From positions 8,860 to 49,911 of the forward strand of contig NW_004457733.1 in the NCBI RefSeq assembly GCF_000313135.1: DNA of 41,052 nt, in the 5' to 3' direction. The translations under genes and the position numbers were made by a program. Of this stretch, positions 1 through 41,052 are shown piece after piece. This DNA is from Acanthamoeba castellanii str. Neff (lineage: Eukaryota; Discosea; Longamoebia; Acanthamoebidae). The notes under the pieces were generated by a model. The model was given only the letters and a program-made list of their open reading frames with translations. It was not told the origin of the DNA and made no database searches. Positions within the stretch are counted from its first letter, which is position 1, and each line of letters starts with the position of its first letter.

Positions 1-473
1 GATGACGACAAGTCGGGCGTCTTCTTGAGGAGTTTCTTCTTCTTGGCGGCCGTTGGAGATCGCGACGTCGACGTGCGGTCCTTCTTCTTGGCCTTCGCGG
101 CTGTCTGTGATCGTTTGTCTTCCTCGCTATCGGTGGCTTCATCGGTGTCCTCCTCCTCTTCCTCCTCTTCTTCGTCTTCTTTTTCACTGTCGTTTACATT
201 TTGGCCGTTTCGCTGTCGTTTACGTGACGCCCGCTTGGTGGTGCTCTCTACACCACGATCGTCTTCGCTCGTATCGGTGCTGGTGTCGTCTTCGTCGGTG
301 TGGCTCCGTTCTGCCTCTTCTTCCGCCTCCTTCATCTTCTGTTGGCTCTTCTCGGCCGTTTCCTCCATGCCAGCCTTGCGCTTCTTACGCCAGGTCTGCT
401 TCCCTGCAGCCGCGCTGAACTTGCGCTTCGTTCGTTGCTCAGTCTTCTTGTGTCGCCTCTTCACCGCCCGCAC
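1..473 (-). CDS. Lys/Glu-rich nuclear-type protein, internal or 3' part (runs off left edge)
   Basis: A minus-strand frame is open from 473 to the window edge (about 157 codons). It begins right after a good acceptor (CTTGACAG) at 474-481. The translation is strikingly charged. It starts with a basic segment (KRRHKKTEQRTKRKFS), passes through alternating E/D/S/T-rich stretches including a run of about eight glutamates, and ends in lysine clusters such as AAKKKKLLKK at the edge. This composition is typical of nucleolar or chromatin proteins with nuclear localisation signals and acidic tracts, but I recognise no domain. A possible first exon lies at 1165-1019. It starts MSGREGKRR, ends at a strong GTGAGT donor and is phase 0, so it would join this exon in frame across a 545-base intron. 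That intron is long for this locus, so the 5' end is uncertain. The 3' end is outside the window. Confidence 0.6.
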   Translation of the reverse strand, partial: MRAVKRRHKKTEQRTKRKFSAAAGKQTWRKKRKAGMEETAEKSQQKMKEAEEEAERSHTDEDDTSTDTSEDDRGVESTTKRASRKRQRNGQNVNDSEKEDEEEEEEEEDTDEATDSEEDKRSQTAAKAKKKDRTSTSRSPTAAKKKKLLKKTPDLSS

Positions 474-1423
474 CTGTCAAGAGAGCACATGTTTTACTTC
501 ATCAGTAAAGATGATTGATAATTAAAAAATAGAGAAAAAAACAGGCATCGCTACAAAACAATCTCAGCGCTCAGGTTGAGCGTGATGTATTGGCTCACCT
601 CTGACGAGCCTAGAGGTTGCGCAGGGGAAAAGAAATGGCACAAAAGGAATGAAATGAAATGATTTGCGGGCCGCCAAACGAAAACTGGGAATTTAAAGAG
701 GGGCGAAACGGAACGGAAGAAAACAAACCCTCTTCATGGTGATCCTCGAAATGATCCTCTTCCGGTGGTCGCCGGCAATCGGGAGTCACCTTCTCCCCAG
801 ATCTGTTTCAACCTTGAAATAATGGCGCCAAAGTCTCGTTTTAAGTATTATATTTAGTTTGAAAAAAAAATGGCAAAAACTGTCGCCAGCCAACGTGAGC
901 ACTGAAGCGGTGTGAATCGGCTGCCTCCCAAGGCGGTGATGATCGCATCACACACGCTCCGGACCAGGCCAAGGTGTGGAGGATGGTGGTCCACAAGGAC
1001 AAGTAAGACCGCACTCACGGTCGGGTTGTTTTTTTCTTTCGCAGGAATTCTCGGTCGCGCTGTGGGACAAGAGGGCCAATCCACGAATTTTCCAGCGGGA
1101 CGCTCCTGGGTCTTGCCCGTCTCTCTTGTGCGCCAAGTTCTTCGTTTGCCTTCTCGGCCCGACATTCGATTTTGACTTTTGCTTCTACTTCACCTCCTCT
1201 GCTTCTCTCCTCTCGAACCTGGGAAGGCGCTGCTATACGGCCCTTCTTCGATCGGTTACTCTCTTCTCTCCACACCGCTAGAGTAGAGCCTATTTATTTG
1301 ATACATTTAATTCAAAAATTATTGGACGAATCGGACGAACGGGGAAGCGACTTCAACGACACCCCCAGCTGTTCATCTCGGCGCGACTCAAATCTATCAT
1401 CTTCCTAATCGAAAGAGCGCGAC
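474..1423. other. Region without a confident gene: putative long intron, then divergent promoter
   Basis: Bases 474-1018 are the putative first intron of the minus-strand nuclear-type protein. Bases 1166-1423 lie between the two divergent starts and would carry both promoters. An AT-rich stretch at about 1289-1320 (TATTTATTTG, TACATTTAATTC) is the best candidate core promoter for the plus-strand CDC50 gene. I found no RNA gene. Confidence 0.4.
1019..1165 (-). CDS. Possible first exon of the Lys/Glu-rich protein
   Basis: A minus-strand ATG at 1165 opens 49 codons that end at a GTGAGT donor (GT at plus 1018-1017). The phase is 0 and matches the exon starting at 473. The peptide is basic (MSGREGKRRTWRTRETGK), which fits the downstream product. 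Another minus frame through the same bases is also open and charged. The plus strand has a GTAAGA...CTTTCGCAG pair (1003-1044) that could be a 42-base intron in the 5' leader of the CDC50 gene. Sequence alone does not settle which strand is transcribed here. Confidence 0.28.
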
Positions 1424-3030
1424 ATGTCGGCGACCATGAGGAAGATATTCTGCTGTAAGTCTGATGACCCCACGCAGCCCAAGAAACACAAATCGAAGAG
1501 GCCCGCCAGTACGCCCTCTAATCCTCAATTTGCGCTGATTTGCGGTCAGAGGGCTTTACTTAAATCATGTCTTCATCAGATACGGCCTTCAAACAGCAGC
1601 GACTGAAGGCATGCCAGCCCATTCTCACCCCCATCCCGGTCATCATCACCTTCCTCGTGATTGGAATCATCTTCGTCCCCGTTGGCGTGGTGATGCTCAT
1701 CTCTTCCAACAACGTACGTTGTGGCCGCCCATCCCCACCTTGCGGTTGCGAGTCCGTTCGGCACTAACTTCTTCCGCACGCAGGTGGTAGAAGTGGAGAC
1801 TCGCTACGACGATAACTGCCAGATCGGAGAGATCTGCACCGTCACGCTCGACATCAAGGAAAAGATGGAAGAGCCAGTCTACCTCTACTACAAGCTCACC
1901 AACTACTACCAGAACCACCGACGCTATGTCAAGTCCCGAAACGACCAACAGCTGCGCGGCAACAAGGTTACCAGCAAGTCTGACATCGAGGTACCCATAC
2001 ACTTCCACCACATCCCAGCCTCTGCTGCAGCTGCGACGTCGTGACTCAAACCCTCGCGCGTGGTGTGTGCTGTGGTGCGGTTGATGTGTAGGACTGTGAC
2101 CCGGTGAAATCCCTGGACGGCTCCTCCGACAAGAACAACTTCTTCCTGCCCTGCGGTCTCATCGCCAAGAGCTACTTCAACGGTATTCAACCTCTCTCTC
2201 TCGTAGCCTCGAGCTTGGACGTTGTTTGTCGGCCGCGGGCTGTTCATATACTGGGATGGCTCGCTGACCTCGAGACCACCACCATCAGATACATTCGCCC
2301 TCAGGTATCCCAACAACAAGTTGGTGCCGCTCAAGAAGAAGGGCATCGCGTGGAGCTCCGATCTCGACCATAAGTTCAAGAACCCTGGATCCGACGTTCC
2401 CGGCATCCGGTAAGGCCAGCACCCCGTTTTGAGGAGAGAGCGCGCGAAGAACGAGATGTCACATACAACGTGTTCGCCGTTGCGTACAGAGTGATCTCCG
2501 ATTTCGAGGACGAGGACTTTGTCGTGTGGATGCGTACCGCGGGTCTGCCCACGTTCAAGAAGCTCTACCGCATCATCAACACCGACTTGCAGCCGGGCAA
2601 CTACTCCGTCACCATTCAGAACAGTACGCGCCTCTCGCGACGCTGGCCTCGGGCTGACAGGCCGCGATACTTAACACATGCCACTCGTGTTTCTCTCTGT
2701 GTGAATGAATGCAGACTACCCCACGGCCAAGTTCGACGGCAAGAAGTACGTCGTGCTCTCGACCGTCAGCTGGCTCGGCGGCAAGAATCCTTTCCTTGGT
2801 ACAGCAACCCTTCTTCTTCTTCTTCTTCAACCGACCTTGCTCTTGCACGCGCGCATTGTCATCTCGCTGGCTAGCTCGACTCACGTTTCTCGTTCGTCTG
2901 CACACGACCAGGTATCGCTTACATCGTTGTCGGCAGTCTGTGCATCGGCCTCGGCATCCTCTTCGGCTTCGTTCACTGCATCAGGCCCAGGCGCCTCGGA
3001 GACATCACCTACCTCAACTGGAACAAATAA
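1424..3030 (+). CDS. CDC50: CDC50/LEM3/TMEM30-family P4-ATPase beta subunit
   Basis: CDC50 proteins bind P4-ATPases (flippases) and are needed for their ER exit and for moving phospholipids to the cytosolic leaflet. Exons: 1424-1508, 1580-1713, 1784-1990, 2092-2182, 2289-2409, 2490-2623, 2715-2798, 2912-3030; phases agree and give 324 aa, a normal family length. Splicing exon 1 at 1508 recreates the family motif NTAFKQQRL just before TM1 (about residues 47-68). An ectodomain follows with the conserved segments [28 protein letters not shown] and FKNP. TM2 is at about 287-307, and the tail [14 protein letters not shown] is diagnostic. An alternative start at 1567 would skip exon 1 but loses the NTAFKQQRL motif. 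SRP68 follows on the same strand after 332 bases. Confidence 0.95.
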
Positions 3031-3362
3031 GTGATACGCTCTTCGCCACTCGTGTTCCTGCGCACCACGTCTTTCTTCCTCTCGCTCCTATCCTTACCCC
3101 TCCTTCCCTTTCTCCTCCGCGCTCCTGTTTTGCTGCCACGCGGTGGAGCTTTAGAGTTCACCCCACATTGTAAAGAATTGTTGCTTCACACTCTCAACAA
3201 CACGCACCGCTTTTCTGTTGGTTCCATCTTCAAGTGCAAGTTTCATCTTCCGTTGATGAACTGCCTCGCTGTGTTGTGGTCAATGCTGACGTGTACAGTC
3301 AAACAACGAAAAAAGAAAAGATAAAAGACTCTTTTTGCCACGCTGCATCAATCGGAGCAAAC
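3031..3362. other. Intergenic: CDC50 3' flank and SRP68 promoter
   Basis: This holds a pyrimidine-rich 3' flank of CDC50 (about 3060-3140) and then mixed sequence up to the SRP68 ATG. No clear AATAAA appears. AAGATAAAAGACTC at about 3318 is AT-rich, but whether it is a terminator or a promoter element cannot be told. Confidence 0.4.
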
Positions 3363-6083
3363 ATGGAGGCCAACAAATCGAGCAGCACCCAGGATCAGGC
3401 GGTGGCGACTACGCCTGCTGTGGAGCAGACGAAGCCTGCCACCCCTAAACACGAATTTTCCATCGATCGTACTCTTTTCCATCCATTAATTCAAGATCAA
3501 GACGAGCTTTTTCTTCGTCAATTAGTGGCACTTCTGTCATCTCGCTGACCCCCCCCCGCGGGCATGTAGTGTTGAACATGACAAAGGCAGCCCAGATCCA
3601 GCATGGCCTGCGTCATGGGGACTACGCGCGCTACAGGCAGTACTGCGCTCGTAGACTCACGCGATTGCGCAAGACTCTGGGCTTCACCCACGGCAAGGGC
3701 CGTTTCACCCAGAAGCGATTGAATGTACAGCAGGTCACCCAACAAAAGTGCGCCTCCAATTCCCTCCAACATCAATCAATTCTTACAAATCTCTGAACAA
3801 TCTGTGGGGCATCATCATTCTACTCTCTACTGTTCTGTGACCTGGTTGTCCATCATCATCACGATCTCATCTCTTTGCTTCTTCTGCATAGGCATCTGCT
3901 GCTCCCCTTGATGAGCGCCGAGAGGTCGTGGAGTCTTGCGATGGAGCTGAAGGAGCAGCAGGACAACCCGCGCGCCCGATTCCACATGCTGCGCCGGCTC
4001 AAGAAGGCGGTCAAGTCGTGCAACGAGCTGGTCGCCCTCTGCGCCGAGACGGCCGACGACAAGACCAAGCTCGAGGCCGAGGCCTACGCCTCCTGGATGA
4101 CCGGCAACCTCCGCCTCGAGGAGGAGGACTGGGCTCAGGCCCTCGACAGCTTCACCCGCGCCAGGTAAGGCCTGGCCCGTGCTCCCTCTGACCCCGAACC
4201 GCAACGCGTCTGATCGCATTCCTCGTGTGTGTGTGTGTGTGTGTGCGTGTCGTGTGTGTGTGTGTCGTGTGTCGTGTGTGTGTCATTGCGCGATGTAGGA
4301 CGATCTACGACAACCTGAGCAAGGTGGGCGATGCCGACACCCAGGAGACGTTCAAGGTGCGGGTGCAGGAGATCGACCCCACGATCCGATTCTGCAACTA
4401 CAACCTCTCCCAAGGCGAGGACCTCAGCGGCATCCGCGGCACCGCTGCCGCCCAGGGCGCCTCCTCCGACGTGCTCCTCCAGGCCAAGCTCGACGTACGC
4501 CCGCGCTCCCCTCTCCTCCACCTCATGTCGTGTCTGTCGCTCGCTCTCGAGGGTCGTCTCATCATCGCGAAACACACACGACACACGCACACGCACACGA
4601 CGTGCAGAAAGTCCTCACCGACCTCAGGAAGAAGCAAGGCGAGGCCATGCGGGAGGTGACCTGGAATGGCAAGACCGTGCCCATCAAGAATGGTACGTCG
4701 TGTGCGGTAACGCGTGTGTCATGTGCGTGTGTGCGGTGGTGCGTGTGCGCGTGTGCGGTGATGCATGCGAGGACTCAACGGGCTTGGTGTGTGGTGTGTG
4801 TGACGTGGCATATGGACAGACAAGCTGCGGGAGCTGGTCCTGTCGGCGCAGGACAATATCTTTGAGATCGAGAAGCTGGACTCGCTGGAGGCCAAGCTGG
4901 AGCTCTACGACAAGACGTTCATCATCTACAACGACGCGCTCAACATCCTCCGGGACGAGCTGCGGCAGTTCCAGGGCTCCAAGAAGAACGTCAAGACTGA
5001 GAGCCAGGAGTCGGACCTGCGCTTCCTCTTTGACTTTGTGAGCCACACCAAGCTCTCCCGCACCGTCGACCGTAACCTGCTCCTCGTCTCCTCGCTCACG
5101 GGCAAGGCCGAAACCAAAGGTTCCGCCGCCTCCCACGACACGACACGACACGACACGACACGACACGACACGACACGACACGACACGACACGACACGACA
5201 CGACACGACACACCGACGCCGCGTGGTTCGTCTAACGCGCTGTTTTGGTTCTTCGTTCTTCGTTTTTCGTTCTTTTTCTCTTCATCCTCGATGACCGTCG
5301 TATCGCATCAGATCCCAAGCAGAGGACGCCCGGCCCGAAGGAGATCATCAAGCTGTACGACACCATCATCCAGAACGTGAACGAAATGAGCGAACTGAGG
5401 GACTCGGAGGACGAGGAGTATCACAAGAGCATCGCCGCCAAGCTCCTCACATTCAAGGCCTTCAGGTTCGCCCCGTTCTCTTCCCCCCGGAGGTGAATGG
5501 CCACTGACACGAGTCGGCCATGGCTTAATTGTTAGGTGCTTCTATGTGGCCCATTCGTACTATAACGCCTCCAAGTGGCCCGAGACGCTGGCCCTCCTCC
5601 AGCGAACAATCGACTACACCAAGTCGGCCCTCGACCATCACGACAAATGCTCGCCTCCCTCCACCGTACGTCTGAGCACACACCGCACACGTCGCACTCA
5701 TTCACTGAACGTTGTGTTTGTGGGGACTGCAGGAGGACATCAAGTCACTCAAGGTTCTGCAGGGAAGGGTCAAGGGCAAGCGTGCGGCCTCGCAGGCCAA
5801 GGCGTTTGCCGAGTCGCAGCCGCAGGCCGAGACGCAAACCGACGCGGCCGGCGACAAGGAGAAGACGACGAAGGAGGGGCAGGCCGTGCTCAACCTGGAC
5901 GCGTTCGATCTGGACCCGCGCAGGGTCAAGGAGGGCAACCTCATCGACTTCCCGCCCGACTTCGAGGCCATCCCGTGCAAGCCCGTCCTCTTCGATCTGG
6001 CGCTCTCGGCCGTCGAGTTCCCCGACCTCAGCGAGAGGAGGAAGACCAAGGCCAAGGGCTTCTTTGGCTTCTGGAGGTCGTAG
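3363..6083 (+). CDS. SRP68: Signal recognition particle 68 kDa subunit (SRP68)
   Basis: SRP68 forms a heterodimer with SRP72 on SRP RNA and is needed for co-translational targeting to the ER. Exons: 3363-3468, 3570-3747, 3892-4164, 4299-4494, 4608-4692, 4820-5119, 5312-5465, 5536-5665, 5733-6083; phases close to 590 aa (human 627). The N-terminal RNA-binding domain carries QHGLRHGDYARYRQYC, RRLTRLRKTLGF and LLLPLMSAERSWSLAMELK. Later segments match the family in order: KTKLEAEAYASW, AREVTWNGKTVPIK-type region, IIKLYDTIIQNV and IPCKPVLFDLAL. The C terminus KGFFGFW resembles the animal GIFGF end. The donor at 3748 (GTGCGC) was chosen because it gives 19 residues between FTQK and HLLL, as in the human protein. 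Introns carry GT and CGACA repeats. It is convergent with the Msp1-like gene, with 124 bases between stops. Confidence 0.96.
5136..5212 (+). repeat. CGACA pentanucleotide tandem repeat in SRP68 intron 6
   Basis: About fifteen perfect copies of the unit CGACA run from 5136 to about 5210 inside the intron between exons ending 5119 and starting 5312. The same CACGACA motif, less regular, fills other introns in the window (for example around 24600, 40020-40075 and 30780-30820). It is spliced out and is a likely site of length variation. Confidence 0.9.
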
Positions 6084-6207
6084 AAGAAGAAAAAGAAGAA
6101 CCGAAACCTTTCAAGCCACGCGTGGTTGTTGTTTGGTTTGGCAAAGTGCGGCAAAAACATGTTTTTCTTTTTCCGACGTGTCTTTTGGTGTACAAGCTGC
6201 GGCCTGC

Positions 6208-8936
6208 TCAGTCCAGGAAGTGCTGCGATGAAGGCACAACAGTCAGTTTGACACATGTATATGTCTGGGTGTCGTGCGTCGTGTGTGCGAGTGAGGTGTG
6301 GCGTGCGTACCTTGGCCAGCTCTTTGAGGACGACGGGTCTGGGCTGGGAGGGGTCGACGTCAACGAGCCCGCACAGCTGCTCCAGCAATCGCGCGCCATC
6401 CTTGCCCTCGAATCGCTTGCTCCACTTCTCGATCCGCTCGTCGTATTCCCCCTCCTCCTCCTCGTCGAGTAGCGCCACGCCCTCGTCGTCCACGTCGATC
6501 TCCTCGATCTTGGGCTTGCTACTCTTCTTCTCCTGCGCGGTGCTGGTGAACGACGACGATGACGAACTGCCGCGGGCAGCAGCGCCGCCCATCATAGCCG
6601 ACCAGAACTGCAAGACGTCGGCCATGTTGATCGACGCCCCGGAGGGTTCGTCTTCATCGTTGTCGTCGTCATCGCCGTCAGGCTTGGCTCCACCCCGCTC
6701 CCTCTTCTGCGCAAAGTTGTGGTACTGCTTGGCCTTCTTCCCCGTCGGCGCCACCTGACCCATCATATCGCGAGCGTCGCGTCAGCACAGGCACGCAATA
6801 CGCAACACGACACGACGCGCGCGCGCACACACGACACGCACGAGGGAGGGGTATTGAGTACCTCCTTCATGGCCTCGATGAAGTCCTGCATGTGCATGGG
6901 TCGCAGGCCGTGCGTGTCCGAGCCGGTGGTGGTGGTGGTGGCAGTCGCCGTCTGTCGCCTCTCCTCCTCCTCGAGGAAGTGGCGCAGCGGGGCCACAGCA
7001 GCCTGACGCACCCGGGGAGCAGGAGAGGCGTGTGAGACCATCATCACCATCATCACCGTCGCCTTCGTCATCATCACCACCGTCGACCTCGTCGCGAGCC
7101 GTACCTTCTTGCAGAGCTCCTGGAGGTCGCTGCCGGAGTAACCCGACGTGAGCTGCGCGAGCGCGTCGATGCTGAAGCCCGGCGCCAGCGGCTCGTTGGC
7201 CAACACCTGCGGTGGCGGCGACGGCGGCAGCAGCGAGTGAGCGCACCATACAACAAGCACACCACCCGAGACGCGCGCGCAGGTGCGTACCACGTTGAGG
7301 ATCTGCGCGCGCTGGGCCTTGTTGGGGAGGTCGAAGAGGAACTGGAGCGGCATGCGGCGCAGGATGGCCGCGCTCAGGTTGTACGGCCGGTTGGTCGCCC
7401 CGATCACAATCACCCGCGACTTGCTGTCCGTCACGATGCCGTCCCACAGCCTGAAAGCAAAAAAAGAAGAAGAAAAAGGAGAAGAAAAAGAACGAAAACG
7501 AAAGAAAAGAGAAAGGAAAGAGAGAAGGGGGGTGGTGTAGGTCAGGCCCAGAACCACGGCAGGACGATGACATAGGGACAGAAGGTGTGCGTACGTCATG
7601 AAGACGGACTCGACCTGCATGTGGTAGGAGTGCTGGCTGCCCGACGCCGACGCTCCGTTGTGGAAGAAGCAATCCATCTACACCACCATCAGGCGAGGTG
7701 GATGATTAATCGCGTTTTTTGATCAGACCAGCGCAGACAGCAGGGCCACGGGTGGAAGGCAGGTGGCGCACCTCGTCGAAGAACACCACGCACGGTTGCA
7801 GCTTGTGCGCCAGCGTGAAAATTGATCGCACGATTTTCTGTGCGTGGTCGTGTCGTGTCGTGTCGTGTGCGTGTTAGCGACGCGCCATTTAGGACTCGAG
7901 CGAGTTGGGCTGTTTTACCTCCGATTCGCCATACCATTTGTTGAGGATGGTGGCAAGATTGATGTCTGCATTTTACGGGAACCAAACAGGGTCAGCGTGT
8001 ACACACTCACAGCACTCATCATAGTCGGGGCGCGCGCGCGCGAGAGCGTACTGATGAATGCCAGCTTGCCCTCCTTGGCAATGGCCTTGGCCATCATCGT
8101 CTTTCCGGTGCCTGCCAATGACGTGGATGAAGAAGAAGAGAGCATGAAGACCATGAGGATATTGACTGGGAGAGCCACGTGAGCTACCAAGCGCGACATG
8201 TGCATACCCGGAGGACCGTAGAGGAGGATTCCCTTGGGCGGCTGCAGCAGCTTGCTGCGTCGGCCTTCGAAGAGCTCCGGCCGGTTGATGGGCAGCAGGA
8301 GCACCTCCCGCAGCGATTCTGGCAATCGTGCGCGTTTGCCGAGGCTGTCAGATACCACACACACACACACACATACAACACCGCACACGACACACACGAC
8401 ACGCACGACACGGCAGGCGGAGGAGCCGGTACTTTTGATGTCCTCGAGAGAGCCGATCGAGTTGAAGTCCACGTCGATCTCGGAGGGGCTTACGACGTCC
8501 TTGATGAGCTCGCACTCGTGTTCCGTGAGGGTCAGCTCCTTCACCTCCCTTCCTCTTTGCCTCTGTTTCAAACAAAGAAACAAGATACACAAATTTGCAA
8601 TGTATCATCAAAATAAAATGATGAAAAATGAGATGGAAAAAGTTAATCGATTTTGGTCAGGAGAGATGTGAGGAGGATCGGCACCTCGATCTCGTAGAGC
8701 TTCTTGAGTGCAGACTGGACATCGGCATCGCTCGTCTTGGGGGCGAGGATTCTGCGGAGGAGGTACCCGATGGCCAAACTGCCCACGGCCGCCGTCGCCA
8801 CGCTAATCAGGGACCGGAGCAGCACAACCTGCAGTTCCTGCTGCTTCATCTTGTGCCTCGCTCCACTACTGCCGGCAGATGTCTGTCCTTCTTCGCCTCC
8901 TCTCCGCACTTGGATTCCTCGAATTTCCACCACCAT
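6208..8936 (-). CDS. Msp1/ATAD1-like AAA ATPase with acidic C-terminal extension
   Basis: Msp1/ATAD1 extracts mislocalised tail-anchored proteins from the mitochondrial outer membrane. Exons (5' to 3'): 8936-8685, 8562-8433, 8318-8208, 8111-8052, 7965-7919, 7837-7772, 7677-7595, 7450-7291, 7206-7105, 7002-6862, 6754-6311, 6222-6208; 536 aa. One membrane segment lies near residues 42-60. The AAA module shows LLQPPKGILLYGPPG, Walker A GPPGTGKT (about 161-168), NKWYGESE, Walker B VVFFDEMD, the GATNRP sensor and ILRRMP with the paired arginines, then SGYSGSDLQELCK. Msp1 proteins normally end soon after this. Here about 150 residues follow, rich in Ser, Asp and Glu (DGDDDDNDEDE; KIEEIDVDDEG). The last exon is only five codons and is the weakest call. 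It could be another MSP1-clade AAA protein, but the N-terminal anchor supports Msp1. Confidence 0.9.
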
Positions 8937-9058
8937 AGGCAGAATGTAAAAAATTCACTTGCCTTATTTTCCTTATTTTTCTTTCGGTCGAAAGACAAAA
9001 CCTGGCGTTCGTTGCGCTGTTTTATCGGTGTTTTTTATTTTATAGGTTATTTTAGTTG

Positions 9059-11869
9059 TCACAAAGACCGCCCTGTCCTGCGGGAGCGGGCGAAACGGGT
9101 GACGGCGTAGGCGAAGAGTACCAGGCTGGCCATGAGCCCCGTGGCGTACACCGGACCTGCCATCACCACGGACCCTTCCTCCTCGGCCCAGTCCCGGCCT
9201 AGGTCGAACGTCTTCATCAGCCACCCTTCATTCAAATCATTCAAATCAGGCGAGGAGTACCTTCGTAAAAGTGCGAGTGAGGCTGGACCTCCGTGCTGTG
9301 TCGCAGCATCATCTCGCCCAAGAAGGAGTAGTAGTTGAACCACACCCGCACCCGCACCTGTAGCCAGCACGTCAGGGCGGTTTCGAGGAGCGCAAAGGGT
9401 GATGGAGAAGAGACAGAGACGTACAAAATCGCCCTTGCCTCGCCATCCGGGAACGCCGTGTTCGGCGTGGATGATGAACGTGTCCGGCATCACGAAGAAC
9501 GAGTAGCCCGCGGCGTTCAACTCCGTGCTGTGCGACACCTGCACAACGTGTCAATTGGCTTATCAGCCTTTTTTTTAACCCACACATCAATCGTGTTTGA
9601 TCAGAGCAGTACCTTGTCAAAGCCGTAGCCCACGAACCGTTCATCCCACCTTCCGACCACCCTCTGGGTGTCAATTCTCGAGCCAAGAATGCACAGGCAC
9701 CACACCAAAGACTGAAGGTGGCGGCAACGTACAGCGGCACGTCCTTGCGTACGATGTAGTAGGGCTCGTAGTCGCGCTGGTAGGGCACCTGGTAGAGCTC
9801 GCGGGTGCTGTACCAGTGCTCGTAGTCTGTGGGTCCGTGCGCCGGGAACCACTTGTCCTTGTGCACCTGCCTTATGCGGTCCTGCGCCACCATCCGCAGC
9901 AACTGGTCCTTGGTGTGCGGCACGTCTCGCATGTTGAAGTCGTCCATCTCGAACGAAGCCACCACAAACACCGTTTGGGGCTCGTGCAGCTGGTCCCACA
10001 ACCGCCTGACCATGGTGGTGGCAAAAATATGGTGAGTGGACCCAGTCGACACATACAGACAATAATCATCACAGGTAAGTACAGGATGTTCTCCCGCGCG
10101 TCTCGGCTGGGAATGAAGTCGATGTCCAACACCATTACGTGCGCCGTTCGACTCTTTACCACGGCTTCGTTGCGCAGGGAGTTGACCGGGTACAGGCCCA
10201 AAGTGTGGAGTGCATAGACGTTCTGCGCGGTCGATAACAATGTTGTTGCTTCCATTAGCGCCCAAGCCATGAGACCACTAAGCGTACGACGCGGCACGCG
10301 TACCTCTTCGCCGTGCACGAGATGGAAGTCGACGTTCTTGCGGATGACCGCGGACCGATTGCGAAGGCTGTGGATCTGTTTGAGCTCGGCCTCGGGATTC
10401 GACAGCAGGATGACGGCCGATATGGGACCCGCCCAGCTCTCGGCCATGCTCTCGAGCACCGGTAATCGGTCGATCGTCATCTGCGACGCGATCGCAACGT
10501 CGTCGGACTCCTGCGGGCGCCGCACGAATGTGAGTCACGCTGCTAGGCCACGAAGAATAAACCAAGGGATACCGGAGTGTCGGTGGCCAGGATGCTTTCT
10601 CGTGTCGGACAGCAGCCCAAGGAGATCGACGGCACGTTGTGCAGCTTGCGGCACTCCGGCTCCATGCTCTCCACTGGCGCACCCTGGTCAGAGAGGTTGC
10701 CAAACCTGGTGGTGCGTTGTGGTGTGAAACTGGGCAGGTACCAAAATTGGCTGTCAACGCGATGTCATCCATCCACACACTCCCTGTGTGTTCCGAGAAG
10801 AGGACTGCCACCGAGGCGCTCCACAGGGGCTTGTCCAGGTAGACTATCGCACACCGTCTCTGCCAGTCATGTGTGCCGGTATCAAAGTTCAAGCTTATCC
10901 CTGACAGCCACGAGTCAGCAAGACGTCACACAAGAAGGACCACATGGTGTGGCGTATACCGTAGGCAAATGTGCCGTCCACAAACTTGAGGTCCATGTAC
11001 ACGCTGTAGCCGTCATCAGGCTCGCCACTCACCTCGCTCGCCTTGCTCCAACCGGACAGCAACATCTTGGTCGGCTCCGTGTGGTTCAAAAATACCTGCG
11101 TTGTGTGTTGAGTGTCGTGTGTCATGTGTCGCGTGTAGTGAGTCGTGTGCAGGCACGCCAAGGGCAAGTAAGCGGGCACAAGAGAAAGGGCAGGTACCCA
11201 CTGATGGGCTGCTCGCTTGTTTGGGGCGTCGTTGCTGTGTGTGTACCAGGTCCGCCCTCTCTTGGGCAGCAGCTTGAGTGAGTAGGGCATCATGAGCGGC
11301 TCCCAGTAGGCCGCGAACGGCTGGTCGCCGTAGTCCATCTGCGGTGTGAGCGGCCCTCCCATCTCCTCGAACGACGGGTTGGCCAGGAGGTTGCCGTGCT
11401 CCTCGCCCAGCGTCCTGGTGAAGCGCCAGCACGAAGACCGGATCGAGTCCTGGTGGCCGATGATCTTCACAGTGAAGTTGTAGCTGGTGGAGGGCGACAG
11501 ATCCTTCAGCTCCACGGACCGCTTGAGCCCGCTGTAGACTTTGGTGGGCGGGCTCGAGCCGCCCTCGCCCGCGCTGGCATAGGTCTCGGCCGTGTAGAGT
11601 TCGTAGCGGCGCACAAGGGAGGCCCTGGAGGGAGGCCGCCAAGTGACCCGCAGGCTTCGACTAGTGATGCTGGCAAAGGTCGGGCAGGAGTCTGTGGCGG
11701 CGAAGGCGCACGAGTGCTCCGGTCCATCGTGGTGGAGCATCCCCAGCAGGCAGGTGGTGGCCACCACCAGCGCCACCACCATGGCGGCCACCACCTTGAG
11801 ACGCTCACCCTGGCCTGTCCATCCTACTCGTATTCGAACCAGGCAGTTCCTCCACGAGGTGAAGGACAT
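9059..11869 (-). CDS. LARGE-like GT49 glycosyltransferase with FN3 domain, type II membrane protein
   Basis: GT49 enzymes (LARGE second domain, B4GAT1) transfer glucuronate to glycans in the Golgi; the exact sugar here is unknown. Exons: 11869-11198, 11095-10960, 10900-10742, 10673-10573, 10510-10304, 10222-10083, 10005-9729, 9663-9613, 9538-9425, 9357-9261, 9225-9059; 706 aa. A signal-anchor helix is at about 25-45. An FN3 domain follows at about 60-155, then a region starting NLLANPSFEE that looks like a carbohydrate-binding beta-sandwich. The GT49 part begins at SQMTIDRL, with LYPVNSLRNEA, a DID motif (about 458-460), YQRDYEPYYIVRKD, RFVGYGFDK and FFVMPDTFIIHAEHG. The last exon adds a second membrane helix (about 672-693). 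Its intron would be only 35 bases, so that exon is less certain. Without the splice the frame stops soon after 9261. Confidence 0.85.
11096..11197 (-). other. Stop-free, in-frame intron (102 nt) of the GT49-like gene
   Basis: This intron has a GTACCT donor and an AACGCAG acceptor and the usual ACA-rich content. Its length is exactly 34 codons and the host frame has no stop in it. Retention would add 34 residues, His/Thr-rich at the end, between the region after FN3 and the segment VFLNHTEPTK. I call it an intron from its composition and splice sites. Confidence 0.65.
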
Positions 11870-12184
11870 ACCTGGCGGGGGTAGTGTGTGGAGGGGGGAG
11901 GAGGGACAGAGCTAAAAAAATCTAAAATAAATAAATAAATAAATAGAGATTCAAGTAAAAGCAATACGGCGCAGGCTGAAGGAAGGGAAAGGTGCACTCT
12001 CCCCAAGGGACCTTCTTCTTTAGGCTTCTGGTGACGCCAAGCCCCGCCTTTGCCCTAAATAGACACGCACTTGCCAGGAAAAGGAAATACTATTTGGTTT
12101 GAATTTTAAATGTTGAAGAAGTGAGTGCGTGCCCTTGTTCGCATGTCTCTCACGACGTACTCCGTTTTGAGCTCGGGCCGAGGC
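11870..12184. other. Intergenic: promoter of the GT49-like gene and 3' flank of the 7TM gene
   Basis: AT-rich DNA with AAATAAATAAATAAATAAATA at 11925-11945, about 60 bases upstream of the GT49 ATG on the minus strand, is the likely core promoter. The half near 12080-12120 is the 3' flank of the 7TM gene. I see no other gene. Confidence 0.4.
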
Positions 12185-14689
12185 CTACAGTGAATCGTAG
12201 ACCACCTGCGCATTGCCTGTTGCGGGCACTGTTGCTGCTGTCCGGCCGCCGGCGGGCTGTCGAGGCGCGACCTCGTTGGTGTAGGAGGTCGTAGGCGGAG
12301 CTGTTGACAGGGTGGTAGTAGTGGAGGCGACCGCTGGCAATGATGATGACGACAAGGGCGTTGTGCTGTTGGGGAGCAGCGGCGACTGGATCTCCTGCCA
12401 CTCTCCGCCTCGCGCGCCAAACGTCCTGCACGCAACGCAACACGTAAGAGGCAGGCGACGTCCAAGTGTCGGTTCTGTGCGGGAGGGAGCGTATGTACGG
12501 CCAGGAGAGATCGAGGAAGACGCCGCCACCGTTGATGAGGTACAGGCCGTCGCGCTCGGGGTAGAGCCAAAGCGAACAGATGGCGATGACGACGAAGTTG
12601 ACCGTGTAGGACAAAGCCACCACGGCCTTCAGTCGGTAGTACACAGGGAAACTTTCACTGCAGCGGCACAGTCACATATGGCACATCACGTCAACATTGG
12701 CGTTGTGCGTGTCGTGTAGTGGCGGTGGTGGATGCGTACCTCAAGGCGACCATCAGCGGCACGCTAAGGAACCAGAGGCTGCCAAGCATGGCCAGCCCGA
12801 GGTAGAATCGCTTCTTGGCTTCTAGTCTGTCGGCTGATTCCAGGGAGGCACCGTGGTGGTCAGACGCAGGTGGATGAGATGAAGTGTCCGGGCGCTCCAC
12901 GTCTCGCCGTTCTTCGTGTCTCGGCTCGTCGTCCCTTTCCTCTTCCTCCTCCTCTTCATCAGCCTCCGCCTCGCTGCCTTGGCGTCTTCGGCTGCGTCGC
13001 GGTCGTCGAAGCAGACGCTCCTCGTCATCGCGTTCGGCTTCCACGCTGTGGCGCCGCTCCTGTGAGTGAGCGGCCTGATCTTCTTCTTCTTCGTCTCTGG
13101 TCGGTGCGACTGGCACGTTCTTGTCGAGCAGGAGCACGCAGATGCCAAAGATGAAGAACACCCAAATCGCAATGCGTAGCACCAGCTCGATCACGCCGGG
13201 AGCGGTCTCGAACGGCATCTATGGGTGGAAAACGAACGTCAACCAAGGAGGCGTGGCGTGTGAGTGATGAAAGAGAGGGAACGCACATCGGTGGATTCAG
13301 GGTCGTAGTTGATATCACCCCACAGGAAGAAGGCGACGTAGAGGACGTAGAAGATGGTGATCAGGATGAACATATTGGCGCTGAGATGGGAGAGCTTGAG
13401 TGAACTCAGACCCCACCCACGGCCCAACAGCACCAGCATGCCCATTAAGCCCAGCGTTACGGCCAGATTCAACACTGCGCAGTGGTTGTGCATTAGTAAG
13501 CATATGACAACACGCGCTGAGGAGTAGGAGGAGCACATATATGAGTACCTTCGCCCATGCTGGCGAGACTGGACATGCCGATGCCATCGTTGGAGTAGAG
13601 CCCGTAGTGGACCAAATAGCAAAATTTGGAGGTGCCTTCAAGCAGAGCCACCAGCGCAAAGAGCTTGAACAGCTGTGCGAACAAATAGAAATTAGCAAAT
13701 CAAATCAAGACGCCTAGGGGAATGATTTCAAGCACAAAGGGTCGTGACAGGTGACAGGGCGAAGCGCTCGTACTCGGGTGGTGGCTGGCCTGGTATAGAT
13801 ATATGCAAAGTTGCACAGGTTGATAATAGCGTAGACGGTAAAGTAGACAATGAACATCACCAACAGCCCTGAAGGAGTGATTTGGCGAACATGTGCACGT
13901 CAGCATAGTGTGCTGCCCAACACATTTAATCGCGTGGCATTGTTAGTTGTACCTTGTTGGTCGACAGAGAATTGTTGGTCCCACCAGTGGCCACCGTTGA
14001 GGAACTGCATCTCGAAGTCGAACTTCATCGGACCCGGAGCACAGCGCGAGAACGCTGCATACCTGATCAAGCAGAACAGAAGGTCAGCTTAAAACAATCA
14101 TTGTGCGGAGATGGCTTTTGTGAGTGAGAATGTGCGCAAACCAGTATCGGGGTCGCGAGCGGGCGGCTATGTTGAATGTCAGGTTGGTGCCCTCGCGCAA
14201 GGCCGCTTGCCCAGACGCTAGGCCGTCCACCTGCGAGCGAGAGAAGACGAGTGAGCAGCAACATTCAAAGGCTATGGCAGAGAGTGTGGCGACCTTGTCT
14301 CTTATTTGCTGGCAGGTAAGGCGATGATGGTGGACCTGTTCCCAAAGGCCATCATCGAAGAAGAGCAGTCGAAGGTCTGTGTCGTTCTTCACGTGCCACG
14401 TGTTGATGCGCAGTGCGCCCAGTCCTAGTCCCACGAAGATTATTTATTATTTATTTGTTAGTTATTATTTCGATTCAAGATGGAACCAGAGAAGTATGGT
14501 AGCACCTGTAGTCGAGTAGCAAAACTTGGAGATGAAGAACAATTTGTTGGCGCTGTTCTCATCCATGCGGGCCTGAATTACGTCGGCATCGGCAACGTGG
14601 GCGATGAGAAGGAGCATCGCCACAACCACCATCGGCGAGAGGCAGCCTGAAAAGGAGCTGAAGCCCCTTCGCAGGGTTTGAGCATCCAT
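12185..14689 (-). CDS. GPR180/TMEM145-like seven-transmembrane protein
   Basis: The family (Pfam GpcrRhopsn4) has a secreted N-terminal domain followed by seven helices; its cellular role is poorly known. Exons: 14689-14506, 14424-14294, 14230-14142, 14062-13953, 13868-13774, 13672-13549, 13474-13287, 13218-12740, 12657-12499, 12425-12185; 599 aa. A signal peptide ends near VADA. Family signatures appear in order: FFISKFCYSTTG, NDTDLRLLFFDD, RYWYAAFSRCAPG, FDFEMQFLNGG, WWDQQFSVD, GLYSNDGIGMSSL, VLLGRGWGL and the SFPVYYRLK loop. A charged loop of about 90 residues (Glu/Arg/Asp-rich, starting DEEEED) is inserted between two helices in exon 8; TMEM145 has only a few residues there. The tail is Ser/Thr/Pro-rich. 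An in-frame ATG at 14725 would lengthen the N terminus by 12 residues and weaken the signal peptide, so I chose 14689. Confidence 0.88.
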
Positions 14690-14797
14690 CGGTCGCCTCA
14701 CCAAATAAAACTGGTTTTTCTGCATTTATTTCTTTGCTTCACTTGACGGAAATTGAAAATCAAACATAAATTGCAACAACTTGCACAATTGGTTGGG
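14690..14797. promoter_or_regulatory. Divergent promoter between the 7TM gene and the PPR-like gene
   Basis: Only 108 bases separate the two opposed start codons (14689 minus, 14798 plus). The sequence is AT-rich (TTTTTCTGCATTTATTTC; AAATCAAACATAAATTGC), unlike the GC-rich exons on both sides. It must hold both promoters and both 5' leaders. No specific factor site is recognised. Confidence 0.6.
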
Positions 14798-16827
14798 ATG
14801 GCCTCGCGTTTGATCGCCCGGACTGGCGGCACTCGCTGCGTTACAACTTCTTCCTTCGCATCTTCCTCTTCGGTAGTGGTGTTCGGCGATCTCGGGCGAC
14901 CAATTGCACGATCGCATTTCCGCGATATTATGCCATCTACGCTTCGTTCAGTTCATCGCGGCCGCCCTGTGCTCCCTTTCTCACGTTTTCTTTCAACCTC
15001 TACTTCCTCCACATCCCCACCCCACTATGCGGCCATCGATCTCGATGCCGAGATGGAGCGATTTACGCGCGAGATGAAGCATGCTGGCCAGTCTACACAA
15101 CGGCCTCGCGTTTCCTCACCCACCCGCCTAGCGGGCATGTTGGTGGCGGCAGGCAATGCTGGCCGAGCCGACATCCTGCATCGTTCGCTCGAATTGATCG
15201 ACCAGAGCGCAGATGCCAACACTCGGGGCATCTTGCTGATTCTACTCGCTCAGTTCATTCGACTCAACGACATCAAGGCCCTGCAGCACCTGATCGAGCG
15301 ATTGGCCGTCATCGATGAGCAAGGCGAGGCCGGCATGGCTAAGGCGCAGCGCGCTGGACAGCAACAGCACAGTCCGGCCGAGGACAAGGAGACAGCCAGC
15401 GAGGTGGATGACGTGCTCTACGCGCTGCACGAGGAGATGGAGGAGGAGGGTTCAACCCTGCTCGCTCGACCCTACGCCTACTATGGGGCCTATCGCGCCC
15501 TGTTGGCCGAGCACGCCCGCACCCTGGACGCCCCGGCCATCATTCACACGCTCGACCTGCTCAACCGCTCCGGTACGCGCCAACCCGAGGCCACGGCCGT
15601 GCGTACGCACCGCACTCGCTGACGTAGTTCACGTTGTGTGTGCGCGCCGTGTGTCGTGTGGATTACGAGTGCAGCGACCAAGGCCGATGCGTCGATGCGA
15701 GCCCTGGTGCGAGGGGTGTTGGAGAAGGTTGGCGTGCGTCCGTTCCTCACCGCCCTCCAGCACCGAGGACCACAACGTCCAGCTGGCGACACTACCACGC
15801 CGACCACGCCGACACCACAACGCTCCGGAAGCGCCTACCAGCCGCACCCGGACACGCTCGGTTTCCTTGTGCGCTGCATGTCGGCGATGGTGTCAGAGGG
15901 TACGCTGACCCCGCAGGTGCTGCCTGATGCCTATCGGCTGGCAACCCTCGCTACCCAGCTCTTGAAGAAGTCCGCCGGCCACGGAGCCAGCAACGTCGGT
16001 GGCTACCGCTCCCTGCTCCAGTTCTACCGCGCGGCCGGAGGTACTTCTCTCGGCAGACACGTGTGGACCACAACCACCTGCACGCGTGACCACGCTGCGG
16101 CGTTGTGGTGCCCTGCGACTGACCATGAATGACTTGTTCTTGATGCAGTGAAACCCGCGATCGAAGTCCTGCTCACTCAGTTTGACCAACACCAAGTGGT
16201 CGTGACCACTACCATCATGGACCTTGCCTTACCCGGCCTTCGGCTCGCACAGCTGGATCGGTAGGTGCCGATTGGCTCTGGAGTCGTGCGGCGCTGTTGC
16301 TAATGTGTGACTCACGCTGGCCGACATGTGCAGAGTGCTCAAGGCGCTACGAGAGAAGAAGAACCCTGTCAAGCCGTCGCCGGCCCACTACATGCGGATC
16401 GCCCAGGCCATCCACTTCCAAGAGACCATCCCGGACTTCCTCAACATGTTTGTGGGCAACTACAATGCCGATCACCCCGGTATGCCGCCTAGCAATATGC
16501 ATGTCGGCCGCACAACAGTGGCGGCTCGGTTATAGCTAACACCCGAACCGCTGTGGCTCGGCTTTGGCTTGCCGCAACACACACACACACACACACACAG
16601 GTCGAGAGCTCGAGGTGTTCGTAATCAACCGCGCGTTGCTGTCCTATTGCAAAGCGCTGCACCTGGGCAAGGCGACGGCCATCTTCAACCTTATGCACCC
16701 TCACCCCACCAGGCTCTCCTACAGCACACACACCGAGGTACCACCCTAACACACGACACGACCAACGACACCACTCCAGACCGGCCCCACTCTATGCGTG
16801 CAGTGTTGTGCGCGAGACCTCGACTCA
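14798..16827 (+). CDS. Mitochondrial helical-repeat (PPR-like) protein, 3' end lost in assembly gap
   Basis: The start MASRLIARTGG opens a long Arg/Ser/Thr-rich, acid-poor leader (about 75 residues, ending near FSRFLSTSTSS) that reads as a mitochondrial presequence. The remainder is alpha-helical with repeated amphipathic segments, for example RLAGMLVAAGNAGRADILHR, RGILLILLAQFIRLNDIKAL and NRALLSYCKALHLGKATAIF. This resembles pentatricopeptide-type helical repeats, so an RNA-related organelle role is an inference only. Exons: 14798-15572, 15675-16040, 16149-16260, 16334-16479, 16601-16737, 16780-16827+; phases agree. The last exon runs into the N stretch, so the C terminus is missing. An in-frame ATG at 14753 would add 15 residues. 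The introns carry CA repeats. Confidence 0.7.
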
Positions 16828-16980
16828 NNNNNNNNNNNNNNNNNNNNNNNNNNNNNNNNNNNNNNNNNNNNNNNNNNNNNNNNNNNNNNNNNNNNNNNNN
16901 NNNNNNNNNNNNNNNNNNNNNNNNNNNNNNNNNNNNNNNNNNNNNNNNNNNNNNNNNNNNNNNNNNNNNNNNNNNNNNNN
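16828..16980. other. Assembly gap (153 N)
   Basis: A run of N interrupts two convergent genes: the PPR-like gene from the left and the importin gene from the right. Neither has reached a stop codon. The importin still lacks several hundred residues compared with its family, so 153 bases cannot be the true length. The run is probably an arbitrary or estimated scaffold gap. Confidence 0.95.
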
Positions 16981-17843
16981 CACGACGAGATGCGTGACGT
17001 AGCTCGGGTCCCGCGAGAACTCGCGTTCGCAGCCCTGTAAAGCGGTTAGCGAGCAGGCCAGCTGGCGGCATAGCCAAGTACGGTGGTGGTGGTGGTGGTG
17101 GTGGTGGTGGTGGTGGTGGTGGTGGTGGTGGTGGTGGTGGTGGTGGTGGTGGTGGTGGTGGTGGGTAAACTGACCTCAATGATGGCGAACAGGCACATGA
17201 GCGCCGCATAGCGATACTTCCAGTCCTCGCAGCGAATAAACTGCTCCACCCACTTCATGCAGATCGGCACAGTTATCTTGCTCCCTGTCCATACCACACA
17301 ATGCGCCATCACGACACACACACGACACACACACGACACACGACACACACGACACACACGACACACAACACACGACACACGATACACACAGATGATTGGC
17401 TGACGAGAAAAAGAACGAAGCCTCCAACCCGAGGCGCGAGTGGTACCAAAGGCAAGCGCGAGGGAGGATAGTCCGGACTCGGCCACGGCCTCGGGTCCGT
17501 CCTCCCACTCCTTCCTCACGCGCTCCTGCGGATCTCTCGACCCCGTGGACTCCGCGTCGTTGTCGTTGCTGTCACCTCCCCCACCGCGCTGGAGGTGCTC
17601 TGAGCCTCCGACACGCGCCCGCTTTGGTGGGCGACTCTCGGACGCTTCGTTTTCGTCTTCGTCTTCATTTTCTTCGTCGACTTCTTCCTCCTCGTTGTCA
17701 TCATCGTCCATTCCCTCCATGAAATCAGGGGCGGCCTCCTCGGCGTCGTCTTCCTCTTCTTCCTCCTCCCCCTCTTCGTCAGTGAGATCACCTTCCATCT
17801 CCTTTTCCTCGTCGTACGACCAAATTGTGCTCTCCTCATTCAC

Positions 17844-17911
<68 letters not shown>

Positions 17912-18653
17912 GGGTGACAAGTGAGTAGATTGTGGTTCCGAAAAGAAGGAAGAGAATGTACTAACGCTACCTCGAGATAGAGATGAATGGCAATGCTGAA
18001 AGCATTGTGTATGAAATCGGTCATCTTCCTCAGCTTGTGTGGAGCCTCCTGCAGAAAGAACAAACGCGTCAAGTGTTGAGAACAACACGTGCGAACCCGA
18101 TGCCAATGAGCTGTGAGTACCTCGGCCAAGTTCGTGAGGGTTTCAAAGGCCAGCGAGCGAACGCTGTTCGGCAGCGTGGTGGCCGCGGTAAAGCGCAACA
18201 TCGTGTCGAGGTACCTGCTGAGCAGCTCCGGCGACAACTGAATAGCAACCTGCACCAATTGGTTCACGCACGTGTCGACACGTACATAAAATAATCAGAC
18301 CAACAGCGCTGTGAGCCGGGGAGGAGCGCGAAAATTTACCTGGTGAAAGCTCTTGATGGCCGTGGCAAGCAATTGGTACTCAGCGGCCTCGCTCAGCGCC
18401 ATCAGCACCTAGCGATTGATCAAACGACACACCACACACACACCACACACACACACGATACACACGTGTAAGCGAACAAATAGTCCTGATTTCTAAGTCT
18501 AGCGGGAAACGCCCTCACCTCTAGCATGCTGGGCACAAAGGTGTCGAGCGGGAGGAGCAGATCCGAGTCCTGTCCGGCCACCACCGTGTTGGTCGCAACC
18601 ACCGCGATGTGTCGCACCTGGTAGTCACAGCAGTCAGTGAGTGAGTCAAAAAC

Positions 18654-18687
<34 letters not shown>

Positions 18688-19529
18688 ACCGCACAACTAA
18701 CCTTGAGCGGCTTGTCGTCGGCCAGGGCAGCGGCGAGGGTGGGCTGGAGCTGCATCTTGAGGATGGCGTCGGTCTGCTCCCGGCCGTAGCCGATGCCGGG
18801 GAAGAAGCGCAGCAGCTGGGCGAGCAGGGTGAGCGTGATCTCCTCGAGCTCGGCGTGCCGCTGCCGTCGCGTGGCGTCGTCCAGGCCCAGCAGGAGCGCG
18901 CGCCGCTCGCACGTGTACCAGTTGCCCTGCTGCAGGGTCATCTCGATCACCTTGGCCCACTGCGGCTCGTCGTCGCCCAGGGCAAAGGCGCCGCTGACGA
19001 TCATCAGCGGGATGAGGCCGCCCAGCTCGCGTCGCACGTCGCCGTCCAGCCGCGGGTCGGTGTAGGTCAGCCGCAGGGCGGCGTCGGCCAGCTGGCCGGT
19101 CAGGCCCGACACGGCAGCGGCGAGATGCGGGAAGAACTCCCTGCGCTTGGTGCGCAGATGGCACAGCACCTGCCTGCACAGCACGATGACGTGGCGCAGA
19201 TCCGTGGCGGGCACCACGGCCATCGAAGTTGAAGAAGATGGTGAAGATGAAATTTGCGTAGCGGCTCGATTAATATCAGAAGTACTCGACAAATCGTCAA
19301 TGGAGCCGGTGGCAGAGGATGAAGAAGCTGTGGCCGAGGAGGGATCGAGCTGGACTCGTATGAAGCGGAGAAGGCTGAGCGTCTTGGAACTCGATCTCGT
19401 GATTTCCTCCAATGCGGCAGCCACCCTTCGGCACTCGGGGGTAGTGACCAATTGCATCAATCGCGTGAAATCGAGCGTTCCCGTCGACTCATCGGAGGCC
19501 ACCACGTCCATCTCGCTTCCGCCCTCCAT
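16981..19529 (-). CDS. Importin-5-like karyopherin (importin beta family), 3' part lost in gap
   Basis: Importin-beta proteins are HEAT-repeat carriers that import cargo through nuclear pores under Ran control. Exons: 19529-18702, 18617-18519, 18408-18340, 18249-18121, 18048-17971, 17843-17447, 17284-17175, 17034-16981+; about 588 residues are visible. HEAT-like helices include EEITLTLLAQLLRFF, VRHIAVVATNTVV, LSEAAEYQLLATAIKSF and RSLAFETLTNLAEEAPHKLR. The IPO5/IPO4 signature is an acidic stretch followed by SLALAFGSKITVP and DWKYRYAALMCLFAIIEGC. The acidic stretch is expanded here to about 130 residues and contains a basic PPKRAR motif. IPO5 proteins are about 1100 aa, and the equivalent of this last exon lies near residue 400, so much of the C-terminal half is missing. 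It shares a 114-base divergent promoter with the F-box/ankyrin gene. Confidence 0.86.
17082..17164 (+). repeat. GGT trinucleotide repeat in importin intron
   Basis: About 27 copies of GGT lie within the minus-strand intron between exons 17284-17175 and 17034-16981. They are removed by splicing. Read as protein they give poly-Pro, poly-Thr or poly-Val ORFs that are not genes. Confidence 0.92.
17849..17911 (+). repeat. GT dinucleotide microsatellite in importin intron
   Basis: An uninterrupted GT tract of about 63 bases lies directly before the acceptor of importin exon 6 (minus strand). On the transcribed strand it is a CA tract reaching almost to the splice site. Confidence 0.92.
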
Positions 19530-19643
19530 CTTCGCTCTCCGATTTCCTCGATTTCGAAAGTTTGGTTCTTCTTTTTGCTTCGCTAAAAATTGAGGCATCT
19601 GAGGTATGTGCGAAACTTTATTACAATTTAAATTTCCATTTTT
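19530..19643. promoter_or_regulatory. Divergent promoter, importin-like / F-box-ankyrin
   Basis: 114 bases separate the opposed ATGs at 19529 (minus) and 19644 (plus). The stretch nearest the plus gene is AT-rich (TTTATTACAATTTAAATTTCC). The side near the importin gene contains pyrimidine-rich sequence. No specific factor site is recognised. Confidence 0.55.
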
Positions 19644-21156
19644 ATGTTCAAGATGGAGTGGGCTGTGCGGATCGGGAGATGGACGGTCACGCTCAACTTG
19701 GCTAACGACGATGGCCTTTCCATTTCGTGCCAGGCGGACAGAGGCAACGCCGTCCTGCGAATGCATGCCGAGGTTTCTACTACCTTCATCTTTCACATTT
19801 GCACTAGCTTCGTCTCGTCTCATCTCTTCTCTCATCTTTCTTTTTGTGCTTCGATCTATAACAAGACGGCAGAGGATGAAGATGAAGCCGCGAGGTGCAG
19901 GGCGGCAATGACCGTGGCGCTGCCGACGGACAACGGAGCCAACTTCAAGCGAAAGCGGAGACAAGACCATTTTGCACTTCAGTCGGCCAGCCCGAGCGCC
20001 AAACGACCCAGGACCGAGCTTTGCGACGGCAACAAAGCAGAAGCCGACGAAGACGGTGAAGAAGACGATGATGATGAAGAAGATGACAATGAAGAAGACC
20101 ACTTCAACGCGCTGCCGGCCGAGTTGCAGGAGCAGATCTTCGCGCTCGTGCCCCTCCGCCAGCTGCTCGAGTACCTGATCACCACCCCCCGCCTGTCTCG
20201 CGTGATTCGCCACTAACGACCGCACACGCACGACCGCACACACCGCACACACCGCACACACACGGCAGACTGTCGAGTGTGTGTCGGGCGTGGTACTGCG
20301 TGCTGGCGTGGAACGACTCGCTGTGGCACCAGCTCCACCGTCGCCACTTCGGCCCCGTGCCGCCGCTGGTCCCCGGCGCGCCGGTCGTGCGCTACCGCGC
20401 GTGGGCGGCCCACTCCACGCTCGAGCGGCCGCCGCTGGCCCCCGCCGCCGACAGCAACTGGCGGAACAAGTGCGTGGCCGCGCACCGGGCCCTCCATACG
20501 ATGCGCGGCGACAGCGAGCGCAACCGCGAGGCCGAGCTCAGGCGGCACCGGACCACCATCGAGCGCGAGGAGCGGGCCTACAGGCGCAAGCGATTCCTCT
20601 GGGCCGCCATGGTGCGCAGCGCGTGTCGTGTCGCGTGTGTCATGCCGTGTTGTGTGTGTCGTGCGCCGCGCGTGTCGTGTGTCTCACTCGAGGAGCTGTC
20701 GCGTGCAGCGGAACTATGTGCAATTGCTTCGCGAGTGGCTGGCGGAGAAGGGCGGCGAAGAGGATCCCGAGTTCATTCAGGAGGCGCTGGTGCAGGCGGC
20801 CAAGAACGGGGCCAGGGAGACCGTGGAGCTCTTCGTCACCCTCGGCATCGTACGACCAACGCCTCCTGCTTCAGCCTCGCTCGCAGCGACACGCACCGCA
20901 CTTACATGACACACGACACACACCGCACGACACGACATGCGACGCACACGCACCGCCGCACACGCGCATGACTGCCTGCGTATTTCAGGGCCTGCACGCT
21001 GAGACGGCGTTCCTCAAGGAGGCGTTTGTGTTTGCCTGCATCGGCGGCCATCCGAACGTGGTCAAGCTGTTCCTGTCTCACGGGATCAAATTTGACCTAG
21101 GCCTCATCCGGTACCCACTCCCCACAACACCCGCACGCACACGCACACGCACACGC

Positions 21157-21209
<53 letters not shown>

Positions 21210-21959
21210 GCACCGCACCGCACACTCAACGTACGTGATGGTGGCACGGCGATCACAACATAGAGCCGCGGAGCAGGGCTGCACGGAGATCGTGGGCCTG
21301 TTGCTCGAACATGGCCTCCCCGTGGACGTGCGCGACCTCAAAGGTCGCACGGCGCTGATGCATGCCGCCATGGACAACAACCTCGCCATGGCCCAGGTGC
21401 GCATATGTGCGTGCGCAGTGCGTGCTGTGGTGCGTGTGCGGTGGTGCGTGTGCCATGTGTGCGGTGAAGATGAACACTTGCCTACTGGTACAGCTGCTGT
21501 TGGAAGCGGGAGCTGATGTGGAGGCGGAGGACCTGGCCAGCTGCACTCCGCTCAAGTACGCCGCGGCCGCGGCAGCCTTGGAGACGGGCCAGCTGCTGGT
21601 CAGCAGAGTACGCACTGGCTCCCCCACGCTCTGGGCTCTCCCAGTCGGAGCTGAACGCCGTGTGCCGTGTGCCGTGTGTGCGTGGCAGGGTGCGGATGTG
21701 AACAACTGCGGAACGGATCCTCAAAGGCTGCTCTCGCCGATCGCCCGCTTGCGGCGAGGGAGAGATCCGCACAGCGCCCAACGTGCCGACGAGTTCATCG
21801 CCGTCCTCCTCAACGTACGAAAACCAAAACATCATCTCTCCTTTCTATCTTTTTCTCTTTCTCTTTCGTTCTTCTGCCCTCACACGCCGCCCATTCGCTT
21901 TTTCAATGCAGGAGTGCCGGATGACCGCGTCGGGGGCGAGTACCTCAGGCGATCCATGA
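19644..21959 (+). CDS. F-box and ankyrin-repeat protein
   Basis: This is a likely substrate adaptor of an SCF ubiquitin ligase: the F-box binds Skp1 and the ankyrin repeats recruit a target. Exons: 19644-20194, 20269-20611, 20709-20849, 20989-21110, 21264-21396, 21494-21607, 21689-21814, 21912-21959; phases give 525 aa. The N-terminal part holds a bipartite-type basic patch (KRKRR), a long Asp/Glu run and then the F-box (LPAELQEQIFALVPLRQLLE ... VCRAWYCVLAWNDSLWHQL). Ankyrin repeats follow: AFVFACIGGHPNVVKLFLSHG, a second repeat with CTEIVGLLLEHGLPVDVRD, and a third with LLLEAGADVEAEDLASCTPL. The first splice (donor at 20195) is my best frame-compatible choice but its donor is weak. A pyrimidine-rich stretch at 19773-19874 in exon 1 could be an unspliced-looking intron of 102 bases. 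AATAAA follows at 22049. Confidence 0.83.
21130..21206 (+). repeat. ACGC/AC simple repeat in F-box/ankyrin intron
   Basis: CACACGCACACG units grade into a pure CA tract and then CACCG units within the intron 21111-21263. It is spliced out and gives spurious Thr/His or Val/Cys ORFs. Confidence 0.85.
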
Positions 21960-22048
21960 GATGCAAGGCCAATGGGTATGCCCACACATGCACCTTTTAG
22001 TGCACATACAGGAGGGGGAAAGAGTGGGACGGGCTGACATCTTTTTGT

Positions 22049-22054
22049 AATAAA
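22049..22054 (+). terminator. Polyadenylation signal of the F-box/ankyrin gene
   Basis: AATAAA occurs 90 bases after the stop codon at 21957-21959, after a short T-run (CTTTTTGTAATAAAAG). The position and context fit a cleavage/polyadenylation signal. It lies 46 bases from the stop of the convergent secreted-protein gene, so the 3' UTRs nearly touch. Confidence 0.6.
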
Positions 22055-22099
22055 AGGGAACTAAATTTGATCATTTCGTGAGGAGAGTGCAGAAGGTCA

Positions 22100-22833
22100 T
22101 TAGTTGGGGATGTAGTCCCAGGAGAAGAGGAAACCCTTGCCGCCCGACGCGTTGTAACCACTGAAGGTCTCAGTCGTGTTCTCGAAGCGAGTCTTGGTGC
22201 TGATGAACATGGGCGATGACCTGCTGTTGTCGTAGTCCAACTTCAAGTAGACTTCGCCTGATTGCCCAGACCCATGTAAGCAAATCAGTCCGATCAAGCA
22301 TATTGCCCAATTAATTGGAACATGTATCTATACCGTTGGTGGCAGTGAGGAACCTGAAGGCGGCGCTCCACCTGTCGCTGGGCTGGTTGGCCTTGGTCGG
22401 TCCAATGTGACATACAACGCCTGAAATAAAAAACAGTATAAGTAGTTACATCTTACCTGTTATGGTGTGTTTATGTGCTTACCGCCAACACCAAAGGACA
22501 GGGGGAATTGAGTCAGCGCTGATGCGCCCACCACATCGGTGCCGAGCAGGGTCCACACGCCGTTCCTTTCTGTTGTCGTCATCATTATTGTCCGATAATT
22601 CGTTTGGTGAGAATTTCAGCGGGCTTGAGAAGAGAAGGTGATGAGGATGGTGTACCCCTGTTGTTGACGATGATGAGGGCCTCAGTGTAGACCTGGTTGG
22701 CGCTGCCGTGAACGAACTGCTTCGAGACGTCGGACACGATCGAAGCGTTGACAGCAGTCATGGCAATGCAGCAGAGGAGGACGGCCGCAAGGGCTACACC
22801 GGAGCCAGCGGTACAGGTCATTGCAGACAACAT
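22100..22833 (-). CDS. Small secreted protein of unknown function
   Basis: Four exons (22833-22656, 22569-22483, 22420-22334, 22257-22100) give 169 aa, all junctions in phase 1. The N terminus is a clear signal peptide: hydrophobic GVALAAVLLCCIAMTAVNA, with likely cleavage after VNA. The mature protein of about 140 residues looks beta-rich and globular, with alternating hydrophobics (VYTEALIIVNNRG, GVWTLLGTDVVG, AAFRFLTATNGEVYLKLDYD) and an aromatic C terminus (GKGFLFSWDYIPN). It has one cysteine pair at most and a possible N-glycosylation site (NTT in RFENTTE). I recognise no family. Secretion or delivery to vacuoles is inferred from the leader. The uniform phase-1 introns support the model. 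Confidence 0.75.
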
Positions 22834-24053
22834 CGTGAGGTACCAAACAAGATGTGCGCTCCGAACTCGGCATTTATAGTCGCACTTACTCGAGGGATTG
22901 GTGGATTGCCTCCGACAACTTTCCGAGGCCTTCGGTGAACCGCACCAGGAGTCCGACTGGGAGTGGAAAATCCCCTGGTCTGCTACTGGTCCTTGGACTT
23001 TCTCTTCTTCTCCCTTTTCTGTTGTAATATTACTCAGCGATTTCGCAGCGATGCAGACCGCGCCACCAGACAAGACGTCAAGACACCCAGCATCGCCTGT
23101 ATCTACTTTCTTCTTCTACTTCGTAGTTGTAAGATAGAAAATGCAACAGCACCACCCGGACGTCACCAGCAAACACGCTTTCTTTATTCTCTTTGTTTAT
23201 CAGCAGCAGCAGCAGCGTGAATCTTCAAGAGGGCCTGTGTGTTCTGGGGGATTTGATATACTTCGGATCAAGCTGCATCCGTCCGAGCGCCTTTAGCCGT
23301 TACCTTTGCGTCTGTAGAATACGACATGTAGCGCTCTCCGTTCATTGGGTAATGGACGACATAGTAGTCCGGGCAGTCACAGTGTCCGATGTCCGATCTC
23401 CACATCGACGTCTATACACACACTGTGCCACCTAAGCGCCAGAAACAACTCAACGTTTTAATTGGGACGCCGGGACCTGTCACTTTTCCTCTGTGGCGAC
23501 CCTCTGCGTCGTTCCCTCAATCGTCCTAGCTACGGGCTGGGAGCCCGATGGCGATACGACGTACATGTCGCCCTGTGGTGTTGCATAGCAGCAGCAGCAA
23601 GTCAAGCAACACGCGTGATGAACGCGCTCCACGATATCCCACCTCCGTTGTTTATCCCGATGGTGGAGAAGATGAGGCACGGTTCGGGTGTGTTGGTGTT
23701 GGCCCCCAATGTGAGCGTCTCACCGCTGAGGTAGAGCACTGCACGTGCTGTTTTTTTTTGTTCTTCTCTATTTTTCCCAACAACCCAGAGACCGGCGTGG
23801 GAGATGCCGCACGAGAGGAGCTCAGCCATCTCGACGGGCCGAACCGCGTGCCGTCTCTCTTGGAAAAGGTGGGAGGTATAGGCGAGGGCGACGTGAAAGC
23901 CATACGGGAGGTGGAAAAGGGGAAGCGCAAGTGCAATTGCGTCCGTGCCAGACTGGCGCACAGGATACAGAGATATGATTGGTTCGTCAGCAACATATTT
24001 GAGAATATAGATAAAGATATATTGATATATAACATAAATAACCTTTATGCGGC
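22834..24053. other. 1.2 kb with no convincing gene
   Basis: Between the secreted-protein start and the 3' end of the DUF3574 gene I find only short, mutually exclusive frames. The best is a minus frame around 23600-23760 reading LYLSGETLTLGANT and ICLIFSTIGINNGG-like segments. An overlapping plus frame (23548-24363) runs antisense into DUF3574 coding sequence. Neither has a start, splice sites and composition that agree. A decayed gene copy or long regulatory DNA are both possible. The 22834-22900 part must include the promoter of the secreted-protein gene. Confidence 0.45.
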
Positions 24054-25134
24054 TCAGCTGGGTTCAGCCGGGACGAAGCTATTGCGCCAGCGCTCGCGCG
24101 AGTTGAAGATGAGGGAGGCGACCCCCACCAGGCCCAGGAGCCCGGCCCCGATCACCACGCCGACGCCCCACCATCGCGAGCCGTCGTCCCGCAGGGCCTG
24201 CCGGTCCTCGAGGGCCTGCAGCTGCGCGGCGGTGCGGTCGAGCTTGGCCTGCAGCGATTCGAACTCGGCCTGCAGGTCTGGTATGGGCGTGCCCAGGCAC
24301 ACATCGTTGAAGCAAAAGTCCACAATCGTGCCTGTGTGCGCACACAACGCGACACACATGTGAGACACGACACGACACACGTGGCATGGCTATGGCACGA
24401 CACGCGCGGCGAAGGGGGGTACTGGTGAGTAGGATGGACTCCTGCTGGAAGTCGAGGGTGTAGTTGCGCCAGATGTACTCGAGCTTATCGTGGTAGGCCG
24501 GCTCGTCGGGGTGGAAGATGAGCACGTACTTGCTCCGCTCCCTCACCAGCGCCCCGTGGTGGTTGAGGTACTGCCTGCACACCACCGCACACGACACGAC
24601 ACGCACGTCAATACACACACGCACACCGCACACGCACACAGTACGACACGACACGCACCCGTGGGCGTCGAGGATGGTGAGGCCGTCGGGGAAGAGCGGG
24701 GTGACGACGCGGGCGATGAAGTGGTCGAACTCGGCGTCGCTGATCTGTTCGTCGCCGGTCCCGTTGCTGCCGGTCTGCCGCGAGAGGCCGAAGAAGAGGG
24801 TGCTCTCGCGCCACTGCACGTTGCGCTTGGCCCGCTCCTCGCTTCTCGTCCACCTGTCCACCCACCAGTTGCCTTTATCAAACCGCACACGCACACGACC
24901 CGCACGACACTCGACACGCACGACACACACGACACACGACACGCACCAGCCTTGCTTGGAGGGGAGGGCTCGAGGGTGGTGGGTGAGTGGTAGGGAAGAG
25001 GGGAGGGGAGGCGGGACAGTTCTTGGTACGGTGGCCGCCCCCGCTACGAACATAAGGACCACCACCACTACTACCCCCCAGCACCACCGGCTGCCCCTCA
25101 TCTTTCGATCTTCTTCTCCTATTTTCCTTGTCAT
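24054..25134 (-). CDS. DUF3574-domain single-pass membrane protein
   Basis: Exons 25134-24947, 24853-24659, 24574-24423, 24331-24054 give 270 aa. The N terminus has a strong hydrophobic signal (GVVVVVVLMFVAGAATV). The centre (about 75-180) matches the DUF3574 pattern known mostly from bacteria: TLFFGLSRQTG, then VVTPLFPDGLTILDAHGQYL, SKYVLIFHPDEP and a closing QESILLT. Its biochemical role is unknown. After it come a coiled coil (about 194-226, LQAEFESLQAKLDRTAAQLQ), a membrane helix at about 233-254 and a short Arg-containing cytosolic tail. The likely topology is therefore lumenal or extracellular DUF3574 with a C-terminal anchor. Introns carry CACGACA repeats, so the gene is naturalised in the host even if the domain came from bacteria. 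An in-frame ATG at 25101 is an alternative start. Confidence 0.82.
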
Positions 25135-25260
25135 TTTCTTTTTGCACCGGTGTCAAGCAGAGAAACCCAAAGAGAAATGTTCATTTTCCTTTCTTTACGT
25201 TTGTGGGTGAGCTCGTGCGGGTGTGCGCTCATCACTGCATCGCCTGGGCCAGAAAGGGCA

Positions 25261-27130
25261 TTAGACGATGGGGTAGGAGTTGTCGAAGAGGATGCCGCAG
25301 GTGCCGCACACGCGCTGGGTGGGAGGTCCGCCCTTGCAGCCCGTGCCGTCCTGTTGTGTTGTTTTGTTTGTAGAATTCACACACCACGCCGGCTGTGAGT
25401 TGATGTTGACGGCAACATGAAGGAGGAGATGGAGATGGAGATGAACAGAAGGGGTGACGCGCGTACGGAGGGGTTGAGGTCAGTGCCGCACTGGGGCGAC
25501 GAGGTCATGCTGATGCGGATGTAGCCGGCCTCGCCCCAGGCGGGGCTCCACGAGTTCCTCACCAGCCAGTAGTCACCGTGCTTCGGGTCCTTGCCGTAAC
25601 CGACCAGCTGCGTGTCGTGTGCGTGTCGTGCGTGTGTCGTGTGTGTCGTGCGTGAGCCGATGGGTCCTACCAACGATCGCACGCGCGAGATTGAGGTCGT
25701 ACCTGCACAGCGTGGTCGATGTCGGGGTTGGTCTGGTTGCAGCCGTTGTAGACACCGGTCTCGTAGGACGACCACGACGAGGCGTCCACGCTGATGGCGA
25801 TCGGTCCCTGCGTGATGATAGCCTGTGGTCGCACACACGCACGCCCCATATGAGTGCGGTGTGCGTGTGCGTGTGCGTGTGCGGTGGTGTGTGCCGTGTT
25901 GTGTGCGTGTGCGGTTGTGTGTGGTGTGTGCGTACGCCGAGGAGAGGGTAGTGTTCATTGGAGGGCAGCTTGACAAAGTTGGTGATCTTGGCCGCGGGCG
26001 GGGTCCTGGTGTGGGAGAAGTTGCACTGGCTGAAGTTCTCGCCCCAGTAGGAGCGGTACGGGTAGGTCCACTCGGCCGACAGGCCGCCCATCTCGATGAT
26101 GCGCGCCATCGCCAGCTCAGCAGTGCCACCAGCGCAGCCACCTTAAAGCACGATGCACATGTCAGCACTTGACTTTCCTATCGACACCGCACGGACACAC
26201 ACACGACACGGCATGACACGCACGACACACACAACGCGGCGCACGCACCGGTGCCACCGCACTGGTTGGGGTTGGAGGTGCAGTCGAGGATCTGCTGCTC
26301 GGACAGAACGGCCAGCTGCCCAGTCTTGAGCGCTGCACCAATCACAAGAAAAATGAGCAAAAAAAGAACGAAAAATGCAAAGAATGAAGACGAAAAAGAA
26401 GAAGAAAGAACGAACCCCAGTGGCTCTCGACCGTCTCGGCCGTGGCAAAGGTCCAGCACGACCCGCAGTGGCCCTGGTCCTTGACCGGCGACACGACGCT
26501 CTTCTCGCGCCAGTCCACCTTCTCGGGCATCTGCGTGAAGTCAAAGTCGCGGATCGCGGCCGGCAGCGGCGCCGTGGCAGCCAGGTAGGCGGGCTTGGCG
26601 GCCAAGGCGGGCTTGTAGCCCAGGAGGCGGCGGAACTCGTGCTCGTGGCGGTCGGTGAGGTGGTTGACGCCCTCCTTCCAGGTCTTGGTCGGGTCGGCGT
26701 TGTGGGCGCGGATCTTGGCCAGGCGGGCCTCGAACACGGCGCGGCGGGCCTCGCGCTCCTCGAGGGAGGCGTAGACCTTGTTGAACTCCTTCACGTAGGC
26801 CTCGAACGAGTAGCCTGGCCATTAATGAAGTGAAATAAATGAATTAATTAAATGAAAGAATGGGTGATTGTCCGATAATGGAATTGAATTGATTATAATT
26901 CAAAGCTCCGATCATTTCATTATTTATTTTATGAATTAATTGGAGGAATGCATTTACTCACTCGGACTTGCAAGATGGGAGTGTGGATGGAGCAATGATG
27001 AAGTGGAGGAAAAGATACCTTCAAGGGCGTGCCACGGGGTGGTGCGACGATCGGCGGAGGTGGCAGAAGCAGAGGCCAGCAGGGCCACGGAGGCCAGGCA
27101 CAGCGCCAACAAAAGGGTGGCGCTCTTCAT
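25261..27130 (-). CDS. Papain-family (C1A) cysteine protease with I29 propeptide
   Basis: A cathepsin-like lysosomal or secreted endopeptidase. Exons: 27130-27019, 26814-26416, 26332-26249, 26141-25936, 25822-25703, 25607-25467, 25350-25261; 383 aa. The signal peptide ([20 protein letters not shown]) is followed by an inhibitor I29 propeptide with an ERFNIN-like helix ([20 protein letters not shown]). The mature enzyme shows [16 protein letters not shown]. Catalytic residues are Gln151 (oxyanion hole), Cys157 (GHCGSCWTF), His304 (DIDHAV) and Asn325 ([10 protein letters not shown]). The disulphide cysteines CGG and GCAGG are present. After the usual end it carries about 40 extra residues with five cysteines ([17 protein letters not shown] ... 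RVCGTCGI), a short Cys-rich tail. The enzyme looks intact and probably acts in food-vacuole digestion. A TGACGTCA palindrome lies about 150 bases upstream. Confidence 0.94.
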
Positions 27131-27277
27131 CTTCCAGCTGAGTTGATTTGATGTGAAAAAGATGAAAGAAGGGACTTGGCGCAACCAACAAACACCAACG
27201 TCATCAACTCCGTGTCTCCTTACGAAAACGGAGACGAACATCCCCCTATGGTGATCCCGGCTCATCGCATTGGCCGA

Positions 27278-27289
27278 GCTGACGTCAGC
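27278..27289. promoter_or_regulatory. CRE-like 12-bp palindrome upstream of the cysteine protease
   Basis: GCTGACGTCAGC is a perfect 12-base palindrome centred on TGACGTCA, the classic bZIP (CREB/ATF-type) site. It lies 148 bases upstream of the protease ATG (minus strand). The identical 12-mer occurs at 29406-29417 before the NADAR gene. Whether a bZIP factor binds it here is inference. Confidence 0.5.
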
Positions 27290-27319
27290 AGTGAAAAGAT
27301 TTATAATTATTCTTTTTTT

Positions 27320-27763
27320 TTAAGCGTGAAACTCCATGTACTGGGGGTGCGTCGGGGTGGAGCCGACGGTGTGGTAGACCACGACTGTGCGCCTGCGCGA
27401 GCGGCAGGCGAGGCAGCAACCTACCACGCAGAGGACCAGCAAGCCCACCGGCACGCACACGCACACGATGATGCCATTCGTGCTGATCGTCGGCGCTGTT
27501 CCCACATCGGTCAGTTTTATGAAGGGGGGGTGGCCGGGGGGGGGGTGCGTACAGCACTCGGCACAGAGCTCGAACTGCTGGGACCAGCCGCCCGAGTCGA
27601 CGCACTTGTAGGTCACCCACCAGGTGTCGGAGTAGGAGCGCTCGCAGACCTCGCCCAGCGGAGTGCTGACGCCCAGGCAGCAGTCAGCCACGGCGCCCTC
27701 GTCAACCAGGAAGCCCAGGCAGACCGCCAGGGCCAGCATCACCTTCACGCAGACCATCATCAT
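27320..27763 (-). CDS. Small cysteine-rich type I membrane protein
   Basis: Two exons (27763-27553, 27495-27320) give 128 aa. Three consecutive Met codons start a signal peptide (VKVMLALAVCLGFLV, cleavage near AVA). The short ectodomain has paired and spaced cysteines (DCCLGVSTPLGEVCERSY, YKCVDSGGW, ELCAEC), then one membrane helix rich in Cys and Val (IIVCVCVPVGLLVLCVVGC). A small cytosolic tail begins ACRSRRR and ends with Tyr and Pro residues (YHTVGSTPTHPQYMEF). The architecture resembles Shisa/VOPP1/CYYR-type adaptor proteins of animals, but similarity is only in layout and I assign no family. The 57-base intron (27552-27496) is in frame and stop-free, so an unspliced transcript would encode 19 more residues. 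Confidence 0.68.
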   Translation of the reverse strand: MMMVCVKVMLALAVCLGFLVDEGAVADCCLGVSTPLGEVCERSYSDTWWVTYKCVDSGGWSQQFELCAECCTHPPPGHPPFIKLTDVGTAPTISTNGIIVCVCVPVGLLVLCVVGCCLACRSRRRTVVVYHTVGSTPTHPQYMEFHA

Positions 27764-27841
27764 CTTTTTGTTGTTGCTGTCGCTCGAACGCAAAGGTGTG
27801 TATGTGGGAGGAAGAGGAAGTTGTGAACACGAAGAACCTGG

Positions 27842-27883
27842 CGACCGCCAGTCACCGGGACCACCGCCAGTCACCGGGGCCAC
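27842..27883 (+). repeat. Short tandem duplication, CCGCCAGTCACCGGG unit
   Basis: Two adjacent copies of about 20 bases, each containing CCGCCAGTCACCGGG, lie upstream of the small membrane protein gene. They flank the TopBP1-like fragment at 27933-28022 and may be part of the same rearranged patch. Confidence 0.7.
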
Positions 27884-27932
27884 CAGGCCTGGCTGTGGTT
27901 ACACGGCAAACTTGCGTTCGGTTGTGGCCACG

Positions 27933-28022
27933 TTGGCTCACTTCCTGACCCCCACGGTGCTGGCCGCGGTGACTGCCGCAGCTGACGCCGCCGCCACCGC
28001 CTCCAGAACCCAGGAGCGAGAC
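27933..28022 (-). pseudogene. Duplicated fragment of the TopBP1 3'-terminal exon
   Basis: This 90-base stretch closely matches 29445-29563, the end of the TopBP1-like gene, in the same orientation. Both begin TTGGCTCACTTCCTGAC and both contain GGTGCTGGCCGCGGT, TGCCGCAGCTGACGC and CCAGAACCCAGGAGCGAGAC, with indels between. In the real gene it encodes the Ser-Leu-Leu-Gly-Ser/poly-Gly/Ala tail and the stop. Here no long frame surrounds it and indels shift the reading frame, so it is a pseudogene fragment. It lies 1.4 kb beyond the parent exon, on the far side of the NADAR gene. Confidence 0.72.
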
Positions 28023-28204
28023 CTCTCGGCAATGAGTGCAGAGGACTAGCAAGCATTTCGACGTCAACGATGGCCGTCAGGTCGCACATGGCCGTTCTGG
28101 CCCCGCCAACCAAGGTTACCGAACTGGCGTCCGTTGGAACCGATGTTTGTGAAAGTGAAGTGAAGGGCGCACTTGCTTCCTCCCATAGACATCACCACGA
28201 CCAG

Positions 28205-29277
28205 CTACTGTTGCTGCTGCTCACGCAGGTTGTCTCGCACTCGCATGAGGATCTTGCCCAGCATGTTCTTGCCCGAACCATCTCCGCCATCGCCCCAGTA
28301 TCGGTCTAGAAGAGGGCATTGCAATGCCCCACCCCCACCACGTCTTCACATTAGGCGCCAATGGGCGCAGTTGTTTGTGTATGAGGGGCTGGGGAGGGGA
28401 GGAAGAAGCGCGCGTGTGCGCACCGTTGGAGGTGTGTTCTACGAGGAGTGCGTCCTCGGTGTTGAGAAGTGTTCGGCGAATGTTGTCGTGCTGGCTGAAC
28501 TTGGCCATCACGCACTCGTACATGAGATCGTCCTTCACCTTCGAGTTGACGAGCGCACACGCCCGTATGTGAGCCAAAACAAACCACACACAACGCACAC
28601 GCACACGAACACGCACACGCACACGCACACGCACACGCACACGCACACGCACACGCACACGCACACAACACAAACCAAATGCAACGCAAGCCTGGCGGTA
28701 CCTGTTCCCAGTCGGCGCGTAGGGTGACCTTGCGGCTTTGGCCGAGCTTCTTGGACTCGCCTGGGGTGCTGGCAAGTCTGATCTTCTCCTCCATTGGCGT
28801 GCCTGTGGTATGAGGAGACCAACCTGGGTCAGCCTGCGGGCGGCAACGGGGGGCAAGGCGCGTGGTTGGGGGGGGGAAAATGTAGGGACGGGTACCGACA
28901 AACTTCTGCGCCTGGAAGTAGTGCTCGGTCGTCTGCCATATCACACAAAGCAAAATAATAAATAATAAGGAATGAGCCTTGTCAATATAGAGTACTTAAT
29001 TTATTTTACCTATTTTTTAAATAAATAACTGAGTTAAATTGATTTATTACTAAAAAAGATTGAAGTTGCGGGGGGGACGTACGGGCCACTGCTTGCCGTG
29101 CAGCTCAAAGGGGTGGGAGGAGAAGTTGGAGAAGCAGCCGTAGGGATTACGCTCGCCGTAGAACTTGATTACCTTCCGGCCGTCGCTGGTGAACGACACG
29201 GCAGACTCGAACTCCTCCGACGAGGACGAAGAAGACGAACCCGACGCTGGAGTGTGCGTGGCCTTGGTGTCGCTCAT
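28205..29277 (-). CDS. NADAR (YbiA-like) domain protein
   Basis: NADAR enzymes are N-glycosidases. E. coli YbiA-type members remove reactive riboflavin-pathway intermediates, and some others reverse ADP-ribosylation of guanine. Exons 29277-29083, 28932-28896, 28802-28702, 28538-28424, 28305-28205 give 182 aa. After a Ser-rich leader of about 35 residues the whole domain is present: KVIKFYGERNPYGCFSNFSS, TTEHYFQAQKFVG (with the conserved Glu of the family), then IRLASTPGESKKLGQSR, ADWEQVKDDLMYECVMAKF, LLNTEDALLVEHTSN, DRYWGDGGDGSGKNMLGKIL and a short Gln tail. All expected motifs are intact, so it should be active. The preferred substrate cannot be read from sequence. It sits tail-to-head downstream of TopBP1; intron 1 is very AT-rich. 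Confidence 0.93.
28593..28675 (+). repeat. CACACG hexanucleotide repeat in NADAR intron
   Basis: About twelve CACACG-type units sit in the minus-strand intron between exons 28702 and 28538. Reading through gives long alternating Val/Arg or Cys/Val peptides that are not coding. Confidence 0.88.
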
Positions 29278-29405
29278 CTTTTGGTTAGTGTTCAAATGGC
29301 CAGCAGCTGTTGCGCTTTGCACGCACACACGTTGTTGGGTGAAAACACACTTTCTGTGAAATGGCTCCATTGGGCAAATATGGTTCATTTGCGTTAAAAA
29401 GACAT

Positions 29406-29417
29406 GCTGACGTCAGC
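29406..29417. promoter_or_regulatory. CRE-like 12-bp palindrome upstream of the NADAR gene
   Basis: GCTGACGTCAGC lies 129 bases upstream of the NADAR ATG, in the 172-base spacer after TopBP1. The 12-mer is identical to that at 27278-27289 before the cysteine protease, at nearly the same distance from the start codon. Confidence 0.5.
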
Positions 29418-29449
29418 AAAGAAGCCACCCCACCTTGGAGTGCCTTGGC

Positions 29450-32400
29450 TCACTTCCTGACGGTGCGCGTAGAGAGCTTCTTGACCCCGGCCGCGGTGCT
29501 GGCCGCGGTTGCCGCAGCTGACGCGCCGCCGCCGCCGCCGCCGCCAGAACCCAGGAGCGAGACGGACGACCCGGCGGCAGAGTTGGCTGTTGCACCGGTG
29601 GCTCCGCGCGGGCGGCGCTGGTAGGCGAAGGCGGGCGACGTGAAGTTGTACCGGTCCACGGGCGGCTGCGGGTAGCGGGTGAGGAAGTCGCCGATGTACT
29701 CCGCCGTCAGCACCGGCACCTTGGCTCGCCGGAGCGCCACCACCTTCACCCGAAACGAAACCATGAGTGTCGAGTCGTGTTGTATCGCGTGTGTGTGCGG
29801 TGTGTGCGGTGTGTTGCGCGTGTCGTGTCAAGTGGGCGTACGAGGTCGCTGGATTCGTCGGGTCGGTCGTTGAAGAAGGCCATGGTCAGGCCCGACGGCA
29901 GGGTGGCGGAGGTGGGACAGACCTCGCCACCGCCGGCTTCGATGAGTCGCTTGAGGCCCTCTCCGCGCTTGACGTCCGCATAGTGCACCACAAGGACTCG
30001 CCACCCGGCAAAAGCCCCTAGACACAGCAAGCCATCAATTTCGTGTGGTGTGTGCGGTTGTGTTGTGTGTGCCGTGGTGCAATAGTGTGTGTGTGGGTTA
30101 GTGGTGCGTGGCGTACCGACGCGAAGCAACTCCTCGCCCTTTTTGCCGGCTTGCTGGAGCTCGAGCCTGCGCTTGACCACCTCCGCCCGCCATCTGCGGC
30201 TCGAGGCGATCATCAACTGCGCGACTTCTGTGCGCGCACGAAGACCAATCATGACGTCAGTGCGTGCGCACATCCCTGCAAAAGGGGGGGGGGATTGCGG
30301 CGGTGACCACTCTACCATTGTCGGTGTCCTGCTCAGTCCAAATATGTCGGCTTTCATCGACAAACGCGTTCTTTTCCACGCACTCCTCCAAGTACGACGC
30401 CTTCAACAACCTGGCAATGCACATGCACCACACACACACACAACACACACAACACACACAACACACACGGGTTTGTTGTGAGCAGAGGAGTGGCGTGAAT
30501 CGGAAGGGAAGCAAGACGTGCGCGGGTACCAAATGCCAGCGGCGCAGGCGGCAAGGGATTTCTCGGTGCGCACGGGTTCGGCCATGACCACGTGCGTGCA
30601 GCGCGGATGGAAGAACTTGGTCTCCAACACGTGGCCGCCCAGTTCCCGCACCGTGTCGACGTAAGTCGGCGACAGCTTGTTCGTGGTCGAATTGAACGCC
30701 GTGAACATGAATATGTAAGACTTGCCTGCATGTTGGAGATGATACGTATGATGATCAACATACGCGCACCACGCACCACACAACATAACACGACACGCAC
30801 GACACGACACGACACGCACTCACTTTTGCCACGATGGAGAAAAGGGAGAAACGTTTACCTGCGAGTGATCGATCGAGGGAGCCGCTGGCGCGGTTGGGAC
30901 CCGAGCCGGTAACGCCGTTGCCGCTGCCTCGGCTGCTCCACGGGCTCTCGGTGACCTGCTGCTGGACCTCCTTGCCGTCCATCGGGTCCTTCGGCGGCGC
31001 CTCGTCTTCATCGGTCTTGGGCTCGTCTTTGCGCCGCCGCTTGGTCTCGCTGCCCCGCTGATGCTCCGACGCGTCCGTCGCCGCCTTGGCCTGGACCGTC
31101 TCCTCCACACCCGCCCCGGTCTTCCGCTTTCGACTCTCTCGTTCGCTGGCCGACTCCGTAGCCGACGCCCCTCCCTCAGTGTCCATCGACTCCTGTGCCC
31201 ATTGGTGCAATGAGCAAAAAGGGCCATTATGTATTTTTATTTAGTATAATAAATATATAAAATACAAATAAATGCTGACACTAAATAAAAATAAACATAA
31301 TAACGATAAGAATAATAAGAATATAAAAACGAAAAGAGGGTAGCATACCTCGGCAAGGCTGAAAAGGAGGTCTTGCGCGGCCTGCTCGAGCGGGAAGGCG
31401 TACTTGACCACCTGCGAGTCGGGTTCATCCGCGTATCGTCGCTCTGAGGACTCTGGCGCAGCTGCAACACACAGACACACACACCGCACACCACACAACA
31501 CACACACACACACAGAGAGACGCGATGACCAACCCCCTCGTAAGTACTTGGCCGATCGGACATGTGGGGCGGCTGGCAGGAGGGGAGTTGAGTGGTGACG
31601 TACGATCCTCTTCCTCTTCGGTCTGCGATGGCAGGATGTCCTTGCTCATCGGTGGCTTGAACATCGTCGATGAAGAAAATTTGCTGAGCGAACGCTGGTG
31701 TTGTAAAAACAATCGAAAACAAAAGAACATATGAGCCAACCGCACACGCACACGCACACGCACACGCACACGCGAGTTGTGGGAAGGGAAGGGGAGTACG
31801 TACGTTGTACTCCTTGCCCAGCATGGTGTCGCTTCGCGCGACCGTTCGACTGATGGTCTCCAGCATGAAGGACGAAGTTTTCGGCTGCATGCGAAGCAGC
31901 GGCGAAATACGCATCTGTACGTACACGCCAGCCGATTGGCGTCAGACGCCGTTCGAACAGCACGCACCGCTTCATAATAAGAAAGAAATGAGTACCTGCC
32001 CGGTGCTGGAGGCCTTGTTCTTCTGCAGGAGCTGCTGGATGATGGCCGAGTGTCCGCTGCCTTCGCTCTCCTCCTCTTCATCTTCCTTTTCTTCTTTCTC
32101 TTCTCCTTCATCTTCTTCATCCACGTCTTCCTGTTGCTGCTTCTCGTTCTCTCGTCGCTCCTCGCCATTGTCGTCGTCCCTGAACCCTGGCTCCTCGGTT
32201 TTGATCGTCGTCGTCGTTGTGGTCGTGGTGGTTGCTCCAGCCTGCCAGAAATAGGGCGGCATCCCCGGCACGGTGGTCCCTCCGCCTTGCCGCACGTCCG
32301 GCGTGCACCCCACCACCACCTCGTAGTTCGTTCTCGTCGACTCTTCGTCGTCGTACTCCTCCACTACCACTTCTCTTTCTTCTTTCCGCTGATTTGCCTT

Positions 32401-35400
32401 CCTTCCCTCTCGTCTACTTCGGTGCAACGGCTCGTCTTCCTCTTCTCCTTCCTCCTCCTCACTTCGTTCTCGGCTTCGTTTTCGTTCTTTTCTCCGTTCG
32501 TCGCCGTATTCGTCGAGGTCGCATTCGTTCTCCTCTCCCCTTCGGCTTCGTTCCGGGACGGCCCAGCTCTCGTCCCGCGTATCCGAGGGCCGCGTCTCCG
32601 TCTGCTCCCGTGTCGTCATCGACCCCGCCGTGGGCTGGGGCCGGTGGTGCTGCAGCGTGAGCGGAACGCGATAGGAGGCCGAGTCGGACGGCTGCTGCGT
32701 GGGCGGCACAAACAGGTCCTCGTCCCGCTCCTCCTGGTGGTGGTGATGGTGGTGAGATTGCTGCGAGTAGTAGTTGTCGACGTTGAAGGCGAGCGCAAGG
32801 TCCTCCTCCTCCTCCTTGACCTCGCGCTTGACGACTGCGATCGCGGCCGGCTGCGGGATGGCGGGGTGGTGGTTGTTGTCGGGATCGCGCTTCTCCTTCT
32901 TGACGGCGACCAGCGAGGGCGACTTGAAGTCGAGCCCGAGCGTCATCCTCGGGTTCATCGTGTGCGGGTACTCGATCTCGTCCACCTTGGCGTTGTGTCT
33001 CTTGCACTGGTGTGTGTGTGTGTGTGTGGTATGTCGTGTGGGGTTCAGGTCAATATGTACGCACACCCGGATCTGGGGCGTCGCCAATGTGGGTACGTAC
33101 AGCGTGCAGCCACAGCGGGGACACGATCTTGATGTGCTTGTGCCCCTTGGCTAACCGAAGCTCCTTCGACGTGTCCGCTCTGCCCTCTGCGTTGGTGCCG
33201 TTTGCGTGTGGTGTGAGCAGCCGCGGCACCGAAAAGAGCGAAGCGCATGCGGGCCGGCGAGTGCGCGTACCAAAAATGAGGTGGGAGATGGAGGGGTCGA
33301 ACATGTACGCAAATGTGCCGCCCATCGATGCCACCAAGTCGTGCAGCACCGATTGTTGCTGTAGAGACCCACAACACGCCAGCAGCATTTCCGTTCCACT
33401 TGGCGTCAGACGACAGATCGCGCACAAACCACAACAGTAACAGATATGAAGCGCACCTGTTCGAGCTTCTTCGAGACGAGGATGGTGACGTCGGAGAGGA
33501 AGGGTTCGCTGGGGACCGCTGCGCCGTGCGGGGCCAGGGAAGTTGATGACGACGACGACAACGACGAGGTGGCGGCAGAGCTCCGCCGTCTCCCCGACTT
33601 CACGGTGCTCGACCGCTCCTTGGGAGGCTTCGGGTCGGATATGCAGATCACGCTCCTGTGTTCGGTGGGTGAGCGAAAGCGAGCGGCGGCGGCGGGCGGG
33701 GTGCGCGTTGGCGCACCTGTCCTTATTGAGCTTGTTGATCTTGGCCTGACTCCGTTGGCGTTCCTCGAATTTCCTGTTCACGCTCAGCACGTCTTCCGTC
33801 TGGGCGGCGGCGAAGCGTTTCGTGTCCTGGATCCGACCCTTGCTCGCGGACTGAGTCAACCATTCAGCGCTGACGATGGCACCTCGCTGCCACTCCTTTG
33901 CTTTCACAAACTTGTCCCCGCTCGCCTCCTGCGGAAAGAATTAGTATTAGTATTAATAATAAAAATCCTAATAATACTACTACTAATAAAGAACTAAATC
34001 CCATTGGTGACTGCACAAATAAAGAACAAAGCGCAGAGACGGTGAAGCATTACCTTGCAGATGAGGTGCGTGTTCTTCTTTGTGAAGCGGTCGGTGTAGG
34101 AAAACCCCATCGACTCGATCAGTCCCTTGAGATTCTCTCGATCCACACCTGCAGGGAGGCATGACGATCGCACGACACGTGTCACGCACAGGTGCGTGTG
34201 CAAGGCGAAGAGAGCCCTGGCGAGTACCTGCAAAGCCTGTGACGGAGATCAGGTAGCTGAGTGGCGGCTTGGGCAGCGGGAGCGGATGGGGCAGCGGAGT
34301 GAACAGGATCGGCATTTCCATGGGGTCCATCACCCGCTCATCCTGGAAAGCGACGATCTGAGTGTGCGGTGTGTGCGGTGTGTGCGGCGGTGCATCGCTG
34401 AACCTGAATACATCGTTGGACCCACTGCGGAGTGACCACGATGTTGGCGGGTGGTTCGCGCTCGCCGGTCGGCAACGGTTGGTTGGACACGCCAGGCGTG
34501 CCGTGGGGAGCCAGTTCATAAAGCACATCTGCCACACGACAAAAAGAAAGAAAAAAGATACACAAATTAAAAAAGTAATCATAGGAGCGACACAGCCACG
34601 ACAAGGCCCGGCAAAAGCGTACATGTGCCCGCTACAGGCGATACTGTGGACGCTCCGGTTGGGTTGTCGAAAGTGACCACCCCGCCGTGGTCCTCCACCA
34701 GCTTTTTGATTTCACTTCGCTGCATAGCGCGGTATGTACACGTGGGCACCCGTTAGCGACCATCGCCAAAGCTGTTAGTGCGAGCAGCAGTGCCGGCAGA
34801 TGCGGGGTACCTCTTTGGCGGAGTCGAATCCCTTGCACAGGAAGCTGAACCCTTTGAACAGCGAGGGGCTCTCGAAGGGCGAATAGGAGAAGGGCGGGAG
34901 CGTGGCCGGATCCAACATGCTCGCGCCTGCGCACGCGATTACGCGCTGCGTGAGCGAGCTGTTGTGTGTGTGTGTGTGTGTGCGCGCGCGCGCGCACGCG
35001 CGTGTGTGTGCGTGTGTGCGTGTGTGTGTGTGTCACCTTGGAACCCAGCCACCTGGAGCACACCGTCGCTAGCCATCGTGTCACGTGAGCACAGCGTATA
35101 CGGTGCGTCTGAAGAAGAAACCCTAAATTGAGACATTACACATAACAACAGAGTACGCCACGGACACGCACCTTGAGTGACACTGGGCGCAATTTCGCCT
35201 CTAGGCTGGCGCTGCCTCCTGGCCATGGGTTGTTGTGAGCTCTTGACCTCCTCGTCATCACCGCCCCCGCTCCTGTCGTGTCGCCTCGAAGTCGACATCG
35301 AGACCGGCAGTGCTGCTGGCGGCTCCGCTCGCTTTCGCTTTTTGCTCTCGGCCGAGTGCGCCGCCCCCGCGCCAGCGCCCGCAGGCGAGCGCGGGCGCTT

Positions 35401-36983
35401 CAGGGCGGTGCTGTGGCTTCGCGTTCGTTCCGCCTCGTCCGGGTCAGCCATAGAGATGCTGAGCTGTGAGTCCGAATCGACAGTGCCGCTGGAGCAAGGG
35501 GCGTCTTGGTTGGCAGAACTCTGGCTCTGGGACTCGGCCGGCAGAACTGGAAAGTCCTCTTCCTTCAAGCACGCTGTGGAGATGAATCGGTGGTGTTGGT
35601 GATGCTAAGGCTTCAAAGGCTCAGCACACACACGACACACACGACACACACGACACACACACGGGAGAGAGAGAGAAAGGAGAAAAAGAAGAGAAAAAGG
35701 AGATACCTCGCTTCTCCACGCTCTCGTAGAGCCATCGCGGGTGAACGACTTTGACGCTTCCCCATAGCAGTGCGTACTGGTGTTTCTTTGATCCCGGTCG
35801 CTGCTCACCAACACACCACTTCAACACCCCGTACGCGACAAAAAAAAAGAGGTTGGATGTGGCGCGTAGGTACGTACCTCGACAATGAGATGTGTGCAGC
35901 TCCTGTTGAGATCGCTCGAGTACTGCCCGCCATGCTGCATGCAGAGCCGCTTCATCTTCTCGCGCTCGTCTAACAAATACCCACAACAACGACGATGAGT
36001 GGCGATGCACACTACACGACACGTCTTCTTCATATCACGCTCAGAGTGTTTGACAACAAGTACCGTGCGGGAATCCGGTGACGGTCATGGTCAGCCCCGT
36101 GAACGGTGGGACGGGAAACTGGTCGATGGGGACCAGCGCCTGCTGCTTCCAGCACTCCGTCACCCAGCTGGGGTGCACCAGCGCCGGCCGGCCGCGCTGG
36201 ACGGCCACCTTGTACTTCTCCGAGCCCGGCATGTAGGCCAGCATGTGGGTGACGGTGTTGGTGAAGTCCATGTGCCACTCGCCGCCCATCCACAGCACGC
36301 GCTGGACCAGTGCGCTCTGGCGGTGTCGATGACGATGCATCGTTAGCTTGTCTTCTTCATGAAGAAGAAGAAGAGGCAGCAGCAGGGGAGTAGATGTGGG
36401 AGACGCACCCGCATGTCTGCGCTGATGGCGGTGCTGCATACGACGGCGCCGAGCAGGAAGCGGGCAAAGAGGGGACTCCGCCGTACCGCCTCCCTGTCCG
36501 GCAGTTGGTAGCGCCTCTCCGCGGCTTCCACCACACAAGGAGGGCCTGCAGCCCCGGCGGACGTGGTGAGCCACCACAGGCGAAGAAGGCGCGAAGTGGT
36601 GCGGCAGCAAAAGGCCACACCAGAGAGCAGGAGCGCTTTGAAGGACGTACCAATGATAGGGAGCAGCTCTTTCTGGTACTGCAGCAGCTCGGCCTACTCA
36701 CGGCACAAGACCACAAAGAGCGGCAGCGTGTTATTATGATGAAGATGATGATGATTGGGGCATTGTGCTACGAAGCGATGAATTAAAATACGAGAAAAAG
36801 AGAGACAGGAGGCACCTCTGCGTCAGGTTGTGTGAAGAGGGGCAGAACGTGGAAGCATTTGGAATCGCCGGGCTGCTCCACAATCTGCCCACCCTGGTCC
36901 GCGATGATTTTGCGCAGGTTGCGGTGGTCTTCCATCGACAGCCGATTGGAGAGGAAGAACTTCACCCCCGCGAACACCGACAT
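29450..36983 (-). CDS. TOPBP1: TopBP1 homologue, multi-BRCT checkpoint and replication scaffold
   Basis: TopBP1 (Dpb11/Rad4) binds phosphoproteins through BRCT domains, activates ATR and helps start replication. 27 exons give 1647 aa (human 1522): 36983-36816, 36693-36651, 36545-36409, 36316-36064, 35969-35878, 35818-35707, 35573-35172, 35108-35037, 34926-34811, 34719-34623, 34528-34404, 34342-34228, 34148-34054, 33928-33717, 33655-33457, 33358-33271, 33186-33101, 33006-31996, 31914-31804, 31694-31604, 31461-31349, 31192-30859, 30725-30530, 30410-30316, 30227-30117, 30017-29842, 29743-29450. BRCT modules: an N-terminal triplet (about 1-269; YKVAVQRGRPALVHPSWV, CTHLIVE, VKVVHPRWLYESV), a central pair (about 445-650), one at about 725-820 and a C-terminal pair (about 1360-1575; CTHVVMAEPVRTEKSLAACA, GAFAGWRVLVVHY, LTAEYIGDFL). 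The C-terminal pair tracks human BRCT7/8 closely. Linkers are Ser/Glu/Lys-rich; exon 18 (337 codons) is acidic with His and Thr runs. Confidence 0.93.
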
Positions 36984-37190
36984 GATGTCTCGCTCTCCTT
37001 CTCCTCCTCTTTCTTATTACTTCCAATGCTCAACTTCTTCCTCCCTTTATCTTGCTACGCGTGTGTCGAGCCTTTGCCCAGACTCGAAAAGATGAAAACA
37101 GATTGAAAACTGCCAATTCTTCATAATCCTCAAAAATGCCAAAAAAAAAGAAAATGAACACCAGATAGGATTACGGCGGAAACATCAAAG
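36984..37190. promoter_or_regulatory. Divergent promoter, TopBP1 / small membrane protein
   Basis: 207 bases separate the opposed start codons. The TopBP1 side is pyrimidine-rich on the plus strand (CTCTCCTTCTCCTCC). The middle has an A-rich tract (about 37138-37155). No named motif is clear. Confidence 0.5.
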
Positions 37191-37641
37191 ATGGAGACAG
37201 ATCCGACGATGGATCCACAAGGGGACGTTGTCGAGATTATTGCGGACTACGGCCTGGGGGTGCTCGGTGTAGTTCGCCTCCTATTTACCTTCCTCTACTG
37301 CTTCATTCTAACCCTTTTGCCGCTTATTGCTGGTACCCCCCTTCCATCTGCCCTCGATCCATCCATCCATCCCATCTTAAGACATGATTAATCTCGTTAA
37401 ATGTGCAGGCTGGGTGGTGGCCTACCGGCTGTGGATACACAAATGGAGCTGGGTGCGGGAGATCCTCTGGCGCGATCCCACCCACAACCGCGTCGACTCG
37501 CGGACTCGCGGCACCTACCTCGCCCGCCGCCAGCCATCCCTCGCCTCCGTGGCCGCAGCCGCCTCTTCCTCTTCCTCCTCCAAGAAGACGCACCACCAGC
37601 AGGTGCAACAGCAACAAGCGCAGAAGACCCACACCCTCTAA
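37191..37641 (+). CDS. Small single-pass membrane protein, unknown function
   Basis: Two exons, 37191-37332 and 37409-37641 (phase 1), give 124 aa. An acidic N terminus (METDPTMDPQGDVVEII) leads into a long hydrophobic span (VVRLLFTFLYCFILTLLPLI) that continues across the splice as GWVVAYRLWIHKWSWVREIL, so one long or two short helices are possible. A basic, Ser/Gln-rich tail follows, with SSSSSSKK and a QQVQQQQAQ stretch. There is no signal peptide in front. I recognise no family. The juxtamembrane Trp-rich segment (RLWIHKWSWVREILWRD) suggests an interfacial helix. The ATG context AAAGATGG is good. AATAAA follows 41 bases after the stop. Confidence 0.72.
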
Positions 37642-37681
37642 CTACAACAACAACCATTGTGTACATAGTATGTAGCTATCA

Positions 37682-37687
37682 AATAAA
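37682..37687 (+). terminator. Polyadenylation signal of the small membrane protein gene
   Basis: AATAAA sits 41 bases after the TAA at 37639-37641 in an AT-rich context (ATCAAATAAACAAACAAAC). It lies 72 bases from the stop of the convergent DAP1-like gene. Confidence 0.6.
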
Positions 37688-37758
37688 CAAACAAACAACG
37701 CCTCTCTACACCTTCTGCTTCTTCTTCTTCTGCTTCTTCTTCGTCGTCTATGCTTCCT

Positions 37759-38189
37759 CTACACGCCTCGCGTGGGCTGGTGGATGACTGGGTTGCTGTG
37801 GGTCGCGCCCTGCTTGTGGTGGGGCTTCTCCCTGGTGGGCTGGCCCTGCGGGTAGCACATCTTCTCCTTCTGGGGCGACTGGCTCAGCCTGGCCAGCTTC
37901 TCCTCCTCCTTCTGGGTCGGTGTCAGCTCCAGGTCGGGCGCAGCGTTCAAACCTGTTATGCACCCCCCCCCGACGTGAGCCAGCCCAGCAGCACTGGTGC
38001 TTGAAGGAGACGCAATGAAGTGGTAAGAGAAGGGGGGTGGGGTGTACTGTCGGCCACGATGGAGCGGGCGGTGGACTTTTGTTGTTCGCTGCTGGCGTGG
38101 TGGTGCGCTTTGTCTTGGCCCACCCGCCTGCCGCCGACTTTGGTCGCCTTCTTGTGGGTCGGTGCCTGCAACTGCTCCTCGTCGCTCAT
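37759..38189 (-). CDS. DAP1-like protein (death-associated protein family)
   Basis: Animal DAP1 is a small proline-rich, disordered protein; it is an mTORC1 substrate that restrains autophagy when dephosphorylated. Two exons, 38189-38048 and 37952-37759 (phase 1), give 111 aa (human DAP1 102). Hallmarks are the N-terminal block HKKATKVGGRRV, matching the family pattern of a His/Pro segment followed by A-V/T-K-x-GG-x-R-I/V, and the C-terminal end with EKPHHKQG and VIHQPTRGV, matching the H-x-KP and QPR-type tail. The middle is charged (LTPTQKEEEKLARLSQSPQKEK) and contains S/T-P sites, which could be kinase targets. It has no membrane segment or signal. The gene shares a 216-base promoter with the F-box-barstar gene. 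The call rests on short blocks, so moderate confidence. Confidence 0.72.
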
Positions 38190-38405
38190 CTCTGTCCTTC
38201 CTTCTCTCAGCTGGCAACAGTTGTTTTGTGGTGGTGGTAGTGGTGGAACAGAGCTTGACGTCCTCGCTTCCCCCTTCTGGCGACCTTTAGGTAGGTACCC
38301 TACCAATCCGGCAGCGCTGCTTGGGAGCTCAATGCCATCTTATAAGTAGCTGCTGACGTATTTATTCTGCCTTTTTTTTATTTCAATCAACACTCCAGGT
38401 GTAGA
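38190..38405. promoter_or_regulatory. Divergent promoter, DAP1-like / F-box-barstar
   Basis: 216 bases between opposed ATGs. The plus-gene side is AT-rich (GCTGACGTATTTATTCTGCC at about 38352 with a half CRE-like TGACGT, then CTTTTTTTTATTTC). The minus-gene side contains a TGGTGGTGG tract. Confidence 0.5.
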
Positions 38406-39659
38406 ATGATGGAGGTGCCTGCGGAGGTTTTGGCCGCCGTGTTTGAGTTCCTGCCGGAGCGGGAGCTCCTCCTTGGCGCTGCCCTTGTCTGCCGCCGTTG
38501 GCACACCCTCGCGCACCACGCACCCTCTTGGCACCAGCGCTGCCTCCGCTTTGGTGCAATGTTGTTTATGTAATTAAATAATTAAATAATTAATTTTACT
38601 TTGACAATCATTACCATGTTGTTCATTCTATTTATTATTTTTTTTAAGTAAAAAATATTTACCAATTATTTGCTGCGTTATCAGCGGGCAGGCGGCCGGG
38701 AAGCGGCGATCGTCCCATCTACGTGCCGGCCTCGCCCCGCGCGGAGACGTGCGAACCAGCCGAGGTCGACTGGGCTCAGAGTTTTCGCCTCATGGTTTGG
38801 TCCCTCTCCGCGCTTGTGTGCGTGCGCGTGCGCGTGTGCGTGTGCGGTCGTGCGTCTGATTCGTGTTGCGCGCGACAACCAACACACCCGCGCAGGTACA
38901 CCTGCGCAAGGCGCTAGCGGCCAACGCGGCGCTGTTGCTGAGCGAAGAGCACAAGGCGCGCTTTGTCATCGACGAGCTGCGCGGCCGCTGCGCTAAAGAG
39001 CAGGAGGAGGTGCTGGTGTGCGACTTGGCCGGCGTCACCGCCAAGTCCGCTGCGGCTGCGGCTGCGGGCGAATCGGTGAAGCAGCGGTTCCACAGCGCAG
39101 TGAAGGAGGCCTTTCGCTTTCCCGACCACTACGGCCACAACCTGGACGCCCTGAACGACTGTCTCGGCGACCTCGACTGCGATGCCGCCCACCCCTGTAC
39201 GTCACACACGACACATAAGACACACGACACGACACACGACACACGACACGACCAACGACACGCACGGCACGCATGGCACACACGCAGCTGATGGTTGTTG
39301 CGGTGGTGGGCGTGCAAAGTGGTGCTGGCCAACATCACGGCCGACGTCGTCGCCGATCCCGACACCCGGTGGCCCGTCGTACTCGAGATCCTGGACGAAG
39401 TACTGGTACTACACGCCGCACCACACTCGCTCATGTACACTCGCCCGCGGCCATGATTGATTTGCTGCATGTGCCGTGCGTGTCGTGTCGTGTCGTGTGT
39501 GGTGCGTGGCGCGTGTCGTGTCGTGCGATGTCTTGCTGCGGACAGAACTTAGCCGAGAAGGCCGACGAACCAACGAAGCTGGTCCTCTGGTTCACCCCCG
39601 AAGCAGCCCGGCTGCAGGCGGGCCAGCAAGACGAGCTGCCCTTTGGCACGTGGGCCTAA
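38406..39659 (+). CDS. F-box-barstar fusion protein
   Basis: Exons 38406-38553, 38685-38794, 38896-39196, 39320-39405, 39546-39659 give 252 aa. The N terminus is an F-box (EVPAEVLAAVFEFLPEREL ... LVCRRWHTLAHHAPSWHQRC), the Skp1-binding part of SCF ubiquitin ligases. After a linker (about 50-120), residues about 125-250 form a barstar domain: strand EVLVCDLAG, helix VKQRFHSAVKEAF, the core FPDHYGHNLDALNDCLGDL, then LVLANITAD, WPVVLEILDEVL and LVLWF. Asp170 and Asp174 match barstar Asp35 and Asp39, the main barnase-binding residues; Tyr29 is His and Trp38 is Asn. Exon 4 uses an AAG acceptor chosen for frame. The first intron is strikingly AT-rich and the others carry host-type repeats, so it is a resident gene. 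The role is inferred: a ligase adaptor that could capture an RNase or other protein. Confidence 0.85.
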
Positions 39660-39713
39660 AAAACACAAACAAAAAATATATAAGATCAATGTGTAGCACA
39701 CGCTCGATTGCCA

Positions 39714-40963
39714 TCAGAAGCCATAGAGATCATCATCAGCACTTGGCGGGCCGGCGCGCGGGTCTGCCCACGGTCCCTTGCGCGTTTCCTGATGCGTTGC
39801 GCGTGCGTGTGTGAGCGATCGCACGAAGCACACAGCGCGCGCGCACACACACACACACGGACCTCCTGAATGGGGATGCCGAACTCGCGCTGCCAGACGT
39901 CGTTGGTCCGGGTGAAGTTGGCCTCGGCATAGTGCGCGTCGGGCCACGGGATGTGCTCCAGCACGCGGCCCGTCAGCCTCTTTGTGCCCTCCCTGCGTCG
40001 CGCTCGTTATCAGCCCCACGACACATGGCACACGACACGACACGACACGCACGGCACACGACACGACACGCACCGATAGAGGGTCGGGTGGAACATGTGG
40101 AGGTGCCACATGAAGTCGATGGCGTAGGTCGGATGGGCCATCTCGTCGCCCTCGTAGATGTGGCAAAAGTAGAGGAAGTGCTCGTAGGCCTTGGCCGCGA
40201 GGCCGTACCAGCCGGCCGTCGGGTAGAACCCGTACGAGCTGCCGTTCTCCTTGACGAAGTGGCCGTACCACTCGCCGTCCTTTACCAAGTCCTCCACGCT
40301 CAAGCTATGTGTGCGGTGCGTGCGGTGGTTCGTGTGCGGTGCGCGTGTGCGGTATGCGTGTGTGGTGCGCGTGTGCGGTGGTGTGTGTCAGCCAGGGCCA
40401 AGAAGAACCACCTGCACGGGTTGACTCACCTGAACGGGCAGGCCCAGTCGGCGGGAACCGAGGCCGGCACTGTCGACTCGGAATTGAAATCGCGCGGCTC
40501 ATACCTGCAGCACAGCAGCGCGCAGTGCGTGTCGTACGTGTGAGCCGCGTGCGAGCCGCGTGTGTCGTGTGTGCGGTTGTGTTGCGTGTTGTGTTACCAG
40601 AGGCTCTTGTTGCCCTCCTCTTGGATGGTGCAGCTCAAGGCATGGTCGCGGAAGCAAGGCATCACCTCCCGCACCGGCTCATCGGGAATCTCGCAGTACT
40701 TCTCACCTGCGTCGCGTGCGGCGAGTGCGGTAAGTTCAGACCACATGTGGCACACACGACACAACCGCACACACGACACACAAGACACACACACACGGGG
40801 AGGAGCGAAGGTGGACGAACCGAAGGTGCGCTGCCACAGGTCGGCCGTCTCGCGCAGGGCCTCGTCGAACACGAGGTAGTCGCCATCGGTGCCCACGATG
40901 CGGTGGTCGATCACCTCCGGCATGCGCAGCACCTGCTGCATATCGCGCGCATAATCTTCCGGC
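39714..40963 (-). CDS. GRDP/DUF1399-like protein, 3' part (5' end outside window)
   Basis: Six exons are visible: 40963-40821, 40706-40598, 40504-40430, 40304-40074, 39992-39863, 39788-39714. They encode about 254 residues ending in DDDLYGF. The family (glycine-rich domain protein-like, DUF1399, known from plants and fungi) has a recurring unit: a hydrophobic helix, a W/I-WH-x-H-x-x-HP motif and a later W-x-x-x-FG. This is clear in IDFMWHLHMFHPTLYR, HIPWPDAHYAEANF and DVWQREFGIPIQE. An upstream exon holds the end of another unit (DYLVFDEALRETADLWQRTFG), so at least two units are present. The visible part lacks a glycine-rich tail. Its molecular function is not established. The WHxH motif could bind a metal, but that is inference. 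It is convergent with the F-box-barstar gene, with 54 bases between stops. Confidence 0.8.
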
Positions 40964-40978
40964 CTGACCACACGACAC

Positions 40979-40984
40979 ACACAC

Positions 40985-41051
<67 letters not shown>
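40979..41051 (+). repeat. CA microsatellite in GRDP-like intron, at window edge
   Basis: A CACACGACACAC start grades into an uninterrupted CA tract of about 65 bases to the window end. It lies in the intron just upstream of the first visible GRDP-like exon. Confidence 0.9.

Positions 41052-41052
<1 letters not shown>

What the first reader, a model, noticed from the sequence alone, without database searches (positions are those of the whole stretch)
38406..39659. F-box fused to barstar: a ubiquitin-ligase adaptor with a bacterial RNase-inhibitor domain
The reconstructed protein joins an F-box to a full barstar-like domain. Barstar is known as the cytosolic antidote of barnase-type bacterial RNases and as an immunity domain in polymorphic toxin systems. 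Here the core FPDHYGHNLDALNDCL keeps both acidic residues that dominate barnase binding (Asp35 and Asp39 equivalents), while the Tyr29 and Trp38 equivalents are His and Asn. An SCF adaptor built on barstar suggests a bacterivorous amoeba could recognise an RNase, its own or from ingested bacteria, and ubiquitinate it. The seen part is the architecture; the target and degradation role are inference. I do not know of a described F-box-barstar system.
Basis: partly seen in the sequence, partly recalled or inferred. Interest (0 to 1): 0.93.

Follow-up and report, generated by a model that had tools for sequence, protein, structure and literature searches.

The report
F-box protein fused to barstar domain
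An amoeba gene joins the part that plugs into the cell's protein-destruction machinery to a bacterial-type domain that normally grips and blocks a toxic RNA-cutting enzyme, so the amoeba may tag such enzymes for destruction; the joined architecture is well supported, its target is unproven.

Summary
The window is Acanthamoeba castellanii Neff, gene ACA1_019020. Five GT-AG exons in 38406-39659 give a 250-aa protein with an N-terminal F-box (PF12937, 1.1e-10) and a C-terminal barstar domain (PF01337, 1.7e-14). Foldseek's nine best PDB rows for the AlphaFold model are barstars, at weak E-values (best 0.12). The deposited model cuts the F-box below Pfam's cut-off; my donor, chosen by homology and GC, restores it. 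It is the genome's only barstar match; F-box, Skp1 and cullin matches are there, a PF00545 RNase match is not.

The two 'lost' contact residues (Tyr29 to His, Trp38 to Asn) are common in bacterial-type relatives. Those look stand-alone: no RNase gene was found beside them in 22 loci.

Most likely an SCF substrate adaptor whose receptor is a captured RNase-immunity domain. The target, a bacterial barnase-type RNase or a host protein, is inferred. No paper in my searches describes it. New variant of a known kind.

The parts
38406..38553 (+). Exon 1 (two ATGs, 38406 and 38409); F-box at residues 4-48, about 38415-38549
   Evidence: PF12937 8.1e-12 on the unspliced frame 38346-38553, 1.1e-10 in the spliced protein. 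GC 66.9% against 19.8% in the intron that follows.
38554..38684 (+). Intron 1, AT-rich (19.8% GC). The deposited model starts it at 38497, which removes the second half of the F-box
   Evidence: The F-box of the deposited protein falls to 19.0 bits against a cut-off of 24.3.
38685..38794 (+). Exon 2, linker
   Evidence: Open frame in the chain, 70.9% GC.
38896..39196 (+). Exon 3: helical linker, then barstar strand 1, helices 1 and 2 and the binding loop. Barstar part from about 39007
   Evidence: PF01337 1.4e-12 on the unspliced frame 38860-39201; the genome-wide PF01337 search finds only this place, 1.8e-11. Strand 1 is placed by homology; the second model shows little strand there.
39145..39159 (+). 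Codons of the Asp35 (39145-39147) and Asp39 (39157-39159) equivalents of barstar
   Evidence: Sequence; alignment to PDB barstars; Asp in 55 of 55 other rows of A6 at both places, in 55 and 56 of 59 rows of A3.
39320..39405 (+). Exon 4 (end at 39399 or 39405; both keep the frame): barstar strand 2 and following helix
   Evidence: strand E167-170 and helix H184-200 in the second model.
39546..39659 (+). Exon 5: barstar strand 3 (barstar part to about 39596), C-terminal tail, stop TAA
   Evidence: strand E207-210 in the second model; barstar matches end at model residues 211-213.

Best explanation
The gene most likely encodes the substrate adaptor of an SCF ubiquitin ligase. The N-terminal F-box docks on Skp1 (inferred from the domain). 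The C-terminal barstar-fold domain, most likely acquired from bacteria, is the receptor (inferred). It most likely still grips a barnase-type RNase, delivered by or released from bacteria the amoeba eats or hosts, masks its active site, and presents it for ubiquitination. That would turn a one-to-one antidote into a catalytic disposal system. Shown: the sequence architecture, the barstar identity, and that the closest named kin are bacterial barstars with no RNase gene found beside them. Inferred: Skp1 binding, the ligand, ubiquitination, and any benefit to the amoeba. My odds: architecture about 0.95, SCF adaptor about 0.8, barnase-fold ligand about 0.4.
Confidence: 0.4

Rival explanations
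1. Repurposed receptor: the protein is an SCF adaptor, but the barstar fold now binds an endogenous amoeba protein and has nothing to do with RNases.
For: The amoeba genome gave no PF00545 match. The domain is far diverged outside one segment. Trp44 is lost. SUKH and SuFu immunity superfamilies are stated to have been adapted to eukaryote-specific functions (PMC3482391, passage seen).
Against: Both key aspartates and most of the helix-2 segment are kept, with no obvious reason if the ligand had changed. Endogenous ligands are not identifiable here.
Confidence: 0.35
2. The barstar part works as a plain RNase inhibitor and the F-box mainly sets the protein's own turnover or location, so no RNase is degraded.
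For: No call bears on it directly. Recalled: barstar alone is enough to neutralise barnase, and F-box proteins are often turned over with their SCF.
Against: F-boxes joined to a binding domain are as a rule substrate adaptors (recalled); nothing specific here favours this reading.
Confidence: 0.12
3. Recent relic: a transferred bacterial gene landed beside an F-box exon and makes no useful protein.
For: One species only among the listed hits; barstar match single in the genome. Long branch.
Against: Five exons with four introns and an open frame through the whole barstar fold. The exon-3 stretch is unchanged in a second source that differs in the introns.
Confidence: 0.08
4. Gene-model artefact: the F-box exon and the barstar exons belong to two genes.
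For: No transcripts were seen; many open splice chains exist (1500).
Against: Past the donor at 38554 the exon-1 frame stops within 20 bases, so the F-box alone would be a 55-residue peptide. Same strand, next in line, expected by chance 0.004. The deposited annotation joins the same exons.
Confidence: 0.05

Closest known systems
Barstar / Imm-Barstar (PF01337), notably stand-alone bacterial forms (Streptomyces decoyicus 293 aa; Nocardioides 137 aa; Zavarzinella)
   Same: Barstar fold; motif such as FPDHYGHNLDALNDC in S. decoyicus, with Asp35, Asp39 and Asn at the Trp38 place
   Different: Those are bacterial proteins without a detected F-box (Pfam on three relatives); this one is an intron-bearing amoeba gene with an F-box and a helical linker. 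Two Gemmata rows have Asn at the Asp35 place
F-box substrate adaptors of SCF ubiquitin ligases (PF12937/PF00646)
   Same: N-terminal F-box nearly complete, different C-terminal binding domain; Skp1 and cullin matches in the genome
   Different: The receptor part is a bacterial RNase-immunity fold instead of LRR, WD40, Kelch or similar (list recalled)
FBXO3-type proteins: F-box with a SUKH (SMI1/KNR4) domain, also a bacterial immunity superfamily (recalled; the source paper, doi 10.1093/nar/gkr036, was not held)
   Same: Would be a precedent for an F-box joined to a bacterial immunity fold
   Different: Another immunity fold; no SMI1_KNR4 match in this amoeba genome
Eukaryotic barstars listed for dictyosteliids, Naegleria and chlorophytes (PMC3482391, table passage seen)
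   Same: Barstar domains in eukaryotes, including amoebae
   Different: The passages seen mention no F-box fusion, and Acanthamoeba is not in that list; their architectures were not examined here

Membership tests
Barstar (PF01337) | Profile match above the curated cut-off | tested here: met
   54.0 bits against 23.4, E 1.7e-14
Barstar (PF01337) | Barstar fold | tested here: met
Barstar (PF01337) | Acidic pair DxxxD of the binding helix | tested here: met
   D150 and D154 of P0001
Barstar (PF01337) | Cognate barnase-type RNase gene beside it (usual, not required) | tested here: not met
   No PF00545 match in the whole amoeba genome, exon by exon. No RNase gene was found in 22 loci of bacterial relatives either
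Barstar (PF01337) | Binds and inhibits a barnase-type RNase | not testable with these tools
   Needs recombinant protein
SCF F-box substrate adaptor | Complete F-box | tested here: met
   PF12937 profile 4-47 of 47, 41.5 bits against 24.3; only with the donor at 38554, not in the deposited model (19.0 bits)
SCF F-box substrate adaptor | Separate C-terminal protein-binding domain | tested here: met
   Barstar domain, residues 148-223 by Pfam
SCF F-box substrate adaptor | Skp1 and cullin partners in the same genome | tested here: met
   Skp1 3 matches, best 9.7e-30; cullin 21 exon matches, best 1.3e-80
SCF F-box substrate adaptor | Physical Skp1 binding and substrate ubiquitination | not testable with these tools
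   Needs pull-down and a reconstituted ligase

The most novel reading that the evidence does not exclude
Acanthamoeba has turned a captured bacterial RNase-immunity domain into an intracellular immune receptor: an SCF ligase that catches barnase-fold RNase toxins or effectors from prey, symbionts or invaders and sends them to the proteasome, so that one receptor disposes of many toxin molecules.
Probability: 0.3. Interest if true: 0.88.

Novelty: new variant of a known kind. Interest (0 to 1): 0.64.

Why it matters
If the ligand is a bacterial RNase, it would be a cell-autonomous defence in a bacteria-eating amoeba that couples toxin recognition to the ubiquitin system, built from the bacteria's own antidote. 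It would also be a natural counterpart of engineered degraders that join a binder to an F-box. It makes a concrete test possible: one gene, one expected partner class with known tight-binding chemistry, and an amoeba strain widely used in laboratories.

Tried and rejected
Considered and rejected or left open. (1) Bacterial contamination: the locus has introns; of six neighbouring stretches scanned, one matches GRDP-like (over its cut-off) and one BRCT models (all under their cut-offs), both eukaryote-type by recall, and four match nothing. (2) Barstar as a second-rate match: Pfam, PDB-profile and fold results agree. (3) A partner RNase in the amoeba: PF00545 0 matches; Ntox21 PF15526 0 matches, but no control genome rang, so that result is empty. 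(4) Other immunity domains in the genome: SMI1_KNR4 0; SUFU 2 matches, one over the cut-off, neither on the contig of this gene. (5) A viral carrier: neither of two exact peptide patterns matched in viral contigs. (6) Donor lineage: the tree of 59 rows puts P0001 on a branch of 3.14 beside a Streptomyces row with support 33/33, so unresolved. (7) NCBIfam: none for four proteins; PADLOC: none for P0001 and P0003. (8) Neighbour RNase at the bacterial loci: one of four queries was read from the wrong strand (best E 0.59); repeated with four correct queries, best E 0.42 over 22 loci. In one search I only listed open frames of six loci. The plasmid search gave 7 records, of which 6 regions were opened; two of the six (H1, H3) carry the same barstar protein. 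13 of the 16 genomes hold a PF00545 RNase somewhere. (9) The first splice script used a start one base off and found no chain. (10) The first fold (A3) was poor, mean pLDDT 56.5; Foldseek gave no barstar above rank 7 (E 2.2), though VIA put barstars first. The dictyosteliid, Naegleria and chlorophyte barstars named in PMC3482391 were not fetched or tested.

Papers. PMC3482391: passages by term search only. PMC4209131: passages only, 0 occurrences of barstar, barnase or SUKH. All other papers: search listings only (one search found none).

Full report
What is there. The window lies in an amoeba genome of 38.4 Mb in 250 contigs. The best hit of the spliced protein is 'uncharacterized protein ACA1_019020 [Acanthamoeba castellanii str. 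Neff]', whose longest contig, 49,911 bases, is as long as the contig of the window, and whose sequence can be rebuilt exactly from window exons. Five exons between 38406 and 39659 form one open frame of 250 aa; ending exon 4 at 39405 adds two residues and also keeps the frame.

Domains. On the spliced protein: PF12937 F-box-like 1.1e-10, PF00646 F-box 8.9e-5, PF01337 Barstar 1.7e-14. On the unspliced frames around exons 1 and 3 the two domains still pass. PF01337 occurs once in the genome at E 0.001 or better.

A correction to the public model. The deposited 232-aa protein uses a first donor at 38497 and so drops 57 bases. Those bases are 68.4% GC, like the exons (64-71%), whereas 38554-38684 is 19.8% GC, and they encode the second half of the F-box. 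In the deposited form the F-box scores 19.0 bits against a cut-off of 24.3, and the precomputed Pfam list shows only barstar, although UniRef gives it an F-box name. The fusion is therefore easy to miss in databases. The donor at 38554 is my inference from homology and composition; transcripts would settle it.

Binding surface. The segment FPDHYGHNLDALNDCLGDL corresponds to barstar residues 26-44 (numbering recalled). Asp35 and Asp39 are kept. The changes at 29 and 38 are ordinary in this branch: in the 55 other rows of A6, position 29 is His in 31 and Tyr in 22, position 38 is Asn in 40, Arg in 12 and Trp in none, and positions 35 and 39 are Asp in 55. In the 59 rows of A3, P0001 included, position 29 is Tyr in 51 and His in 5, position 38 Asn in 54, position 35 Asp in 55, position 39 Asp in 56. 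P0001 keeps this segment better (mean identity 0.81-0.84 by bin) than relative pairs equally diverged outside it (means 0.69-0.73; 90th percentiles 0.79, and 0.89 in the highest of the four bins). This comparison is biased towards P0001, because the relatives were found by words shared with it or with its first hits, and I use it only as a hint.

Relatives. The named relatives among the listed hits are bacterial and include Streptomyces, Micromonospora, Dactylosporangium, Microtetraspora, Nocardioides, Gemmata and Zavarzinella. In the six plasmid loci opened, of seven found, no listed neighbour is named a ribonuclease. Neighbours include DUF4253 in three of six (two of these three carry the same barstar protein), an SMI1/KNR4 family protein in one, a NucA/NucB deoxyribonuclease domain protein in one and a Fic family protein in one (the plasmid gene table is incomplete). 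Four RNase queries found nothing better than E 0.42 in these six and sixteen genome loci, although 13 of the 16 genomes hold a PF00545 RNase somewhere. PMC3482391 describes arrays of immunity genes without toxins as a reserve against toxins of other strains (passages); a stand-alone barstar fits that reading but was not shown to be one.

Gene or debris? A JGI contig (P0002) carries the same exon-3 stretch, identical over the 59 matched exon residues, while the translation changes frame within introns 3 and 4. This looks like a close strain and is weak evidence of selection. The scan of viral contigs found no match to either pattern.

Machinery. The genome has 150 scored F-box matches of 452 candidates, 3 Skp1 matches and 21 cullin exon matches. 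The nearest F-box elsewhere in the genome matches at E 2.7e-4, 37% identity, so no close duplicate was seen. No PF00545 match was found, in a search that sees one exon at a time.

Mechanism. I favour an SCF adaptor with the barstar domain as receptor. Whether the ligand is a bacterial barnase-type RNase (about 0.4) or a host protein (about 0.35) cannot be decided here. The kept aspartates argue for the first; the missing own RNase and the divergence elsewhere argue for the second, though a bacterial source of the RNase removes most of the force of the missing own RNase.

Known or new. Text searches for F-box with barstar gave 9 papers; to judge by titles and abstract starts, and by passages of one (PMC3482391), none is about such a protein. 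ACA1_019020 gave 0, and barstar with Acanthamoeba gave 2, PMC3482391 and a Legionella enzyme paper. The library is open-access PubMed Central only. Barstars in eukaryotes were listed in 2012, and an F-box joined to another immunity fold exists in FBXO3 as I recall it (not verified: listings only, not held). So this is a new variant of a known kind, interesting mainly because its key claim can be tested directly.

Noticed in passing
38554-38684: Intron 1 is 19.8% GC while the other three introns are 58-66% GC and the exons 64-71%; an odd AT-rich island inside a GC-rich gene.
   Followed up: partly
40010-40387 (- strand): The neighbour downstream, on the opposite strand, matches GRDP-like (PF07173, 4.2e-7).
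   Followed up: no
36783-37013 (- strand): A possible BRCT-domain exon upstream: PF00533 20.5 bits against a cut-off of 21.3, PF16589 23.3 against 27.3.
   Followed up: no
G000:C90:793109-793240 (L025): A SUFU-domain match (4.1e-7), another fold used as bacterial immunity protein, occurs elsewhere in the amoeba genome.
   Followed up: no
L027, L030, L036: Streptomyces plasmid barstars sit directly before a DUF4253 gene in three of six opened loci (L027 and L036 carry the same barstar protein); DUF4253 may be an immunity family (guess).
   Followed up: partly
40970-41052: The window, and with it the contig, ends in a long AC dinucleotide run, which probably broke the assembly.
   Followed up: no
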